In this document: positions 1 through 64,000 of the stretch, one piece after another
Numbering within the stretch: position 1 is the stretch's first letter
Layout of the letters: each line of letters starts with the position of its first letter
NCBI GenBank assembly: GCA_004297165.1
Contig: SCUJ01000006.1
Span: 1,712,045 to 1,776,044 of the forward strand
Reading direction: 5' to 3'
DNA: 64,000 bases
DNA from: Gammaproteobacteria bacterium
GTDB lineage: Bacteria > Pseudomonadota > Gammaproteobacteria > Eutrophobiales > Eutrophobiaceae
Position numbers and translations under genes: made by a program
The notes under the pieces: generated by a model
Database searches by the model: none
Told to the model about the DNA's origin: nothing
The model's input: only the letters and a program-made list of their open reading frames with translations

Positions 1-190
1 TCCGGTGGATGCCATCCTTGGCGCCGCCAAACAGGTCCATGCCGTGTTGCCGGGACTTTGCACCGGCTGTGGTCTCTGCCTTCCGCCCTGTCCGGTGGAT
101 TGCATCAGTCTCGCCGCATCTCCGCGAATCAACCGGCACTTCGGCTGGACCAAACCGGGGCGTCTGCGATCGCCGCGCCCATCCGCATGA
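1..190 (+). CDS. rnfB: RnfB, C-terminal fragment (ion-translocating oxidoreductase subunit B)
   Basis: The 3' end of the iron-sulfur subunit of the Rnf complex, which carries electrons between ferredoxin and NADH at the inner membrane. The window opens on the last base of a cysteine codon followed by PVDAI, the end of one 4Fe-4S motif. A second motif, CTGCGLCLPPCP, follows about 20 codons later, as in RnfB. The gene stops at TGA 188-190 and overlaps the rnfC start by four bases (ATGA), which indicates translational coupling. Only about 62 codons are visible, so the membrane anchor and the start are outside the window. The identification rests on this motif and on the downstream rnfC-D-G order. 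Confidence 0.9.
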   Translation, partial: PVDAILGAAKQVHAVLPGLCTGCGLCLPPCPVDCISLAASPRINRHFGWTKPGRLRSPRPSA

Positions 191-1704
191 ACCGCGTCCT
201 GCACGATTTCCCCGGCGGCCTGAAGCTGCCGACCGGCAAGGAACTCTCCGACCGGCTACCCTCGCTGTTGCATCCGCTGCCCGAGCGTCTCTATCTCCCT
301 CTGCATCAGCATGTCGGCCATCCCGCCATGCCCTGCGTCAGGGTGGGAGACAAGGTCCGCAAGGGACAGCTCATTGCCGGGGCCCGTGAATATGTCAGCG
401 TTCCGGTCCACGCCAGCACCTCGGGCCGAATACTCACTATCGGCGATTATCCGGTCCCGCATCCCGCGGAGTTCAAGGCCCCCTGCATCGTGATTGAAGC
501 GGACGGACTCGATGAGTGGCACGACATCGAACCGTCGCCCGATTACGCGGCGACCGATCCCGCCGATCTGCAAAGGGTGATACACCACTGCGGGATCGTG
601 GGTCTGGGCGGGGCCGGCTTTCCGACCCATGTAAAACTGGGGGAAGGGTTCGAGAACGCCGTGGAGCTTCTCATCATCAATGGGGTGGAATGCGAGCCCT
701 ACATCACCTGCGACGACCGCCTGATCCAGGAAAAGGCCGACTACATCATCGCCGGCGCGCGCATGATCGCGCACGCCGTCCAGGCCAGACAGTGCGTCAT
801 CGCCATCGAGGACGATATGCCCGAGGCGCGGCAGGCCCTCGTCACGGCGCTGGACGGGGACGACATCGAACTGGTCGCGGTCCCCACGCGCTATCCCGCG
901 GGCGGCGAGAAACAACTCATACGCACGCTCACCGGCCGCGACGTGCCTGTCGGCGGTCTGCCCATCGACATCGGCATCGTCATACAAAATGTCGCCACCG
1001 CCGCCGCCGTCTATCGCGCGGTGACCCGCGGAGAGCCGCTCATCTCCCGCTATGTCACCATCACCGGTGCGATAGAGAATCCACGCAACCTCCAGGTCCT
1101 GCTGGGGACGCCGGTGCGGGATTGCGTGGAAAAATGCGGGCACAGGAGTTTCAGCGAGAGCCGGATTATCCTCGGCGGGCCCATGATGGGGATGCAGGTC
1201 AATCATCCCTACATCCCGATCGTCAAGACCACCAATTGCGTCCTCATCCAGCAGCGGGAATCGCTGCCGCCAGAACTGCCTTGCATCAAATGCGGTCGCT
1301 GCAGCGAGGTCTGTCCGGCCGGCCTGATGCCGCAGCGGCTCTATCACGCGGCGCTCAGGGACGATTTCGGTCAGGCGGTCGATCGCCACCTCTTCGAGTG
1401 CATCGAATGCGGGCTGTGCGCCTACGTCTGCCCCAGCCGCATCCCCCTCGTGCGCTATTTCCGTTATGCCAAGACGCAGATCAACAATAAGGAGCGACAG
1501 TTGCAGACCGCGCAAGACCTGCGCGAGCGCTTCCTGGCCAAACAACAGCGCGACCGGCAAGACGCGCGGTCATCCCCGTCGGCCCCGGAGGCGGCACAGG
1601 ATGACAAACGCGCCTATCTCAAAGAGGCGATAAGCCGCTCCCGATCCCGGCGCGAACGGATCCGTCACCAGCACGACCCCGACGAGAAACCGGGCGATGA
1701 CTGA
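187..1704 (+). CDS. rnfC: RnfC, electron transport complex subunit C
   Basis: NADH-binding, FMN- and Fe-S-containing peripheral subunit of Rnf (505 aa). The start at ATG 187 fits because it overlaps the rnfB stop and begins MNRVLHDFPGG, a normal RnfC N-terminus. A glycine-rich stretch (GLGGAGFPTHVKL, about residues 139-151) matches the nucleotide/FMN-binding SLBB-type region. Two 4Fe-4S motifs, CIKCGRCSEVCP near residue 366 and CIECGLCAYVCP near 405, carry electrons. The C-terminal 70 residues are charged and variable, a short version of the long tail seen in enterobacterial RnfC. It overlaps rnfD by 8 bases. Certain as a family assignment; physiological direction (Na+ or H+, oxidation or reduction of ferredoxin) cannot be read from sequence. 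Confidence 0.97.
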   Translation: MNRVLHDFPGGLKLPTGKELSDRLPSLLHPLPERLYLPLHQHVGHPAMPCVRVGDKVRKGQLIAGAREYVSVPVHASTSGRILTIGDYPVPHPAEFKAPCIVIEADGLDEWHDIEPSPDYAATDPADLQRVIHHCGIVGLGGAGFPTHVKLGEGFENAVELLIINGVECEPYITCDDRLIQEKADYIIAGARMIAHAVQARQCVIAIEDDMPEARQALVTALDGDDIELVAVPTRYPAGGEKQLIRTLTGRDVPVGGLPIDIGIVIQNVATAAAVYRAVTRGEPLISRYVTITGAIENPRNLQVLLGTPVRDCVEKCGHRSFSESRIILGGPMMGMQVNHPYIPIVKTTNCVLIQQRESLPPELPCIKCGRCSEVCPAGLMPQRLYHAALRDDFGQAVDRHLFECIECGLCAYVCPSRIPLVRYFRYAKTQINNKERQLQTAQDLRERFLAKQQRDRQDARSSPSAPEAAQDDKRAYLKEAISRSRSRRERIRHQHDPDEKPGDD

Positions 1705-2707
1705 GGCGCCGGCATTCAGTCCGCCCTACCTGCATGCCGGCGCCAATGTGCCGGCCATCATGCGTGAGGTGGCGTTGGCGCTCGTCCCCGGAGTCATTGT
1801 TTATTTCTTCTGCTTCGGTTGGGGAGTCGTCCTCCAATGCCTGCTCTGCATGAGTTATGCCCTCGCGGTTGAAGCGCTGCTCCTGCGTCTGTTGGGAAAG
1901 GATGTCCGGTTGTTTCTCGGCGACGGCAGCGCGGCAGTCACCGGCCTCTTGTTCGCGCTTTGCATCTCGCCGTTCACGCCCTGGTGGACCTCGCTCTTCG
2001 GGATCGCCTTCGCCCTGGTCTGCGGCAAACACCTCTACGGTGGCCTCGGGCGCAACCCCTTCAATCCGGCGATGGTGGGTTATGTCTTCGTCCTGTTGAG
2101 CTACCCGGCTGAAACCAACCGCTGGCCTGGCCCGGAGATCCCCAATCTCGCCGAATATATTTCGATCATCCTGCGCGGGGAGGGATCGGCCATCGATGCC
2201 TTCAGCGGCGCGAGCGCCCTCAATGAAATGAAATCCCGCCTGGGAGACATGCAGATAGTCTCCGAGATCCTGACTGCGCCCGGCTTCGGCCATCTGGCAG
2301 GGCGAGTTACTGAGTGGATCAACCTGGCCTTTGCGGCGGGCGGCATCTATCTCATCCTTCGCGGCGTCATTCGCTGGCATATCCCGGCGGCTGTGCTTGC
2401 CGGGATGTTCATCAGCAGCGCCTTCCTCGCGACACTGGACAGCGAACTCCATGCCTCCCCGGGCTTTCATCTCCTTGCCGGAGGGACCATGCTCGGGTCC
2501 TTTTTCATCGCGACCGATCCGGTCACCAGCCCCGAAACCAAAAACGGCTGTCTGCTCTACGGTTTCCTGATCGGTCTGTTGGCCCTGCTTATCAGAAGGT
2601 ACGGGGCCTATCCGGACGGCATCGCCTTCGCGGTCCTGATCGCCAATGCCGCCGCGCCGCTCCTCACCCGGCTCACCCTGCCCCGTCTTCCTGGCGAGGT
2701 TCGATGA
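1697..2707 (+). CDS. rnfD: RnfD, membrane subunit of Rnf complex, with SGAS at the flavinylation site
   Basis: Integral membrane subunit of the Rnf complex (336 aa), homologous to NqrB, with about nine hydrophobic segments. It probably forms part of the ion path and carries covalent FMN. In known RnfD proteins FMN is attached to Thr in a (S/T)GAT motif. Here the matching site, residues 169-173, reads DAFSGAS, with Ser173 in place of Thr. The rest of the protein is normal, including the GSFFIATDPVTSP segment near residues 270-282. The start at 1697 overlaps rnfC by 8 bases and the stop overlaps rnfG by four. Assignment is firm; whether Ser173 is flavinylated is unknown. Confidence 0.96.
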   Translation: MTEAPAFSPPYLHAGANVPAIMREVALALVPGVIVYFFCFGWGVVLQCLLCMSYALAVEALLLRLLGKDVRLFLGDGSAAVTGLLFALCISPFTPWWTSLFGIAFALVCGKHLYGGLGRNPFNPAMVGYVFVLLSYPAETNRWPGPEIPNLAEYISIILRGEGSAIDAFSGASALNEMKSRLGDMQIVSEILTAPGFGHLAGRVTEWINLAFAAGGIYLILRGVIRWHIPAAVLAGMFISSAFLATLDSELHASPGFHLLAGGTMLGSFFIATDPVTSPETKNGCLLYGFLIGLLALLIRRYGAYPDGIAFAVLIANAAAPLLTRLTLPRLPGEVR

Positions 2708-3321
2708 AACTCGGGAAGATCGATCTGCCGGACCTCGCCTCCACCGTGACCGTAATCGGTATCGCAACGGCGTGCCTGTTGTTCGCCCGGACGGCGTACG
2801 ATTCCAACCGCCCGCTCATCGAGGAGCAGGCGCGGCGGCGCAACCTGGCCGAGATCGAGGCCGTCCTGCCGCTCCCGCATGACAATGACCTGCTCGCGGA
2901 TCGAATCGCGGTCAGAGGATCTGGCGAACTCGATGGTCACGATCTCCTTATCTATCGGGGAAGGTTGCGGGGACAGGCGGTCGGTCTCGTGATGGGACCG
3001 GTGTATGCCGCCGGCTATAGCGGTCCGATCGAACTCATGGTCGGCATCGATGCCGCTGGGCGATTAACCGGCGTGCGCATCCGCAATCACCGCGAGACGC
3101 CGGACCTCGGCGGCACGGCCCACCAGGAAAAATCCGGCTGGTTGCTGGATTTTGCCGGGCGATCGCTGAATAATACGCCGGCCTCGGGCTGGTCGGTCCG
3201 CTCCGAAGGCGGCGATTTCGATCAACTGAGCGGCGCGACCATCACCGCACGAGGCATCATCCGGGCGGTCAGACACTGCCTCGATTATTACGCCAGCAAC
3301 CGCGATACCCTTTACTTATAG
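2704..3321 (+). CDS. rnfG: RnfG, electron transport complex subunit G
   Basis: Periplasm-facing subunit with one N-terminal membrane helix (residues about 10-30) and an FMN-binding domain (205 aa). The flavinylation motif LSGATITARG is intact, with Thr179 as the expected FMN attachment residue. ATG 2704 was chosen because ATGA overlaps the rnfD stop; longer in-frame readings run back through rnfD and have no RnfG character. The next gene is yhbY, only 3 bp downstream, rather than rnfE, which normally follows rnfG in rnfABCDGE operons. rnfE must lie elsewhere or upstream of the window if the complex is functional. Confidence 0.95.
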   Translation: MKLGKIDLPDLASTVTVIGIATACLLFARTAYDSNRPLIEEQARRRNLAEIEAVLPLPHDNDLLADRIAVRGSGELDGHDLLIYRGRLRGQAVGLVMGPVYAAGYSGPIELMVGIDAAGRLTGVRIRNHRETPDLGGTAHQEKSGWLLDFAGRSLNNTPASGWSVRSEGGDFDQLSGATITARGIIRAVRHCLDYYASNRDTLYL

Positions 3322-3324
3322 ACC

Positions 3325-3618
3325 ATGACGCTCAACAATCCGCAGAAGAAATTCCTCCGCGCCCGCGGCCACAAACTCAATCCGGTCGTCTGGATCGGCC
3401 AGCAGGGACTCACGGACAACGTGCTGGCCGAAATCGAGCAGGCGCTCTCGCATCATGAACTGGTGAAGGTCAAGATCCGGGTGGGGGACAGAGAGTTAAG
3501 GGATCAGATCGTCGCGCAGGTCGCGGAACGACTCGCGGCCGAGACCGTGCAACAGACGGGCAACATGGCCATCTACTGGCGGCGAAACCCGGAACAACCC
3601 AAAATCACCCTGCCCTGA
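3325..3618 (+). CDS. yhbY: YhbY, CRM-domain RNA-binding ribosome assembly factor
   Basis: A 97-residue protein made almost entirely of one CRM (CRS1-YhbY) domain, the usual length of the family. Its N-terminus LNNPQKKFLRARGH and the segment HKLNPVVWIGQQGLT carry the conserved basic and GxxG-like loop region (here IGQQG) of the fold. YhbY associates with pre-50S ribosomal particles in E. coli. It starts 3 bp after rnfG and probably shares its transcript, an unusual partner since yhbY is normally near greA, ftsH or rlmE. It converges with the DUF3106 gene, whose stop lies 4 bp beyond. Family call firm; the link to Rnf is only positional. Confidence 0.95.
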   Translation: MTLNNPQKKFLRARGHKLNPVVWIGQQGLTDNVLAEIEQALSHHELVKVKIRVGDRELRDQIVAQVAERLAAETVQQTGNMAIYWRRNPEQPKITLP

Positions 3619-3622
3619 GGAT

Positions 3623-4105
3623 TTATCGCCCAGGCGGTGGATTACCCCGCCTCTGCCCCAAGCCCTGCCGGATCGCACGGCGCTGATCCGGAGTGAGTTG
3701 ACGGAAGTTGTCGCGCAGTTCCTGCCGCCGCTCCGGCGGAAGACTGTTGAACCAGCGCCGACGGTCGCGCAGGCGCTGTTGATCCGACGGGGGCAGTGCC
3801 CGGAAACGCTCGAAGCGCTGGCGGAGCAGCCGGCGCTCCGCCGGACTGCGCTGCGACCAGTCGCGAAACCGCCGCTGCATCGCGCGCCGCTCGCTCCGAT
3901 CCAGGGATCGCCACTTTTCGGCCCCGCGCACCAGGTTCTGCTGCCGCTCGGGGCTCAATTCATCCCAGTTTGCCTCCATCCCCCGCAGTAATTGCCGGGT
4001 CTCCTCATTCAGGGAATTCCAGTCGATGGCCTCCTCGCCGCGGCCATCAGGCGCGGCGAGCAACAAAACCGCCAGGAATATCGAATTAATCAGGACGTTC
4101 TTCAT
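3623..4105 (-). CDS. Exported Arg-rich DUF3106-type protein
   Basis: A 160-residue protein with a signal peptide (MKNVLINSIFLAVLLLAAP, cleavage likely after GRGEE or nearby) followed by a highly charged helical repeat: short units of the form P-x-x-R/Q-R-x-x-L/M with W or F about every 13-15 residues (for example LPPSDQQRLRDRRRWFNSLPPERRQELRDN). This is the pattern of DUF3106 proteins, which often sit next to an ECF-like sigma factor and a DUF3619 protein. The start at 4105 replaces an upstream alternative because the signal peptide begins there. It overlaps the preceding gene by 20 bases. Function unknown; by position it may be an envelope effector or sensor of the sigma operon. Confidence 0.85.
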   Translation of the reverse strand: MKNVLINSIFLAVLLLAAPDGRGEEAIDWNSLNEETRQLLRGMEANWDELSPERQQNLVRGAEKWRSLDRSERRAMQRRFRDWSQRSPAERRLLRQRFERFRALPPSDQQRLRDRRRWFNSLPPERRQELRDNFRQLTPDQRRAIRQGLGQRRGNPPPGR

Positions 4106-4307
4106 CTTCCTGCTCCGATTGCCGTAATCTGTCCAGTCTCGTGTACTCGCTCGCCTCCATCTCCTCCGGCCCGATCCATTCGCCCTCGCCGGTCTGCCAC
4201 TCACCGAGGAATTCGAGGAATTCCACGCTGGGCTCTTCCGCCTGGTCCTGTCCTGACGCCGCCGGGGCGAACAGCAGCGGTAAGATCAGCAGCAACCGTT
4301 CAGGCAT
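4086..4307 (-). CDS. Small exported acidic protein in sigma-factor operon
   Basis: A 73-residue protein of unknown function. MPERLLLILPLLFAPAASG looks like a cleavable signal peptide. The mature part is about 53 residues, very acidic, with a tryptophan-bearing core (FLEFLGEWQTGEGEWIGPEE). The gene overlaps its neighbours on both sides (8 bases with the DUF3619-like gene, 20 with the DUF3106 gene), strong evidence that it is real and translated from the same message. Start chosen at ATG 4307 because the hydrophobic leader begins there. I recall similar short exported proteins between DUF3619 and DUF3106 genes in other Gammaproteobacteria, but cannot check this here. Confidence 0.8.
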   Translation of the reverse strand: MPERLLLILPLLFAPAASGQDQAEEPSVEFLEFLGEWQTGEGEWIGPEEMEASEYTRLDRLRQSEQEDEERPD

Positions 4308-4638
4308 TCGATTCCAGCCACTCATAAAATTCCAGGTCCTCATAGAGATCCATCTCATCCTGGGAATAAAGGATCAGATCGATATCCTCGACCGCGTTAT
4401 CCTCCAGCGCCGGTTGTCCGGGAAGAAAGGTTAGAATGAGGGCGACGAGCCCGGCGGTGACCGCGAAGCCGACCGGGATCAGGAATCGCGGCGTATGTTT
4501 ACGCCTGCCTTCGGCGAGGGCGCGCGCGCGGATGCGGCGCAGTTCGAACCGGGTCTCAGTGTCGATCTCAGCCACGGACCGATCGAGCTCGGTCCGGATC
4601 GAATCCAGGAGTTCGCTGTTGTCGTGCGCGTCTGTCAT
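4300..4638 (-). CDS. DUF3619-like single-pass membrane protein, possible anti-sigma factor
   Basis: A 112-residue protein: a charged cytoplasmic N-terminus rich in Arg and Glu (about residues 1-48), one membrane helix (FLIPVGFAVTAGLVALILTF, about 51-70) and an acidic C-terminal tail ending DLEFYEWLESNA. This architecture and its place directly after the sigma gene match DUF3619 proteins and suggest, by analogy only, an anti-sigma role. It has no zinc-binding HxxxCxxC motif of classical ZAS anti-sigma factors. ATG 4638 overlaps the sigma-factor stop (ATGA), so the two are translationally coupled. Confidence 0.8.
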   Translation of the reverse strand: MTDAHDNSELLDSIRTELDRSVAEIDTETRFELRRIRARALAEGRRKHTPRFLIPVGFAVTAGLVALILTFLPGQPALEDNAVEDIDLILYSQDEMDLYEDLEFYEWLESNA

Positions 4639-5183
4639 TGCCAATGATCTCCCAGCCATTCCCGCAACTGATGCACCGCGCGGGAGTAATGGGTCTTCAC
4701 GCTGCCCTCCGAACAGGACATGGCCCGGGCGGTGTCCCGGACATCGAGTCCCTCCCAGCATCTGAGCAGAAAAACCTGCCGCTGCCGCAGGGATAATTGC
4801 GCCAGCGCCTCTTCCAGTCTGGCGATCCGCCGATCCGACTGCAACTGCGCATCAGGCCGCGCGGATTCTCCATCGGGGAATTCCGGTACCGCCGCCGCAG
4901 GCTCGGATTCATCGGCTTCCCGGTCGCGACCGAACCAGACCAGAAAGCGATTGCGGATCCGCTGGCGCCGATGCCAGTCGTTGATCCGGCTCTGGAGTAT
5001 GGCCCTGAACAATGCCCCCCATTCCGCGGCAGGGCGATCGGCATATTTCTCGACCAGTTTGAACATGGCATCCTGGACGATATCCAGTGCGTCGTCCCGG
5101 CTGCCCGTGGCCAGCCGCGCGAGTCGAAAGGCACGCTGCTCGATGCCGGCCAGAAATTCATCCAGCGCTTTGCCGTGTTCCAG
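4635..5183 (-). CDS. ECF-like RNA polymerase sigma factor, apparent CTG start
   Basis: Sigma-70-family factor of the small group often annotated with DUF3619/DUF3106 neighbours. Region 2 (AFRLARLATGSRDDALDIVQDAMFKLVEKY) and region 4 (LSLRQRQVFLLRCWEGLDVRDTARAMSCSEGSVKTHYSRAV, a helix-turn-helix) are both complete. The first in-frame ATG (5066) would cut off half of region 2. The frame is open upstream to TGA 5226-5228 but contains no ATG, GTG or TTG. CTG at 5183 lies six bases after a GAGGGG Shine-Dalgarno match and gives the N-terminus xEHGKALDEFLAGIEQRAF, the expected length. I therefore call 182 aa from CTG. A sequencing indel near 5190 is the main alternative. The stop overlaps the next gene by four bases. 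Confidence 0.85.
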   Translation of the reverse strand: MEHGKALDEFLAGIEQRAFRLARLATGSRDDALDIVQDAMFKLVEKYADRPAAEWGALFRAILQSRINDWHRRQRIRNRFLVWFGRDREADESEPAAAVPEFPDGESARPDAQLQSDRRIARLEEALAQLSLRQRQVFLLRCWEGLDVRDTARAMSCSEGSVKTHYSRAVHQLREWLGDHWQ

Positions 5184-5250
5184 CTTACACCCCTCATTGC
5201 AGTTTGCCTGCCCGATGAATTCATATCATAGCCTGTCGGGATGAGCCGGT

Positions 5251-5289
5251 CATGCCAGGGCGGGCGATCCGCCATCCCGCCCCGGCATG
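5251..5289 (-). terminator. Strong GC-rich hairpin between coiled-coil gene and sigma gene
   Basis: CATGCCAGGGCGGG at 5251-5264 pairs with CCCGCCCCGGCATG at 5276-5289, a 14-bp stem with a single A-C mismatch and an 11-base loop. There is no T-run on either side, so it is not a canonical intrinsic terminator. It could act as an attenuator, an mRNA 3'-end stabiliser or a processing site separating the two minus-strand genes. Confidence 0.5.
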
Positions 5290-5305
5290 GCCTGATCCTT
5301 ACGCT

Positions 5306-5845
5306 CTAGCGCCCCGGACGGCCGGGACCACGGCCTGGACGGCCCTGGCGCCGCTGCTGCAGGCGATCGGCGAGATCCGGATGCTCGGACAGGAATTGTT
5401 CCCGTTCGGCGCGTCGCTCTTCGATCCGGGCGGCGATCTCCGGATTGTTCGCCAGGAAGGCATCCCGTTCTGCCTTGCGCTCCGCCATGCGGGCCTCGCG
5501 TTCGGCCTTGCGTTTCTCGATCTGCTCCTTGATCTCGGGATTATCCGCGAGATACTGCTCGCGCAGCGCCTTCAGTTCCTCGCGCTGCGCCTCCCGCTCA
5601 GTCTTGATCTCCTCCAGGCGTTTGGCGACCTCGGGATGTTCGGCCAGATATTTCTCGCGTTCCTCGCGCCGCATCTCGATCTGCGCGGCGAGGTCATCCT
5701 GGCGATCCAGGAAGCGTTGCTGGCGCGCCTCGCGATCCGGCGCCGCCCCTTCCTTGGCCTGATCCTGGGCCGCCAGGGGGGAGGCGAAACCAATGCCCAG
5801 GATCAGGGGTAAAACGCGAATGGAATTTCTCAGTGTTGCTTTCAT
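5306..5845 (-). CDS. Exported coiled-coil repeat protein
   Basis: A 179-residue protein with a signal peptide (RVLPLILGIGFASPLAAQ, cleavage likely after LAAQ) and an Arg/Glu-rich helical body built of repeats. Two 32-residue units beginning EKYLAEHPEV and EQYLADNPEI are followed by shorter ones beginning DAFLANNPEI and EQFLSEHPDL; each has an aromatic-Leu-x-x-N/H-Pro-Glu cap and then a long charged helix. The C-terminus is a Gly/Arg/Pro tail (GRPGRGPGRPGR). ATG 5845 has a GGAGTG ribosome site and starts the signal peptide. No named family recognised; it resembles periplasmic helical proteins such as Spy/CpxP-like or DUF3106 relatives only in composition. It lies 122 bp upstream of the sigma operon. 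Confidence 0.8.
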   Translation of the reverse strand: MKATLRNSIRVLPLILGIGFASPLAAQDQAKEGAAPDREARQQRFLDRQDDLAAQIEMRREEREKYLAEHPEVAKRLEEIKTEREAQREELKALREQYLADNPEIKEQIEKRKAEREARMAERKAERDAFLANNPEIAARIEERRAEREQFLSEHPDLADRLQQRRQGRPGRGPGRPGR

Positions 5846-6022
5846 AATCAGTTCACTCCGGTTTGGGTTAGTCGTCTGGGTGATCCAACGCCCGAATCCG
5901 GATCCGGTTGACGCGCAGTCGCGATTTTCAATCGCGCGGGAATTTTCACACCACAGGCACAATAACGAGCGATGACCGGAGTGGTTGACAGGCCGGATTA
6001 ACGATAAAACTGATTACGTTCC

Positions 6023-7234
6023 CTAATCCCGCTCTCTTTCGATTATCACGGCAATCCCCTGGCCGATGCCGATGCACAGCGAGACCAGGGCATAGCGCCC
6101 GCCGATCCGTTCCAGTTGGCGCAACGCGGTGAGTATCACCCGGATCCCGGAGGCCCCGAGCGGATGCCCGATGGCGATCGCGCCGCCGTTGGGATTCACC
6201 CTCGGATCGTCATAGGCGAGATTGAGCAGCTTGAGGCAGCCGAGTACCTGGGAGGCAAAGGCCTCGTTGATCTCGATGACATCCATGTCCTTGAGTGACA
6301 ACCCGGCGCGTTGCAGGACCTTCTGCGAGGCCGAGACCGGACCGAGTCCCATGATGCGCGGCGCCACGCCTGCGACGGCCCCGGAGAGGATCCGGGCGCG
6401 GGCCTTGAGACCCAGTTTGCCGCCCAGCTCGCGGCTGCCGATCAACAGGGCGCCGGCCCCGTCGTTGATCCCCGAGGCATTGCCCGCGGTGACCACGCCG
6501 CCTTCCTTGAGAGGCGAGAGTTTCGCGAGTTGTTCCAGTGTGGTCTCGGGACGGGGATGTTCATCCTCCCGCACAACGATGGGCGGGTCCTTGCGCCGCG
6601 CCGCGGGAACCTCTACGGGCAGGATCTCATCCTGAAAGAAACCCCCGGCCCGCGCCTTCGCATAGCGCTGCTGCGAGGCATAGGCATAGGCATCGCTGTC
6701 CGCGCGGCTGATGCCATGCTCCAGGGCCACGTTATCCGCTGTGTCGGACATGGAATCGTCGCCGAACTTTTTCAGGAAACGCGGGTTGGGAAAACGCCAG
6801 CCGATGGTCGAATCGAACATGGGCTGCGCGCGCGAGTAGGCGGATTCCGCCTTCGCCAGCACCCAGGGTGAACGGCTCATGCTCTCGACGCCGCCAGCGA
6901 TGAAGAGTTGCCCCTGTCCGCATTGCACGGCCCGCGCCACATCGAGCGCCGCGGCCATGCCGCTCCCGCAGAGACGGTTGACGGTGGCGCCCGCGACCGT
7001 GGACGGCAGGCCGGCCAGCAGGGCCGCGGTGCGCGCGACGTTGCGCGCGTCCTCGCCCGCCTGATTGGTGTCGCCGGCAATGACATCTTCCACCAGACTG
7101 CCATCGAAGCTGTTACGCTCCACCATGGCGCGGATCGCCGCGGCGAGCAGTTCGTCGGGCCGCACCGGGGCCAGCGCCCCCGCATGCCGGCCGAAGGCGG
7201 TGCGTATGCCGTCAAAGATAATTGCATCAGTCAT
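6023..7234 (-). CDS. Acetyl-CoA acyltransferase (thiolase), PcaF/PaaJ-like
   Basis: Degradative thiolase (403 aa) that cleaves a 3-oxoacyl-CoA with CoA, releasing acetyl-CoA. The nucleophile Cys89 lies in NRLCGSGMAA. The His of NPNGGAIAIGHPLGASG and the C-terminal SLCIGIGQG (second catalytic Cys region) are all present. Overall form is closest to 3-oxoadipyl-CoA/beta-ketoacyl thiolases (PcaF, PaaJ, FadA-like); the exact substrate is not resolved. ATG 7234 was preferred over an upstream ATG eight codons earlier because MTDAIIFDG is the family's normal beginning. It follows the dehydrogenase gene by 20 bp and surely shares its transcript. Confidence 0.9.
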   Translation of the reverse strand: MTDAIIFDGIRTAFGRHAGALAPVRPDELLAAAIRAMVERNSFDGSLVEDVIAGDTNQAGEDARNVARTAALLAGLPSTVAGATVNRLCGSGMAAALDVARAVQCGQGQLFIAGGVESMSRSPWVLAKAESAYSRAQPMFDSTIGWRFPNPRFLKKFGDDSMSDTADNVALEHGISRADSDAYAYASQQRYAKARAGGFFQDEILPVEVPAARRKDPPIVVREDEHPRPETTLEQLAKLSPLKEGGVVTAGNASGINDGAGALLIGSRELGGKLGLKARARILSGAVAGVAPRIMGLGPVSASQKVLQRAGLSLKDMDVIEINEAFASQVLGCLKLLNLAYDDPRVNPNGGAIAIGHPLGASGIRVILTALRQLERIGGRYALVSLCIGIGQGIAVIIERERD

Positions 7235-7254
7235 CGGAATATCTCCAGTAATTA

Positions 7255-8790
7255 TCAAACCTGCTCTTCATGCAACAACGAAAGACCCAGCATCGCCCGT
7301 CGCCGCAGCCACGGACACGGCCGATAGCGGGGATCGCCGTACACCATCTGCATATTCTCCAGGATCTCGAGGATCACGCCGGCCCCGATCCGATCGCCCA
7401 TGGCGAGCGGCCCTTCCGGGTAACCGAGCCCGAGGCGCGCGGCCGTATCGATCTCGGCGGGGCCCGCCACGCCCTCCTGCGCGATATCGCAGGCCGTGTT
7501 GACAATATTCGCCACCATGCGCTGCGCCACGAGACCGGCGCTGTCGCGGATCACAGTAACCTTCCGGCCGGCGGCGGCGAAGGCCGCCCACGCCGCGTCG
7601 ATGACATCCCGGCGCGTCGCCGGACTGCCCATCAGGGTGATTCGCCCTTTGCCACCGAACAAGGCATCCACCGCGACAGTCCGTTCCGGATCGATATGTT
7701 CCTCCAGAATGGCCGTGGTGGCATCCTGCCCGAGTGGCGTGACTATCGCGATGGAATCCACTCCGGGGGTTTCGCCTTCGTCGATGCCGATGTTAGCCGC
7801 TTGCAACAGACCCCTGATCTGTTCCGCGAGCCCCGCCACTGTGGGGCTAATCCAGAAACGCGCATCCGCTGGCAGTGGCGGAACGCCAGGTTCTTCGGGA
7901 AGTATTTTTTCGCCTTTGACATAAGGATAAAAACCCGCGCCCGTCTTGCGGCCCAGGATACCCGCCGAGAGACGCAGGCGCAGTTCCGGCGTCGGCCGGA
8001 GACGCGGTTCCTGATAATACTGCGCGTAAACCTGTTCGCTCACCGGGCAGGTCACATCCAGCGCGGTGAGATCCATCAACTCGAACGGGCCCATGCGAAA
8101 GCCGGCGCATTCCCGCATGATCTCATCCACTTGGTGCGGCGCGGCCACGCCCTCGGCGAGCACCCGCAAGCCCTCGGTATTCATGCCCCGGCCAAGATGA
8201 TTCACGAGAAAGCCCGGCGCGTCCTTGACCCGCACCGGCGTGTGCCCCAGCCGCGTAACCAGCGCCTGAACACTCTCGATGACTGCGGGATCGGTCTGCA
8301 TCCCGCCGATGATCTCGACCAGCTTCATGAGCGGCACGGGATTGAAGAAATGGCAACCAATCATGCGTCCCGGTCTCGCGCAGGCGGCGGCGATGGCGGT
8401 CACGGAGAGCGATGAGGTATTGGTCGCCAGGATGCAATCGGGCGAAACCAGCGACTCCACCTCCTTGAATACCGCCTGCTTCACCTCGAGTTTCTCGACG
8501 ATCGCCTCGATGACCATATCCGCCCCCGAGAGATCGGAGAGTGTTGAGGTCGTGCGAATACAGGACTTGCACCGGACCGCATCCGCATCGGAGAGGCGTC
8601 CCTTTTCCTTCGCCTTGTCGATCATCTGCCTGATGAAGGCGGCGGCGTCCGCAACAATTTTTGGATCGATGTCATGGATGATCGCTTCGATCCCGGCCAT
8701 GGCCGCCAGTTGGGCGATGCCCCTGCCCATGATCCCGGCCCCGATGATGCCGATCGTGAGCTTTTCTTCAGCAAAATTTTTCAACGTCAT
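7255..8790 (-). CDS. 3-hydroxyacyl-CoA dehydrogenase, two-domain PaaH/PaaC type
   Basis: NAD-dependent oxidation of a 3-hydroxyacyl-CoA to 3-oxoacyl-CoA (511 aa). The Rossmann motif GIIGAGIMGRGIA is at about residues 13-25. The catalytic region GCHFFNPVPLMKLVE carries the conserved His. The substrate-binding domain begins DAPGFLVNHLG. A second, C-terminal copy of the HCDH domain (from about residue 400; DSAGLVAQRMVANIVN) makes it the roughly 500-residue form used for 3-hydroxyadipyl-CoA in phenylacetate degradation, so PaaH is a reasonable but unproven call. Together with the adjacent thiolase it forms the last two steps of a beta-oxidation spiral; no hydratase or ligase lies nearby. Confidence 0.9.
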   Translation of the reverse strand: MTLKNFAEEKLTIGIIGAGIMGRGIAQLAAMAGIEAIIHDIDPKIVADAAAFIRQMIDKAKEKGRLSDADAVRCKSCIRTTSTLSDLSGADMVIEAIVEKLEVKQAVFKEVESLVSPDCILATNTSSLSVTAIAAACARPGRMIGCHFFNPVPLMKLVEIIGGMQTDPAVIESVQALVTRLGHTPVRVKDAPGFLVNHLGRGMNTEGLRVLAEGVAAPHQVDEIMRECAGFRMGPFELMDLTALDVTCPVSEQVYAQYYQEPRLRPTPELRLRLSAGILGRKTGAGFYPYVKGEKILPEEPGVPPLPADARFWISPTVAGLAEQIRGLLQAANIGIDEGETPGVDSIAIVTPLGQDATTAILEEHIDPERTVAVDALFGGKGRITLMGSPATRRDVIDAAWAAFAAAGRKVTVIRDSAGLVAQRMVANIVNTACDIAQEGVAGPAEIDTAARLGLGYPEGPLAMGDRIGAGVILEILENMQMVYGDPRYRPCPWLRRRAMLGLSLLHEEQV

Positions 8791-8911
8791 GGCGCCCCCA
8801 TATGGACTCTAAAATGCCAAATAATTTCAAACAGTAAAATATTATCTATATATTATTTCGTTTTCCGAATATACTATATCCAATTTATAGAATCTATTCA
8901 TCGGATTAATT
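8791..8911. promoter_or_regulatory. AT-rich divergent promoter region between dehydrogenase and IclR genes
   Basis: A 121-bp spacer that is very AT-rich between about 8815 and 8905, in sharp contrast to the GC-rich genes on each side. It separates the divergent dehydrogenase/thiolase and IclR/CoA-transferase units, the usual place for an IclR-type operator. Several TATA-like sextamers occur (TATATA and TATACT near 8850-8876), but no one promoter pair is convincing. CCGAATA near 8865 and TATTCATCGG near 8894 form a loose inverted repeat that might be the operator. Confidence 0.5.
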
Positions 8912-9733
8912 ATGTCGTACACACCTCTCAAACCCCTTGTCCTGGAATATCAGGAACGCCCCTCGGAACTGTCGGAAGACCGGAAATTCGTGACCGCGCT
9001 CGCCCGCGGACTCGATGTATTGCGGGCCTTTCAGACCCGGATCGGTCCCATGAGCAACAAACAGCTCGCCGAAGTGACCGGTATCCCGAAACCCACGATC
9101 AGCCGCCTCACCTTCACGCTCAAGGAACTGGGTTTTCTCACCCAGGCTTCCCGCAACGGCAAATATGCACTCGGGGCGGGCGTGCTGTCCCTGGGATATC
9201 CGTTGTTGTGCAATCTGCGGGTCCGGCACATCGCCCATGATCATATGGCGGAGCTGGCGCGCCTCAGCGGCTGCACGGTCGCGCTCGCTACCTGTGATCG
9301 ACTCAACATGGTGTTCGTGGATGAGTGTTGCGGCAATCCCGCGACCACGCTCCGCATCGATGTGGGCGCCCGGATCGAACTCGCCAACTCCGCCATCGGC
9401 AGGGCCTATCTCGCCGGGCTTAAACCGGAACGGCGCGAGCCGATCCTGGCCGAACTCGCCGGGATTCACGGCGACCGCTGGCCGGAACTCAACGAACGCA
9501 TCCAGAGCGCCATCGCGCAGGTCGACGAACGGGGGTTCTGCCTCGTGGATGGCGAGTGGCGCAGGAACACGCGCACCGTGGCCGCGCCGCTCGTCTCGCC
9601 GGACGGGGATACCGTCATGGCCATGAGTTGCGGGGGACCCGTCTTCTCCATCTCCCTGGAGGCGCTGGAGAAGGAACACGGGCCGCGTCTCGCGCATATC
9701 TGCGCGGCCGATTCGGTGCATCTCGGCGGCTGA
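8912..9733 (+). CDS. IclR-family transcriptional regulator
   Basis: A 273-residue IclR protein. The N-terminal winged helix-turn-helix spans about residues 28-90 (FVTALARGLDVLRAFQ then LAEVTGIPKPTISRLTFTLKELGF). The effector-binding IclR domain follows, with the typical C-terminal GFCLVDGEW and VAAPLVSPDG segments. Proteins of this PcaR/PobR branch respond to aromatic or dicarboxylic acid intermediates. It is divergent from the dehydrogenase/thiolase pair and lies 5 bp before a CoA-transferase gene, so it probably controls both sides. The ligand cannot be inferred from sequence. Confidence 0.93.
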   Translation: MSYTPLKPLVLEYQERPSELSEDRKFVTALARGLDVLRAFQTRIGPMSNKQLAEVTGIPKPTISRLTFTLKELGFLTQASRNGKYALGAGVLSLGYPLLCNLRVRHIAHDHMAELARLSGCTVALATCDRLNMVFVDECCGNPATTLRIDVGARIELANSAIGRAYLAGLKPERREPILAELAGIHGDRWPELNERIQSAIAQVDERGFCLVDGEWRRNTRTVAAPLVSPDGDTVMAMSCGGPVFSISLEALEKEHGPRLAHICAADSVHLGG

Positions 9734-9738
9734 AAGGC

Positions 9739-10965
9739 ATGGCCGGTCCGCTCACCGGGATCCGGGTTCTCGACCTCAGCCGGGTGATGGCCGGGCCGTG
9801 GTGTACGCAGATCCTCGCTGACCTCGGGGCCGAGATAATCAAGGTCGAGCGCCCGGAGACCGGCGACGAGACCCGCGAGTGGGGACCGCCCTGGCTCGCC
9901 AGCCGTGAGGATCACTCGAATGACTTGTCCGCTTACTACATCGCGGCGAATCGCGGTAAGCATTCACTCGCGATTGATATAAAACAGACCGAGGGACAGG
10001 AGATCGTCCGCAGGCTCGCGGCGGATAGCGATATCCTCGTGGAAAACTTCATGGCGGGAACGCTTGCGCGGTACGGTCTTGGCTACGACGATCTCAAACG
10101 GATCAATCCTGGAATCGTCTACTGCTCCATCACCGGTTTCGGTCAGGACGGCCCGCGCGCGGGCGAGGCAGGTTACGATTATCTCATCCAGGGCCTGGGC
10201 GGGCTCATGAGCCTCACCGGGATCGAGGACGGCCAGTCAGGGGCGGGGCCAATACGCAGCGGCCTGCCCATCGCCGATCTCGCGACCGGGCTCTACGCCA
10301 CGATCGCCATCCTTGCCGCCCTGCGTCACCGCGACATCAGCGGCGCCGGGCAACATATCGACATGGCCCTACTCGACGCCCAGATCGGGATCCTCGGCAA
10401 TCAGGCCCAGAATTACTTCGTGAGCGGGAACTGTCCCACGCGGACCGGACGCATTCATCCCAATCTCGCCCCGTATCAGCCCTTCCCGGCAAGCGACGGC
10501 GAGATCGTCATTGCCGTGGGCAACGACCGACAATTCCAGCGGCTCTGCGCGGCACTGGAAGCGCCCGGCCTCGCGAGCGATCCGCGCTTCGCCGCCAACC
10601 CGGATCGGGTGAAGAACCGTGCGGCGCTCGCGGATGCCATTGCAGCCATAACCCCATTACACACACGCGGCGAGTGGATAGCGCGCCTGAAATCGGTAAA
10701 CGTACCCTGCGGACCGATCAATGATCTCCGCGATGTCTTCGTGGACCCGCAGGTCCGCCATCGGGGCATGCGGCAGGAACTCGAGCACCCGTTGTTGGGG
10801 ACCCTGGCGATACTCGCCAATCCAATGCGGTTTTCGGAGACCGGGATCGAGTACCATAAGGCCCCGCCACTGCTCGGCGAGGATACGGATCGCATCCTCG
10901 CGGACCGGCTCGGATATACGGCGGCCGAGATCGAACGCTTGCGGAAACAGGCCGTTATCCAGTAA
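9739..10965 (+). CDS. CaiB/BaiF family (family III) CoA-transferase
   Basis: A 408-residue family III CoA-transferase, moving CoA between carboxylic acids. The N-terminus GIRVLDLSRVMAGPWCTQ and the DLGAEIIKVERPETGD strand are signature segments; the aspartate in GEAGYDYLIQG is the position of the catalytic Asp of formyl-CoA transferase. ATG 9739, 5 bp after the IclR stop, begins MAGPLTGIRVLDLS, the normal start. Such an enzyme could activate the organic acid later processed by the neighbouring dehydrogenase and thiolase, replacing an ATP-dependent ligase. Substrates in this family are diverse, so none is proposed. Confidence 0.92.
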   Translation: MAGPLTGIRVLDLSRVMAGPWCTQILADLGAEIIKVERPETGDETREWGPPWLASREDHSNDLSAYYIAANRGKHSLAIDIKQTEGQEIVRRLAADSDILVENFMAGTLARYGLGYDDLKRINPGIVYCSITGFGQDGPRAGEAGYDYLIQGLGGLMSLTGIEDGQSGAGPIRSGLPIADLATGLYATIAILAALRHRDISGAGQHIDMALLDAQIGILGNQAQNYFVSGNCPTRTGRIHPNLAPYQPFPASDGEIVIAVGNDRQFQRLCAALEAPGLASDPRFAANPDRVKNRAALADAIAAITPLHTRGEWIARLKSVNVPCGPINDLRDVFVDPQVRHRGMRQELEHPLLGTLAILANPMRFSETGIEYHKAPPLLGEDTDRILADRLGYTAAEIERLRKQAVIQ

Positions 10966-11104
10966 TAATGTCTCCGATTTTGCGTAATCCATCACACGAT
11001 TTGGATTGCCGATTCGGACAGCGCAGCGGAAATCGGCAAAATGCGCCGCCCCTGGCGAAGACCGGGGACTTACAAACCTTCAAGGCAACAGGAACGTACC
11101 AACG

Positions 11105-13768
11105 ATGAGCGTATCTACAAAGCGGGCGAACAAGAACAAACGGGTGTACTTCTTCAGCAACACCCACAGCGAAGGCAATCGCGGCATGCGCGAGTTGCTG
11201 GGGGGCAAGGGCGCCAATCTCGCCGAGATGGCGAGCATTGGCTTGCCGGTGCCGCCGGGCTTCACCATCACGACCGCGACCTGCGCCGAATTCTACGCCA
11301 ATAACGAACAACTCCCCGCCGGCCTGCATGACGAGATCCTGAAGCATATCCGCCGGCTGGAGCGCGAAACCGGCAAGCGTTTCGGATCCGAGCAAGACCC
11401 GCTGCTGCTCTCGGTGCGCAGCGGGGCCGCGGTCAGCATGCCCGGCATGATGGATACGATCCTGAATCTCGGCCTGTCTGACAAGGCGATGGTGGGACTG
11501 TCCGCCGTTTCCGGCAACCGGCGCTTCGCCCTGGACGCCTATCGCCGGCTCATCAACATGTTCGGCAATGTGGTCATGGGCGTGAAACACGAACACTTCG
11601 AGCGGGAATTCAACCGCGTCAAACGCCGTTTCCGGGCCAAGCTGGACGCGGATCTCGCCGAGGCCGGTCTGGAAGAACTCTGCCAGGCCTATCTGCGGGT
11701 CTATCAAAAACATACCCGCGAGGACTTTCCGCAAGACCCCTACGAACAACTGGAGAAGGCCATCGTCGCCGTCTTCAGGAGCTGGAACATCCCCCGCGCG
11801 GTTACCTACCGGAAGATCCATGAGATTACCGGACTGCACGGCACCGCCGTGAACGTACAGACCATGGTCTTCGGCAACATGGGCGAGGATTCCGGAACCG
11901 GGGTCGCCTTCACCCGCGACCCGACAACCGGGGTCAACGAGTTCTATGGCGAATTCCTGATCAATGCCCAGGGCGAGGATGTCGTGGCCGGGATCCGCAC
12001 CCCGCAACCGGTCGTCGAGATGAAAAAATGGAAGCCAAGGATCTACGCCCAGTTGCTCAAGGCGAAGCAGACCCTCGAGCGCCACTACAAGGAGATGGAG
12101 GACATCGAGTTCACCATCGAGCGGGACAAGTTGTTCATACTCCAGACGCGCACCGGCAAACGGACCGGAACCGCCGCGGTCAAGATCGTGGTGGATATGG
12201 TGAAAGAAGGGCTCATCAACCGGAAGATGGCGTTGTTGCGCGTCCCGCCGAATGACCTCAATCAGTTGCTGCTGCCGTCGTTCGATCACCGCATCAAGCG
12301 CGAGGTGCTGGCCACGGGCCTGCCGGCCTCGCCCGGCGCCGCGTCGGGCTACCCGGTCTTTACCGCGGACGAGGCGGTGGAGCGCGCGGACGGCGGCGTG
12401 AAGGTGATCCTGGTGCGCAAGGAAACGAGCCCCGAGGACATCCATGGCATGAACGTCGCCCAGGGGATCCTGACCTCGACCGGCGGCACCACCAGCCACG
12501 CGGCCGTCGTGGCGCGCGGCTGGGGCAAATGCTGCATCACCGGGGCCGGCAAGATTCACATCGACGAACGCCGGAAGCTGATGATCATCGACGGCCGCAA
12601 GATCGGCGGCGAGGACATGATCAGTATCGACGGCACCACCGGGGAGGTCATGATGGGAGATATCCCCAAGCGACCACCGTCCTTCTCGAAGGAGTTCCTC
12701 ACCCTGATGGAGTGGGCCGACCAGACCCGCAAACTGACCATCCGCACCAACGCCGACACGCCCGCCGATGCAAAGGTGGCGCGGAATTTCGGCGCCACCG
12801 GTATTGGGTTATGCCGGACCGAGCACATGTTCTTCGGCGATGACCGGATCCTCGCCATGCGGCAGATGATCCTCGCCAATGACGAAAAGACGCGCCGCCG
12901 CGCCCTGAAGAAACTCCTGCCCTATCAGCGCCGGGACTTCGAAGGCATCTTCACGGCCATGCAGGGTCTGCCGGTGACCATCCGCCTGATCGACCCGCCG
13001 TTGCATGAATTTCTGCCCCAGGATCTTCATGCCCAGCAGGAGGTCGCGCGGGAGATGAAGCTCACGCTCTCGCAGGTGCAGCGCCGGGTGGATCAATTGC
13101 ACGAGGTCAACCCGATGCTTGGGCACCGCGGCTGCCGGCTCACCGTCACCTATCCCGAGATCCTCGAGATGCAGGTCACCGCCATCGTCGAGGCCGCCAT
13201 CAACTGCCGGAACAAGAACATCCGCGCCCTGCCGGAGATCATGATCCCGCTGGTGGGCGTCGACATCGAGCTCGCGATGCTGCGCGATCAGGTCCGCGCC
13301 ACCATCGCGCAAGTCCGCCAGAAGAAGCATGTCCGGGGCAAGCTCGACATCCCGATCGGCACCATGATCGAAGTGCCGCGCGCCGCGTTGACCGCGGACA
13401 AGATCGCCGAATACGCCGATTTCTTCAGCTTCGGCACCAACGACCTCACCCAGATGACCTTCGGTTACAGCCGCGACGACATCGGCACCTTCCTGCCCGA
13501 ATACATGACAAAGGGGATCATCGAAAAGAATCCCTTCACCACGCTCGATCAGACCGGCGTCGGCCAGTTGGTGGAAATGGCGGTCCGCAAGGGCAAGAGT
13601 CGCAAGCCGAAATTGAAGTGCGGGATCTGCGGCGAACATGGCGGCGACCCGGAATCCATTGTGTTCTTCTGCGCCGCCGGTCTCGATTACGTCTCCTGCT
13701 CGCCCTTCCGCGTGCCTGTCGCTCGGCTTGCGGCGGCGCAGGCTGCGCTGAAGAACGGAAAGAAGTAG
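11105..13768 (+). CDS. ppdK: Pyruvate, phosphate dikinase
   Basis: Interconverts pyruvate, ATP and phosphate with phosphoenolpyruvate, AMP and pyrophosphate (887 aa, full length). The N-terminal nucleotide-binding domain includes GGKGANLAEMASIGLPVPPGF. The swivelling phosphohistidine domain has GGTTSHAAVVARGWGK with His465 as the phospho-carrier. The C-terminal PEP/pyruvate barrel ends with the catalytic Cys842 in CGICGEHGG. ATG 11105 gives the usual short N-terminal extension before VYFFSN. It stands alone with 139 bp upstream and a hairpin downstream. In a respiring Gammaproteobacterium it may serve either PPi-dependent glycolysis or gluconeogenesis. Confidence 0.96.
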   Translation: MSVSTKRANKNKRVYFFSNTHSEGNRGMRELLGGKGANLAEMASIGLPVPPGFTITTATCAEFYANNEQLPAGLHDEILKHIRRLERETGKRFGSEQDPLLLSVRSGAAVSMPGMMDTILNLGLSDKAMVGLSAVSGNRRFALDAYRRLINMFGNVVMGVKHEHFEREFNRVKRRFRAKLDADLAEAGLEELCQAYLRVYQKHTREDFPQDPYEQLEKAIVAVFRSWNIPRAVTYRKIHEITGLHGTAVNVQTMVFGNMGEDSGTGVAFTRDPTTGVNEFYGEFLINAQGEDVVAGIRTPQPVVEMKKWKPRIYAQLLKAKQTLERHYKEMEDIEFTIERDKLFILQTRTGKRTGTAAVKIVVDMVKEGLINRKMALLRVPPNDLNQLLLPSFDHRIKREVLATGLPASPGAASGYPVFTADEAVERADGGVKVILVRKETSPEDIHGMNVAQGILTSTGGTTSHAAVVARGWGKCCITGAGKIHIDERRKLMIIDGRKIGGEDMISIDGTTGEVMMGDIPKRPPSFSKEFLTLMEWADQTRKLTIRTNADTPADAKVARNFGATGIGLCRTEHMFFGDDRILAMRQMILANDEKTRRRALKKLLPYQRRDFEGIFTAMQGLPVTIRLIDPPLHEFLPQDLHAQQEVAREMKLTLSQVQRRVDQLHEVNPMLGHRGCRLTVTYPEILEMQVTAIVEAAINCRNKNIRALPEIMIPLVGVDIELAMLRDQVRATIAQVRQKKHVRGKLDIPIGTMIEVPRAALTADKIAEYADFFSFGTNDLTQMTFGYSRDDIGTFLPEYMTKGIIEKNPFTTLDQTGVGQLVEMAVRKGKSRKPKLKCGICGEHGGDPESIVFFCAAGLDYVSCSPFRVPVARLAAAQAALKNGKK

Positions 13769-13781
13769 GGGCTTTATCCTA

Positions 13782-13802
13782 GGGCGAATCTTGTATTCGC
13801 CC
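13782..13802 (+). terminator. Perfect 8-bp hairpin after ppdK
   Basis: GGGCGAAT at 13782-13789 and ATTCGCCC at 13795-13802 form a perfect stem around CTTGT, 13 bp after the ppdK stop. No T-run follows, so it may be an mRNA-stabilising hairpin or a copy of a dispersed palindrome rather than a true terminator. Confidence 0.5.
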
Positions 13803-13860
13803 CTACATTATTCGGCATGATAACATCGCGAACACCAACAATTCATAAGGGGAGACGACC

Positions 13861-14331
13861 ATGAACCTGACAACAAAAATAATGACTGCGGTATTCGCCG
13901 GCCTGATGGCGCTCTCCACGCATGCGGGCGTCACGCTGAACGCGGCGCGCGTTGGGGCTGAGGATGTCGCGGCGCTCGCCAAGTTCTATCAGGACGCCTT
14001 CGGCCTGCAGGAGGTCAACCGGCTCGAATTTCCCGGCATGCTGGAGATCATGCTGAATTTCGGCGACACGGCAGAGGCTGCGAAGTCCAACGGCAATGCC
14101 CAAGTCGTCATCATGCACCGCGTCACCAACGCGATCGAAGACCCGGTCCCGCACCTCATCTTCAATGTTACAGACATCGCGGCGACCGCCGCGGCGATCG
14201 CGGCGGCCGGCGGCAAGATGGACGGCGAACCGCGGGCCTTCGGCAACACCGGTATGATGATCGGTTTCGGAAGCGATCCGGCCGGGAATCGATTCGAGTT
14301 GATTCAGGCGCCGCAGAAAAAGCCTGAATAA
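13861..14331 (+). CDS. Exported VOC (glyoxalase/bleomycin resistance) superfamily protein
   Basis: A 156-residue protein with an apparent signal peptide (KIMTAVFAGLMALSTHAG, cleavage likely near THA-G) followed by one VOC domain. Family marks are the paired beta-alpha-beta modules: LAKFYQDAFGLQEVNRLEFPG at the front and IGFGSDPAGNRFELIQ at the end. Most VOC enzymes are cytoplasmic; an exported version with an alanine-rich linker helix (ATAAAIAAAGGK) is less common. Preceded by an AAGGGGAG ribosome site and followed by a clear terminator, so it is a monocistronic gene. Substrate unknown. Confidence 0.85.
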   Translation: MNLTTKIMTAVFAGLMALSTHAGVTLNAARVGAEDVAALAKFYQDAFGLQEVNRLEFPGMLEIMLNFGDTAEAAKSNGNAQVVIMHRVTNAIEDPVPHLIFNVTDIAATAAAIAAAGGKMDGEPRAFGNTGMMIGFGSDPAGNRFELIQAPQKKPE

Positions 14332-14365
14332 TCCAATTCAAAGTAATACTGGTCCTCAACTAATT

Positions 14366-14396
14366 AACCCTCGGTAATATACCGAGGGTTTTTTTA
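14366..14396 (+). terminator. Rho-independent terminator after VOC gene
   Basis: AACCCTCGGTA (14366-14376) and TACCGAGGGTT (14380-14390) make a perfect 11-bp stem with a 3-base loop, directly followed by a T-run to 14395. It lies 35 bp after the VOC stop codon. This is the clearest intrinsic terminator in the window. Confidence 0.95.
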
Positions 14397-14666
14397 TGTC
14401 TGTTGCAAACCGACTGAATAAGCTCCCTTCGTCCTCCAACGCCGCCGTATGCGTTTATTCTGTTCGCTGGCTATAATGGAAGTAACATAAGGATGGAACG
14501 TGCTTGTTCTAATTTGGGGGATCTCGCCATGACTGCGTACTTGCAGCACCTTTTATTACGAAGTGCAGAGTTATTTCAGGCCAACTCTATGGTTTGCAAA
14601 AGACTGCCATTTTTATCGACGCCCAAAATCCGTAAATAAAAACAGCTTTTAGGTCGACAACTATTA
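14397..14666. other. Intergenic stretch without a convincing gene
   Basis: About 270 bp between the VOC terminator and the cassette-like unit, more AT-rich than its surroundings. A 36-codon reading frame (14529-14639, starting MTAYLQHLLLRSAELF) is the only open frame; it has no good ribosome site and no recognisable relatives, so it is not called. TATAATGGAAG near 14471 resembles a -10 element. Confidence 0.4.
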
Positions 14667-14679
14667 GTTAGGCAGACGT
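14667..14679 (+). repeat. Left inverted repeat, integron-core-like (GTTAGGCAGACGT)
   Basis: GTTAGGCAGACGT immediately precedes the ATG at 14681 and is the exact reverse complement of ACGTCTGCCTAAC at 15016-15028. GTTAGGC has the form of the 3' core site (GTTRRRY) of an attC or attI recombination site, where a cassette begins. Confidence 0.6.
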
Positions 14680-14680
14680 C

Positions 14681-15052
14681 ATGACAGAAACCAGATTCCT
14701 GCTGGAGTTTGGCCTTTATCTGGTCGTATTGGCGTTGTGCGTTGGGGTATTTGTATCCGTCAACTTCTCTCTCGCCAGATCCAACGCGGAGAAGGTAGGT
14801 GACGTATTGAGCACATGGTTTCGCCAGTGTCTTAAGTCAATCTTGGCGGCCGCGTTTCCTTTCGTTTTTGCCGGCATTTCTGGGAACTTCGTACCCGGCT
14901 CCATATGGGAGTCTCAACAATCGGGAAGCGGGATCCTATTCGGCCTCTTGATTGTCGTGCCTCTATTTATCCTAGCTAATGCGTCACTTGCAGTTATTGC
15001 CTTAGCGAGAGTTCTACGTCTGCCTAACAAACCGCTCGAGCCATCGCGATGA
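14681..15052 (+). CDS. Small membrane protein of unknown function in a cassette-like unit
   Basis: A 123-residue protein with three likely membrane helices (YLVVLALCVGVFVSVNFSL near residues 12-30; ILAAAFPFVFAGISGNF near 53-70; GILFGLLIVVPLFILANASL near 85-104). No family recognised. The gene is tightly enclosed by a 13-bp perfect inverted repeat: the left copy ends one base before the start codon, and the right copy (15016-15028) lies inside the last codons, so the C-terminus LPNKPLEPSR is encoded by the repeat and what follows. Coding sequences that end within an attC site, giving NKPLE-like tails, are known for integron gene cassettes. Its expression and role are unknown. Confidence 0.7.
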   Translation: MTETRFLLEFGLYLVVLALCVGVFVSVNFSLARSNAEKVGDVLSTWFRQCLKSILAAAFPFVFAGISGNFVPGSIWESQQSGSGILFGLLIVVPLFILANASLAVIALARVLRLPNKPLEPSR

Positions 15053-15100
15053 CAGCTAGCTGCCTGCAACTTGCGCCTGTGGCCCGGACTTGACCGGTTC
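15016..15100 (+). repeat. Degenerate attC-like site with right inverted repeat
   Basis: Begins with ACGTCTGCCTAAC, the exact complement of the left copy at 14667-14679; GCCTAAC is the 5' core form (RYYYAAC) of an attC site. AACCGCTCGAG follows, and about 50 bp on, CTTGACCGGTT (15089-15099) is its partial reverse complement (8 of 11), as expected for the inner arms of an attC hairpin. The final core would be the GGTTC at about 15096-15100, poorly conserved. It may be a decayed attC. Confidence 0.45.
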
Positions 15101-15147
15101 ATCTACATGCGCGTGGAGGACACGGGCCGCTGTCAGTCACCTTTCCG

Positions 15148-15687
15148 TTACGGCACGCCTTGCGCGCGTACACACACGCAGTAGTCACCAAAAAACTCAT
15201 CCGCCCGTCCATCCTCAATCGCTTGTCGCAGAGCCGCGGGCGATAGGTCGGCGGGCTTGAGTCTGTCATCCTCCACGAGCTGAACCTGAAGGACATCCGG
15301 CAGGAGATAACTGTATCTCGCCAGGGTCCATGGCTTATCTGGTGCGTTCGTCGCGAGGTCTCGCACGTTGAGATATGACGCATCCCCGATCCGCGAACGG
15401 TGGGCCTCGTAACGATCCGGCGCTTCACCCTCGACCTCAATCGACACCGAGTAGACCCGGTCCCTGGCCTCGGCCACGATGAACGTGGCCGTCTCGTCAT
15501 CAAGTTCCGGGTTGGAAGGCAAGCAGCGCCAGGCGCCTATGAGGTTGTCATCCAGTGCCTCTTGCGTGGGGTCAACCGGCGCCTCGAACAGGCAGCCCGC
15601 AAGTGAGGAGGCGACTGCCAGGAGCAGCATGGGCAATGCGCGACGGAACCTGCATTGATGAAAGTTAATCGGGACATGCGCAGACAT
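15148..15687 (-). CDS. Putative lipoprotein of unknown function
   Basis: A 179-residue protein with a type II signal peptide: hydrophobic segment ALPMLLLAVASSLAGC, with Cys32 as the lipidated residue (lipobox SLAGC). The mature part begins LFEAPVDPTQEALDDNLIGAWRC and is predicted mostly beta-stranded; the D-N-L-I-G-x-W-x-C start is shared by several small uncharacterised lipoproteins that carry lipocalin-like folds. ATG 15687 is chosen over the earlier ATG at 15702 because GGAGGTG lies at ideal spacing before it. It stands alone on the minus strand, divergent from the TIGR04076-like gene. Function unknown. Confidence 0.8.
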   Translation of the reverse strand: MSAHVPINFHQCRFRRALPMLLLAVASSLAGCLFEAPVDPTQEALDDNLIGAWRCLPSNPELDDETATFIVAEARDRVYSVSIEVEGEAPDRYEAHRSRIGDASYLNVRDLATNAPDKPWTLARYSYLLPDVLQVQLVEDDRLKPADLSPAALRQAIEDGRADEFFGDYCVCVRAQGVP

Positions 15688-15848
15688 ACTGGACACCTCC
15701 ATGTAACTATTTTGGCAATTGGCCGAACTCAGTATAGGCCCGCGCCATCCATAGCGTCCAGGTTCCGCGCGGCATTGCCCGCCTTCCGCAGAAGTGCCAG
15801 AATGGCTCGTCCACCCGCCCAAAAAAACAATTATTCGAGGAGGCCGCC

Positions 15849-16607
15849 ATGTCATTCAAGGTCAAGGCGACAGTGGTTGCGTTTCTTGGCGATTCCAAGA
15901 AATACCCCTGTCATTTTCAGCATCAAATCGGCGAGAAATTCATTTACGACGGGGAAAAATTCATCGGCCGGTTGTGCCCCAGCATCACCTCGTATGTGAT
16001 CCCGCAGATGATGGCCGTGCATGCCGCCGGCCCCCGGCATATCGCGCGGCCCGCGTATTATTATCCCTTCTGGTACGCGCCACTCAGCGTCGATGCCCCG
16101 GAGTTGAAGAAATACGATGGCCTGGGTTTCCGGAATGACCTTGACCGGCCGACGGACCCGGACGACCCCATCCCGAAACTTGTCCCGCCCGGCGCCTTCG
16201 CCTGGCCGCCGCGCGAGACCCGCGACGTCTCCAAGGCCCCGAGCGTGGTCTGCCCCGATATCCGCACCGCCGTGGTGATGCGCATCGAGGCCTTCGACCT
16301 CAGCGAGAACGGTTATGACCCACCCTATTTCCGCCGCCAGATGATGATCCTGTACAAGGTCATGCAAAAACCCGGCATTGCGGTGGACGCCATCATCAAC
16401 GAGTTCACCAAAAAGGAAAGCGAGGAGATCTACCCGGCGCTCTCCCCGGTCATGATGACGGCGCTGTGCGAGGAACTGGAGTTGATGGAATTCCTCAGTG
16501 TGAAGGACGGCAAGGCAACGGTGACGGACAAGGGCCTGGCCCGCTTCGCCGCTTTCAAGGCGAGCCTCAAGCCCGAAGAGATAGCAGCGCTCGGGATCAA
16601 GGGATGA
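15849..16607 (+). CDS. TIGR04076-like N-terminal domain protein with winged-helix-like C-terminus
   Basis: A 252-residue protein. The first 65 residues (HQIGEKFIYDGEKFIGRLCPSI and the following VIPQMMAVHAAG) resemble the small TIGR04076 family of unknown function. The middle (about 65-150) is Pro-rich and contains VVCPDIRTAVVMRIEAF. The last 80 residues (ALCEELELMEFLSVKDGKATVTDKGLARFAAF) look like a winged-helix fold. An AGGAGG ribosome site precedes ATG 15849. The stop overlaps the SDR start (ATGA), so the two products are coupled. No function is known; a role with the SDR on a shared small molecule is possible. Confidence 0.75.
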   Translation: MSFKVKATVVAFLGDSKKYPCHFQHQIGEKFIYDGEKFIGRLCPSITSYVIPQMMAVHAAGPRHIARPAYYYPFWYAPLSVDAPELKKYDGLGFRNDLDRPTDPDDPIPKLVPPGAFAWPPRETRDVSKAPSVVCPDIRTAVVMRIEAFDLSENGYDPPYFRRQMMILYKVMQKPGIAVDAIINEFTKKESEEIYPALSPVMMTALCEELELMEFLSVKDGKATVTDKGLARFAAFKASLKPEEIAALGIKG

Positions 16608-17377
16608 TGCCGATGACGAAACGTTTCGAGGGCAAGGTGGCGCTCGTCACCGGCGGCACCTCCGGACTCGGGCAGGACGCGGCGCTCGCCTTCGCCCGCG
16701 AGGGCGCCAAGGTGGTGGTCAGCGGACGGAGGCCCGAACCCGGCGCCGAGACCGTTGCGCTGATCCGGGACCAGGGCGGCGAGGCGCATTTCGTACAAGC
16801 GGATGTCTCTCAGCCCGAATCCGCCGAGGCCATGGTCCGGGCCTGTCTCGATGCTTACGGCCGACTGGATTACGCCTACAACAACGCCGGCATCGATGGC
16901 GTGCCGAATGTCCCCACGGGGGAATACGATGTCGAGGTCTGGAACCGGGTGATCGGCACCAACCTCACCGGCGTCTTCCTCAGCATGAAATACGAATTGC
17001 AGGCCATGGTGAAGCAGGGCCGCGGCGCGATCGTCAATAACTCCGCCGTGGCGGCCTTCAAGGCCAGCAAGGTCGTGGGCTCGGCCTATATCGCGAGCAA
17101 GCACGGGGTCAACGGCCTGACCCGCACCGCCGCGCTGGAGTACGCCGACAAGGGGATCCGCATCAACGCGGTCTGTCCGGCCATGATCCGCACCCCCATG
17201 TCCGATCGGAGTCTGCTGAAGAACGAGGCCCTGCTGCAACGCGCCCTCTCCATGCATCCGATCGGGCGCATCGGCACGCCCGCGGAGGTCACGGCGCTGG
17301 TCCTGTTCCTCTGCTCCGACGAGGCCTCCTTCATGACCGGCACGGCCATCCCGGTAGATGGGGGATTTTTATGTTAG
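16604..17377 (+). CDS. SDR family oxidoreductase
   Basis: Classical short-chain dehydrogenase/reductase (257 aa). Cofactor motif TGGTSGLG near the start, NNAG, and the catalytic Ser-Tyr-Lys set in NNSAVAAFKASKVVGSAYIASKHG (Tyr and Lys in YIASK) are all intact; SGRRPEP with an Arg after the second strand suggests NADP(H). The C-terminus GTAIPVDGGFLC is typical of the subfamily of 3-oxoacyl-ACP-reductase-like enzymes. Two starts are possible, ATG 16604 (overlapping the upstream stop) and ATG 16613 (with AAGGG nine bases before); 16604 is given. The TAG stop is part of the TTAG target duplication of the downstream repeat element. Confidence 0.92.
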   Translation: MMPMTKRFEGKVALVTGGTSGLGQDAALAFAREGAKVVVSGRRPEPGAETVALIRDQGGEAHFVQADVSQPESAEAMVRACLDAYGRLDYAYNNAGIDGVPNVPTGEYDVEVWNRVIGTNLTGVFLSMKYELQAMVKQGRGAIVNNSAVAAFKASKVVGSAYIASKHGVNGLTRTAALEYADKGIRINAVCPAMIRTPMSDRSLLKNEALLQRALSMHPIGRIGTPAEVTALVLFLCSDEASFMTGTAIPVDGGFLC

Positions 17378-17486
17378 GGAAACTCTGATTAAGTCCGTTC
17401 GCATTGAGCCAGTCGAAATGCGTACTTGTAAAATCAAGGGCTTCGACAAGCTCAGCCCGAACGGTGAGAACTTATTCAGAGTTTCC
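17378..17486. mobile_element. MITE-like 109-bp element with TTAG target duplication
   Basis: Ends are GGAAACTCTGATTAAGT (17378-17394) and the complementary ACTTATTCAGAGTTTCC (17470-17486), 16 of 17 matching. A second, inner inverted repeat runs from CCGTTCG near 17395 to CGAACGG near 17458-17465, so most of the element folds on itself. TTAG stands directly outside both ends (17374-17377 and 17487-17490), as a 4-bp target duplication would. It has no coding capacity. It follows the SDR stop and may also end transcription from both sides. Confidence 0.7.
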
Positions 17487-17519
17487 TTAGGTGAGTAACC
17501 TCCCCTCGCTCTATCCTGA

Positions 17520-18314
17520 TTACAGATCCCGATTGCGATAAACCAGCCATGAGGCGGTAAGGAATACCGCGATCCACCCGAAGCCGGCGACGAACAACAG
17601 GTTGGTATCCCAGACATGCTCCAGCCCGCGTTTCGCTTCCGCGCCTGCAGTCAGGTATTGGTTGTACTTCAATAGGGCAAGGTGCACCTGAAAGGGGAAC
17701 CAGTCGGCCAACCGGTCCAGGTCAAATCCGCGCAAGGTGCGGGTCGTGATATTTTCGAATACCTGATAAATAAGGGTAATCCCCAGGGCCGGGCCGGTGC
17801 TGCGCACCGACAGTGAGACCAGCAGGGCGATGCTTGAATAACAGAGCACTCCAATGAACACGCCAATGATGGCGTGTAATTGCGTGCTGGTAATCGCGAA
17901 GGCATTCTCAATCTCCGGATCCGTTCCCAGCCAGGCCAGCGTACCTGAATAAATCAACTCCGACCCGAAGAAGAACACGGCCACTGTCGGCAGGAGCAGC
18001 AGTTTCGCCGTGAACCATTGCCGCTTGGACATGCCATCGATGATGTTCTGGCGGCTCGTGCGCCAGTCGAATTCACTGGCGACAGCCTGGACGATTAGCA
18101 CGGCGGAAAAGGTGCTAACCACCGGTGCGCTGAGTTCAAGGATCGCCTGCCAGGCATTCGGAAAACCGAAGTAGGCAAATTTACTTTTCAGCGCGTTGTA
18201 ATAAAAGGAGCCATATAACATGACGATCAACACACCATACGAAAGATAGGTGACCCAGCTTGCCAGGCGTTTGACCAGCTTGAAAAGCTCCATCCTGTAA
18301 AGCGTCCAGATCAT
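17520..18314 (-). CDS. ABC-2 type transporter permease
   Basis: A 264-residue permease with about six hydrophobic segments. It begins MIWTLYRMELFKLVKRLASW, an N-terminal amphipathic helix typical of ABC-2 permeases, and has the EFDWRTSRQNIIDGMSKRQWF segment (E-x-x-x-x-T-x-R-x-x-x-x-x-G) that marks the coupling loop. Overlaps the upstream ATPase by four bases and forms a pair with it. Substrate unknown; such pairs in YtrA-type operons are often linked to envelope stress or peptide antibiotic resistance. Confidence 0.9.
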   Translation of the reverse strand: MIWTLYRMELFKLVKRLASWVTYLSYGVLIVMLYGSFYYNALKSKFAYFGFPNAWQAILELSAPVVSTFSAVLIVQAVASEFDWRTSRQNIIDGMSKRQWFTAKLLLLPTVAVFFFGSELIYSGTLAWLGTDPEIENAFAITSTQLHAIIGVFIGVLCYSSIALLVSLSVRSTGPALGITLIYQVFENITTRTLRGFDLDRLADWFPFQVHLALLKYNQYLTAGAEAKRGLEHVWDTNLLFVAGFGWIAVFLTASWLVYRNRDL

Positions 18315-19231
18315 GATCCTTGCCTTGAGTTCGATTCGCCGGTAAAGGCAACCTCCATGAAGGCATCTTCCAGCGAACGCTCCTGTTCGCTCAATTCCGA
18401 GAGATATATCCCTCGCTGCGCCAGGTATCTGTTCAAGGCGGCCGGATCGTTGTCTTTCAGTTCCACGATAATCCGATCGGTATGCCGGTGCGTATGTTGC
18501 GTCCCTGGATAATTCTCGATGGCGGTTTGCAGACTGTTCAGATCCCCGGCGTGGACGCTATAGGATGAATCTCCACGGGTGATTTCCGCGACGGTTCCAT
18601 GTTTGAGCAAGCGACCGTTTTTGATGATCGCCACATGCGAACAGATGCGTTCCACCTCGACCAGCAGGTGACTGGCGAGAACTATGGTCTTGCCCAGTCC
18701 CGCGAGTTTCAGGATTAATTCGCGGATCTCAACCATCCCCTCGGGGTCCAGACTGTTGGTGGGTTCATCCAGGATCAGGAGTTCCGGGTCGCCGAGCATT
18801 GCCGCGGCCAGGGCCAGGCGCTGTTTCATGCCCAGGGAAAAGGTCTTGAATTCCTTGTGCGCCCGGTCGGACATGTTGACAACCGCCAATGCCGTTTCAA
18901 TCTCCCTCTTGCCCAGCCCTTTTATCCCCGCGACAATCTTCAGGTTTTCCCGCCCGGTCAGAAAAGGATAAAAATTGGGTTGTTCCAGCGTGCCGCCGAT
19001 ACGTCTGCGCGCCTCATGCAAATCTTGTGGAGTGTCCCCGTCAAACAGGCGGAATGTCCCTGATGTCGGCCTGATGATGCCTACGATCATCCCGATGGTG
19101 GTGGTCTTGCCGCTGCCGTTCGGCCCCAGAATCCCGTACACGTGTCCTCGCTCAACCTTGAGGGAGACATCATCGACCGCCAGGGTCTTCCCGAAGCGTT
19201 TGGTCAGATTGGAGGTTTCGATGACGGACAT
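18311..19231 (-). CDS. ABC transporter ATP-binding protein (with the ABC-2 permease)
   Basis: A 306-residue ATPase, CcmA/NatA-like. Walker A GPNGSGKTT, Q-loop TLEQPNF, signature FSLGMKQRL, Walker B LLILDEPTNSLDPEG and the switch His in VLASHLL are complete. The extra 80 C-terminal residues (ending EQERSLEDAFMEVAFTG) are the usual accessory region of drug/peptide exporters. It follows the 431-aa membrane gene by 4 bp and overlaps its own permease, so this half-transporter pair ends the five-gene operon. Confidence 0.95.
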   Translation of the reverse strand: MSVIETSNLTKRFGKTLAVDDVSLKVERGHVYGILGPNGSGKTTTIGMIVGIIRPTSGTFRLFDGDTPQDLHEARRRIGGTLEQPNFYPFLTGRENLKIVAGIKGLGKREIETALAVVNMSDRAHKEFKTFSLGMKQRLALAAAMLGDPELLILDEPTNSLDPEGMVEIRELILKLAGLGKTIVLASHLLVEVERICSHVAIIKNGRLLKHGTVAEITRGDSSYSVHAGDLNSLQTAIENYPGTQHTHRHTDRIIVELKDNDPAALNRYLAQRGIYLSELSEQERSLEDAFMEVAFTGESNSRQGS

Positions 19232-19235
19232 ATCA

Positions 19236-20531
19236 TCAGCATCGCATCCAGTCGATCTCTCTCCACCGCTTCATCGCCAGATAACGGAAACCGGCAATGA
19301 GTCCCAGGAATGCCAGGTCGAGGCTGAAGGCAGCGAGATAATGCGGCGGCGCGGCGACGCAGAGATAAGCGCCTAACATCAACAGCCCCATGGCGATGAT
19401 GGCGCAACCGCCTTCCCGCCAGCCCAATCCCTGGGTACAGAAAAGTCCGAGCCAATTCCCTGTCGCCATCGCCACCACCAGCAACACGATGCCGGTCCCG
19501 AACTTGGCTGGCGAAAATTTCGCAAGACCGCCAACCAGCGCGAACATCAGGATCAAGACGAGCAACGACCAGACGCCTTGCCGAACATGCGCGGACTCCA
19601 CCATGCGATAGAGTTCCGCGCGCGACGCGCCAGAGCGCAACCAGAGCCGGCGGCTACGGCCCGCGGCGAGAGAGGCCGCGGCGCCGGTGAGCGTTGCAAG
19701 CAACACGAACAGCACGAGCATCCCCGGAGTATCGACGACGAGCATACCGGCGAGGAAGAGCGGCGGGATCTGGGCGAGCGCATATCGCCATGGGTTCGCC
19801 GTACCCAGCAGGAGATCGATGGGTTTGCTGCCGGCGCCGGGAGATCCCGCGCCATCCGCGATGAAGGCGGGTCTTTTGGCGATCGTGGCAAACCGAGGGG
19901 CCGCGAAGATCAGTCCGCCAATCATGCCCCACATTAACAGGGTCGGGATGAGCAATATCTGCGTCTCCATTGCGCCGCGCAGACTCAACCGCATGGGGAC
20001 CAGCAGACAGAGAATGACCAGCAACACGCCGACGAAGGTGGTCATGGTCGTGCGATAGAGACCCATGAGCCAGATCACCATGTAACTCAGCGTGAAGGCA
20101 AAGAGCGACAGATAGAGACTGCTCCAGAAGATCGGCGGCAGTTCCAGCGGGAAATCCACGAAACTCAGGTAAGCGAGCGTGGCGGACAACAGGGACAAGC
20201 CGCCGACTACGAGTCCGGCGCTCGTGAGAAGTTTCAACCGGCCGTGAGGCATTACTCCCACCTGGTGACCCATGGCCAAGCGGTGAATCAAGGCGGGCAT
20301 ACCCGTCGCGCTGCAAAAGAGCAGGAGGGAGGCGATCGATGACAGCAGGGCGAGCACGAGCTGAAATCCCAATGCCAGCCGGGGTTGAGCGGCGACACCG
20401 AGGGTCCACCAGGGGAAGATGCGCTGGGTGATCAGGGTCAGGAGCACGAGTATCAGACCGGCAATGGCGAGTCCGTGAGCAAGCGGCGTCGCGGACATAC
20501 AGACGACTGCGAGCCGCAGCACCGCTTTCAT
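19236..20531 (-). CDS. Polytopic membrane protein, probable ABC-2 permease partner of the upstream ATPase
   Basis: A 431-residue integral membrane protein with about 12 hydrophobic segments and a short loop rich in Gly/Pro (ADGAGSPGAGSKP, near residue 230). No firm family. It overlaps the upstream ATPase stop by four bases (20528-20531) and lies 4 bp before the next ATPase, so it is most likely the permease for the first ATPase. Two half-length repeats are suggested by the loop in the middle, though the halves are not obviously alike. Substrate unknown. Confidence 0.8.
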   Translation of the reverse strand: MKAVLRLAVVCMSATPLAHGLAIAGLILVLLTLITQRIFPWWTLGVAAQPRLALGFQLVLALLSSIASLLLFCSATGMPALIHRLAMGHQVGVMPHGRLKLLTSAGLVVGGLSLLSATLAYLSFVDFPLELPPIFWSSLYLSLFAFTLSYMVIWLMGLYRTTMTTFVGVLLVILCLLVPMRLSLRGAMETQILLIPTLLMWGMIGGLIFAAPRFATIAKRPAFIADGAGSPGAGSKPIDLLLGTANPWRYALAQIPPLFLAGMLVVDTPGMLVLFVLLATLTGAAASLAAGRSRRLWLRSGASRAELYRMVESAHVRQGVWSLLVLILMFALVGGLAKFSPAKFGTGIVLLVVAMATGNWLGLFCTQGLGWREGGCAIIAMGLLMLGAYLCVAAPPHYLAAFSLDLAFLGLIAGFRYLAMKRWREIDWMRC

Positions 20532-21409
20532 CGATGCAGCTCCAGGAAGATCTCCTCGAGGCTCAGAGTCTCGATCTCCAAGGCCACGCCGGCAATGCCG
20601 CGGAACTGCCGGTGAAGGCTTTCCGACCAGTCCTGCACGACCAGCGCCGTATAACCGTCTTCCTCATGCCGGTGGAGGACATTCGGCAGATCCATCAGGG
20701 TCGTCAAGCGTTCGCGGCTGCGATAGTGGATGCGCACGACGGAGTCCTTGAGGCTGTCGCATTCCCCGGACCAGTAAAGGCGGCGATCCTTCAAGACCCA
20801 GATCCGGTTGGCGAGGCGCTCGATGTCGGAAACAATGTGCGAGGAGAGGATCACCGCCCGCTCCCCGGACGCCGTAACGTCCACGAGTTCCTGCAGGAAC
20901 TGGCGGCGCGCCAGTGGGTCCAGGCTCGCGACCGGTTCATCGAGCAGCAGGAGATCCGGTTGGTGGCCGAGGGCGCCGAGCAACGACACCTTCTGCCGTT
21001 GGCCGACCGACATACTTCGGATGCGGGCCGACAAATCGATTTGCCAGGACCTGGCCAGGGCGTCAATCTTCTCCCGGTCCCATTTTGGATAGAAGGAGGC
21101 GATCACCTCCAGATAATCGATCGCCTTGAGCGATGGAATCAGCTCGTCGGTCTGCGGCACATAACCGATGCGTCGCTTCACCGCCTCCGGCGGGGAAAGG
21201 ACCGGATGCCCGAAGACCGTAACCTCCCCCTGCGTCGCCGGACTGAAACCCGACAGCGCCTCGAGCAGGGTCGTCTTCCCGGCGCCGTTCAACCCGATCA
21301 AACCCACCACATCGCCGGGGTAAACCTCCAGATTGAGTCCCTCCAGGACTGCCTTGCCGCCGAAGGACTTGCCGAGATTGCGGGTGCGGATGCAGGGCTC
21401 ACTCATCAT
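20528..21409 (-). CDS. ABC transporter ATP-binding protein
   Basis: A 293-residue ATPase. Walker A GLNGAGKTT, Q-loop YVPQTDEL, signature MSVGQRQKVSL, Walker B LLLLDEPVASLDP and the switch His in VILSSHI are all visible. ATG 21409 is chosen because it overlaps the GntR stop (the two frames share 11 bases) and follows a GGGAG site. The protein is similar to YtrB-type ATPases that follow YtrA regulators in Firmicutes operons. Its permease is probably the 431-aa protein directly downstream. Confidence 0.93.
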   Translation of the reverse strand: MMSEPCIRTRNLGKSFGGKAVLEGLNLEVYPGDVVGLIGLNGAGKTTLLEALSGFSPATQGEVTVFGHPVLSPPEAVKRRIGYVPQTDELIPSLKAIDYLEVIASFYPKWDREKIDALARSWQIDLSARIRSMSVGQRQKVSLLGALGHQPDLLLLDEPVASLDPLARRQFLQELVDVTASGERAVILSSHIVSDIERLANRIWVLKDRRLYWSGECDSLKDSVVRIHYRSRERLTTLMDLPNVLHRHEEDGYTALVVQDWSESLHRQFRGIAGVALEIETLSLEEIFLELHR

Positions 21410-21779
21410 GGGTCTCCCATTTTTTGCGGACGGCATTGACGATATCGTCCGGGTCCAGTTCCAGTTGGCGCGCCGCCAGGATCAGTTGCGCGATGTGGCC
21501 CTCGATCTGATGCAGCCGATCGGACCGCGGGGCCTTGAGCTTCGGTTGCGCGGCGACCGTCATGGGCCTGCCCCGGTTGCGCTCCAGCAGACCTTCAGCC
21601 TCCAGTTGGTTGTAGACCTTGGATACGGTCATGGGATTGATCGCATGGCGCAGCGCGAGGTCCCGGATGGAGGGCAGGCTCATCCCCGGTCGCAACTGCC
21701 CGCCGGCGATCAGACGCCGGATCTGCTCCCGGAGTTGCCGGTACAGAGGAATTCCCGAGTGTGGATTCAAGACGAACAT
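21399..21779 (-). CDS. YtrA-type GntR family transcriptional regulator
   Basis: A 126-residue repressor. The N-terminal winged helix (about residues 10-80: IPLYRQLREQIRRLIAGGQL, LPSIRDLALRHAINPMTVSKVYNQLE) is the GntR fold; the short C-terminal helical part of about 45 residues is the hallmark of the YtrA subfamily, which has no large effector domain. It is first in the five-gene ABC operon. A perfect palindrome at 21799-21820, covering its own -10 element, points to autorepression. Related regulators (YtrA in Bacillus) respond to cell-envelope antibiotics. Confidence 0.93.
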   Translation of the reverse strand: MFVLNPHSGIPLYRQLREQIRRLIAGGQLRPGMSLPSIRDLALRHAINPMTVSKVYNQLEAEGLLERNRGRPMTVAAQPKLKAPRSDRLHQIEGHIAQLILAARQLELDPDDIVNAVRKKWETHDE

Positions 21780-21798
21780 GCGCGATCAACGTGTATTA

Positions 21799-21835
21799 GT
21801 GCATTAATGTTATAATGCACACAGACGATTGTCAA
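21799..21835 (-). promoter_or_regulatory. Promoter of the YtrA/ABC operon with overlapping palindromic operator
   Basis: On the minus strand TTGACA (21835-21830) is followed 17 bases later by TAACAT (21812-21807), a good sigma-70 pair. The -10 is the spacer of a perfect inverted repeat GTGCATTA-N6-TAATGCAC (21799-21806 and 21813-21820). Binding of the regulator here would block RNA polymerase directly. The start codon lies about 28 bp from the -10. Confidence 0.75.
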
Positions 21836-21920
21836 ATCCCTCACGGAACCGCGCCAGTCGGCGGCTACCGGCGGCGACCTCTCATGATAGAATCCGGGCA
21901 TCGCTTTCAACGAGAGTCAA

Positions 21921-22889
21921 ATGATGCAGAGAAGAAGACTGACCCCCTCCGGACTCGAGATCGCCCCGCTGGTGCTTGGCGGCAACGTGTTCGGCTGGAC
22001 CGCGGACGAGGCCACCTCCTTCCGATTGCTCGATGCCTTCGTGGACGCGGGTCTCGACATGATCGACACCGCGGATGCCTATTCCTTGTGGGTCCCCGGC
22101 AACCAGGGCGGCGAATCCGAGGCCATCATCGGCAAATGGCTCGCGCAAGGCGGCAAACGCGGCAAGGTACTCATCACCACCAAGGTGGGCGTGGACATCC
22201 GGGAAAAGAGCGCGGCCGGCGCGGGCAAACCTTGTCTCGGCGCCGACTATATCCTCTGGGAGGCGGAGGAATCCCTCAGACGCCTGCGCACCGATTATAT
22301 CGATCTCTATCTGGCTCATCGGGATGACGAAAGCACTCCCCTCGACGAGACGTTGGAGGCCTTCGATCGGCTCGTCACCCAAGGGAAGGTCCGCGCCATC
22401 GGCGCCTCCAACTTCACTGCCGACCGGCTCGCCAAGGCCAGGGAGATCAGCCGCAACAACGGTCTGGCCATCTACGAGACCCTGCAACCGCTCTACAACC
22501 TGTACGACCGGGCGGATTTCGAGCAGGAGTTGCAGGAATTCTGCGTGCAGGAGGACATCGGCGTGACCCCGTATTTCTCGCTGGGTTGCGGCTTCCTCAC
22601 CGGCAAATATCGCACCATGGCCGACCTGGAAGGCAAACCGCGCGGCTATCGCGTGAAGGAGATGCTGAATGACCGCGGCCTGCGCATCCTGCAAACCCTG
22701 GATACCACAGCCGCCGAACTCGGTGCGACGCCCGCGCAGGTGGCGCTCGCCTGGCTCATGGCGCAACCGGGCATCACCGCCCCCATCGCCAGCGCCACCA
22801 GCCTTGAACAGATGGCAGACCTCGTGGCCAGCAACCGGCTGGAGATCCCCGCGGAATTGCTGGAGAAGTTGGACCAGGCCAGCGCCTGA
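21921..22889 (+). CDS. Aldo/keto reductase
   Basis: A 322-residue NADPH-dependent aldo/keto reductase of the YajO/GPR-like group (Tas/AKR11-13 shape). The catalytic tetrad is complete: Asp and Tyr in MIDTADAYSLW, Lys in LITTKVG, and His in IDLYLAHRDD. The cofactor-binding end (APIASATSLEQMADL) is normal. It is divergent from the GntR regulator and separated by 141 bp that hold the GntR operator, so it could share that regulation. Natural substrate unknown. Confidence 0.93.
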   Translation: MMQRRRLTPSGLEIAPLVLGGNVFGWTADEATSFRLLDAFVDAGLDMIDTADAYSLWVPGNQGGESEAIIGKWLAQGGKRGKVLITTKVGVDIREKSAAGAGKPCLGADYILWEAEESLRRLRTDYIDLYLAHRDDESTPLDETLEAFDRLVTQGKVRAIGASNFTADRLAKAREISRNNGLAIYETLQPLYNLYDRADFEQELQEFCVQEDIGVTPYFSLGCGFLTGKYRTMADLEGKPRGYRVKEMLNDRGLRILQTLDTTAAELGATPAQVALAWLMAQPGITAPIASATSLEQMADLVASNRLEIPAELLEKLDQASA

Positions 22890-23030
22890 CAGGCTGTTGA
22901 AAAACTGCTGTGCCAGGCATAACGGCGTTGCGCGCGGTCTCGAAATCCTCATTTACTGCCTAGATTCCAATCCAGAATTGGTATTCGCAATGATGAGGTC
23001 TTATCATGGCGCGGGGAAATTCCAGTCATT
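22890..23030. repeat. Probable dispersed repeat or IS-end remnant
   Basis: Directly after the reductase stop lies AGGCTGTTGAAAAACT followed by GGCGTTGCGCGCGGTCTCG and CTCATTTACTGC. This resembles repetitive intergenic sequence seen near insertion sequences in other Proteobacteria. No second copy is visible in the window and no ends are clear, so this is a weak call. Confidence 0.3.
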
Positions 23031-23046
23031 GCCGGGGACACTCGAT

Positions 23047-24903
23047 ATGAAACAGGCCTACCTTCCAGGATTCATGCTGTGCCTTTTGCTCTGCCAGGCA
23101 GTTAGCGCTCAGGCGCCGCAATATCCACAGCGCACCGCCTATTTCGGCGATCTGCATCTGCACACCAGCATGTCCTATGACGCCGCCTGGGGCGGGGCGC
23201 GGACCACGCCCGAGGATGCCTACAACTTCGCCCAGGGCAAGGAGGTCGAATACCTCGGCCGCAAGGTCAAACGCAATGTCCCGCTGGACTTCCTCGCGGT
23301 CTCCGATCACGCGGAATATCTCGGCATCGCCATGATGATCCTCGACCCGAAGGGACCCTTCAAGGAAACGGACTGGCCCGAGTCGCTGACCATGCCCCAG
23401 ACCCCGGGCTTCTCCAGGATAATGCGCTCCGCCTTTTCCGGCCCTGAGGTGATCGCCGATTTGAACACGGACGCGCTCAAGCGCGAGAACTGGCAAAATG
23501 TGATCGAGGTCGCCAACGCCTTCAACCGGCCGGGGAAGTTCACCGCCTTTGTGGCCTTCGAGTGGACCAACACGCCGGAAGGGGCGCATTTCCACCGCGT
23601 CGCCATCTTTCCCGGACCAAAATACCCGGAAGTCCCCTTCAGCGCGCTCGACTCCAGGCACCCTGAGGATCTGTGGCGCTACGCGGACAACAACCGGACG
23701 CACGGGATCGATTCCATCATGATCCCGCACAACATGAACCTGAGCGACGGCCGGCAGTTTTCCTACAATGACTCCTTCGGCAATCCTATCGACCGGGCCT
23801 TCGCCGAGACCAAGGCCCGCAACGAGACGCTGGTCGAGGTCACCCAGATCAAGGGCACCAGCGAGACCCATCCCGAACTCTCCCCGGATGACGAGTTCGC
23901 CGGCTTCGAGGTACTCGAACACTTCCGGCGCGGGCAAGGCAACGCGACCCTGGTCGAGCGCTCGCAGGGCAGCGGCGCCGGCAATGACAAACCGCAACGG
24001 GGCGAACTGCACGGCAGTTATGCCCGCGAAGGTTACGCCCGCGGGTTCGAGATCGCCGCGCGGGTCGGCGTGAATCCCTATCAATACGGGTTGGTGGGAT
24101 CGAGCGATTACCATTCCAGCACCTCGGCGACCGAGGAGGATAATCACACCGGCGCGCTCGGCAACAGCGACAATCCCATCCCCGAAAACGCCAAAAATAT
24201 CCTCGCCACCATCAACCGGGTGCTCAATGCCCCGACCGCGGCGCTCGCCGCAAGCGGCATCACCGGGATATGGGCGGAGGAAAACACCAGGGAATCCCTG
24301 TTCGCAGCCATGCAAAGGCGGGAGGTCTACGCCACCTCCGGTCCACGGATCCAGGTGCGCCTGTTCGCAAGCCCCACATACCAGGACGGTTTGATCAAGG
24401 AAGAAAACTGGCTCTCACCGGCGTATGCGCAAGGCGTGCCGATGGGCGGCGAACTGCATAAACCCGATCTGAAGGGATCGAAACAACTCCGGTTCCTCGT
24501 CCATGCCCTGAAGGACCCGGATGGCGCCAATCTCGATCGGATCCAGATCGTCAAGGTCTGGTACGAAGGCGACAAGAGTCACGAGCGCGTCTTCGACGTT
24601 GCCTGGGCCGGCGCAAGGGGCATCGATCCAAAAACCGGAAAATTGCCGCCCGTCGGCGATACGGTGGATGTCGCCAGGGCCACATATCGCAACGATATCG
24701 GCGCCGTGCAGATCGCCGGGGAATGGACGGACCCGGAGTTCAATCCCGACGCCCCGGCCCTGTATTACGCGCGGGTCATCGAGATCCCGACGCCGCGCTG
24801 GTCGACCTATCTCGCGGTCCGCAACAACCTGCCGATCCCGGAAACCGTGCCCTCGACGCATCAGGAGAGGGCCTGGACTTCACCAATCTTTTATAACCCC
24901 TAA
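23047..24903 (+). CDS. DUF3604 protein, exported PHP-like putative metal phosphoesterase
   Basis: A 618-residue protein with a signal peptide (YLPGFMLCLLLCQAVSAQ) followed by the full DUF3604 domain. Metal-ligand-like motifs of the PHP fold are present: FGDLHLHTSMSYDA near the N-terminus, AVSDHAEYLG, MIPHNMNLSDG, and SSDYHSSTSATEEDN (an Asp-x-His pair). ATG 23047 replaces a longer reading that would overlap the reductase. The family is of unknown function and usually exported. It faces the HupE/UreJ-like and parvulin-like genes, 12 bp away tail to tail; I recall these three families often being neighbours. Confidence 0.93.
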   Translation: MKQAYLPGFMLCLLLCQAVSAQAPQYPQRTAYFGDLHLHTSMSYDAAWGGARTTPEDAYNFAQGKEVEYLGRKVKRNVPLDFLAVSDHAEYLGIAMMILDPKGPFKETDWPESLTMPQTPGFSRIMRSAFSGPEVIADLNTDALKRENWQNVIEVANAFNRPGKFTAFVAFEWTNTPEGAHFHRVAIFPGPKYPEVPFSALDSRHPEDLWRYADNNRTHGIDSIMIPHNMNLSDGRQFSYNDSFGNPIDRAFAETKARNETLVEVTQIKGTSETHPELSPDDEFAGFEVLEHFRRGQGNATLVERSQGSGAGNDKPQRGELHGSYAREGYARGFEIAARVGVNPYQYGLVGSSDYHSSTSATEEDNHTGALGNSDNPIPENAKNILATINRVLNAPTAALAASGITGIWAEENTRESLFAAMQRREVYATSGPRIQVRLFASPTYQDGLIKEENWLSPAYAQGVPMGGELHKPDLKGSKQLRFLVHALKDPDGANLDRIQIVKVWYEGDKSHERVFDVAWAGARGIDPKTGKLPPVGDTVDVARATYRNDIGAVQIAGEWTDPEFNPDAPALYYARVIEIPTPRWSTYLAVRNNLPIPETVPSTHQERAWTSPIFYNP

Positions 24904-24915
24904 CTACCTGCTGAC

Positions 24916-25908
24916 TCAGACGAATACCCGTTCGATTACCCAGAACGAGGCCAAGGCGCCGATGGCGTAGGTAGCCACGCGGCACAATTGCCTCTGAAGC
25001 GCGGGGACGAGCCGTTCCAGCAGTAACAGGAGGCCGAGCAAACTCAGGATGAATAGCAGTTGCCCGGCCTCTATCCCCAGATTAAACAGCAACAAGGCCC
25101 CCGCCACATTGGTCCCAGGGAGCCCGATCGCACTCAGGGCCCCGGCAAAGCCGAAGCCGTGCAGCAGGCCGAAGGCGAACGCGGCCTGCCAGGGGAAGAG
25201 CAGCAGCGAGCCGCCCTGATCCCGGTATTTTCGTACGAGTTCCGCGGCGACGTAGGCGATGCTGAGGGCGATCACCGCCTCCACCGCCGCCGGCCGCAGC
25301 GTGACCAGTTCTAATGCGGCGCAGGCCAGCGTAATGCTGTGCGCGACGGTGAAGGCGGTGATGGTCTTGACGAGCGTGGACAAATTCCCGATCAGCAGCA
25401 CCAGCCCCAGCAGATAGGCGAGATGGTCATAGCCTGAAGCGATGTGCTGCAGACCCAGGAGAAAATATCCGCTGACCTGTTGCCCCGTCCTGGCTCCGCG
25501 GCCGATCTCCACCGTCGGGCGTTGCGGTTTGATGAGATAGGTCACCTTGTGCCCATCCCGCCACACAACCTCGGTAAAAACGTCGGTGACGGTCTCGCGC
25601 AGACCCGAGACGGTGAGGCGCTGCCCCTCCAGTTCGTCCCTGGGCGGGGCGATGCGCCATTCCAGCACCAGGGCATCGACGGTGTTGATTCGGCGATCGG
25701 GCTCGCGATCGAGCCAGCCGGAAGAGAGATGTGGCGAAATCGACAGCGGGTACTCGCCGCGCGCCGGCAGCTTCCAGGTAACCATCACCGCGCCATCGGA
25801 CTGCTCCTGGATGAACAGACCGGCCGGCCGGATCTCGTGCGCCGGAAGCAGCGGTATTTGACAGACGAGCCAGACGGCGACCGCGAGTCTGAGGCAGACT
25901 TGCATCAT
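24916..25908 (-). CDS. HupE/UreJ family (type 2) membrane protein with extracytoplasmic N-domain
   Basis: A 330-residue protein: signal peptide (LRLAVAVWLVCQIPLLPAHE), an extracytoplasmic beta-rich domain of about 130 residues and then about seven membrane helices. The helix region holds conserved motifs HIASGYDHLAYLLGLVLL, TAFTVAHSITLACA and FGLLHGFGFAGAL, whose His and Asp residues could bind a metal ion such as nickel or cobalt. HupE/UreJ proteins are known or proposed nickel/cobalt importers. No urease or hydrogenase gene is nearby. Overlaps the parvulin gene's stop by four bases. Confidence 0.9.
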   Translation of the reverse strand: MMQVCLRLAVAVWLVCQIPLLPAHEIRPAGLFIQEQSDGAVMVTWKLPARGEYPLSISPHLSSGWLDREPDRRINTVDALVLEWRIAPPRDELEGQRLTVSGLRETVTDVFTEVVWRDGHKVTYLIKPQRPTVEIGRGARTGQQVSGYFLLGLQHIASGYDHLAYLLGLVLLIGNLSTLVKTITAFTVAHSITLACAALELVTLRPAAVEAVIALSIAYVAAELVRKYRDQGGSLLLFPWQAAFAFGLLHGFGFAGALSAIGLPGTNVAGALLLFNLGIEAGQLLFILSLLGLLLLLERLVPALQRQLCRVATYAIGALASFWVIERVFV

Positions 25909-26765
25909 TCGCGCGTGTCCCGCACCACGGTATAACCTGCCTTCAGTTTCGCGAGCCGCTCCCGATTCCTTTCAGCCGCCGCCTCTTCTTTGTATTTCTC
26001 CAGGGCCTCCTCGCGGTACTGATCCAGAGAAGGTTCGCCGGCTTCGATCCGTTCATCCACCAGGACCAGATGCCAGCCGAGCCCAGAGAGGTACGGTCCC
26101 GACCAGACCCCGGGCTCGATGCTGAAGATCGTCTGCGCAAATGGACTGTCGCCGAAGATCCTCACAACCTCATCCCGATCCAGCGCGGTATATGTTTCCT
26201 GCAAGGGGAACACATCGCCGCCGTCCGGTATTTTATCGCTACTTGATCCGGAAAGTTGTTGTAATGCCAGCGCGGCCCGGGCCGCGGCCTCTCCCGCCCC
26301 GCCCGCTTCCGGGCTGAAATAACGGTGTTTGAAACTGACCTTGGCGGGGGCCTTGAACTCATCAATGTGGGAATTGAACCACGCCTCCAACTCGGGCCCG
26401 GCGGGTGGCTCGATCCCGGCGCTATCCTGCAGCAGGAACAGCATCTTCTGAACCAGACGCTGGCGGATGATCTCGTCACCGTCGTCGAAACCGAGTTTCA
26501 ATGCCTCCCGGTAAAGCACCTCGTCCATGATGTAATTCTCGACCAGTTCCTCCAGCGATAGGTCATCCGGGAGATAGCCATAGCGGACCTCGTACAAGCC
26601 CTTGAGATGGTCGATGACCGCGGCATCGACGGTGACGGTTCGGTCGGCTTCCACCACAGCCTGATCGCGCAGGGTGACCCCGAAATAGATCAGGAGCCCA
26701 AGGAATACAAATTGCACCATGGGCTCTCTCAGCCATGTGAGACAACGTCTGGTAATCCCGGTCAC
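25905..26765 (-). CDS. Membrane-anchored parvulin-like peptidyl-prolyl isomerase
   Basis: A 286-residue protein with one N-terminal membrane helix (MVQFVFLGLLIYFGVTL, about 16-32), an N-terminal SurA/PpiD-like helical region (LSLEELVENYIMDEVLYREALKLGFDDGDEIIRQRL) and a C-terminal domain similar to Rotamase_2/parvulin (VSFKHRYFSPEAGG to GLGWHLVLVDERIE). Several catalytic parvulin residues may be missing, so it may be only a chaperone. Overlaps the HupE/UreJ-like gene by four bases, implying that the two act together. Probably assists folding of the neighbouring exported proteins. Confidence 0.88.
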   Translation of the reverse strand: MTGITRRCLTWLREPMVQFVFLGLLIYFGVTLRDQAVVEADRTVTVDAAVIDHLKGLYEVRYGYLPDDLSLEELVENYIMDEVLYREALKLGFDDGDEIIRQRLVQKMLFLLQDSAGIEPPAGPELEAWFNSHIDEFKAPAKVSFKHRYFSPEAGGAGEAAARAALALQQLSGSSSDKIPDGGDVFPLQETYTALDRDEVVRIFGDSPFAQTIFSIEPGVWSGPYLSGLGWHLVLVDERIEAGEPSLDQYREEALEKYKEEAAAERNRERLAKLKAGYTVVRDTRE

Positions 26766-26940
26766 ACCCGCTCCAATTCCTGAGTTTTTATTGAGTACCG
26801 CAGCTGCCCCGGCGGGTATAAGGGAATAACACTGGCCGGGACATCAGGTGTATCATACCGGTCCGGGGTTGCTCGCTGATACGCACCCCGATGAACTCGT
26901 CCGAACCCAGACGGTCCTGCCGGCATCTAAACAGCTTGAA

Positions 26941-29205
26941 ATGAAACCTGCTTATATCCTGACCGCTTATGCCATCCTGCAATTTTCCGGGACTTTCGCC
27001 CTGGGCGGCGATGGTAACCTGATTGAATGCCCGGTCCAAACGATCCCTCCCCGTCCGGCGCTCTCGGAACCGCCGGAAAATGGCGAGATCCACATCTCGG
27101 CGGACGAATCGGCCGAAGTGTCGGAAGATGGACAGGCCAGTCTTAAAGGCAATATCGACCTGGCCCGCGAAGGCCATCAATTGCGCGCCGATCGCGGTTT
27201 GGTGGACAAAACAGCGAACACCGCCAATGTCGAAGGCAACATCCATTACTGGAACAAATCGATCTATCTGCACAGTGACGCCGCCCGCCTTGACTTGGAC
27301 AACGACAAGGGCGCCTTCAACCGTACCGATTATCAGATAGCCCGCAATCAGGGGCACGGCCGGGCGGATGCGGTCGCCGTGATCGCGGACAAGAAGTCGA
27401 TTGGCACCAACATCGATTACACCACCTGCGCGAATGACGCTTCGAAGGCAGCGGGCTCCGGCACGCCCTGGCGCATCAGCGCACAGACGCTGGAGTTGGA
27501 TCATGAGACGGAGCGTGGCGTCGCCAGAAATGCCGTGCTCCGGGTCGGTGACATCCCGGTTTTGTACACGCCCTACCTCACCTTCCCGCTTTCCGATCGG
27601 CGCGCCACCGGATTCCTGATGCCGACTGTCGGGAGCTCGAACCGCAACGGACTGGAGATACAGACACCCTGGTACTGGAATATCTCCCCCGCCATGGACG
27701 CGACCTTCACCCCCAGGTTGTTGTCGAACAGCGGGGTGATGCTGATGGGCGAATACCGCTATATGTTCGCCACGGGCGTTGGCGCGCTGACCGCCGAATT
27801 CCTGCCCTCCGACCGGGATTATGACGACCGCGATCGGAGCTTCGTTTCCCTGGAACACAGTCAATCCCTGACCGAGAACGGCCGCTTGTACCTCTTGCTC
27901 AATAATGTATCGGACAAGCGCTACTTCGAGGATTTCGGCCAGACCCAGGTCAACAGCAGCAGCCAGTTCCTGGAACGCCGCGCGGAGTTTTCCTGGGGCG
28001 GCGAGAACTGGGGCATGTTTGCCCGTCTGCAAGACTATCAGACGGTGGACGAGAGCCTTCCCGCAACCTCCCGCACCTATCGCAAACTGCCGCAAATCGT
28101 TTTCAATGCGTATTCCCCCCTGCGCAACCGCCATCTGAACTATGGGGTAACGGGGGAGTTCGTCTATTTCGATCGCGGCGACAACCCGCTCCTGTCCAGC
28201 ATCAACGGTTATCGGGTCGATGTCGCACCCTCCGTCTCGTGGCCGCTGGAAAAATCCTGGGGCTTCCTCCGCCCGGGCGCGGGTCTGCGTTTTACCGCGT
28301 ATGGCCTGGATGATGCCGCCCCTAATCAGGCGGAACTGCGCCGCACGCTGCCCTACCTCGACATCGATAGCGGGTTGTTTTTCGAGCGCCCCCTGGAATT
28401 CAACGGCCGCGGCTTTGTGCAAACCCTGGAGCCCCGCTTCTATTACCTGTATATCCCGGAAGAGGACCAGAGCGATCTGCCGGTATTCGACACGGGCATC
28501 GACTATTTCGCCTACGATTCCATGTTCCACAACAACCGGTTCATCGGCGGCGATCGCATCGGCGATGCCAACCAGATTACCCTGGCGGTTGCCTCCCGGT
28601 TGCTGAACGAACAGGGGATCGAAACCCTGCGTCTCCATGTGGGTCAGATTTATTATCTGCGCGATCGCGAGGTGGTGTTGCCGGGGCAACCGATCCAGAG
28701 CGACAGAATTTCACCCCTGATCGCCGGTTTTCAGGCCAGTCTGCGCTCCGACCTCTACGTGCGGGGCGAGCTCGAGTGGGACCCCAATCTGGATCGAACC
28801 CAACGCATGGTAATTCAGGCAAATTACAATCCTGAACCGGACAAGATCCTCAACTTCGGTTATCGGGCGCGCCGTTCGGCGCCGGGCGTGCTCCGTTCCA
28901 ACCTCTTGGATATCGAGCAGACGACAGCGGCCGCGCATTGGCCGTTGGGCAAAGGGTTCAGCGCCATCGGGAGCTGGAAATACGCCCTGGCCGCGGATCG
29001 CTCGCTCGATATCCTGGCCGGCCTGGAATACAACGGCTGCTGCTGGAGTTTCCGCGCCGTCGGCCGCCGTTTCCTCACCAACGTGGATGGCGAATATCAG
29101 AATGGCGTATATATGCAATTCGAACTGAAAGGGTTGGCGAGCGCCGGCAGAAAGACCATGGACTTCCTAACTGAAAACATAACTGGGTTACAACGTGAAT
29201 TATAG
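26941..29205 (+). CDS. lptD: LPS assembly protein LptD
   Basis: Outer-membrane barrel that places lipopolysaccharide in the outer leaflet (754 aa). The start at ATG 26941 gives a signal peptide (YILTAYAILQFSGTFALG). A beta-jellyroll OstA region spans about 45-190 and the beta-barrel region follows. Four cysteines match the essential disulfide scheme: Cys30, Cys163, and the paired Cys700-Cys701 in NGCCWSF. It is followed by surA (overlap 11 bases), pdxA and rsmA, the usual Gammaproteobacterial order. It is divergent from the parvulin gene with 175 bp between. Confidence 0.97.
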   Translation: MKPAYILTAYAILQFSGTFALGGDGNLIECPVQTIPPRPALSEPPENGEIHISADESAEVSEDGQASLKGNIDLAREGHQLRADRGLVDKTANTANVEGNIHYWNKSIYLHSDAARLDLDNDKGAFNRTDYQIARNQGHGRADAVAVIADKKSIGTNIDYTTCANDASKAAGSGTPWRISAQTLELDHETERGVARNAVLRVGDIPVLYTPYLTFPLSDRRATGFLMPTVGSSNRNGLEIQTPWYWNISPAMDATFTPRLLSNSGVMLMGEYRYMFATGVGALTAEFLPSDRDYDDRDRSFVSLEHSQSLTENGRLYLLLNNVSDKRYFEDFGQTQVNSSSQFLERRAEFSWGGENWGMFARLQDYQTVDESLPATSRTYRKLPQIVFNAYSPLRNRHLNYGVTGEFVYFDRGDNPLLSSINGYRVDVAPSVSWPLEKSWGFLRPGAGLRFTAYGLDDAAPNQAELRRTLPYLDIDSGLFFERPLEFNGRGFVQTLEPRFYYLYIPEEDQSDLPVFDTGIDYFAYDSMFHNNRFIGGDRIGDANQITLAVASRLLNEQGIETLRLHVGQIYYLRDREVVLPGQPIQSDRISPLIAGFQASLRSDLYVRGELEWDPNLDRTQRMVIQANYNPEPDKILNFGYRARRSAPGVLRSNLLDIEQTTAAAHWPLGKGFSAIGSWKYALAADRSLDILAGLEYNGCCWSFRAVGRRFLTNVDGEYQNGVYMQFELKGLASAGRKTMDFLTENITGLQREL

Positions 29206-30493
29206 AAACCTTTACCTGTCGATCCGGCCCTTGCTGGCCGGCCTCCTTATCCTGCCGATCATCGCCGGGGCGGGCATTCCTCTCGATAACATCGTTGCGG
29301 TCGTCAACGAAGACGTGATCATGCGCAGCGAACTGGACGCCGAGATTCGCAGCATCACGGAACGCTTCCGGGAGCAGGGCGCTGAATTGCCGCCGCCCGA
29401 GGTCCTCGAGAAGCAAGTGCTGGATAACCTGATCCTCGTCAAGCTCCAGCTCCAGACGGCCCAGCGCACCGGGATCCGCGTGGATGACGAAACCCTGAAC
29501 CGGATGATCAGCAACATCGCGGCGGACAGCAAGATCACCCTCAAGGAACTCCGGGAGATCCTCGAAAAGGACAACATCAACTATGAGGAGTACCGCAACG
29601 ATCTGCGCAATGAAATCCAGATATCCCGGCTGCGGCAACGCCAGGTGGACAATCGGGTGACGGTTTCCGCGAAGGAGATCGATACCTATCTGGAAAATCA
29701 GGTGCAACAAGGCGAGGGCGATCGGGAGTACCGGATCTCGCATATCCTGTTTGCAATACCGGAGACCGCCTCGGCGGGCCAGCGCATCCTGATCCGCAAG
29801 CAGGCGGACGAGGCCCTGGCGCGGATTAGAAACGGCGAGGATTTTGCCAATGTTGCCTCCAGCAGTTCGGACAGCGAACAGGCCTTGCAGGGCGGCGATC
29901 TGGGCTGGCGCAAGACCGGCGAGATACCCACGCTATTCAGCGACCTCATCCTCAACATGGCGGAAGGGGATGTCAGCGAAGTGCTGACCAGCTCCAGCGG
30001 CTATCACATCGTCAAACTCACCGGCGTGCGCGACAGCGAGACCCTCGTGGTCACCCAGAATCATGCCCGACACATCCTGTTGAAGACCGACGAGGTCAAC
30101 ACCGAGGACGACATCAAGGTGAGGATGGATCAGTTGTACATCCGCCTCACGGGCGGCGACGATTTTACGGAACTGGCCAAGGGCCATTCCATGGATCCGA
30201 GCAGCGCCGCCAAGGGTGGCGATCTGGGTTGGATGAACCCCGGGGATGTGGTGCCCGAGTTCGAACAGGTCATGAATTCCCTGGATATCAACGAGATCAG
30301 CAAGCCATTCCCGAGCCAGTACGGTTGGCATATCGTGCAGGTGCTGGAGCGCAGGAGCCACGATAATACCGAGGAGCAGAAGCGCAACAAGGCGCGCGAC
30401 GCCATCCGGCAACGCAAGCTGGATGAAGCCCGTGAATCCTGGCTGAGACAGATGCGTGACGAAGCCTATGTCGAATACCGGCTTGGAAAATGA
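29195..30493 (+). CDS. surA: SurA, periplasmic chaperone and peptidyl-prolyl isomerase
   Basis: A 432-residue chaperone that guides outer-membrane proteins, LptD among them. It has a signal peptide (LLAGLLILPIIAGAG), the N-domain beginning LDNIVAVVNEDVIMRSELD, two complete parvulin domains (REYRISHILFAIPE to GYHIVKLTG; NHARHILLKTDE to GWHIVQVLE) and the C-terminal helix (RKLDEARESWLRQMRDEAYV). The start is GTG at 29195, 11 bases inside lptD; no better ATG lies near. Tight coupling with lptD fits the functional link. Overlaps pdxA by four bases. Confidence 0.97.
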   Translation: MNYRNLYLSIRPLLAGLLILPIIAGAGIPLDNIVAVVNEDVIMRSELDAEIRSITERFREQGAELPPPEVLEKQVLDNLILVKLQLQTAQRTGIRVDDETLNRMISNIAADSKITLKELREILEKDNINYEEYRNDLRNEIQISRLRQRQVDNRVTVSAKEIDTYLENQVQQGEGDREYRISHILFAIPETASAGQRILIRKQADEALARIRNGEDFANVASSSSDSEQALQGGDLGWRKTGEIPTLFSDLILNMAEGDVSEVLTSSSGYHIVKLTGVRDSETLVVTQNHARHILLKTDEVNTEDDIKVRMDQLYIRLTGGDDFTELAKGHSMDPSSAAKGGDLGWMNPGDVVPEFEQVMNSLDINEISKPFPSQYGWHIVQVLERRSHDNTEEQKRNKARDAIRQRKLDEARESWLRQMRDEAYVEYRLGK

Positions 30494-31497
30494 CCGCCAG
30501 TCGCCCCCACCGGATCTTGCTGTCGGTGGGCGACCCCGCCGGCATCGGTCCTGATTTAATACTCAACGCCGCCCGGAATAACTTTGCCGCCGAGATTGTC
30601 GCTGTAGGATCGCCCGAATGTCTTCTGCAACGGGCGGAGTTGCTCGGTCTGCCTGTGACCTTGGAGACCTTTCAAGCCGGCCAGGCGCGGCAGAACCATC
30701 GACCGGGTGTCCTTCCGATAATCGCCCTGCAACCGGCGGCGCCTGTGATCGCGGGCAAGGCCGACCCGCGCAATGCGGATCATGTCCTGGAGTGCATCCG
30801 CACGGCCACAACCTTGTGTCTCGACGGAGTTGGCGATGCGCTGGTGACCCTGCCGGTCAACAAGGCCATGATCAATGCCGGCGGTTTTCCCTTCAGCGGA
30901 CATACCGAGTTCATCGCGGTTCTGTGCGGTAACTGCCACCCCGTCATGATGCTCCAGAACAAGGCCCTGAGGGTGATCCTGACAACCACGCATATCCCGT
31001 TGCGACAGGTCGCGGACAGCATTACCCGGGACTTGTTGCGGAAGGTGATCGAGATCGCCCATGCGGACCTGCGCCTGCGCATGGGGGTTGCAAATCCCCG
31101 GTTGCTTATCTGCGGTCTGAACCCGCACGCCGGGGAAGGCGGCTATCTGGGCAGCGAAGAACAGGAGGTAATCGGTCCGGAACTGGGATCGCTGCGCGCG
31201 CGCGGTTTCAACATCCAAGGCCCTGTCCCGGCCGATACCGCTTTCATCCCGCCCAGACTCGCCACGGCGGATGCGGTCATCGTCATGTATCACGATCAGG
31301 GACTGCCGGTCCTCAAGTCCATGGGATTTGGCGAATCCGTCAACATTACCCTGGGATTACCCATCATCCGCACCTCGGTCGATCACGGCACCGCCTACGA
31401 GCTCGCTGGCGCCGGTACAGCCTCCGCCGACAGCCTGCTCGCCGCCATCGAATGCGCCCTGGAGATGGCAAAGCGGAGCGATCGCGACCGTGCCTGA
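30490..31497 (+). CDS. pdxA: 4-hydroxythreonine-4-phosphate dehydrogenase PdxA
   Basis: NAD-dependent enzyme of pyridoxal phosphate synthesis (335 aa, normal length). Motifs: SVGDPAGIGPDLIL at the front, TLPVNKAMINAGGFPFSGHTEFIA (metal-binding His), GLNPHAGEGGYLGSEE and MYHDQGLPVLK with further metal His residues, and RTSVDHGTAYELAG at the end. Overlaps surA by four bases and rsmA by 8. The order lptD-surA-pdxA-rsmA is that of E. coli. Confidence 0.97.
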   Translation: MTASRPHRILLSVGDPAGIGPDLILNAARNNFAAEIVAVGSPECLLQRAELLGLPVTLETFQAGQARQNHRPGVLPIIALQPAAPVIAGKADPRNADHVLECIRTATTLCLDGVGDALVTLPVNKAMINAGGFPFSGHTEFIAVLCGNCHPVMMLQNKALRVILTTTHIPLRQVADSITRDLLRKVIEIAHADLRLRMGVANPRLLICGLNPHAGEGGYLGSEEQEVIGPELGSLRARGFNIQGPVPADTAFIPPRLATADAVIVMYHDQGLPVLKSMGFGESVNITLGLPIIRTSVDHGTAYELAGAGTASADSLLAAIECALEMAKRSDRDRA

Positions 31498-32299
31498 CAC
31501 GGCCCTACGGGCGCGCAAACGATTCGGCCAGCATTTTCTGCGCGACCGCGGGGTCATCGATTTCATCATCGCGCAGTTCGATCCGCGCGATGGGACCCCG
31601 GTCGTCGAGATAGGCCCCGGGAGAGGCGCGTTGACGGCGCCGCTGTTGGCCAGGTTGGGCAGCCTGACCGTCATCGAACTGGACCGGGACCTGGTGGAAC
31701 TGTTACGGGAGAGGTTTCGCGATACGACCTTGCGCATCGTCAGCGCCGATGCCCTGCAATACGACTTCGGGCAACTCGCCATGGGATCGAGACTACGGCT
31801 GGTGGGGAATCTGCCTTACAACATCTCCACGCCTCTGTTGTTTCATTTGCTGGCGCAGATGGAATGCGTGGCCTCCATGCTCTTCATGTTGCAACACGAG
31901 GTGGTCGAACGCATCTGCGCCGCACCGGGCGAGGACGCCTACGGCCGCCTTTCCGTCATGCTGCAATCCTGCTGTCGGGCGGAGCAATTGATGGTCATTG
32001 GACCGGAAGCGTTCAGTCCGCCGCCCAAGGTGAAGTCCGCAATCGTGCGGCTTACTCCTGACCCAACATTGCGGGAAGGACTTCTGGATAAATCCTGCTT
32101 CGAGCAGATTGTCAGAGCCGCCTTTTCCAAACGGCGCAAGACGCTCAGGAACGCCTTGCGGGAACTCGATGCGCCATCACTTTTTGAGGTATCCGGGATC
32201 GATCCGGACCTCCGTGCGGAGCGTCTATCGGTCGCCGATTATATTTCCCTGGCGAATGCCTACAGCAAGACGGTTTTTACTACCAAAATCTGTGGATAA
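31490..32299 (+). CDS. rsmA: 16S rRNA dimethyladenosine transferase RsmA (KsgA)
   Basis: Dimethylates two adjacent adenines near the 3' end of 16S rRNA (269 aa). Motifs RARKRFGQHFLRD, VEIGPGRGALTAPLL (SAM binding) and GNLPYNISTPLLF are complete, and the C-terminal helical domain is present (AFSKRRKTLRNAL). The start is GTG 31490, 8 bases inside pdxA; the in-frame stretch upstream only repeats pdxA in another frame. apaG and apaH, which follow rsmA in E. coli, are absent; a 215-bp AT-rich gap and the convergent aroE come next. Confidence 0.97.
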   Translation: MPDTALRARKRFGQHFLRDRGVIDFIIAQFDPRDGTPVVEIGPGRGALTAPLLARLGSLTVIELDRDLVELLRERFRDTTLRIVSADALQYDFGQLAMGSRLRLVGNLPYNISTPLLFHLLAQMECVASMLFMLQHEVVERICAAPGEDAYGRLSVMLQSCCRAEQLMVIGPEAFSPPPKVKSAIVRLTPDPTLREGLLDKSCFEQIVRAAFSKRRKTLRNALRELDAPSLFEVSGIDPDLRAERLSVADYISLANAYSKTVFTTKICG

Positions 32300-32514
32300 A
32301 ATTGTGAACAGACAATAACAACGTGTATAAGAACCGGACGAGATTTTTAACTTTTTAAGTTAGTCAGCGAACCGAAGACATAATACTTAATTAAAAACAT
32401 GGAGTTACAAACGTATCTTTAAATACGGGAAGTTACGTACAATTCGTCTCGCATCAAGTCTCGATAGTGTAACCTGTTGATATCCCCTCGACTTTTATTC
32501 CGGTTATCGCGCCT
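32300..32514. other. AT-rich gap between convergent rsmA and aroE
   Basis: 215 bp, clearly AT-rich (for example TTTTAACTTTTTAAGTTAG and TACTTAATTAAAAACATGG), between two convergent GC-rich genes. No reading frame, repeat or clear terminator hairpin is seen. It may separate the two transcription units through Rho-dependent termination. Confidence 0.4.
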
Positions 32515-33360
32515 TCAAACCGTTGGATTCGGCCTCAGCATCTGCATTACAGGCCGGGTTTGAGGTGATAATCCTGTCCAAATCCTGAAGGACTCGGCGG
32601 CCTGTTCCACGAGCATGCCGAGGCCATCCAATGCATATCTGGCGCCCTGGGTTTTCGCCCAACTCACAAAGGTCGTGTCTTTATCGCCATAGACCATGTC
32701 GTAGCAGCACGCATCCGGCGCAAGTATGCCCTCCGGCAGGCTCAACATCTCACCCTTGAGGCTCGCGGAGGTTCCATTAACGATCACGTCGAAGGTCTGT
32801 CCGGCTAGCATTTGCAAAGGTAGTACCTCCAAGGAGATAACGGTTGAAAATTGCCGGCAAATTACTTCCGCTCTATCCAGGGTCCGGTTGGTTATAAAAA
32901 GCGAAGCCGGCGCCTCCCGGTTCAGATCGAAAAGCACCCCCCGCACCGCGCCTCCAGCGCCCAGGATCAGGACCCGTTTGCCCTTGATGTCAATGCCATG
33001 ATTGCGAAGGTCGTTGATGAGTCCGGCGCCGTCCGTGGTATCCCCATGGATCCGGGTATCGGCCACGAAGGTCATCGTGTTGACCGACCCTGCCCGTCTG
33101 GCGCGTTCCGTCAGAACATCGGACAGGGCACAGGCCTCCTGTTTGAAGGGGACGGTGATATTCATGCCCTTGAATCCCGCCTGCCGCAGGTTCGCCAGGG
33201 CCTCGGCAAATTCGGCAACGGGAACGGCTATGGCCTGATAAGCGAGCTTGAGGCCAAACTGATTCGCAAAGGCCCGGTGGATCTGCGGTGACTTGCTGTG
33301 GGCAACGGGGTTGCCGATTACACAGTAATTGTCCAACTGTGGATCGATGGAAAAATCCAT
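32515..33360 (-). CDS. aroE: Shikimate dehydrogenase
   Basis: NADPH-dependent reduction of 3-dehydroshikimate (281 aa, usual 270-290). N-terminal substrate site NYCVIGNPVAHSKSPQIHRAF and NITVPFKQEA (catalytic Lys). NADP-binding LILGAGGAVRGVLFDL, followed by NRTLDRAE, where Asn-Arg-Thr is the usual 2'-phosphate contact. C-terminal ALDGLGMLVEQAAESFRIWTG is the family end. It ends the minus-strand group, with 62 bp to the cNMP/rhodanese gene upstream. Confidence 0.97.
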   Translation of the reverse strand: MDFSIDPQLDNYCVIGNPVAHSKSPQIHRAFANQFGLKLAYQAIAVPVAEFAEALANLRQAGFKGMNITVPFKQEACALSDVLTERARRAGSVNTMTFVADTRIHGDTTDGAGLINDLRNHGIDIKGKRVLILGAGGAVRGVLFDLNREAPASLFITNRTLDRAEVICRQFSTVISLEVLPLQMLAGQTFDVIVNGTSASLKGEMLSLPEGILAPDACCYDMVYGDKDTTFVSWAKTQGARYALDGLGMLVEQAAESFRIWTGLSPQTRPVMQMLRPNPTV

Positions 33361-33422
33361 GTCAACAAGGGCGGACCTTCACGCTGACGCGGAAGAAGTC
33401 AGCGGATGACAAGACCGCTGCC

Positions 33423-34490
33423 TCAAGCGCCTCCACGCTCAACCAGACCGCCTTTCAGACAGTATGCCTGCAGACCCTTCTCGCTAAGGAGAAATGCGGC
33501 GGCCGAGGCCCTGCGTCCGGTATCGCAATAGAGGATGTACTTCTTGACCGGATCGAGAGATTCGAGTTTCAAACGCAGCATGAATAGTGGGATATTTATG
33601 CTGCCCGGGATTCCGCTGTTTTTATGTTCGCTCTCCAGCCGCACATCCACCCAGATGGCGCCTTCCTCGCGGACCATGCGCTCCGCCTCGGCATTTTGCA
33701 CCCAGGTGAGATTGGGCTCCTTCAATAATTCGTTGAAGTCTTCTTTTGAGAGGCGGACCAAGGTGCCATCGGTGATCATGATCACGTTGGCGTTGCGCTT
33801 CGATTCGGTCAACAGGGCTTCCTCGCCGAAGGCATCGCCATCCGAGAGTGTCGCCAGGGTGAGTTCAGGCCCGGTTTTCGACGCCCGGGTCACCTTGCAT
33901 TTGCCGGTCTTGATGATGTAGTAATAATCCCCGTCATCTCCCTGTTTAATGATCGTTTCCCCGGCCTTTACGGCGACATCCTGCATGCGCATGAATATCG
34001 CCTGGATGTTCGCCGGCGGAACTTGCAGGAATGCCTTGGATTGCAGAATGCGGGTCATCCAGTCGCCCTCTCCATCCTCGCCATCCCCGGCGCCGTCAGG
34101 GGCGGTGATCTCATCCACTTCAATGCCGGAGAGTTGATCCCAGGTCATTAAAATGTCCAGGAGATCGCTGTCGATACGGGTAATCTTGCAATCCCCCTTT
34201 GCCTTTGCGGTATGTTTGCGCGGTTGAAAATTCGCCAGAGGATGGCGGGCAATATCGGTTCCCGCCTTCACTATCGTAATCTGTCCCGTCGCGGCGACCA
34301 CCTCCACCTCACCGGATAACAGATAAATGGTTTTCCGGTCTATATCACCCTGTTTGAAGATTACCTTACCATTAACAACGCTCTCTACCTGGGCCTTTGC
34401 TGCCAGTTCCTGAAAATTTTCCGCATTCAGGGAACTGGGCGGGACGAAGCTTTTCAGTAGCTGTTTATCTATAAGGGTTACCTCTGCCAT
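33423..34490 (-). CDS. Double cyclic-nucleotide-binding domain protein with C-terminal rhodanese
   Basis: A 355-residue protein. Residues about 15-125 (VINGK-like VVNGKVIFKQGDIDRKTIYLL) and about 145-255 (KAGETIIKQGDDGDYYYII, DGDAFGEEALLTESKRNANV) are both cNMP-binding folds; the second has the canonical phosphate-binding cassette FGEEALL...RNA, the first lacks it. Residues about 270-350 form a rhodanese domain with the active-site loop YCDTGRRASA, Cys being the persulfide carrier. There is no DNA-binding helix-turn-helix, so it is not a Crp regulator. It follows amt1 beyond a terminator and has a GAGGAAA ribosome site. Function unknown; it may couple nucleotide signals to sulfur transfer. 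Confidence 0.9.
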   Translation of the reverse strand: MAEVTLIDKQLLKSFVPPSSLNAENFQELAAKAQVESVVNGKVIFKQGDIDRKTIYLLSGEVEVVAATGQITIVKAGTDIARHPLANFQPRKHTAKAKGDCKITRIDSDLLDILMTWDQLSGIEVDEITAPDGAGDGEDGEGDWMTRILQSKAFLQVPPANIQAIFMRMQDVAVKAGETIIKQGDDGDYYYIIKTGKCKVTRASKTGPELTLATLSDGDAFGEEALLTESKRNANVIMITDGTLVRLSKEDFNELLKEPNLTWVQNAEAERMVREEGAIWVDVRLESEHKNSGIPGSINIPLFMLRLKLESLDPVKKYILYCDTGRRASAAAFLLSEKGLQAYCLKGGLVERGGA

Positions 34491-34618
34491 GATTTTCCTC
34501 TGGATCGGGATAGTTATGATTGGCTGACAGCAAAGAGGTGGTAATTCTATTCCGAGTTACCCCTTATTGAAACTGGTTTTCTGGGAAGGAATGTGAAAAC
34601 CAGGCTTCGATCCTCGGG

Positions 34619-34650
34619 CAAAAAATAAGGGCGCCTCAAGGGCGCCCTTC
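34619..34650 (-). terminator. Rho-independent terminator after the amt1 gene
   Basis: On the minus strand AAGGGCGCC (34649-34641) pairs with GGCGCCCTT (34635-34627) around a five-base loop and is followed by ATTTTTTG. It lies 24 bp after the Amt1 stop, ending the glnK1-amt1 unit before the cNMP/rhodanese gene. Confidence 0.9.
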
Positions 34651-34672
34651 GTGTTGGAGCAGGTTTCTGTCG

Positions 34673-35965
34673 TTATAAATTATAGCCACGCTCATCATGC
34701 AGTGAGAGATCCAGTCCCTGGGTTTCTTCTTCTCCGGAGACTCGGAGCCCGACGAATGCCCTGACTGCCAGAAGTATGAGATAGGTCAGTGCCCCGCACC
34801 AGATCATGGTGGCGACTACGCCGGTTAGCTGTACGAGGAGTTGCTTCCCGATACCGTCGCTCAATCCAAGACCGCCCATGGATTTCGCGGCGAAGATCGC
34901 GGTTAGCAAGGTTCCCAGGATCCCGCCCACCCCATGCACCGGGAAAACGTCGAGCGAGTCGTCGATCTTGAGTTTCCGCTTGATGTGTTGTGTCGCATAG
35001 TAACAGACGATTCCGGCCGTCAATCCGATCACGAGCGCTCCGGAAGGTTGGACAAAACCGGATGCCGGGGTGATCGTACCAAGCCCTGCCACCATCCCGG
35101 TCACGATGCCCAACACGCTGGGTTTCCCGTGTTTCACCCATTCAATCATCATCCATGAAAGTGAACCTGCCGCCGCGGAGATATGGGTCACCGTCATCGC
35201 CATGCCGGCGCTGTACCCGGCCGTCAGGGCGCTGCCGGCATTGAAACCGAACCAGCCCACCCACAGCATGGCGGCGCCCGCCACGGTTAATGTCATGTTA
35301 TGTGGCGCCATGGCCGTTTCCGGGAAGCCTTTGCGGTTGCCCATGACTATCGCCGCAACTATCGCCGCCACGCCTGCGTTAACGTGAACAACCGTGCCCC
35401 CCGCAAAATCCAGCAGGTTCAACTGCTGGAGCCAGCCTCCGCCCCAGACCCAATGACATATCGGGGCATATACCAATATCAGCCATAATCCAGCGAACAA
35501 AAGCACCGCCGAAAACTTCATGCGTTCGGCGAAGGCGCCTACCACCAGGGCCGGGGTGATAATCGCGAACGTCATCTGGAACATGAAAAATACGGTTTCC
35601 GGGATTGTGGTTGCCGGTCTTACGGACTCCAGTTCCACTCCGCGCATTAAAAACCGGTCCAGGCCGATGAAGGCCTGCAAGCCCCCCCCATCTCCAAAGG
35701 CCAGCCCATATCCAACCGCCATCCAGAGGATGGAGATGAGGCAGGCGATGGCGAAACATTGCATCAGAACCGATAACACATTCTTGCTGCGGACCAGGCC
35801 GCCATAGAAGAGCGCGAGACCCGGGAGTGTCATGAACAGCACCAGGGCGGTGGAGGTCAGAACCCAACCGGTATCCGCCGGATTGATTTCTTGCGCCTGG
35901 GAGCTCACTGCGCCAAACAGCAGGAGCAGGAAGGAAATTGCAGTAATCTTATATCGACTTAACAT
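34673..35965 (-). CDS. amtB: Ammonium transporter AmtB (copy 1)
   Basis: A 430-residue ammonium channel with a cleavable leader (ITAISFLLLLFGAVSSQAQ) and 11 membrane helices. Pore residues are present: His of APICHWVWGGGWL and His of DVFPVHGVGGILGT, the conserved twin-His pair, and the Phe-gate region LALFYGGLVRSKNVLS. It follows glnK1 by 27 bp, the typical glnK-amtB arrangement in which P-II blocks the channel. The sigma-54 promoter at 36424-36439 should control both. Ends at a strong terminator. Confidence 0.97.
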   Translation of the reverse strand: MLSRYKITAISFLLLLFGAVSSQAQEINPADTGWVLTSTALVLFMTLPGLALFYGGLVRSKNVLSVLMQCFAIACLISILWMAVGYGLAFGDGGGLQAFIGLDRFLMRGVELESVRPATTIPETVFFMFQMTFAIITPALVVGAFAERMKFSAVLLFAGLWLILVYAPICHWVWGGGWLQQLNLLDFAGGTVVHVNAGVAAIVAAIVMGNRKGFPETAMAPHNMTLTVAGAAMLWVGWFGFNAGSALTAGYSAGMAMTVTHISAAAGSLSWMMIEWVKHGKPSVLGIVTGMVAGLGTITPASGFVQPSGALVIGLTAGIVCYYATQHIKRKLKIDDSLDVFPVHGVGGILGTLLTAIFAAKSMGGLGLSDGIGKQLLVQLTGVVATMIWCGALTYLILLAVRAFVGLRVSGEEETQGLDLSLHDERGYNL

Positions 35966-35992
35966 TCACATTCCCCCTTGAGCAATGCAAAA

Positions 35993-36391
<399 letters not shown>

Positions 36392-36423
36392 TTACTGTTT
36401 TGGACAGGATTGCGCGAATATAA

Positions 36424-36439
36424 GGCAGGTTTCGTGCCA
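36424..36439 (-). promoter_or_regulatory. Sigma-54 promoter of glnK1-amt1
   Basis: Minus-strand TGGCACGAAACCTGCC, matching TGGCACG-N4-TTGCW with the invariant GG and GC exactly 12 bp apart. The predicted start is about 36413, giving an 82-base leader before the TTG start codon of glnK1. Confidence 0.8.
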
Positions 36440-36514
36440 GATTGGTGAATACAGCGAGAATCAATAAGTTAATAGCCTATCTTGGTAGATATGGCTTTTT
36501 TGAAGAAGAGATTT

Positions 36515-36531
36515 TGCACTGATGAAGTGCG
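36515..36531 (-). promoter_or_regulatory. NtrC-like binding site upstream of glnK1
   Basis: TGCACTGATGAAGTGCG, close to the NtrC consensus TGCACY-N5-RGTGCA (one end base differs). It lies about 100 bp upstream of the sigma-54 promoter's start point, the usual position of an enhancer. A second 7-bp inverted repeat, GTGCGCA-N10-TGCGCAC, overlaps it on the upstream side (36527-36550). Confidence 0.7.
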
Positions 36532-36617
36532 CACATTAATAAATGCGCACTATATATGGGCAATTCGTGGCTGAAAGGTACGAACTTTAAAACTTTAAAT
36601 CATTTCGGCAAATGAAC

Positions 36618-37043
<426 letters not shown>

Positions 37044-38573
37044 TTACAAGTTGTAACTCCTTTCGCCGTGCTCGATAGTGTCGAGCCCCTCACGTTCCTC
37101 GTCATCAGCCAGCCGCAGTCCGACAGCGAAATCGGCAATCTTGTAGGCCGCCAGGGACACGACGCCGGACCAGACCAGCGTCACCAACACTGCCTTGGCC
37201 TGGATCAAAATCTGGCCTGGGATGGAATAATCGGCTGCCGTAATCACTGTAGCGGTCACCCAGTTGGAAACATAACCAGGGCCACCGAGAGATGGTGAAT
37301 TGAACACGCCCGTTAACAGTGCCCCAGTGATGCCGCCAAGCGCATGCACGCCAAACACGTCAAGGGAATCGTCAGCTCCGAGCAACTTCTTGAGGCCGCT
37401 GACACCCCACAGGCAGATCGGACCTGCGATGATTCCGATCGCGAACGCCCCCGGTATACCCACGTTGCCCGCCGCCGGCGTAATCGCCACCAAACCTGCC
37501 ACCGCGCCCGAAGCAGCGCCCAGCATGGAGGGTTTGCCCTTGAAGACCCATTCGCCAAACATCCAGGACAGGACCGCGCAGGCGGTGGCGAGGAAGGTGT
37601 TGATAAAGGCCAGGGCCGCGAAATTTCCCGCCTCAAGCGCGGAGCCGGCGTTGAAACCAAACCAACCGGTCCACAACAGACAGGCGCCGATCATGGTCAT
37701 GGGCAGATTGTGCGGGGCCATCGCTTCCTTGCCATAACCTATGCGTTTACCCACGACATAAGCGCCGACCAGTCCGGCGATGCCCGCATTGATGTGCACG
37801 ACGGTGCCGCCCGCGAAATCGAGCGCGCCCCATTGCCAGATCAGCCCGGCCTTGGCGGTCTGTTCAGCTACGCTCGCCGCATCGCTGTAGGCATCTGGCC
37901 CCATCCAGAACCAGACCATGTGGGCGACAGGGGTGTAGGAGAAAGTGAACCACAAGACCATAAAGATGAGCACCGCCGAAAACTTCATGCGCTCGGCGAC
38001 AGAACCAAGAATCAGACAGCAGGTGATCGCCGCAAAGGTTGCCTGGTAGGCTACAAACACCAGTTCAGGCAGATACACACCCTTGCTGAAGGTCGCGGCC
38101 ATCGAGAATGCGCCGGTCGCGGCGTCAAACGTCCCATTCAGAAACAGCCGCGACGTCAAGCTGCCGATTAAGGCATTGCCCTCGGTGAAGGCCAGACTGT
38201 ATCCGTATATACACCAGAGGACGACGATTAGCGAGAAGGTCACGAAGACCTGCATCAACATGGACAACATGTTTTTGGATCGCACCATTCCACCATAGAA
38301 CAGGGCAAGCGCGGGGACGCTCATCATTAGAACGATGGCCGTCGAAATCAGCATCCAGGCCACATCACCTTTATCTACCGTCTGCGCGGGTGCTGACACT
38401 ACCGCTTCCTCGGGCGCGGTCGCAGCCTCCGTCGCAGGCGCCTCGATAGTTGGCTGATCCGTTACGGCACCTTCCTCCTGGGCCATTGACGAGAATGGCA
38501 TCCAGAACAACGTGGCGACAAGCAGGGCAGCCGATCCACTGGCCTTGGCCAGGCAACTCGTGATACGTGACAT
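37044..38573 (-). CDS. amt: Ammonium transporter (copy 2) with N-terminal extension
   Basis: A 509-residue Amt. After a signal peptide (SGSAALLVATLFWMPFSSMAQ) comes an acidic, Ala/Thr/Pro-rich linker (about residues 33-75: EEGAVTDQPTIEAPATEAAT) with no family match, then 11 membrane helices. Twin-His motifs PVAHMVWFWMGP and DVFGVHALGGITGALL are present. ATG 38573 is preferred to an ATG at 38615 lying inside the P-II gene. It overlaps no gene: 28 bp from glnK3, 87 bp from glnK2. The extension is longer than in typical Amt proteins and would be periplasmic. Confidence 0.95.
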   Translation of the reverse strand: MSRITSCLAKASGSAALLVATLFWMPFSSMAQEEGAVTDQPTIEAPATEAATAPEEAVVSAPAQTVDKGDVAWMLISTAIVLMMSVPALALFYGGMVRSKNMLSMLMQVFVTFSLIVVLWCIYGYSLAFTEGNALIGSLTSRLFLNGTFDAATGAFSMAATFSKGVYLPELVFVAYQATFAAITCCLILGSVAERMKFSAVLIFMVLWFTFSYTPVAHMVWFWMGPDAYSDAASVAEQTAKAGLIWQWGALDFAGGTVVHINAGIAGLVGAYVVGKRIGYGKEAMAPHNLPMTMIGACLLWTGWFGFNAGSALEAGNFAALAFINTFLATACAVLSWMFGEWVFKGKPSMLGAASGAVAGLVAITPAAGNVGIPGAFAIGIIAGPICLWGVSGLKKLLGADDSLDVFGVHALGGITGALLTGVFNSPSLGGPGYVSNWVTATVITAADYSIPGQILIQAKAVLVTLVWSGVVSLAAYKIADFAVGLRLADDEEREGLDTIEHGERSYNL

Positions 38574-38601
38574 CGTTGAGACCTCACTTTGCAATAAGTT
38601 A

Positions 38602-38967
<366 letters not shown>

Positions 38968-39015
38968 TCAGTACGCCTTACGGCGCTAGAAACTTAGGCG
39001 ACCGTCCACGGAATT

Positions 39016-39717
39016 TCAGAAACTGCTCGATATGGTGAACACCACTGCATCGCAGATATCGTTGCATTCCGTATCGTTCAGGTCCGTATCCACGTATGAA
39101 AGATCGAAATTGAATTTGTTTATCGCCTTCGATACCCCCACCTTCCAGTCCAGATAATCCGGGCCGCCCCAAACGGCGTTGTCCTCGATGGATTGATGCC
39201 CGACGTGCACCGCAAAATTGAATCCGTGCGGCAGCGGCACGCCCAGGTCGCCATACACATAAATTCCATCGCCCGTCTCGAGGGTATAGTCGGGGCTGTA
39301 ATTCAGGCCGGCCGCCAAATTAAACTTTTCAAAATCATGACTTACAGAGCCATAGACCTCGAAGAAATCGAATTCCGGCGAAGTACCATCGCCGGGATAC
39401 AGGTAATAAAGACCGCCCACATCCCAACCAAGACCGTTGGCCAATTCGCCGGAGATACCGCCATACAAATCAATCTCCGAACTCTCCGCGAAGTCGATGC
39501 TGGATGCCCAAGTGCCAAGATAGACGCCCGATTCATGGACATAATCGAATCCGCCCTGAATCGCCGGGCCTTCATCAGACTGGGAATATCCACGGAACAT
39601 ATAATCGGTGGTCAAGGCCACATTGGCGCTGAAGCTGTGCGGAGATTCCTGCGCCGAGACGGTTGCCGCAGATGCCAACGTAAGGATGGATGCCAGCGAA
39701 AATATCGATTTCTTCAT
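39016..39717 (-). CDS. TorF-type putative outer-membrane porin
   Basis: A 233-residue outer-membrane beta-barrel protein of the TorF (TIGR02001) family. Signal peptide (SIFSLASILTLASAATVSAQ), then amphipathic strands rich in Tyr, Gly and Asp (DYMFRGYSQSDEGPAIQGGFDY; the C-terminus ends VVFTISSSF, with the final Phe needed for barrel assembly). It is the first gene after a sigma-54 promoter and lies upstream of glnK3, amt2 and glnK2. The context suggests that it helps nitrogenous solutes cross the outer membrane when ammonium is scarce; direct evidence is lacking. Confidence 0.9.
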   Translation of the reverse strand: MKKSIFSLASILTLASAATVSAQESPHSFSANVALTTDYMFRGYSQSDEGPAIQGGFDYVHESGVYLGTWASSIDFAESSEIDLYGGISGELANGLGWDVGGLYYLYPGDGTSPEFDFFEVYGSVSHDFEKFNLAAGLNYSPDYTLETGDGIYVYGDLGVPLPHGFNFAVHVGHQSIEDNAVWGGPDYLDWKVGVSKAINKFNFDLSYVDTDLNDTECNDICDAVVFTISSSF

Positions 39718-39770
39718 TGTTATTGCCTCACTAATTCAGGATTTAAGTGTGTTCAGACTGCATCGATTAC

Positions 39771-39786
39771 AGCAGCATTCATGCCA
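39771..39786 (-). promoter_or_regulatory. Sigma-54 promoter of porin-glnK3-amt2-glnK2 operon
   Basis: Minus-strand TGGCATGAATGCTGCT: GG and GC 12 bp apart, matching TGGCAYG-N4-TTGCW except one base. The predicted start near 39760 gives a 43-base leader to the porin ATG. Confidence 0.75.
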
Positions 39787-39903
39787 AGTAGACAGATCAC
39801 TGGCAAATCATCAGGTTAGGGATATATTTCCTGTGTCCTTCCAAATAAGGGAACAAATATCATGGGTTTTCGCGCACTGGGAACAGGCAAATTATCGAGA
39901 TGT

Positions 39904-39920
39904 TGCACGCCAGTGGTGCA
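39904..39920 (-). promoter_or_regulatory. NtrC-like binding site upstream of porin operon
   Basis: TGCACGCCAGTGGTGCA is an almost perfect NtrC box (TGCACC-N5-GGTGCA, one mismatch). It lies about 139 bp upstream of the -12 element, a typical enhancer distance. A weaker half-match lies near 39872-39890. Confidence 0.8.
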
Positions 39921-40009
39921 TAAAGATGAGTGAATGCGAGATTTGCAGTTCATACGGCTTGACTGCATACTGATTAAAATTCGTGCTGGCTATAAATGAA
40001 AATCCAATG

Positions 40010-40264
40010 ATGCTCAATACGGAAAAAATGGAGGCGTTGTTACAGGACATTCAAAGGTTGCTGCCTGATGACCTACGGGCTTGCAGGCAGGACTTGCAGA
40101 AGAATATCCGGGTGGCGCTCAATGGGGCGTTCGCCAGGATGGACTTGGTAACACGGGAAGAATTCGACATCCAGAATGAGCTGTTGGCGAAGACACGCGC
40201 CCTCGTCTCAGAGCTGACGAAAAAGGTCGAGGAACTGGAACGGGCAGTAAATACTACCCCCTGA
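40010..40264 (+). CDS. ubiK: UbiK, accessory factor of ubiquinone biosynthesis (BMFP domain)
   Basis: An 84-residue coiled-coil membrane-fusogenic protein of the YqiC/UbiK family that works with UbiJ and the Ubi complex. LLPDDLRACRQDLQKNIRVALNGAFARMDLVTREEFDIQNELLAKTRALVSELTKKVEELE shows the family pattern, in particular the conserved R-M-D-L-V-T-R-E-E-F-D. ATG 40010 is chosen from the family alignment; an earlier in-frame GTG would add nine residues. Followed 61 bp later by the ComM-like gene, the usual order ubiK-yifB. Confidence 0.93.
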   Translation: MLNTEKMEALLQDIQRLLPDDLRACRQDLQKNIRVALNGAFARMDLVTREEFDIQNELLAKTRALVSELTKKVEELERAVNTTP

Positions 40265-40325
40265 AAGAATAACTCCCCCAAAAATGGGGTAATCAAAGGA
40301 TTCGCGCAGCATAGGGATAGTGCAA

Positions 40326-41861
40326 ATGAGCATTGCCGTCGTCCACAGCCGGGCACTGGCCGGCATCAAATCACCCCAAGTGACCGTTGAGGTCCACCTC
40401 TCCCGCGGGCTGCCGGGTCTCGCCATCGTCGGCCTTCCCGAACTGGCGGTCAGGGAAAGCAAGGATCGCGTGCGCAGTGCGATCCTCATAAATCATCTCG
40501 AATACCCGCTGGGCAAGATCATCGTCAATCTGGCCCCGGCCGACCTGCCAAAGGAAGGGGGGCAATATGATCTCGCTATCGCGCTCGGGATCATCACCGC
40601 GAATAAGCAACTGCCCGCCGAGATGCTCGGCCTGTATGAATTCAGCGCCGAACTCTCTCTGACCGGAGAGTTGCGTCCGGTACGCGGCATCCTGCCGATC
40701 GCCAACGCCTGCAAGGAGGCCGGGAGAAAACTGATCGTGGCCTTGGGAAATGCCAATGAGGCATGTCTGGTAAAAGGTCTCGAGGTCCTGCCGGCAAGAA
40801 ATCTCATGGAGGTCTACGCACATCTAAGCGGTGCAGCAACCTTGGAGTTGCACCGTTATGCGCCAGAAGGAAGTTTCACTCATGCCCTAATGCTGGACAT
40901 GGCGGACATCCGGGCGCAATACAGGGCCAAACGGGCCCTGGAGATCGCCGCTGCCGGCGCGCATAACCTGTTACTCAGCGGTCCGCCCGGCAGCGGCAAA
41001 ACCATGCTCGCCGAACGTCTGCCAGGCATCCTGCCGCCGATGACGGAGCAACAGGCATTGGAAACGGCGGCGGTGCAATCCATCAGCCGGAACGAATTCG
41101 ACCCCGGTTGCTGGCACAAACGGCCGTTTCGTTCGCCGCATCACACCGCCTCCGGAATCGCGTTGGTGGGCGGGGGAAGCTCTCCCCGCCCCGGTGAAAT
41201 TTCACTCGCGCACAACGGCGTCCTGTTCCTGGACGAATTGCCTGAATTCGATCGGCGAGTGCTCGAAGTCTTGCGGGAGCCGCTGGAATCGGGTCGCATC
41301 CTCATCTCGCGCGCCGCCCGTCAGGCCGAATATCCCGCGGATTTTCAACTGGTCGCCGCCATGAATCCCTGTCCCTGCGGTTACCTCGGCGATGCCCAGG
41401 GGCGTTGCAACTGCTCGCCGGAACAAATCAGACGTTATCGCAGCCGGATCTCAGGTCCGCTTCTGGATCGCATCGATATCCAGATTGAGGTCCCGCCGGT
41501 ATCGACGGAGTTGATTTACGGTAATTCCAAATCAGAAGGCGACGCCAGCCGGGACATCCAGGCGCGGGTCTGCAACGCCTACGAGCGGCAAATCCTGCGG
41601 GCCGGCAAGTCCAACAGCAAACTCACCAGCCGCGAGCTCGAGCGCTATTGTCAACTGGACGATACGCAACTGACCATCCTGGAGCAGGCGATGAATCATC
41701 TGGAACTGTCGGCCCGTGCCATCCACCGCGTGCTGCGGGTCGCCCGGACCATCGCCGATCTGGAAGACAGCGCTGCGATAAAGACGGGACATCTGACGGA
41801 GGCGATCAATTACCGGAGATTTCTCTGTCTGCCGGGGAGAAGCAAACCGGGCAGTCAATAA
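40326..41861 (+). CDS. comM: YifB/ComM family Mg chelatase-like AAA+ ATPase
   Basis: A 511-residue AAA+ protein: N-terminal Lon-like domain (IVGLPELAVRESKDRVRSAIL), Walker A GPPGSGKTMLAERLP (residues 219-226), Walker B NGVLFLDELPEF, and the four-Cys zinc finger CPCGYLGDAQGRCNCSP (about residues 349-363). ComM is a hexameric helicase that promotes branch migration in natural transformation in Vibrio; YifB in non-competent species has an uncertain role. ATG 40326 is preferred to GTG 40320. Follows ubiK. Confidence 0.95.
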   Translation: MSIAVVHSRALAGIKSPQVTVEVHLSRGLPGLAIVGLPELAVRESKDRVRSAILINHLEYPLGKIIVNLAPADLPKEGGQYDLAIALGIITANKQLPAEMLGLYEFSAELSLTGELRPVRGILPIANACKEAGRKLIVALGNANEACLVKGLEVLPARNLMEVYAHLSGAATLELHRYAPEGSFTHALMLDMADIRAQYRAKRALEIAAAGAHNLLLSGPPGSGKTMLAERLPGILPPMTEQQALETAAVQSISRNEFDPGCWHKRPFRSPHHTASGIALVGGGSSPRPGEISLAHNGVLFLDELPEFDRRVLEVLREPLESGRILISRAARQAEYPADFQLVAAMNPCPCGYLGDAQGRCNCSPEQIRRYRSRISGPLLDRIDIQIEVPPVSTELIYGNSKSEGDASRDIQARVCNAYERQILRAGKSNSKLTSRELERYCQLDDTQLTILEQAMNHLELSARAIHRVLRVARTIADLEDSAAIKTGHLTEAINYRRFLCLPGRSKPGSQ

Positions 41862-41925
41862 AGAAGGTTGGCGCTCTGGTCGTTTGAACCAGGGCACAGA
41901 TTTCAGTGAGTACAAAATGGTTTGT

Positions 41926-42540
41926 TCAATGATCCCCCATTTCAGCGGTCAATTCCTTGAGCAGTTTCACCATGGCCTGACCCCGGTGACTGATCCTGTT
42001 CTTCACGGCTGGCGGCAGTTCGGCCGAGGTACATTGATGCGTAGGCACGAAGAATATCGGATCGTAACCGAAACCGTTACTGCCGCGCGGCCGGGTAACG
42101 ATATGCCCGCGCCAGGATGCCTGACTCAGGACCGGGACGGTATCCCCGGCATCGCACAGATAGGCCATCGCACAATGAAAACGGGCTGCTGGTTGGGGAA
42201 GGCCGGCTGCGTCGACCTGCCGGATCAGCAACTCCAGATTTTCCGCATCGGTCGCGTTTATCCCGGCAAAGCGGGCTGAATATATCCCCGGCGCGCCATC
42301 AAGGATGTCCACGAGCAATCCGGAATCATCGGCGATAGCCGGCAGGCCAGTTGCCTTGGCGGCATGCCGGGCCTTGATGATGGCGTTTTCCACAAAACTG
42401 TGTCCCGTCTCGGCAACGGGAAACACATCGAATTCGGACTGGGCAAGGATTTCCATTCCCAGCGGTTCAAGCAGGGCCTGCATTTCGCGAAGTTTCCCTA
42501 GATTGTTGGTGGCCAGCACCACCCTGCGTCTTGCCTGCAT
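41926..42540 (-). CDS. rdgB: RdgB/HAM1 non-canonical purine NTP pyrophosphatase
   Basis: A 204-residue hydrolase of XTP, dITP and ITP. LATNNLGKLREMQALL, ADDSGLLVDILDGAPGIYSARFAG and GFGYDPIFFVP are the family's active-site segments, and SHRGQAMVKL near the end is also typical. It follows the rph gene by two bases, as is frequent in Gammaproteobacteria. Confidence 0.97.
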   Translation of the reverse strand: MQARRRVVLATNNLGKLREMQALLEPLGMEILAQSEFDVFPVAETGHSFVENAIIKARHAAKATGLPAIADDSGLLVDILDGAPGIYSARFAGINATDAENLELLIRQVDAAGLPQPAARFHCAMAYLCDAGDTVPVLSQASWRGHIVTRPRGSNGFGYDPIFFVPTHQCTSAELPPAVKNRISHRGQAMVKLLKELTAEMGDH

Positions 42541-42542
42541 GG

Positions 42543-43259
42543 TCAGTTCGCCAGGGCGCGGTTCTGCACCTCGAACAGTTGCTCTATCCCCCGCCTGCCC
42601 AGATCCAGCATCGCGTGCAGCTGTTCCATGGAGAATGCCGCGCCCTCGGCGGTGCCTTGAACCTCGATGAATTTTCCCGTGTTCTCCATGACGATGTTCA
42701 TGTCTGTCCAGGCGTTGGCGTCCTCGGCATAATCCAGATCCAGCACAACCTCGCCGTTGCAGATCCCCACGGATGCGGACGCCACCTGACCCCGGCAGGG
42801 ACTACCCTTGAATATGCCCTTCTTCGACGCCGAATTCACCGCGTCCACCAGCGCGACATAACCTCCGGTTATCGAAGCGGTGCGCGTGCCGCCATCCGCC
42901 TGGATGACATCGCAGTCGACTATCAGGGTGTTTTCTCCCAATGCCTTCAAATCAATAACCGCCCGCAGGGATCGACCGATCAATCTCTGGATCTCAAGGG
43001 TCCTGCCGCCCTGACGATTCTGGCTCGCCTCCCGACGCATACGCTTGTTGGTGGATCGGGGCAGCATCCCGTACTCGGCGGTAATCCAGCCCCGCCCCTC
43101 GCCGCGGAGAAATGCCGGTACGCCGGTCTCAATGCTGGCGTTGCAGATCACCTTGGTGTCGCCGAATTCCACCAGCACCGATCCCTCGGCATGGCGCGTG
43201 TAATGCCGGGTGATTGTAATCTGGCGCAGTTGATCGGGCCGGCGTCCGCTGGGTCGCAT
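42543..43259 (-). CDS. rph: Ribonuclease PH
   Basis: A 238-residue phosphorolytic 3'-exoribonuclease for tRNA 3' ends. [52 protein letters not shown] and [21 protein letters not shown] are all signature segments. Full length. Divergent from yicC with 112 bp between, and upstream of rdgB in the same unit. Confidence 0.97.
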
Positions 43260-43371
43260 GTAATATAATCTCCAATGAAGTGAAGGAAGGCAGGTTGGGT
43301 TTCATGATCGGGCGTTTTCCGATATTCTGCAAGCGCTCAGCACCGCCGCTTAAAATAATGAGGAACAAGAC

Positions 43372-44232
43372 ATGATCGCCAGCATGACGGCCTTTGGCAG
43401 GAGCGCCGCTAACGGCGAGTGGGGTTGCGCGACCTGCGAGATAAAAACGGTGAATCACCGCTATCTCGAGGTGGCGTTCCGGCTGCCGGAAGAATTACGC
43501 CCGTTGGAAAACAGCATGCGTAAACTCATCACCACCCGACTCGGACGCGGCAAGGTGGATTGCACGGTACGATTCGAAACCGAGGAGTCCAGCGATGACG
43601 GCTTGCCCCTGGATCTGGCCCTGACGACGAAATTGATCGACGCCGTCGAAAGACTTCCGGTCAAGAACTTCCAGCCCATCAATCCATTGGACATCCTGCG
43701 CTGGCCCGGGGTCATACGGAAACACTCCCCCGACGCGGATACCCTTGCCGAGCCCTTGTTGAAACTGTTGAATGAGGCGCTCGATGCCGTGGTTGCCGGC
43801 CGGCAAGGGGAAGGCATACAGATCGCCGGGATGATTCTCGATCGTTGCGAACAGGCCCTGCGACACATCAGCCAATTACGCGCGCACCTGCCGGCCATGA
43901 TCGACTATCAGCGTAATCGCATCATGACCAAGGCGGCGGAACTCGCTCTGAATCTGGATCCTGGTCGCCTGGAACAGGAAATGCTGATCCTGATTACCAA
44001 AATGGATGTGGCGGAGGAACTGGATCGCCTGGAGAGTCATCTTGGCGAGGTTAAACGCCTCCTGAATCAGGATGCCCAGGCCGGCCGGAGGCTGGATTTT
44101 CTGATGCAGGAGTTGAATCGGGAGGCGAATACGCTGGGTTCTAAGGCCTGCAACATCGAGGTGACCAACAGTTCGCTTGAACTCAAGGTATTAATTGAGC
44201 AGATGCGCGAACAGATCCAGAATATCGAGTGA
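43372..44232 (+). CDS. yicC: YicC family endoribonuclease
   Basis: A 286-residue protein of the YicC/YloC family (YicC_N and DUF1732 domains). N-terminus SMTAFGRSAANGEWGCATCEIKTVNHRYLEV and C-terminus LDFLMQELNREANTLGSKACNIEVTNSSLELKVLIEQMREQIQNIE are diagnostic. Related proteins are endoribonucleases that act on small RNAs. It overlaps gmk by one base, and the yicC-gmk-rpoZ-spoT order is common. Confidence 0.95.
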   Translation: MIASMTAFGRSAANGEWGCATCEIKTVNHRYLEVAFRLPEELRPLENSMRKLITTRLGRGKVDCTVRFETEESSDDGLPLDLALTTKLIDAVERLPVKNFQPINPLDILRWPGVIRKHSPDADTLAEPLLKLLNEALDAVVAGRQGEGIQIAGMILDRCEQALRHISQLRAHLPAMIDYQRNRIMTKAAELALNLDPGRLEQEMLILITKMDVAEELDRLESHLGEVKRLLNQDAQAGRRLDFLMQELNREANTLGSKACNIEVTNSSLELKVLIEQMREQIQNIE

Positions 44233-44894
44233 TGGCAGAAGACAACCCGCATTCTCCAGCGACCATCAGACCGGGGGCATTATTCATTATTTCCGCCCCT
44301 TCCGGCGCCGGCAAAACAACCCTGGTTCAAGCCCTGCGCCAGCGCCTTGCGGGGTTGATTGTGTCCGTTTCTCACACCACCCGTCCCAGGCGACCGGGGG
44401 AACAGGACGGCGTGGCTTATTACTTCGTCGATGACGCTGAATTCATGCGGATGATCGCCGCCGATACCCTGCTCGAGCATGCCGTCGTTTTCGATCACCA
44501 CTACGGCACCTCGCGAGCGTTCGTTGAACGCCATATCGAGTCCGGTAACGACATTCTGCTGGAGATTGACTGGCAGGGCGCCCGTCAGATCAAGCAGCAC
44601 CGGCCGGACGCGGTCAGTCTGTACATCCTTCCGCCATCCTACCTGATCCTTGAAGAACGGCTCAGGGCCAGGGGCGACAGTCCTGCAAACATCCAGCGCC
44701 GGATGCGCGGCGCCTATGTCGAACTATCCCATTATGACGAGTACGACTATCTGGTGATCAATGAGAATCTGGACAGCGCCCTCGCTGAAATCGAGGCCAT
44801 CATCACGGCGGCGCGCAATAATTATTGTCTGCATAGACCTTATTACGACGGCCTGATCAAGCAGTTGTTGGAAGCGGCCTCGATTATCCAGTAG
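44232..44894 (+). CDS. gmk: Guanylate kinase
   Basis: A 220-residue enzyme that makes GDP from GMP with ATP. P-loop SAPSGAGKTTLVQAL, GMP-binding SVSHTTRPRRPGEQDGVAYYFV and the conserved VEIDWQGARQIK-like stretch (LLEIDWQGARQIKQ) are present. ATG 44232 overlaps the yicC stop by one base (ATG inside TGATG). The C-terminal 15 residues are family-typical. Confidence 0.97.
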   Translation: MAEDNPHSPATIRPGALFIISAPSGAGKTTLVQALRQRLAGLIVSVSHTTRPRRPGEQDGVAYYFVDDAEFMRMIAADTLLEHAVVFDHHYGTSRAFVERHIESGNDILLEIDWQGARQIKQHRPDAVSLYILPPSYLILEERLRARGDSPANIQRRMRGAYVELSHYDEYDYLVINENLDSALAEIEAIITAARNNYCLHRPYYDGLIKQLLEAASIIQ

Positions 44895-44939
44895 AATGCC
44901 CGCCCCCCCGAATGAAATAGTGGAAGGATTGCGAAGCTT

Positions 44940-45197
44940 ATGGCCAGGTTGACTGTTGAAGATTGTCTTGAAAGAGTTGGCAACCGTTATGATTTGGTGC
45001 TGCTGGCCAGCAAGCGGGCCCGTCAGATCAGCCTAGGCGCAACCCCCCTGGTCAATAGCGACAATGACAAACCTACCGTGATCGCCCTGCGGGAGATCGC
45101 GGAGGGGCTCATTACCATCGGGAACATCGACAAAATCGGCAAATACAATCCGAGTGAAGCCATTCTCGAGGAACTCAATTTCAGTACGCCTGAGTGA
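44940..45197 (+). CDS. rpoZ: RNA polymerase omega subunit
   Basis: An 85-residue omega subunit. [30 protein letters not shown] is the typical start, and the [17 protein letters not shown] segment holds the conserved Lys-Pro and Ala-Leu-x-Glu-Ile-Ala motif. Preceded by GAAGGATT. It lies between gmk and spoT as in E. coli. Confidence 0.97.
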
Positions 45198-45272
45198 CCC
45201 GAAACACGCCGCAACACCCACTTAAACCTTGCCCCTGACTCGGTATATTTGGTATACCTTTACGCAGTCCAT

Positions 45273-45302
45273 CATCAAAACCGAATCAACCGGATTTTGA
45301 TG
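45273..45302 (+). terminator. Hairpin after rpoZ, possible terminator
   Basis: CATCAAAACCG (45273-45283) and CGGATTTTGATG (45291-45302) form an 11-bp stem with one bulged base. A T-rich stretch follows weakly (CTCAAATTTCTTTGG). It lies in the 213-bp gap before spoT, which probably also holds the spoT promoter. Confidence 0.4.
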
Positions 45303-45410
45303 GTCTCAAATTTCTTTGGCGGTTATATCGGTTGATGTCGCCCGCGGAACGCCTGGCAGGTGTCACGGCGTGGATGCGGGTCTGACTCTTTCGCGGGTTG
45401 TCCGGGCTGA

Positions 45411-47528
45411 ATGTACACTATCACTGACCTTAAAAAATCAGCTGGCAGTTATCTCGGTAAATACGAGGTCGAACGGCTGCAAGGGGCTTTTGAATTCAGC
45501 AGAACGGCCCACGCGGGTCAACTGCGCCAGAGCGGCGACCCATATATCCAGCACCCCCTGGAGGTGTCCGGAATCCTGGCTGAGATGCACATGGATTATC
45601 AGACCCTGGTCGCCGCCCTGCTGCATGATGTAATCGAAGACACCCCCACGGCCAAAAATGACATCCGCAAACACTTCGGAAAGGGGGTCGCCGAACTGGT
45701 GGACGGCGTCAGCAAACTGACCCAGATCGAGTTCGATACCAAGGCCGAGGCCCAGGCCCAGAACTTCCGCAAAATGATCATGGCCATGAGCAATGACATC
45801 CGCGTCATCCTGGTCAAACTGGCGGATCGCTTGCACAACATGCGCACCCTGGGCTCGCTGCCGCCGGAAAAACGACGGCGTATCGCCAGGGAAACCCTGG
45901 AGATCTATGCCCCCATCGCGCAACGGCTCGGGATCAACGCCATTCGCCTGGAACTTGAAGAACTGGGGTTCGCGGCGCTGTACCCAATGCGGCATCGCAT
46001 CCTCACCGCCGAGGTTGGCCGCGCGCGCGGCAACCGCAAGGAGGTAATCAACAAGATCCGCACGACGCTGAAACGCCGGCTGCGCCAGGAGAAGATCCCC
46101 GCGCAGGTCATCGGCCGCGAGAAACACCTGTACGGCATCTACCAGAAGATGCAGTCAAAGAGGCTTTCCTTCAGCGAGGTCTACGACGTTTACGCCTTTC
46201 GCATCATCGTCGACAATGTCGATACGTGTTACCGGACGATAGGCACGGTGCATAATCTCTACAAGCCCGTGCCGGGAAAATTCAAGGATTACATCGCCAT
46301 TCCCAAGGCCAACGGCTACCAATCCCTGCATACGGTGCTGTTCGGTCCCTTCGGTGCGCCCATCGAGGTGCAGATCCGCACCAAGGAGATCAACGATGTC
46401 GCCGAGGCCGGGATCGCGGCCCACTGGCTTTACAAGACGGGCGGTCAGAGCGAAAGGATCGGCGCCCACAAGCGGGCGCGCGAATGGTTGAAACGCATCA
46501 TCGACATGCAGATGGTGGCGGGGAATCCCCAGGAGTTCCTCGAGAACGTCAAGATCGACCTCTTCCCCGAATCCGTCTATATCTTCACGCCCAAAGGCAG
46601 GATCATGGAAATGCCCAAGGGCGCGACCGCGGTCGATTTCGCCTATGCCATTCATACCGGTGTCGGCAACACCTGCGTGGGGGCAAGGATTGACCGGCAA
46701 TTGGCGCCGCTTGGAACCCGTCTCATCACTGGCCAATCCGTGGAAATAATCACCGCTCCGGGGGCCTGCCCGAACCCCGCCTGGCTGAATTTCACCGTAA
46801 CGCCCAAGGCCCGATCCAATATCCGGCTGTATCTCAAGAATCTGCGGCAGAGCGAGGCCATCGCCCTCGGCAAACGGTTGCTGAATCGCGAACTGGAATT
46901 GCAGGGCGTCAGCTTCGACCAGATAGATGTCAATCTGTTGCAAAAGGTGCTCAAGGAATACAACCTCGAAAACGAAGAGGTCCTGCTCCGGGAGGTCGGA
47001 CTCGGCAACCGCATCGCTCCGATCATCGCCCGCCAGTTAACCGGACTCGTCGCTCAATCCGATAAAAAAAGGCCGAAAAAAACGGACGCACTCCCGTTGA
47101 CGATCAAGGGGACCGAAGGCCTGGTGGTAAATTTTCCCAAATGTTGTCTGCCGATACCGGGCGACCCGATTCACGGCTTCGTAACCGCCGGGCGCGGAAT
47201 CGTGATTCATCATCAATCCTGTCCCAACGTAAGCGAATACCGAAACCATCCCGACAAATGGATAAATGTGGAGTGGGAGAACGATATCGCCGTCGATTTC
47301 CCGACCAATATCCGCGCGGAAGTCAACAACCAGCGAGGCGTGCTGGCGAAGGTCGCCTCCGTCATCGCCGCCCAAGGCGCCAATATCAGCAACGTCAGCA
47401 TTACGGATAACGACGATCGTTATATGACGCTGAAGTTCGTTATCGAGGTCAAGGACCGCGTACACTTGGCAAATGTCATGCGGCGGTTGCGCAACCTGAA
47501 ACACGTCAACCGCATCAGCAGAAGGTAG
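45411..47528 (+). CDS. spoT: Bifunctional (p)ppGpp synthetase/hydrolase SpoT
   Basis: A 705-residue Rel/Spo homologue. HD hydrolase: HDVIEDT at residues 72-78, with the other metal His and Asp in its surroundings; synthetase: GKFKDYIAIPKANGYQSLHT with RFGEPV-like VYDVYAFRIIVD. TGS (VYIFTPKGRIMEMPKGATAVDFAYAIHT), zinc-finger and ACT domains follow (AQGANISNVSITDNDD). Both catalytic sites look intact. It is preceded by rpoZ and followed by ridA 13 bp downstream. A start at ATG 45411 matches the E. coli SpoT N-terminus. Confidence 0.97.
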   Translation: MYTITDLKKSAGSYLGKYEVERLQGAFEFSRTAHAGQLRQSGDPYIQHPLEVSGILAEMHMDYQTLVAALLHDVIEDTPTAKNDIRKHFGKGVAELVDGVSKLTQIEFDTKAEAQAQNFRKMIMAMSNDIRVILVKLADRLHNMRTLGSLPPEKRRRIARETLEIYAPIAQRLGINAIRLELEELGFAALYPMRHRILTAEVGRARGNRKEVINKIRTTLKRRLRQEKIPAQVIGREKHLYGIYQKMQSKRLSFSEVYDVYAFRIIVDNVDTCYRTIGTVHNLYKPVPGKFKDYIAIPKANGYQSLHTVLFGPFGAPIEVQIRTKEINDVAEAGIAAHWLYKTGGQSERIGAHKRAREWLKRIIDMQMVAGNPQEFLENVKIDLFPESVYIFTPKGRIMEMPKGATAVDFAYAIHTGVGNTCVGARIDRQLAPLGTRLITGQSVEIITAPGACPNPAWLNFTVTPKARSNIRLYLKNLRQSEAIALGKRLLNRELELQGVSFDQIDVNLLQKVLKEYNLENEEVLLREVGLGNRIAPIIARQLTGLVAQSDKKRPKKTDALPLTIKGTEGLVVNFPKCCLPIPGDPIHGFVTAGRGIVIHHQSCPNVSEYRNHPDKWINVEWENDIAVDFPTNIRAEVNNQRGVLAKVASVIAAQGANISNVSITDNDDRYMTLKFVIEVKDRVHLANVMRRLRNLKHVNRISRR

Positions 47529-47541
47529 TGCGGGGGCAATC

Positions 47542-47949
47542 ATGAAGCCACGAGCCATAAACAGCAGCGAAGCGCCGGCGGCGATCGGGCCCTATTCGCA
47601 CGCCATTAGCGCCGGGGGAATGATATTTCTTTCGGGTCAGATTCCCATTGATCCAAAGACCGGGGCGCTGGCCGGCGCGGACCCCGAGCCGCAGGCCCGT
47701 CAGGTATTCGCGAACCTGCGCGCCGTCGCCAGGGCCGCTGGCGGCGATTTGACCGGTATCGTCAAGCTGACTATCTATCTGACCGACATGCGGCATTTCG
47801 ACGCCGTCAACAAGGTCATGGCCGAGGTCTTCGCCCCGCCCTATCCGGCGAGAGCGACCATCGGCGTCGCCTCGCTGCCGATGAACGCCTTGCTGGAAGT
47901 CGACGCCGTGATGATTTGTGGAAACCCCGAAACCAACGACTTGCCGTGA
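47542..47949 (+). CDS. ridA: RidA family reactive intermediate/imine deaminase
   Basis: A 135-residue protein of the YjgF/RidA family. AIGPYSHAISAGGMIFLSGQIPIDP, LRAVARAAGGDLTGIVKLTIYLTDM and PARATIGVASLPMNALLEVDAVM show the family core, including Arg105-like residue in RATIGVASLP. It removes 2-aminoacrylate-type imines. It takes the place of trmH between spoT and recG, as in some other Gammaproteobacteria. Overlaps recG by four bases. Confidence 0.95.
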   Translation: MKPRAINSSEAPAAIGPYSHAISAGGMIFLSGQIPIDPKTGALAGADPEPQARQVFANLRAVARAAGGDLTGIVKLTIYLTDMRHFDAVNKVMAEVFAPPYPARATIGVASLPMNALLEVDAVMICGNPETNDLP

Positions 47950-50036
47950 CCGGGCGCCAGACATTGCATTCAAGCGTCGTGGACCTTCCTGGGGTCGGCA
48001 GCAAACTGGAGACTACCCTGAATCGGTTGGGGATTTACAAGATTCAGGACCTGCTGTTTCACCTGCCCTTTCGTTATCTGGACCAGACTCGCCTGACGCC
48101 CATCGGTGCCTTGCAGGCCGGGCGCGAATACCTGATTGAAGGTACGGTGGAACTTTGCCAGATCCAGTTTGGCAGGCGCAGACAGTTGGTGTGCCGAATC
48201 AGCGACGGTACGGGGGCCATACTGGTGCGCCTGTTTCATTTCTCCAGGGTGCAACAGGATGCCTTGACGCGCGGGACGTTCATCCGTTGCTGGGGGGCGC
48301 CAAGGCCCAATAAAGGATTGATGGAGATGATCCACCCCGAATACCGGATCCTGCCCAGGGAGCAACTTGGCCTTACTGAATCCACCCTGACCCCGGTATA
48401 CCCGACGACCGACGGTCTGGCGCAAACACGGTTGCGCAAATTTACCGGGTTGGCCCTCGATCTACTCGGGGATCGCAGCGAAGACCCGCTGGACTTGCTG
48501 CCGAGGGAATTACTGGATGACCATGAATTACCCGACCTCCCCTCGGCCCTGTGGTATGTGCATCGTCCCCCTCCACAAGCGGAGGTAAGCCTGTTGCTGA
48601 ACGGGATCCATCCGGCGCAGCGTCGGCTTGCATTCGAGGAACTCCTGGCGCATCAGCTCAGCTTGAAATCCCTCCGCAATCGCTTTTTACACGTTCGCGC
48701 CCCAACAATCGCGTCAGATCGAACTAATCTCGCCTGTTTTGTTCAGGATCTCCCATTCCGGTTGACAGCAGCGCAGTGCAGGGTGCTGGAAGAAATACTG
48801 CGGGATCTCCGCAGACCCACGCCCATGCTGCGTCTGGTGCAGGGCGATGTAGGTTCCGGCAAGACGGTCCTGGCGGCCATCGCCGCCCTGATGGCGTGCA
48901 TCAGCGGCTATCAGGCAGCCTACATGGCGCCCACGGAACTGCTCGCGGAACAGCACTACGCCAACATCTGCCGGTTGCTGGATAGCAGCGCCATTCCGGT
49001 GATCTACCTGTCCGGCAGTCTGACCCGTAAATTGCGCAACGCCGCGCTAGAGCGGATGCGCGACTCCACGCCTGCGGTCATCATAGGGACTCACGCCCTC
49101 TTCCAGGAAGATGTCGCCTTTGGCCGTCTGGGCCTCGTGATCATCGACGAACAGCACCGCTTCGGCGTCGCCCAGAGACTGGCCTTGTTCGAAAAGGGCG
49201 TGGCGGAGAATCGCTGCCCGCATCAATTGATTATGACGGCCACGCCAATCCCGCGGACCCTGATGATGACGGCATTCGCCGACCTTGACCTGTCCATTAT
49301 CGATGAAATGCCCCCCGGCCGTTCCCCGGTCAGGACCGTGGCGCTTTCCAACGAACGGCGCAACGAAGTCATCGAACGGATCGCCGCCATCTGCGGCCAG
49401 GGTCAGCAGGCCTACTGGGTCTGCACCTTGATCGAGGGATCGGAAAACCTGCAAGCCCAGGCGGCCGAAGAGACCAGGGAATTCCTGACCGGGATGCTGC
49501 CCTCCCACAGGGTCGGGCTGATCCACGGAAGAATGCAGGCAAGAGAAAAAGACAAGATCATGCACGCTTATACCGCCGGAAAGTTGGATGTCCTGGTCGC
49601 CACCACAGTGATCGAGGTCGGTGTCGATGTCCCCACGGCAAGCCTCATGGTGATAGAGAACGCCGAACGGCTCGGACTCTCGCAACTGCATCAACTCCGG
49701 GGCCGAGTGGGACGCGGCGTCCAGGAGAGTCATTGCGTGCTCCTTTATCAACCCCCGCTGAGCGAGACCGCGCGGTGCCGTCTGGAAATCATGCGGGCGA
49801 CGAATGACGGTTTCGAGATCGCCAACAAGGATATGGAACTCCGCGGTCCCGGCGAAATACTCGGTCTGCGCCAAACCGGCCTGCCGGCGATGCGGGTCGC
49901 AAATCTGGAAAGGGATTTCGAACTGCTGCCGCGCGTACAGACTGCGGCCGATTATCTGATCGCGGAATATCCCGAGGCTACCAACGCCTTGATCAACCGC
50001 TGGCTGCCCCAGCGACAGATTTACAGCAGTGTGTAG
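47946..50036 (+). CDS. recG: ATP-dependent DNA helicase RecG
   Basis: A 696-residue helicase that reverses stalled forks. N-terminal wedge domain with the LPGVGSK motif; Walker A GDVGSGKTVLA (residues about 300-310), DEQHRFGVAQR (motif II), TATPIPRTL and GRVGRG helicase motifs are complete. The start is GTG 47946, overlapping the ridA stop by four bases (GTGA); a longer reading overlaps ridA. Full length for the family. Confidence 0.96.
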   Translation: MTGRQTLHSSVVDLPGVGSKLETTLNRLGIYKIQDLLFHLPFRYLDQTRLTPIGALQAGREYLIEGTVELCQIQFGRRRQLVCRISDGTGAILVRLFHFSRVQQDALTRGTFIRCWGAPRPNKGLMEMIHPEYRILPREQLGLTESTLTPVYPTTDGLAQTRLRKFTGLALDLLGDRSEDPLDLLPRELLDDHELPDLPSALWYVHRPPPQAEVSLLLNGIHPAQRRLAFEELLAHQLSLKSLRNRFLHVRAPTIASDRTNLACFVQDLPFRLTAAQCRVLEEILRDLRRPTPMLRLVQGDVGSGKTVLAAIAALMACISGYQAAYMAPTELLAEQHYANICRLLDSSAIPVIYLSGSLTRKLRNAALERMRDSTPAVIIGTHALFQEDVAFGRLGLVIIDEQHRFGVAQRLALFEKGVAENRCPHQLIMTATPIPRTLMMTAFADLDLSIIDEMPPGRSPVRTVALSNERRNEVIERIAAICGQGQQAYWVCTLIEGSENLQAQAAEETREFLTGMLPSHRVGLIHGRMQAREKDKIMHAYTAGKLDVLVATTVIEVGVDVPTASLMVIENAERLGLSQLHQLRGRVGRGVQESHCVLLYQPPLSETARCRLEIMRATNDGFEIANKDMELRGPGEILGLRQTGLPAMRVANLERDFELLPRVQTAADYLIAEYPEATNALINRWLPQRQIYSSV

Positions 50037-50042
50037 ACCCTC

Positions 50043-50981
50043 ATGATCGCCAGAGGATTCTCCGCCGCCCTCCAATCGATCTTCAGCCGGGGCAGGATCG
50101 CGCGTCAATCCGCGCCGCTGTTGCACCAACGACTGCGTTTGTACGCAAGATTGGCCCGGCTGGATCGGCCGATTGGCATTTTCCTGCTGCTCTGGCCGAC
50201 TCTCTGGGCGTTATGGGTGGCGGCCGGCGGCATCCCCTCGTTGCATCTTATCCTGGTATTTACCCTCGGCGTGTTGCTGACGCGCTCCGCCGGCTGTGTC
50301 ATCAACGATTACGCCGATCGCAATTTCGATCGGCATGTCGCCCGGACCAGAGACCGTCCTCTGACCACGGGGCAGGTGACCGGCTTGGAAGCCTATTACC
50401 TTTTATTGGCGATGCTGACCGCCGCCTTGCTGCTTGTCGTTACCACCAACCGGCTGACGATCTTACTGGCTTTTGCCGCGATCCCTCTCGGCGGTTGCTA
50501 TCCGTTCATGAAACGGTACACCTATCTGCCACAATTCTTTATGGGGCTGGCCTTCGGTTGGGGGATCCCGATGGCCTTCGCGGCCCAGACCGGCACGGTT
50601 CCGCCAATCGCCTGGCTGCTGTTCATCGCCAATATCCTCTATGCGATGATATATGACACAATCTATGCCATGGTGGATCGCGAATACGACATGAAGATCG
50701 GCATCAAGTCAGCGGCCATTCTCTTCGCTGACGCGGATCGCCACATCATCGGGATCATGCAAGCGATGCTGCTCGCAGTGCTGTTTCTGGCCGGAAGGAA
50801 GGCTGATCTGGGAGTGTGGTATAACAGTTCTCTCGGCATTGTCATGGGGCTCTGCGTCTATCATCAATCGCTGATAAGAAAACGCCTGCCTGAAGATTGT
50901 TTCAGGGCCTTTCTACACAACAATTGGATAGGCGCCGCGGTATTCGCCGGTATCGTCATTGACTATGTGCTGAAATATTGA
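50043..50981 (+). CDS. ubiA: 4-hydroxybenzoate octaprenyltransferase UbiA
   Basis: A 312-residue prenyltransferase of ubiquinone synthesis with about nine membrane helices. Asp-rich motifs NDYADRNFDRHVARTRDRP and DTIYAMVDREYDMKIGIKS bind Mg-prenyl diphosphate. The N-terminal 20-30 residues are longer than in E. coli UbiA. It follows recG by 6 bp, an unusual place; chorismate lyase (ubiC) is not next to it. Confidence 0.96.
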   Translation: MIARGFSAALQSIFSRGRIARQSAPLLHQRLRLYARLARLDRPIGIFLLLWPTLWALWVAAGGIPSLHLILVFTLGVLLTRSAGCVINDYADRNFDRHVARTRDRPLTTGQVTGLEAYYLLLAMLTAALLLVVTTNRLTILLAFAAIPLGGCYPFMKRYTYLPQFFMGLAFGWGIPMAFAAQTGTVPPIAWLLFIANILYAMIYDTIYAMVDREYDMKIGIKSAAILFADADRHIIGIMQAMLLAVLFLAGRKADLGVWYNSSLGIVMGLCVYHQSLIRKRLPEDCFRAFLHNNWIGAAVFAGIVIDYVLKY

Positions 50982-50983
50982 AT

Positions 50984-51928
50984 ATGACTCGAATAATCAC
51001 CCCGGTTTTATTGATTGCATTATCGATCGGCCAAGTTGCACGGACGGAAACCTTGCCTGATGCCTTATCCAATCAAATGGCCGCAGGGGCTGGACAACTT
51101 GCCGCGGCAAATCAGCCTGGGGAGATCGTGCAGCAGGAATGTGTGCGCATCTCGGACAAGTTGGGCAGCGTGTCAATGGCCGACTGCGAAGGACAGGACT
51201 TCATCGCGAGCCCAGGGATCAGCGTACAAGGCGCGCCGATTCTCTATCGGGAATACCCCCCTCTGGAATCGCGCAAACCCATGGGACGGGTGCTGCTTAT
51301 CGGCGGGATCCATGGCGACGAATACTCCTCGGTCAGCATCGTCTTCAAGTGGATGCAGACCCTGAACATCCATCATTCCGGCATGTTTCACTGGCATGTC
51401 ATACCTCTGATGAATCCCGATGGCTTGTTGCGCCAGGAATCGCAACGCATGAACGCCAACAATGTGGATTTGAACCGGAACTTTCCCATGGCCGATTGGC
51501 ATAACAAGACCAGCGAATACTGGGTTAAAGTGACGGAACGCAACCCCCGCAGGTATCCTGGCGCCGAACCCTTGAGCGAACCTGAATCGCGGTGGCTCGC
51601 CGCCGAAATCGACCATTTCCATCCGGATGTCATCGTCTCGGTGCACGCCCCTCACGGGGTTGTCGATTACGACGGCCCCAAGGACGGACCGCATAAGCTG
51701 GGACGTCTGTACCTGCAACTGATCGGAACTTATCCCGGCTCGCTCGGAAACTACGCCGGGGTGCAGAAAAAGATCCCGGTGGTGACCATCGAACTGCCCT
51801 ATTCAGGAACGCTGCCGGCGCCGGTGGAAATCGCGCAAATCTGGACCGATCTGGTGGAATGGCTTAGAAGGAATATCAAGGGCAAGGAGTTTCCCGTCGC
51901 GACGGTTCACGATACCGATCCTTCGTAG
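50984..51928 (+). CDS. Exported M14-family zinc peptidase, MpaA-like
   Basis: A 314-residue protein with an N-terminal leader (ITPVLLIALSIGQVART) and a M14 carboxypeptidase fold. GGIHGDEYSS holds the first zinc ligands His and Glu, VSVHAP the third His, and VVTIELPYSG carries the catalytic Glu. NVDLNRNFPM is also a family motif. It is related to murein tripeptide amidase MpaA and similar peptidoglycan peptidases, but exported. ATG 50984 is preferred to TTG 50978. Its 3' end overlaps the convergent LD-transpeptidase gene by 22 bases. Confidence 0.88.
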   Translation: MTRIITPVLLIALSIGQVARTETLPDALSNQMAAGAGQLAAANQPGEIVQQECVRISDKLGSVSMADCEGQDFIASPGISVQGAPILYREYPPLESRKPMGRVLLIGGIHGDEYSSVSIVFKWMQTLNIHHSGMFHWHVIPLMNPDGLLRQESQRMNANNVDLNRNFPMADWHNKTSEYWVKVTERNPRRYPGAEPLSEPESRWLAAEIDHFHPDVIVSVHAPHGVVDYDGPKDGPHKLGRLYLQLIGTYPGSLGNYAGVQKKIPVVTIELPYSGTLPAPVEIAQIWTDLVEWLRRNIKGKEFPVATVHDTDPS

Positions 51929-53145
51929 AAGATGCGCCATTTGCCGTCCTTCTCCAACTGCCAGTATTGGCGTTTGCGGAGGCGGCGTTTGACCTTATCG
52001 CTGCTGTAATCCTGATCGAAGGTGACGACCATGATCCCCGCCGCGTCGGGATAAAGAAAGATGCTGGTATCGTTCAGACTGACCCGGATGAACTGTTTAT
52101 CCGTATTCACCTTGCGCTTGTATCGTGCCCATTCCTCATAGTCCATCTCCGGACCCAGATAATCCCTGGAGTAGTGACTCAGATATTTTTCGGCATTGCG
52201 GCTTTCCCAATCCTTGCGCCATTGCTCGATTTGGCCGCGCAAGGTCTCTTGCTGCGCCTGCCATTCCCTGGGCGCAATCCACTCCACCGCTCCGGCGAGA
52301 ATCACCGGGGTGCTGCCGGACTTGATATAGGGGGCGAGCCGCGCCAAGTCCTCGTTACTGACAATGACGCAACCGTCGCTGTCGCGGGGCGGTCGGCTGT
52401 AGGTGCCGCTGGGGGTGCCATGCAACCAGATCCCGTCTCCCGATAGACCATTACGGCGATCCCAGGCATTCGGATAGTTGATGGGGAAGGCGCCATTGCC
52501 ATAGAGATCCGGCAGGTCCTTTGGATCTATGAATTCCATGGCGAAATAGACGCCGACGGGGGTTTTCTTGTCGCCTTCCGTAAATTTCCCGATGCCGTTC
52601 TTGCCGATGCTGACATAAAAATCCGCCGCCAGCCGGGGGATGTCCCGATCCATCTCGAATACATACAGCCGGGGGAGGCTGAGATCGACAACTATGGCGT
52701 AATCGTGCGCGCGCTCCAGTTGGACCAGCGAGCGGGGGATCTTGCCGGCGATGCCGGGCATGCTCCGTCGATATCGCAGACGCGCCGCCGCCTCTTCACG
52801 CAAGGCAGAAATCTCTGTGTAGGATGCCGAGGACAGATTGCCGAAATCGGTTAGCGCACGGCTGCGCGAATACAACAGATCGGCGTAGATCAACTGGGCC
52901 AGCCTGAAGCGCGGATTGGTCTTCACCAATACCTCAAGATTAGCGAGGGCGTTATCTATCCGGTTACGGCTTATATCCTCGAGTGCCGTGATCAAACGTT
53001 CTTCCGGGTCCACTTTTAATTGATTGGGCCCCGATGCCTCAAGCATGAGATCCCCTGCCTCCGCAGTATGGATATAACTCGCGACCAGGCAAATGCCGGA
53101 CAAACACCAGCAAATAAGCGATTTGGACTTCGTTTTAAACATCAA
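51907..53145 (-). CDS. L,D-transpeptidase, Cds6 family, with NTF2-like C-terminal domain
   Basis: A 412-residue exported protein: signal peptide (LICWCLSGICLVASYIHTAEA), about 120 helical residues, a YkuD transpeptidase domain (about residues 145-275, motif HGTPSGTYSRPPRDSDGCVIVS with nucleophile Cys), then a C-terminal domain (about 300-412: WESRNAEKYLSHYSRDYLG to DGKWRIFYEG). This last domain looks like the Cds6 C-terminal fold and is clearly similar to the end of the next gene product. It probably cross-links or anchors to peptidoglycan. Convergent overlap with the M14 peptidase gene. Confidence 0.92.
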   Translation of the reverse strand: MMFKTKSKSLICWCLSGICLVASYIHTAEAGDLMLEASGPNQLKVDPEERLITALEDISRNRIDNALANLEVLVKTNPRFRLAQLIYADLLYSRSRALTDFGNLSSASYTEISALREEAAARLRYRRSMPGIAGKIPRSLVQLERAHDYAIVVDLSLPRLYVFEMDRDIPRLAADFYVSIGKNGIGKFTEGDKKTPVGVYFAMEFIDPKDLPDLYGNGAFPINYPNAWDRRNGLSGDGIWLHGTPSGTYSRPPRDSDGCVIVSNEDLARLAPYIKSGSTPVILAGAVEWIAPREWQAQQETLRGQIEQWRKDWESRNAEKYLSHYSRDYLGPEMDYEEWARYKRKVNTDKQFIRVSLNDTSIFLYPDAAGIMVVTFDQDYSSDKVKRRLRKRQYWQLEKDGKWRIFYEGSVS

Positions 53146-53207
53146 CGATATCCCATGCAGCAGCAGTCAGCGTCACCAGTTTGCGGTAGTTCAGAGTCAT
53201 GCTTGCA

Positions 53208-54437
53208 TCAATCGGTGCGTTCTTCCTCAATCAACCACTTGCCAGACTGTTTGGTCAGGGACAAGGTCTTCAGGACGCGGTCCCGATAATTGTCCGAGGC
53301 ATACTCCTGGGTAAAAACAACTCTGGCTTCCAGTGGAGAAACAATGTTCACCGTGGGGCTGACGATTTTGACAACGATGCGGGAGGGGCCGAGCAAGCGT
53401 TCCCGCCGCTGGTTCATCCAGCGTTGCCTGGTCATGCCCTGCGGGGCAAAACTGCTGGAGTACGCGGCCAGATAAGCCTCGACGTCCTTGGCTGACCAGC
53501 GTTCAGCCCAATCGTTGACCGCCATGAGTATTGCTTCACGCTCCGAACGGTTATCGCCAACTACGGGCGGCGCGGCAGCAGGTTTGCGGGTCGCGTCCAT
53601 TGTCTGTTTCGTTTCGTTCAGGACATCAGTAGGGTTGCTCGCCACAACTGGCACCGTCTTTAACCGGGCCAATTCTGTTTGCGCCTCGCTGAGTTGTGTT
53701 TCCACGCCGGCGAGTTTCTCGTTCAAGACTTTTACCTCAGCCTGCTGACGCTCCAGCATTTGACGCGTCTTGACCAATTCTCTTGAAGAAGTTTCCAGGT
53801 CGGTCATATTACGTTGCCGGGCGTTGGAAAGCGCCTGCTCCAATTCAACAACTTTATTTCGCGATTGCTCCAATTCCAGCGCCGACTGGTTATCGGGTTG
53901 AGGTATGGCGCCGCGCGCCTTGGGCGCCAAATCGCTCACCAGCAGCAATTTTTCCTTGGCGTTGACATTCTTCTCATCCAGTTCCAGGGCTTGGTTATAG
54001 GCCTTGCTGGCAAGCTTGGCGTAGATATCGCCAAGATTCTCGTGCGCCGTGGCATAACTTGGATGGGTGTTGATGGCCTGCTGCAAGGCCAGCCTTGCGG
54101 AATCGTAATCCCCTTGCGCTGCATATATCACCGCGAGGTTATTGAATGGCTCAGGCAACTCCGGATTATTTTTGGTCAACTCGATAAAGATCTTCTTGGC
54201 CGGCTCAAACTCATTCCTGCTGGTGTGTATCAGACCTTTGAGGAATAACAGGTGGACATGATTCGGATTTCGGGAGAGTTGTTCCTCCGTGGTCAGCAGC
54301 GCCTCTTGCAGATTCCCCTTCGCGATCATCTCCTCAATGGTTGATGTATCCACTTGCGCCCGGACACTCGCTGTCATCAGTGTCAGAATGGCGCAGGCCA
54401 AAAGCCGGCGGCAGAGACTGGTACTACGTGGTTGCAT
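53208..54437 (-). CDS. Exported TPR/coiled-coil protein with Cds6-like C-terminal domain
   Basis: A 409-residue protein: signal peptide (LLACAILTLMTASVRAQ), three to four tetratricopeptide repeats (about residues 30-140: ALLTTEEQLSRNPNHVHLLFL, FNNLAVIYAAQGDYDSARLALQ), a long coiled coil (about 190-265) and a C-terminal domain (about 300-409) that matches the end of the adjacent L,D-transpeptidase: W-x-x-x-D-V-E-x-Y-L-x-x-Y-S-x-x-F, and QEYASD near the end. ATG 54437 has a GGGGGGAT site. The shared domain and adjacency suggest that the two proteins work as a pair. Function unknown. Confidence 0.88.
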   Translation of the reverse strand: MQPRSTSLCRRLLACAILTLMTASVRAQVDTSTIEEMIAKGNLQEALLTTEEQLSRNPNHVHLLFLKGLIHTSRNEFEPAKKIFIELTKNNPELPEPFNNLAVIYAAQGDYDSARLALQQAINTHPSYATAHENLGDIYAKLASKAYNQALELDEKNVNAKEKLLLVSDLAPKARGAIPQPDNQSALELEQSRNKVVELEQALSNARQRNMTDLETSSRELVKTRQMLERQQAEVKVLNEKLAGVETQLSEAQTELARLKTVPVVASNPTDVLNETKQTMDATRKPAAAPPVVGDNRSEREAILMAVNDWAERWSAKDVEAYLAAYSSSFAPQGMTRQRWMNQRRERLLGPSRIVVKIVSPTVNIVSPLEARVVFTQEYASDNYRDRVLKTLSLTKQSGKWLIEEERTD

Positions 54438-54505
54438 GATCCCCCCGGGAAATCCACTGGTCTGGCGCATGGATTCCAGAACCGTTTATTACATTCTCCG
54501 GCATC

Positions 54506-55288
54506 TTACGGAGATGCCGGGGCCATATCAATTTTACCGCAATCGACTGGCACATAATTATACCGGGATGGAAAACCGCTCAATAGCTGCTCCAACTGGC
54601 CCGGATCACCACTGAACCAGGCATCCACCCAGAAGATCCGCTTGCCTGTCGCATAAGGGACCACCACGGGCGTGTAGCCCTTCTCCTGCAATTCGCCCAG
54701 ACGATCATTGACCGATGCCTGACTGGAATACACGCCCAGTGAGATGGCGTTGGCAAGATTGCCTCCGGTGATGAGCCGGAAATCGCTGGCGCCCTTGTTT
54801 CTCAAATCCTTTATGGTCTCCATGGCGCCGGCCTGGGAGGCAACAGGCGCCAGATAAACCCAGAAAAGCTGTCTGCCCTTCTCATCGGTAAACCGTTGGC
54901 GACTTGAGACGCCTCGCGCAGTAAACGAATCCTGAAGTCCTTTTGCCATGGGTTCCTCGGGAAACGGCCCAAAGGTAAAACAGGAAGGCAACACGGAAGT
55001 TCCGACCTCCGATGAGGATAAAAATTCCGGCATTTGCGAGACGAGTTCATTCACCGAGCCTGGTGAAATCGTGGCGAATTCCGGTCTACTTTCTGGCTCT
55101 GGCATCGATTCCTCTCGTGCAACGAGTGTCCTAGGCTCCACCTCGGAAATCATTTGCAACTTGATGACGCCAGGAGATATTGCGGAAACGACCCGGTTGG
55201 CCCTGTCTAGACGCTGCTGCCTGTCCATCTCCCACCCAAGATAGAGCAGGTTGGCCAGCAGGAAGACGATGACGATCCAGCGTATCAT
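54506..55288 (-). CDS. SPOR-domain membrane protein
   Basis: A 260-residue bitopic protein with one N-terminal membrane helix (IRWIVIVFLLANLLYLGW), a variable linker and a C-terminal SPOR domain (about residues 175-245: KGRQLFWVYLAPVASQAGAMETIKDLRNKGASDFRL; then GVYSSQASVNDRLGELQEKGYTP) that binds denuded peptidoglycan. ATG 55288 overlaps coaX by four bases. SPOR proteins following birA and coaX are frequent in Gammaproteobacteria. Confidence 0.9.
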   Translation of the reverse strand: MIRWIVIVFLLANLLYLGWEMDRQQRLDRANRVVSAISPGVIKLQMISEVEPRTLVAREESMPEPESRPEFATISPGSVNELVSQMPEFLSSSEVGTSVLPSCFTFGPFPEEPMAKGLQDSFTARGVSSRQRFTDEKGRQLFWVYLAPVASQAGAMETIKDLRNKGASDFRLITGGNLANAISLGVYSSQASVNDRLGELQEKGYTPVVVPYATGKRIFWVDAWFSGDPGQLEQLLSGFPSRYNYVPVDCGKIDMAPASP

Positions 55289-56028
55289 TCCTGTTCCGCG
55301 ATTATGGCCAACCCCTCGAGGACCAGCGCTGGTCTTGATGCAAAGGGGGTCGACAGACACTCGCCAACAGTTGCCGCATCGCCTCCCGTCACCACCAGCG
55401 ATGGCTGTTCCCCGTGGCGGCTTTCCAGATCGGCAAGCACATTTTTAATCAGCGAACAGACGGCATACAGGGCCCCGTTTGCAACACAGACATCCGTCGA
55501 TAACCCGAGTTTGCAAGACGGGTCCGAGGTGCGGGTGGCATTGATACCCTTGGTCGCCTGGTTCAAGGAACGCTGCATCAATTCCAAACCCGGGATAATC
55601 ACCCCACCCAGGTGTCTGCCATCGCCGGTGGCGCAATCAATCGTCACCGCGGTTCCGCAAGAAACGACGCAGACGAGCTGGCGATACCGCATCCAGGCCG
55701 CCAGTAACCCGAGCCAACGATCGACGCCGAGCTGTCTTATGTCGGCATAGCCATTGACCAACCCTCCCCACTCGCGGGGAACCTGCACAAACTTGGGCTC
55801 TCTGCGCCAAAGCCTCGCCATGCAGGCCGTGATCCGATCCGCGACCGCCTCGCCGCCGACATTGGCGACCAGCACCTTTTGCGGTACTTCCAGTCCATCA
55901 ATCTGATGAGACAACAAACTTTCACAATTGGAGAGATCATAGGCAAAGGGTTTCAATTCATGGAGGCCGTCGACCTGTGTGATCGCGGCCTTAATCCGGG
56001 TGTTGCCGACATCCATGAGCAGGTTCAT
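55285..56028 (-). CDS. coaX: Type III pantothenate kinase
   Basis: A 247-residue kinase for the first step of CoA synthesis. MDVGNTRIKAAI (phosphate-binding), GADRW-like LGVDRWLGLLAAWM, CGTAVTIDC and GGVIIPGLELM, and the VTGGDAATV motif are typical. The enzyme is insensitive to CoA feedback and needs a monovalent cation. Overlaps birA by four bases upstream and the SPOR gene downstream. Confidence 0.96.
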   Translation of the reverse strand: MNLLMDVGNTRIKAAITQVDGLHELKPFAYDLSNCESLLSHQIDGLEVPQKVLVANVGGEAVADRITACMARLWRREPKFVQVPREWGGLVNGYADIRQLGVDRWLGLLAAWMRYRQLVCVVSCGTAVTIDCATGDGRHLGGVIIPGLELMQRSLNQATKGINATRTSDPSCKLGLSTDVCVANGALYAVCSLIKNVLADLESRHGEQPSLVVTGGDAATVGECLSTPFASRPALVLEGLAIIAEQE

Positions 56029-57032
56029 ACACCCAACCTCAGACTCAGTTCTCCATGGCTGAATGATTGCCGCTTGCCTTGAAGATCCATGATCAGCAGG
56101 CCGTTATCATCGATACCTTCGACCGTACCTCTAACCTTACGGTCTGCAAATATCAACTCCGCTTCCTTGCCTTGAAAATAGTCTAGTTCGCGCCAGGAAT
56201 TTATAAAGGACTTGAAACCGTACCTCTCGAATCTCCGCAACATCGACGCCAGACTGCCGATCAAGTCAGCCGCCAGTTGATTACGGGTGAAATCCCGGGA
56301 GGCATTTCTGCGGACATCCGTAACGGGTTGCCGGATGGCGCGGATGACGCCATCCGAAAGGCCAACGTTCACTCCTACACCTATCACCACGTTAAATGGC
56401 CCGGTTGTTTCGCCCCTGGATTCGATCAGGATTCCGCCGATTTTCCCGCCCAAACAAAGGATATCATTCGGCCATTTCAACCGTGTTACAAGACCCGCGG
56501 ATTGACTCAAGGCATCAGCGACCGCCACTCCAGCGGCCAGTGACAACGCCGCAACTGCCTGTGGCGTGGATTCGAATCTCCACCCCAGCGACAAAATGAT
56601 GCCTGATGCGAAAGGCGACACCCAAGTCGTGCCTCTACGCCCCCTGCCTGCCGATTGAAATTCCGCCATGAGCGCCTGGGCGTGTATATCGGCGCCGGGG
56701 AGTCTCTGCATTAACCTGTGGTTGGTGGAATCCGTTTCGAAATTCACTTCGATCGTTCCATGCTTTTTAAACCATGCGTCCGACAGCGCCGAAATAATGG
56801 CGTTCCGGTCGAGCAGTTCGAGCGGTTCCGCGATCCGATACCCGCGGCCAGGCACGGTGTATACTTCCAGCCCGTAGGCTGCTAAAGAGTGTATTTGTTT
56901 CCAGATGGCGGTCCGGCTGAGCCCGAAGGTCTCGGCAAGCACAGCCCCGGAGTGAAACTTGCCATCGGCAAGTGTGCTGATGATGCCTCGTCTTAAATCC
57001 GCGACTCGCTGGAGGGTGAGGTCAGGCGCCAC
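56025..57032 (-). CDS. birA: Bifunctional biotin ligase / biotin operon repressor BirA
   Basis: A 335-residue protein. N-terminal winged helix (residues about 10-65: LADGKFHSGAVLAETFGLSRTAIWKQIHSLAAYGLEV), biotin-binding GRGRRGTTWVSPFASG, catalytic LKWPNDILCLGGKIGGILIE, and a C-terminal SH3-like domain. It attaches biotin to carboxylases and can repress the bio operon. The start is GTG 57032 with GAGGGTGAGG just before it. Followed by coaX. Confidence 0.96.
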   Translation of the reverse strand: MAPDLTLQRVADLRRGIISTLADGKFHSGAVLAETFGLSRTAIWKQIHSLAAYGLEVYTVPGRGYRIAEPLELLDRNAIISALSDAWFKKHGTIEVNFETDSTNHRLMQRLPGADIHAQALMAEFQSAGRGRRGTTWVSPFASGIILSLGWRFESTPQAVAALSLAAGVAVADALSQSAGLVTRLKWPNDILCLGGKIGGILIESRGETTGPFNVVIGVGVNVGLSDGVIRAIRQPVTDVRRNASRDFTRNQLAADLIGSLASMLRRFERYGFKSFINSWRELDYFQGKEAELIFADRKVRGTVEGIDDNGLLIMDLQGKRQSFSHGELSLRLGV

Positions 57033-57050
57033 TCAACGGATTCCACAGGA

Positions 57051-58856
57051 CTATTTTTTTTTGCCCTTAAGGTCATCCAAATCGATGAAATTGTCGAGTG
57101 ATATATCGTCCACATCCTTCCTGATGGTGGCTTCCTCGTCCGGAAATTCCATATCCCCAGGCATCAGGGTTTCATCTTCCGGGCCCAAGTCATCTTCAGT
57201 GGATTGAACCGGCTTGGAGGGTGTCGGTTTCACCCCTTTATCGCCGCCAGGTATGTATGTGACATCCTCCGTACCATAAACCGGTTTCTTGGGCGGCTCT
57301 TGCACTGACCCCCGCAAGGCGGTGATCTCCTCATCCTCGTGGCCACCAGTATCGGTTTGTCCAGTGCCGCCCCCAGTCAAATCGATATCCAGATCCAATT
57401 CGGCGCCGGTCTTGCCTACGACACTGTCCACGAGCGGCGCTGCGGATTTCATCCTGGTGACTTCCACTTCCGTCGGCCGTTTCACAGGCGCCGGTTTGCC
57501 CGCCATGACAGTATTCGACATCACGGTCATTCCGGCGTCAACCATCTCAGGCATGACAAATTCGAACTCGTATCTGTGCAGCCGGATCTTGTCACCGTGT
57601 TTCAGGCGGACCTCGCTGGTTACCGGAACATCGTTCACAAACGTGCCGTTGATGCTGCCTTGATCGACGATCCAATAGGCAAAATCCTTGTATTCGATCA
57701 ATGAATGCCTTCTGCCAATTGTTGTTTCAGGTATCACGATATAATCGAGTTGATCGTTATCCTTGCCCGCCACCCGTCCCAACATCGTGGGTTTACCGCT
57801 CATCTTGTAACTGGCCTGCGATGTATAACCATGGATATCCTGCAGATAAGCCTCCGTGTCGACAGCAACCGGTTGTGCGGCGCCGCCGCGCCGGGTCCGC
57901 AACAGCACCCACAAAATAATCACCAGGGCCAGGACCGCAGTAACACCCGCGGCGATAGTCATCCAGGTTCGCATCTTCTCTTCGCGGCCGGCCGTTGGCG
58001 AAGGTTGGGCTGGAACGGTGATGACAATCGGCTGTTGAACTGGCGGGGTAGGTTGCGATGCCTGCGGCGCTGGTTCCGTCTCCTTTTCAATCTTGTTGAT
58101 GATGGTATTTATCTGGGCGAAGACCCGGTGGACATCTTCTGCCTGAATCGCCCGGTAATATTCACCCCCGGTGGTTTGCGCCAACGACTGGATCAACTGG
58201 AAATCGGCCGCCTCCGTAAAGGCTATCGCATAGATATTAATGCCGGCATCCGCCGCATCCGGGGCCAGGCTGTTTTTGAGCCATCCGGTTTTTTCCTGAT
58301 CCGCCGCGGCATTCCCGGTATCGACTATCCCATCAGTTAAAAAAACTATTATTTTTCTGGCATTCTCCCTTGCGTCATTCTTGAGCTCATAAATGGCCCG
58401 TTCTATGGCATTCGGGCTGTCGGTAAATTGCCCCCGATAATTAATCAAATCCAACCGTTCGAGAATTGACGCCTTCGATCCCGAGGAAACCAAGGTGAAA
58501 GGGAGCGCCAGATTTACATTCTGATCGAAGATGATGATGGCCACTCGCGTAGAGTCGTCGAGGGCATTGATAAACTCGCTGACGGCCTGACTGGTGAGAA
58601 AGTTCGGGTCATTCTGTTTCATACTCCCCGAGTTATCCAGGACGAGGATGATATCCTTCTCCACGCCTGATCCCGAAGCGGCGACAAATTCATCCGGTCC
58701 CAGAGCAGCATCATCCGCGACCGGGACAGCAATCCCGGGTTGCGCCTCTTCCCCTGGATTATCTGTCCGTGTCTCCTGGGAATTCGCAAGGGTGTAAAAC
58801 AATGCGAGGGAGATTAATAGCAAGCCCCTGGTAAGTAGGTGTATCCGCATAAGCAT
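57051..58856 (-). CDS. vWA-TM-FHA protein with acidic Thr-rich tail
   Basis: A 601-residue protein: signal peptide (LLLISLALFYTLANSQ); extracytoplasmic von Willebrand A domain (about residues 65-245) with MIDAS motif DNSGSMK and conserved Thr/Asp further on (FTDSPNAIERA, FLTDGIVDTGN); Pro-rich linker; one membrane helix (about 298-320); a cytoplasmic FHA domain (about 365-440: TTIGRRHSLIEYKDFAYWIVDQGSINGTFVNDVPV); and an acidic C-tail of about 150 residues with several TxxxxD-like peptides (DVTYIPGGD, DETLMPGDM, EATIRKDVD). It ends 18 bp before birA. Architecture suggests a transmembrane signal or scaffold for phospho-Thr; no kinase is nearby. Confidence 0.9.
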   Translation of the reverse strand: MLMRIHLLTRGLLLISLALFYTLANSQETRTDNPGEEAQPGIAVPVADDAALGPDEFVAASGSGVEKDIILVLDNSGSMKQNDPNFLTSQAVSEFINALDDSTRVAIIIFDQNVNLALPFTLVSSGSKASILERLDLINYRGQFTDSPNAIERAIYELKNDARENARKIIVFLTDGIVDTGNAAADQEKTGWLKNSLAPDAADAGINIYAIAFTEAADFQLIQSLAQTTGGEYYRAIQAEDVHRVFAQINTIINKIEKETEPAPQASQPTPPVQQPIVITVPAQPSPTAGREEKMRTWMTIAAGVTAVLALVIILWVLLRTRRGGAAQPVAVDTEAYLQDIHGYTSQASYKMSGKPTMLGRVAGKDNDQLDYIVIPETTIGRRHSLIEYKDFAYWIVDQGSINGTFVNDVPVTSEVRLKHGDKIRLHRYEFEFVMPEMVDAGMTVMSNTVMAGKPAPVKRPTEVEVTRMKSAAPLVDSVVGKTGAELDLDIDLTGGGTGQTDTGGHEDEEITALRGSVQEPPKKPVYGTEDVTYIPGGDKGVKPTPSKPVQSTEDDLGPEDETLMPGDMEFPDEEATIRKDVDDISLDNFIDLDDLKGKKK

Positions 58857-59095
58857 GTTTAATTAAGTACCTAATTTAAGAAACCCCTGATTACATCAGC
58901 GGTTCCGTCTGGCATAGGGATATGCCGGCATATATCAAACACACGGGCATTTGATAAATGCGGGCCTGGTAATAGCCACGCTGTTACCAAGCGTGTTCTG
59001 AGACGTCCTGGAGGGACTTATTCAGAGCTATTTTAATTATAAAACTATTGGTTGTAATTATGTAACTATTCTCAAGTATTCCTCATAATCGCGAC

Positions 59096-60190
59096 ATGTC
59101 GCAATTATTAACCATCGTTCGATACTGCAGAGGTCTTGCCATATTCATACCGCTGCTCTGTGCTGCCTGTGGAGAGATAAGCTATTACAGCCAGGCCATT
59201 CGCGGGCATGCGGGAATCATGCGAGGAAGGCAGCCCATCGAAAAGCTATTGGCTCTTGATACGACATCCTTTGAATCCAAGGAAAGATTGAAAGAAACTC
59301 TCGCCATCAGAAACTTCGCCAGCGAGGTTCTATTCCTTCCCGACAACGATAGCTACAGATCCTTCAACGAACTCAAACGTGATTACGTGGTCTGGAATGT
59401 GTTTGCCGCACCTGAATTTTCCACAGAGCTTATAACCTGGTGTTTCCCCATAACCGGTTGTCTTCCCTATCGCGGTTATTTTAATAAGAACTCGGCTCTG
59501 GAATACGCCCGGGGACTGGAGGTCCTTGGCCATGATGTTTACGTTGGTGGGGTAAGCGCCTATTCCACCCTCGGCTGGTTTGCCGACCCCGTACTCGACA
59601 CCATGTTGATTCACGGGATGACCTGGGCCGCGAGAATAATCTTCCACGAGCTGGCGCATCAGAAACTGTATATCCAGGATGACACGGAATTGAACGAGGC
59701 CTTCGCCGACACCGTGGCAAACATTGGAGTCGAAAAGTGGTTGCAGCACACTCGTCAGAACGCAGAATACGAGTCGTTCCAGGAACAACTCGTCAGGGAG
59801 GCGGATTTCCATGCCTTAATCATGGAATACCGGGATAAATATCAGAAACTTTATGCCTCTGACAGGCCGGTTAACGAAAAACGTCAAGGCAAAGAAGAGC
59901 TACATCGGGATATGCACCAAAAATACCAACGGCTCAAGATCAAATGGGGGAATCATTCTGAATATGACGCCTGGTTCAGCACTGGCCCGAACAACGCCCA
60001 CATTGGAACAATTACCACATACAGGGACCTGGCGCCCCTATTGAAGAAACTCTATCTGGCTAATGACAGCGACATCCGGAGGTTCTATGAAGCAGTACAG
60101 TTACTGACGGGATGTGAACGTGAAGAGCGAAGAATATTTCTTGGCAATATTCATTCAGGACTATCGTGCCTTCGAACCTATAAACCTTGA
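59096..60190 (+). CDS. Putative lipoprotein aminopeptidase (PF10023-type zinc peptidase)
   Basis: A 364-residue protein with a probable lipoprotein signal (FIPLLCAACGE, Cys25 lipidated) and a gluzincin-like zinc motif HELAHQ at residues 184-189; the third ligand Glu is in LNEAFADTVA about 15 residues later. YYSQAIRGHAGIMRG near the N-terminus is conserved in this predicted aminopeptidase family (a YYxQ-x-x-x-GH signature). Function has not been assigned beyond predicted metallopeptidase. It lies in AT-richer DNA and stands alone. Confidence 0.88.
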   Translation: MSQLLTIVRYCRGLAIFIPLLCAACGEISYYSQAIRGHAGIMRGRQPIEKLLALDTTSFESKERLKETLAIRNFASEVLFLPDNDSYRSFNELKRDYVVWNVFAAPEFSTELITWCFPITGCLPYRGYFNKNSALEYARGLEVLGHDVYVGGVSAYSTLGWFADPVLDTMLIHGMTWAARIIFHELAHQKLYIQDDTELNEAFADTVANIGVEKWLQHTRQNAEYESFQEQLVREADFHALIMEYRDKYQKLYASDRPVNEKRQGKEELHRDMHQKYQRLKIKWGNHSEYDAWFSTGPNNAHIGTITTYRDLAPLLKKLYLANDSDIRRFYEAVQLLTGCEREERRIFLGNIHSGLSCLRTYKP

Positions 60191-60485
60191 TGATCCCAAG
60201 GCGCGTTATATGACTGTTTAATAAACCAATAACACCTGTTAAAAAGCAGATTTTAATCAAATCAGGCGTTTCATGGTTTATATAAATGCTGTATTTTATT
60301 GTGTAGTTTTAAAATCCATTGCGGTAGAGTAAATACCAAGGGAAGACTGAGGCTGCTACGGGAAGCAGCTTCCTCTGTAATGGTAAAACGTGAATAAGAT
60401 CACAATTCAAATTATATGAGTATCATCCATTCATCGGTAACATCTTACGTTTCTCCATCTACCCAAAAGGAATCATCTGAAGCGA

Positions 60486-61391
60486 ATGTTCGACTTTATT
60501 CTTAACAAACCTGTAGAACTAAAAGTAGGGGACCAGATGCTCAAATTCAGCACCCTGGCTGATTTTGAGTTCTGCATGTCAGGACGCACAGCGATACCAT
60601 CTTCGAAAATTACAGATTTGGTCAAATTTTCGACTGACCAACTCAAGAAGGAAGCGCGAACGATAAAAGACATAGAGAAGCGCTTCGTTTCGATACTATC
60701 GAAATCAATCGAGGATCCTGCGAGCATCAATCGGGCGTTGCGGGAACTCGATCCGCTAATTTTCTCGCAGGATCACTCCTGGCGGGACATAATCGCCGGC
60801 CTTAACAATGGCGATGATGCATTTAACCCGTATCGCCGGATTGCCCTGGTCAAATACATGCAATATCTCTCCTCACGCCAGGAGATTATCAAATATCTCT
60901 ACAACGAAAAGAAACAGAATTATAAGGCTGGCACAGAGACTTATTCTGGTGCGAGCGAGCCTTCGGAATTTAAAGAGACACTGTTACTTGACAATACTGT
61001 ATTCGAACCGGGGGCGCAGGACTTCTCTAAGGAAAATTCCTTCGAGCGGATGCCCAAAGGGGAAGCGGTGACAGTGGTTCTGACACCGAATGAAGAGATC
61101 GATATTCTGCTCTCCAAGCACAAGTGCAAACTTGCGGCGCAGAATGGCGTTCAGTTCATTGACCAAGCAGGTCGTGTTTACAAACTTAATAAGGGGAGAA
61201 ATCTTATCGGCCGTGACTCAGTAAGCAACGTCATGATCGAACCCAACCTGCGTGATGTGTCCAGATTGCATCTGGTCATCGAAAACTTTGGCGATAATTC
61301 GATGCAACTGACTGACTTATCCTCGCATGGCACGTATATCTCTTCGAAATACCTCACATCACGTACAGGCGGACAAACATCCAAATCATAG
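60486..61391 (+). CDS. FHA domain protein, cytosolic
   Basis: A 301-residue protein with no signal peptide and no membrane helix. The first 190 residues (LVKFSTDQLKKEARTIKDIEKRF and HSWRDIIAGLNNGDDAFNPYRRIALVKYMQYL) are helical and match no named family. Residues about 235-290 form an FHA domain: KGRNLIGRDSVSNVMIEPNLRDVSRLHLVIEN, then LSSHGTYI. It recognises phospho-Thr peptides by family knowledge. Codon use and AT content are unlike those of the flanking conserved genes. Near a vWA-FHA protein, so a shared phospho-signal is possible. Confidence 0.85.
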   Translation: MFDFILNKPVELKVGDQMLKFSTLADFEFCMSGRTAIPSSKITDLVKFSTDQLKKEARTIKDIEKRFVSILSKSIEDPASINRALRELDPLIFSQDHSWRDIIAGLNNGDDAFNPYRRIALVKYMQYLSSRQEIIKYLYNEKKQNYKAGTETYSGASEPSEFKETLLLDNTVFEPGAQDFSKENSFERMPKGEAVTVVLTPNEEIDILLSKHKCKLAAQNGVQFIDQAGRVYKLNKGRNLIGRDSVSNVMIEPNLRDVSRLHLVIENFGDNSMQLTDLSSHGTYISSKYLTSRTGGQTSKS

Positions 61392-61407
61392 ATAATCGCA
61401 ATAATCC

Positions 61408-61632
61408 CTAAGCATGTGATTGGCGGTAATCAGCTATGATTGTCGCCATTCGGTCCTTCAACAGGAGTTTCTCTTTCTTAAGAAATCCAAGTTGCTTATC
61501 ATCTGCCGGGGTAAACCCATGGTTGATTTCATCGACTTGATTTTTTAGTTCTTCATGTTTCATGTAAAGCCGTCTAAATGCGTCGTCGTTATTTAAAAGA
61601 GATGTGACTATTTCCCGATCGTACTCAAACAT
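61408..61632 (-). CDS. YdcH/DUF465 family small protein
   Basis: A 74-residue helical-hairpin protein of the YdcH (DUF465) family, of unknown function. FRRLYMKHEELKNQVDEI and DKQLGFLKKEKLLLKDRMATIIADYR match the two-helix pattern with the conserved Leu-Lys-Lys-x-Lys-Leu motif. Preceded by a strong GGAGG ribosome site. Convergent with the FHA gene. Confidence 0.9.
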   Translation of the reverse strand: MFEYDREIVTSLLNNDDAFRRLYMKHEELKNQVDEINHGFTPADDKQLGFLKKEKLLLKDRMATIIADYRQSHA

Positions 61633-61872
61633 AGCACCTCCTTCGTCTTATCTGGACACGGATTGTTAAGATGTAACTTAGAATGTTTTTACAGTAACAG
61701 TGCGTATTCGACATAGTTAAAGTTAGTTCATATTTTTGGTTGCTACAAGTTCTTAATGCACAAAAACACCAAATGGATATATTCCCGGCACATGTCAAAA
61801 ATAACCTGAACTAACAATATATTGCATTACGCTTTGACTTACATATCGAGAACCCAGGGGGTGTCTTGTCCA

Positions 61873-62733
61873 ATGAATCCGATACTGAAAAATCTTATAG
61901 ATGTTTTGACGCTTGAACGGTTGGAGGAAAATCTTTTCAGGGGGATAAATCATGACTTCGGCACCCACCGCGTCTATGGGGGGCAGGTATTGGGCCAGGC
62001 TATCAAGGCCGCACAATATACAGTCCAAAATGTTTCAGTACACTCGTTACATGCCTACTTCTTAAGGATGGGAGATCTAAAGGCCCCGATCATCTATGAA
62101 GTGGACCGTTCGCGTGACGGGAAAAGTTTCTTCGCAAGACGGGTCGTCGCCATACAACACGGGCGGCCGATATTTACCCTGGCCGCGTCCTTCCAGAAGT
62201 CGGAAGATGGCCTGGAATATCAGGAACAAATACCTGAAGTCCCCTCTCCACAGGCGACTGCCGACATTAATACTTATCTGGAATCAATACTGAGTCAGTC
62301 TCCGGAAAAATATCGTCTCAATCGTAATATCTATTCGCCATTCGAGTTACGGCCGGTAGAACCGTTGGATGTCGATGTTCCGCATATCCGCGAACCCCGA
62401 CGCCATCTTTGGATCAGGACCTTGGACAAGCTGCCTGACGAGGTCGATCTGCATCGTTCCATTCTCGCTTACATCTCCGATTTCAGCCTGTTGGATACCA
62501 ACCTCCTGCCACATGGTTTGCATATCCTTGATCCCCACGTACAGGTTGCGAGTATCGACCACGCCATGTGGTTTCATCGTGAATTTCGTATTGACGATTG
62601 GCTGCTTTATACCTGTGAGGGTGTCTCTGCCTCCGGCGCGAGGGGTTTGGCCAGAGGGCGTTTTTTCAACACCGATGGATGTCTGGTCGCATCCACCATG
62701 CAGGAAGGACTTATTCGGGTTTTAAAGAAATAG
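61873..62733 (+). CDS. tesB: Acyl-CoA thioesterase II
   Basis: A 286-residue thioesterase with two hotdog folds. N-terminal hotdog: LFRGINHDFGTHRVYGGQVLGQAIKAAQ; SVHSLHAYFLRMGDLKAPIIYEVDRSRDGKSFFARRV; C-terminal catalytic Asp in SIDHAMWFH. It hydrolyses medium- to long-chain acyl-CoA. ATG 61873 (MNPILKNL) is preferred to an earlier start. Converges with the ETF oxidoreductase gene, 21 bp apart. Upstream 240 bp are AT-rich with no gene. Confidence 0.95.
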   Translation: MNPILKNLIDVLTLERLEENLFRGINHDFGTHRVYGGQVLGQAIKAAQYTVQNVSVHSLHAYFLRMGDLKAPIIYEVDRSRDGKSFFARRVVAIQHGRPIFTLAASFQKSEDGLEYQEQIPEVPSPQATADINTYLESILSQSPEKYRLNRNIYSPFELRPVEPLDVDVPHIREPRRHLWIRTLDKLPDEVDLHRSILAYISDFSLLDTNLLPHGLHILDPHVQVASIDHAMWFHREFRIDDWLLYTCEGVSASGARGLARGRFFNTDGCLVASTMQEGLIRVLKK

Positions 62734-62754
62734 GGAATCCGCAGAAATAATATG

Positions 62755-64000
62755 CTACATATTCGGGTAATTCGGCCCACCACCGCCTTCCGGACAAATC
62801 CACATGATGTTCTGGGTCGGGTCTTTGATGTCGCAGGTCTTGCAGTGCACACAATTCTGGGCATTGATTTGGTATGACTGCCGACCCTCCTGTTCCACCA
62901 ACTCATATACCCCGGCAGGACAGTAATACTGTTCAGGATAGCCAAACTTTTCGAGATTGATTGTGATGGGGACATCCTTGTTCTTTAAAGTCAGATGACA
63001 CGGCTGGTCTTCTTCATGATTGGTATTCGAAATGAACACAGAGGACAGCCTGTCGAAACTCAATATGCCGTCCGGCTTCGGATATTCTAACTTCCGGCAA
63101 TCGCTTGCGGGTTTGAGGGCGGCGTGATCCTGGTTCTTGTCATGCAAGGTATACGGCAACTTACCTTTAAAAAACACCTGATCAAGATAGTTAAAAGCAC
63201 TACCCATTAACAAACCGAATTTATGTAGTGCCGGGCCATAATTTCTCACCCGGTAAAGTTCGTCATAAAGCCAGGATTCGCGAATATTATTCGCATACCC
63301 AATGAGGTCATTACCCCCAGGGTCGCCATTTGTCAATGCCTCGAAGAGGGTCTCCGCCGCAATCATCCCGGATTTAATGGCCGTATGAGTTCCCTTAATT
63401 TTGGCAAAATTCAACGTGCCCGCTTCACATCCGGCCAGTAATGCGCCCGGCATGGACATCCGTGGCAACGAGTTCACCCCCCCCTTGGCAATCGCTCTTG
63501 CGCCGTAAGAGACGCGTCTTCCATCTTTAAGCACCCTCGCTATCAGCGGATGATGTTTGAGTCGCTGGAACTCCGAGAATGGACTTAAGTAGGGGTTTGA
63601 GTAATCGAGATTAACCGACAGGCCGACAACGACCTGGTTATTTTCCAGGTGATACAGGAAAAACCCATGGGTGACGCCCGCGCCAATCGGCCAACCGACG
63701 CCATGCACCACCAATCCTTGCTCGTGCACACCGGGTTTTACATCCCATAATTCCTTGAGTCCGATACTGTAGTGCTGCGGATCGGCGTCCCTAGCCAAGT
63801 TAAAGTTATCGATTAACTGTCTGCCAAGATGGCCTCTGCAACCCTCCGCAAAAACTGTATATTTGGCCCGCAACTCCATGCCAGGTGTGTAGGTTTCCTT
63901 CTCATTTCCAGCGACATCGATACCCATATCGCCGGTGGCAATACCTGCGACACTGCCATTCTCTTTGAATAGAACCTCGTTGGCTGCAAATCCAGGGAAA
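62755..64000 (-). CDS. etfD: Electron transfer flavoprotein-ubiquinone oxidoreductase, C-terminal part
   Basis: About 415 residues of a protein of about 550. It takes electrons from ETF and passes them to ubiquinone. The visible N-terminal end begins FPGFAANEVLFKENG; GMELRAKYTVFAEGCRGHLGRQLI belongs to the FAD domain, and the C-terminus has one 4Fe-4S cluster site (CVHCKTCDIKDPTQNIMWICPEG). The reading frame runs off the right edge, so the start is missing. It complements beta-oxidation genes in the window (thiolase, dehydrogenase, tesB). Confidence 0.95.
   Translation of the reverse strand, partial: FPGFAANEVLFKENGSVAGIATGDMGIDVAGNEKETYTPGMELRAKYTVFAEGCRGHLGRQLIDNFNLARDADPQHYSIGLKELWDVKPGVHEQGLVVHGVGWPIGAGVTHGFFLYHLENNQVVVGLSVNLDYSNPYLSPFSEFQRLKHHPLIARVLKDGRRVSYGARAIAKGGVNSLPRMSMPGALLAGCEAGTLNFAKIKGTHTAIKSGMIAAETLFEALTNGDPGGNDLIGYANNIRESWLYDELYRVRNYGPALHKFGLLMGSAFNYLDQVFFKGKLPYTLHDKNQDHAALKPASDCRKLEYPKPDGILSFDRLSSVFISNTNHEEDQPCHLTLKNKDVPITINLEKFGYPEQYYCPAGVYELVEQEGRQSYQINAQNCVHCKTCDIKDPTQNIMWICPEGGGGPNYPNM

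Follow-up and report, generated by a model that had tools for sequence, protein, structure and literature searches.

DUF3604, HupE_UreJ_2 and parvulin genes as a probable functional unit in a gammaproteobacterium and its relatives

We find that three genes, encoding a DUF3604 protein, a HupE_UreJ_2 protein and a parvulin, share nearly all their gains and losses across the sampled genomes of their phylum, and therefore very likely form one functional unit. The genes lie side by side in a 64,000-nucleotide stretch of a gammaproteobacterial genome (hereafter the window, meaning the whole stretch analysed). The evidence consists of the identity of the genes, their linkage and co-occurrence, a single clade of HupE proteins and conserved putative metal sites. 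As to what the unit does, an earlier note made from the sequence alone had proposed metal supply and folding help for an exported enzyme. We find this model compatible with our observations and rank it first: by analogy with a Bacillus system, the parvulin and HupE may be dedicated folding and metal factors for exported PHP-like hydrolases, a reading we hold tentatively.

The three genes and their surroundings

Pfam profile scores confirm the coordinates and identities that the earlier note had assigned to the three genes (Table 1), as all three window proteins lie above the curated cut-offs (20.4 bits for DUF3604, 24.5 for HupE_UreJ_2 and 27 for PF13145). Their adjacency holds as well, and the overlap between the HupE and parvulin genes amounts to 4 bases. 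The DUF3604 gene is convergent to the HupE gene, on the opposite strand and with 12 bases between the gene ends, so the three genes are not one operon in the window copy. The same genome carries a second copy (C13:320679-324204; loci L001/L086) in which DUF3604, parvulin and HupE are on one strand.

Table 1. Features of the module and its vicinity (positions in the window)
Feature	Position	Strand	Evidence
DUF3604 gene, candidate exported PHP-like hydrolase, 618 aa	23047-24903	+	PF12228, 632 bits, profile 2-591 of 591; hydrophobic N-terminus
Likely signal peptide, residues 1-21 (...AVSA/QAP)	23047-23109	+	Read from sequence; presumed cleavage site
HxH motif, H37 and H39	23155-23163	+	34/34 aligned DUF3604 proteins
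DH motif, D87 and H88	23305-23310	+	H88 34/34, D87 33/34
E172 to H183, putative ligands	23560-23595	+	Both 34/34
HNxN, H228 to N231	23728-23739	+	H228 and N231 34/34; N229 33/34
DxH motif, D354 and H356	24106-24114	+	Both 34/34
HupE_UreJ_2 gene, 330 aa	24916-25908	-	PF13795, 146.8 bits
HupE membrane domain with H155, D161, H162, H190, H250, E280	24919-25494	-	All six in 29/29
HupE N-terminal extracytoplasmic domain, residues 24-138	25495-25839	-	Predicted beta-sandwich; pLDDT 78-91 in ten-residue blocks, 31 to 140
Membrane-anchored parvulin gene, 286 aa	25905-26765	-	Rotamase_2 PF13145, 57.6 bits
SurA gene	29195-30493		

The earlier note had also remarked on the absence of urease and hydrogenase. 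This extends to the genome, where a search for the urease alpha subunit gave no match and the sole NiFe-hydrogenase match fell below its cut-off (22.7 versus 25.8 bits). A riboswitch scan of the window and of 22 module loci at gathering threshold placed no metal-responsive element beside the module. A single cobalamin riboswitch is present in locus L080 (160-361), 7 kb from the module. Clustering of neighbouring genes returned sulfatases (close to the module in 7 loci), DUF2092 and DUF1254/DUF1214 as recurrent families, and no further regular partner emerged among the annotated neighbour clusters. Within the paper library covered by our search, no paper on a DUF3604-HupE-parvulin module was found.

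Co-occurrence and linkage across genomes

Of 299 genomes sampled from the phylum, 23 carry the module parvulin, 22 an intact DUF3604 gene and 21 both (Fisher 6e-29). In a sample of 151 genomes from the family, DUF3604 and the parvulin occur in the same 17 genomes. The module HupE (defined by a score above 390 bits) is confined to 16 of these; across the remaining 134 genomes the best score is 198 bits. The locus of the seventeenth genome is cut at a contig end. Among 34 genomes of the order, the parvulin is present in 4, all of them among the 5 with a DUF3604 match. These counts come from whole-genome searches, used in place of a contig scan with the window DUF3604 that gave only 4 loci; gene calls in the loci of relatives are incomplete (for example, the L083 parvulin was missed at first calling). 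Left out of membership were DUF3604 matches with E above 1e-6 (G127, G202), DUF3604 fragments (G031, G151) and weak parvulin matches of 74-80 bits in six genomes. The earlier note had suggested a conserved module, to be judged by neighbourhood analysis and to be abandoned if the families co-occurred no more than by chance. The co-occurrence seen in all three samples goes against that outcome, and the claim is strongly supported.

The genes are also physically linked. Each of the 27 module parvulins has a HupE_UreJ_2 gene as its neighbour on the same strand, and DUF3604 lies within 3.3 kb of the parvulin in 23 of the 27; in the family sample, HupE is next to the parvulin and DUF3604 is near in 18 of 19 cases each. 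Gene order and orientation vary between loci while the set is kept. The 299 genomes hold 36 intact DUF3604 genes, of which ten are located away from a parvulin-HupE pair; nine of these ten are in genomes that carry such a pair. In two genomes (G307, G310), HupE has DUF3604 beside it while a separate contig carries the parvulin, and in five cases (L066, L074, L089, G349, G379) several DUF3604 genes accompany one parvulin-HupE pair. There are also exceptions. The tenth distant DUF3604 gene, in G121, is an intact, divergent 680-aa open frame (592 bits) in a genome that lacks the parvulin, and G031 and G320 have DUF3604 fragments without it. Conversely, G294 has parvulin-HupE with no DUF3604 match anywhere in the genome, and G151 has the pair with DUF3604 only as a fragment with a stop. 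Finally, a Salipiger plasmid, for which the plasmid alone was examined, carries DUF3604 by itself.

Mantel correlations among the three proteins over 18 loci, uncorrected for species descent, are 0.70, 0.55 and 0.44. All three proteins have the same nearest-relative locus in 5 of the 18 (the window, L064, L075, L077 and L086) and differ in the other 13. Both modules of the window genome are among these five, and their nearest loci differ (L064 and L088).

The three proteins and their relatives

The DUF3604 protein has a hydrophobic N-terminus (mean hydropathy 2.25 over 12 residues) and, judging by its sequence, is likely exported. Its putative metal-binding motifs HxH, DH, H and DxH, kept in 33 or 34 of 34 proteins, follow what we take to be the motif pattern of PHP metallohydrolases. 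A DUF3604 profile found no related chain in the PDB, a comparison with NCBIfam gave no match at 0.001, and an AlphaFold2 model from 6 sequences reached a mean pLDDT of 47. A literature search for DUF3604 returned one table line, which lists a Chlamydia protein (PMC11925237).

Of 23 module parvulins, 22 carry a hydrophobic segment at the N-terminus. Two histidines presumably correspond to the catalytic residues of parvulins: the second is present in 23/23, and the first in only 9/23 (including the window protein), with Gln in the remaining 14, so foldase catalysis is doubtful. PrsA is a parvulin too, and the module protein shares with SurA/PrsA-type parvulins (PF13145) the parvulin domain and the periplasmic side; it differs in being short, anchored and associated with a single partner pair. 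The genome encodes its SurA in a separate gene.

The window HupE is a distant relative of the canonical HupE/UreJ nickel permeases (PF04955) and keeps what we take to be their H-x5-D-H motif. It differs from them in a score below cut-off (21.8 versus 23 bits), an extra domain and a genome without a urease match. Cleavage of the signal peptide presumably falls after A23, which would make H24 the first residue; of 29 module HupE proteins, 20 have His at this position and 9 have Asp. Together with 31 further HupE proteins that are linked to the parvulin or DUF3604, the window protein falls in one clade (SH-aLRT 99). The tree was a quick search on 101 of 124 hits (those below 150 bits or 170 aa and the near-copy L097 were dropped), with a long-branch warning for branches outside the module clade.

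The earlier note had stated that none of the three families has a known role, which is now outdated. A 2025 paper on a sister HupE_UreJ_2 clade (Anglerase, Ang-1) shows that the clade's extracytoplasmic domain binds both Cu (Kd 74 nM) and Ni (220 nM), Cu being bound via the N-terminal histidine in the crystal (PDB 9GCE), and names ZrgA as the structure nearest to 9GCE (PMC12537917). The window HupE resembles Ang-1 in its N-terminal His after a likely signal peptide, its extracytoplasmic domain and its PF13795 membrane domain (36% identity where the two align). However, it belongs to a separate clade, has parvulin and DUF3604 as partners rather than DUF4198, and its extracytoplasmic domain has no detectable sequence relation to that of Ang-1: the N-domain profile of the module clade (A4) gives no 9gce match at E up to 5, whereas that of the DUF4198-linked clade (A5) matches at 7.8e-33. 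The HupE model had no Foldseek match at E 0.001 or better, and in a second look 9gce was not among the 50 matches listed, an absence that carries no weight; among the matches listed, the predicted beta-sandwich is nearest to ZrgA 8f1b (Z 8.3, 100 residues, rmsd 3.0).

Possible roles of the unit

We propose that DUF3604 would be an exported hydrolase with a PHP-type metal-binding pattern, that the parvulin, with its anchor in the inner membrane and its parvulin domain on the periplasmic side, would aid the folding of the newly exported protein, and that the HupE_UreJ_2 permease with its extracytoplasmic domain would supply or hand over the metal. One parvulin-HupE pair would serve several DUF3604 paralogues per cell. 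Such a role is in line with another HupE_UreJ_2 clade, in which a gene for a metallo-beta-lactamase-fold (MBL-fold) hydrolase directly follows in 3/3 loci, and it has a precedent in Bacillus, where TerC transporters load exported enzymes with metal and are co-purified with PrsA (PMC10550928). Each system has a membrane protein from a metal-transporter family together with a membrane-held parvulin; in the module, these too would serve an exported metalloenzyme. The likeness is one of proposed function only, since the module permease is PF13795 with no TerC family match in Pfam; the B. subtilis factors (MeeF/MeeY) serve several exported enzymes; for the module, metal and role are our inference. 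Arguing against maturation are the incomplete sets described above, the replacement of the putative catalytic His in most parvulins and of the HupE N-terminal His in some proteins, and a poor fit between feeding a periplasmic enzyme and the nickel uptake reported for HupE proteins of measured function (as cited in PMC12537917).

Uptake is central to the main rival, in which DUF3604 would hydrolyse an outside compound, freeing a metal or a metal-binding product that the HupE N-domain catches and the membrane domain imports, with the parvulin folding the exported parts. The metal binding of the sister clade, proposed to feed a permease (PMC12537917), and its adjacency to DUF4198, described in that paper as a secreted Ni-binding family, point this way. 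So do the canonical HupE (PF04955) in 6 module loci and the RND pumps, inferred to be of the metal type from a CusB-like partner, that lie within 4 genes of HupE_UreJ_2 proteins of other clades in 11 loci. However, on this account one would less expect more than one DUF3604 paralogue for a pair, or DUF3604 genes at a distance from it, and no metal-responsive riboswitch accompanies the module in the loci scanned. We consider this rival unlikely.

We think it improbable that HupE instead moves a small non-metal product of DUF3604 across the inner membrane, with the metal ligands only structural. To our knowledge no substrate has been measured for the module HupE clade, its first N-terminal residue varies, and the nearby sulfatases suggest catabolic surroundings; against this stand the invariance of all six putative membrane-domain ligands and the ties of other clades to RND pumps and DUF4198. 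Very improbable, finally, is a cassette whose genes travel together, on plasmids or by transfer, and act separately. The distribution is indeed patchy, and DUF3604 is matched in 79 plasmid records (64 from Rhizobium, Sinorhizobium or Ensifer), but co-occurrence persists where the genes sit apart in the genome and the set is retained despite varying order and orientation.

Partner genes suggest that HupE_UreJ_2 splits into clades with different tasks. It is possible, though rather doubtful, that the family is mainly one of client-specific metal delivery to exported hydrolases and metal-binding proteins, and not chiefly of urease or hydrogenase importers. Each clade would have its own partner (DUF3604 and parvulin; DUF4331, on which a literature search found nothing, and a TPR protein; MBL-fold hydrolases; DUF4198), and the DUF3604 unit would be a dedicated Gram-negative counterpart of the TerC-PrsA route. 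How exported metalloenzymes are loaded with the right metal is not settled, according to PMC10550928. With near-perfect co-occurrence and plasmid copies in rhizobia that are experimentally tractable, exoenzyme metalation becomes genetically testable in Gram-negative bacteria, and the module gives a first handle on DUF3604.

The three genes in the window and its genome

The earlier note described three adjacent genes with overlapping parvulin and HupE genes, and Pfam scores for the window confirm both identities and coordinates (see table). The latter two genes overlap by four bases, and 12 bases separate the ends of the DUF3604 and HupE genes. Because DUF3604 is convergent to the parvulin/HupE pair, the three genes do not form one operon at this site. 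The flanks are unremarkable, with an aldo-keto reductase on one side and LptD and SurA on the other. By whole-genome profile search, the 3.5 Mb genome carries three HupE_UreJ_2 genes and as many full DUF3604 genes. A second copy of the set, on contig C13 (C13:320679-324204), runs DUF3604, parvulin, HupE on a single strand, and the proposed grouping is seen twice in this genome, in differing orientations. The third full DUF3604 gene (C13:1640573-1642288; locus L087) adjoins neither parvulin nor HupE. A C-terminal piece of DUF3604 is found 8 kb away (C13:1632089-1632190), a possible sign of gene turnover in this region.

Coordinates of the module genes in the window and of canonical HupE genes in or beside the module at sampled loci (L numbers)
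Gene	Sequence	Position	Strand	Evidence
DUF3604	window	23047-24903	+	PF12228, 632 bits
HupE_UreJ_2	window	24916-25908	-	PF13795, 146.8 bits
Parvulin	window	25905-26765	-	PF13145, 57.6 bits
Canonical HupE	L074	12438-13025		Pfam PF04955
Canonical HupE	L093	8262-8870		Pfam PF04955
Canonical HupE	L183	5016-5645		Pfam PF04955
Canonical HupE	L186	1963-2562		Pfam PF04955
Canonical HupE	L184	622-1230		local profile
Canonical HupE	L187	4618-5247		local profile

Linkage and co-occurrence across genomes

We sampled 299 genomes of the phylum, Pseudomonadota judging by named relatives. PF13795 had matches in 101 of these (82 above cut-off), PF12228 in 26 (25 above cut-off), and a profile built from 23 module parvulins matched 29 at 1e-20. 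Strong module parvulins (>250 bits) number 27, in 23 genomes. HupE_UreJ_2 adjoins all 27 on the same strand, and DUF3604 lies within 3.3 kb of 23, on the same strand in 20 and on the opposite strand in three, the window among them. Conversely, 26 of 35 full DUF3604 genes lie no more than 10 kb from a module parvulin, and every one of the remaining nine is in a genome with the pair at another site; a 36th, from genome G121, is counted apart and lacks the pair. Gene orders include DUF-parvulin-HupE, parvulin-HupE-DUF, convergent arrangements, and two or three DUF3604 genes per single pair. Among five labelled records, the module is present in Rhizobium sp. K102, Sinorhizobium meliloti RCAM1115, Ruegeria sp. 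AD91A and Neorhizobium petrolearium OS53; the fifth, a Salipiger plasmid, has DUF3604 without partners on that plasmid record. Sulfatase-family genes occur near the module at seven loci (L065, L066, L082, L084, L088, L089 and L131; L088 Pfam-checked).

Intact DUF3604 is found in 22 of the 299 genomes, module parvulin in 23, and both in 21 (Fisher 6e-29). The pair is present without DUF3604 in G294 and with only a DUF3604 fragment in G151. Among the 299, only G121 has an intact DUF3604 and lacks the module parvulin; in the PF13795 match list for this sample, HupE_UreJ_2 is likewise absent from it. Its DUF3604 gene (L099 8958-11000) is an open frame and divergent; by eye, the product is cysteine-rich and membrane-anchored, with an N-terminal hydrophobic segment.

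A second sample comprised 151 genomes from the family to which G253 belongs. This family is presumably Rhizobiaceae, as the G253 DUF3604 is ~92% identical to Rhizobium plasmid copies; three of the 17 module genomes in this sample are shared with the 299. DUF3604 and parvulin occupy an identical set of 17 genomes. Module HupE exceeds 390 bits in 16 of these, with every other match at or below 198 bits; in the 17th (G390), a contig end truncates parvulin. Among 34 genomes sampled from the window's order, four have parvulin; DUF3604 occurs in the same four and, as a fragment at the end of a contig, in G320, where HupE is absent as well. In two of the four (G307 and G310), DUF3604 adjoins HupE and parvulin lies alone on a different contig; the set is kept despite lost physical linkage and therefore points to a functional bond. 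The suggestion that the three families co-occur beyond chance thus holds in all three samples.

In 5.39 million open-access papers, preprints aside, we found DUF3604 only in a line of a Chlamydia table. There is no mention in this set of PF12228, PF13795 or IPR022028. IPR032809 appears only in the anglerase paper (PMC12537917), whose main text mentions neither DUF3604, parvulin nor isomerase. In the same set, UreJ and peptidyl-prolyl are co-mentioned in a single cyanobacterial paper.

Conserved residues and HupE_UreJ_2 clades

Eight DUF3604 residues (H37, H39, H88, E172, H183, H228, D354 and H356) are invariant in 34 of 34 aligned proteins, which we take to be the pattern of PHP hydrolases. 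The N-terminus is hydrophobic in 25 of the 34; start choice may have left some of the others short. HupE has six invariant residues (H155, D161, H162, H190, H250 and E280; 29/29), and the first residue beyond its probable signal peptide is a histidine in 20 of 29 proteins, including that of the window, and Asp in nine. Of two putative active-site histidines in parvulin, the second is kept in 23/23 and the first is His in nine and Gln in 14. A HupE structure model (pLDDT 79.7, four sequences) predicts an N-terminal beta-sandwich nearest to zinc-binding ZrgA (a modest Z of 8.3 over 100 residues, rmsd 3.0), followed by PA4063 (Z 8.2, also modest) and ligand-gated channels (6.6). The same ZrgA structure is given as nearest to the anglerase domain in PMC12537917.

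A tree of 101 HupE_UreJ_2 proteins places all 32 that have parvulin or DUF3604 linkage in a single group (SH-aLRT 99). Its neighbor is a DUF4198-linked group (support 89), whose profile matches crystal structure 9GCE. Twelve DUF4331- or TPR-linked proteins form a separate group (99). The loci of this clade are L103, L104, L106, L118, L119, L120, L127 and L170-L173, with L125 in part; Pfam checks of representatives identify DUF4331 (11 loci) and an exported TPR protein as partners, and a probable anti-sigma factor with a sigma factor (10 loci). One DUF4331 protein seems by eye to start Ser-Ser-His past its signal peptide, a possible metal-binding terminus. In a small third clade (L105, L113 and L181), a gene for a metallo-beta-lactamase-fold (MBL-fold) hydrolase directly follows HupE_UreJ_2; its product has a likely signal peptide and by eye is exported. 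An RND pump lies within four genes of HupE_UreJ_2 at 11 loci. Another HupE_UreJ_2 clade, at L175, L176 and L178, has a second, distant parvulin as its partner, DUF3604 not adjoining; at L175 this pair is convergent to an alkyl sulfatase.

A candidate maturation role

We tentatively rank first the proposal, somewhat short of an even chance, that parvulin and HupE are maturation factors for exported DUF3604 hydrolases, in which parvulin would help folding and HupE would deliver metal. In its favor are the co-occurrence in trans, the multiple DUF3604 genes per pair, and the fact that parvulin belongs to the set. A precedent is Bacillus, where TerC transporters load exported enzymes with metal and co-purify with PrsA (PMC10550928). 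Against it, the rule is broken in a few genomes, and functionally characterized HupE proteins are metal importers, as cited in PMC12537917. That DUF3604 instead feeds HupE as a metal importer is the less likely rival in our estimate; in its favor are Cu and Ni binding by the sister clade (PMC12537917), canonical HupE (PF04955) in six module loci (scan of 128 loci and the window), and DUF4198 and RND genes adjoining other HupE_UreJ_2 clades.

Urease gave no match in the window genome. With this result and a strong match (E<1e-30) in nine of 21 module genomes, we rejected urease as the reason for the unit. NiFe hydrogenase is above cut-off in three of the 21 (best 1e-18).

The maturation proposal may extend to other clients. 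In G151, with its DUF3604 remnant, an MBL-fold gene is the next called upstream on the same strand (L100 11027-13321); its product has a signal peptide by eye and is perhaps another client. More broadly, HupE_UreJ_2 family members seem to differ in the exported or metal-related partner to which each is tied, because they adjoin parvulin/DUF3604, DUF4198, DUF4331/TPR, MBL-fold and RND genes.
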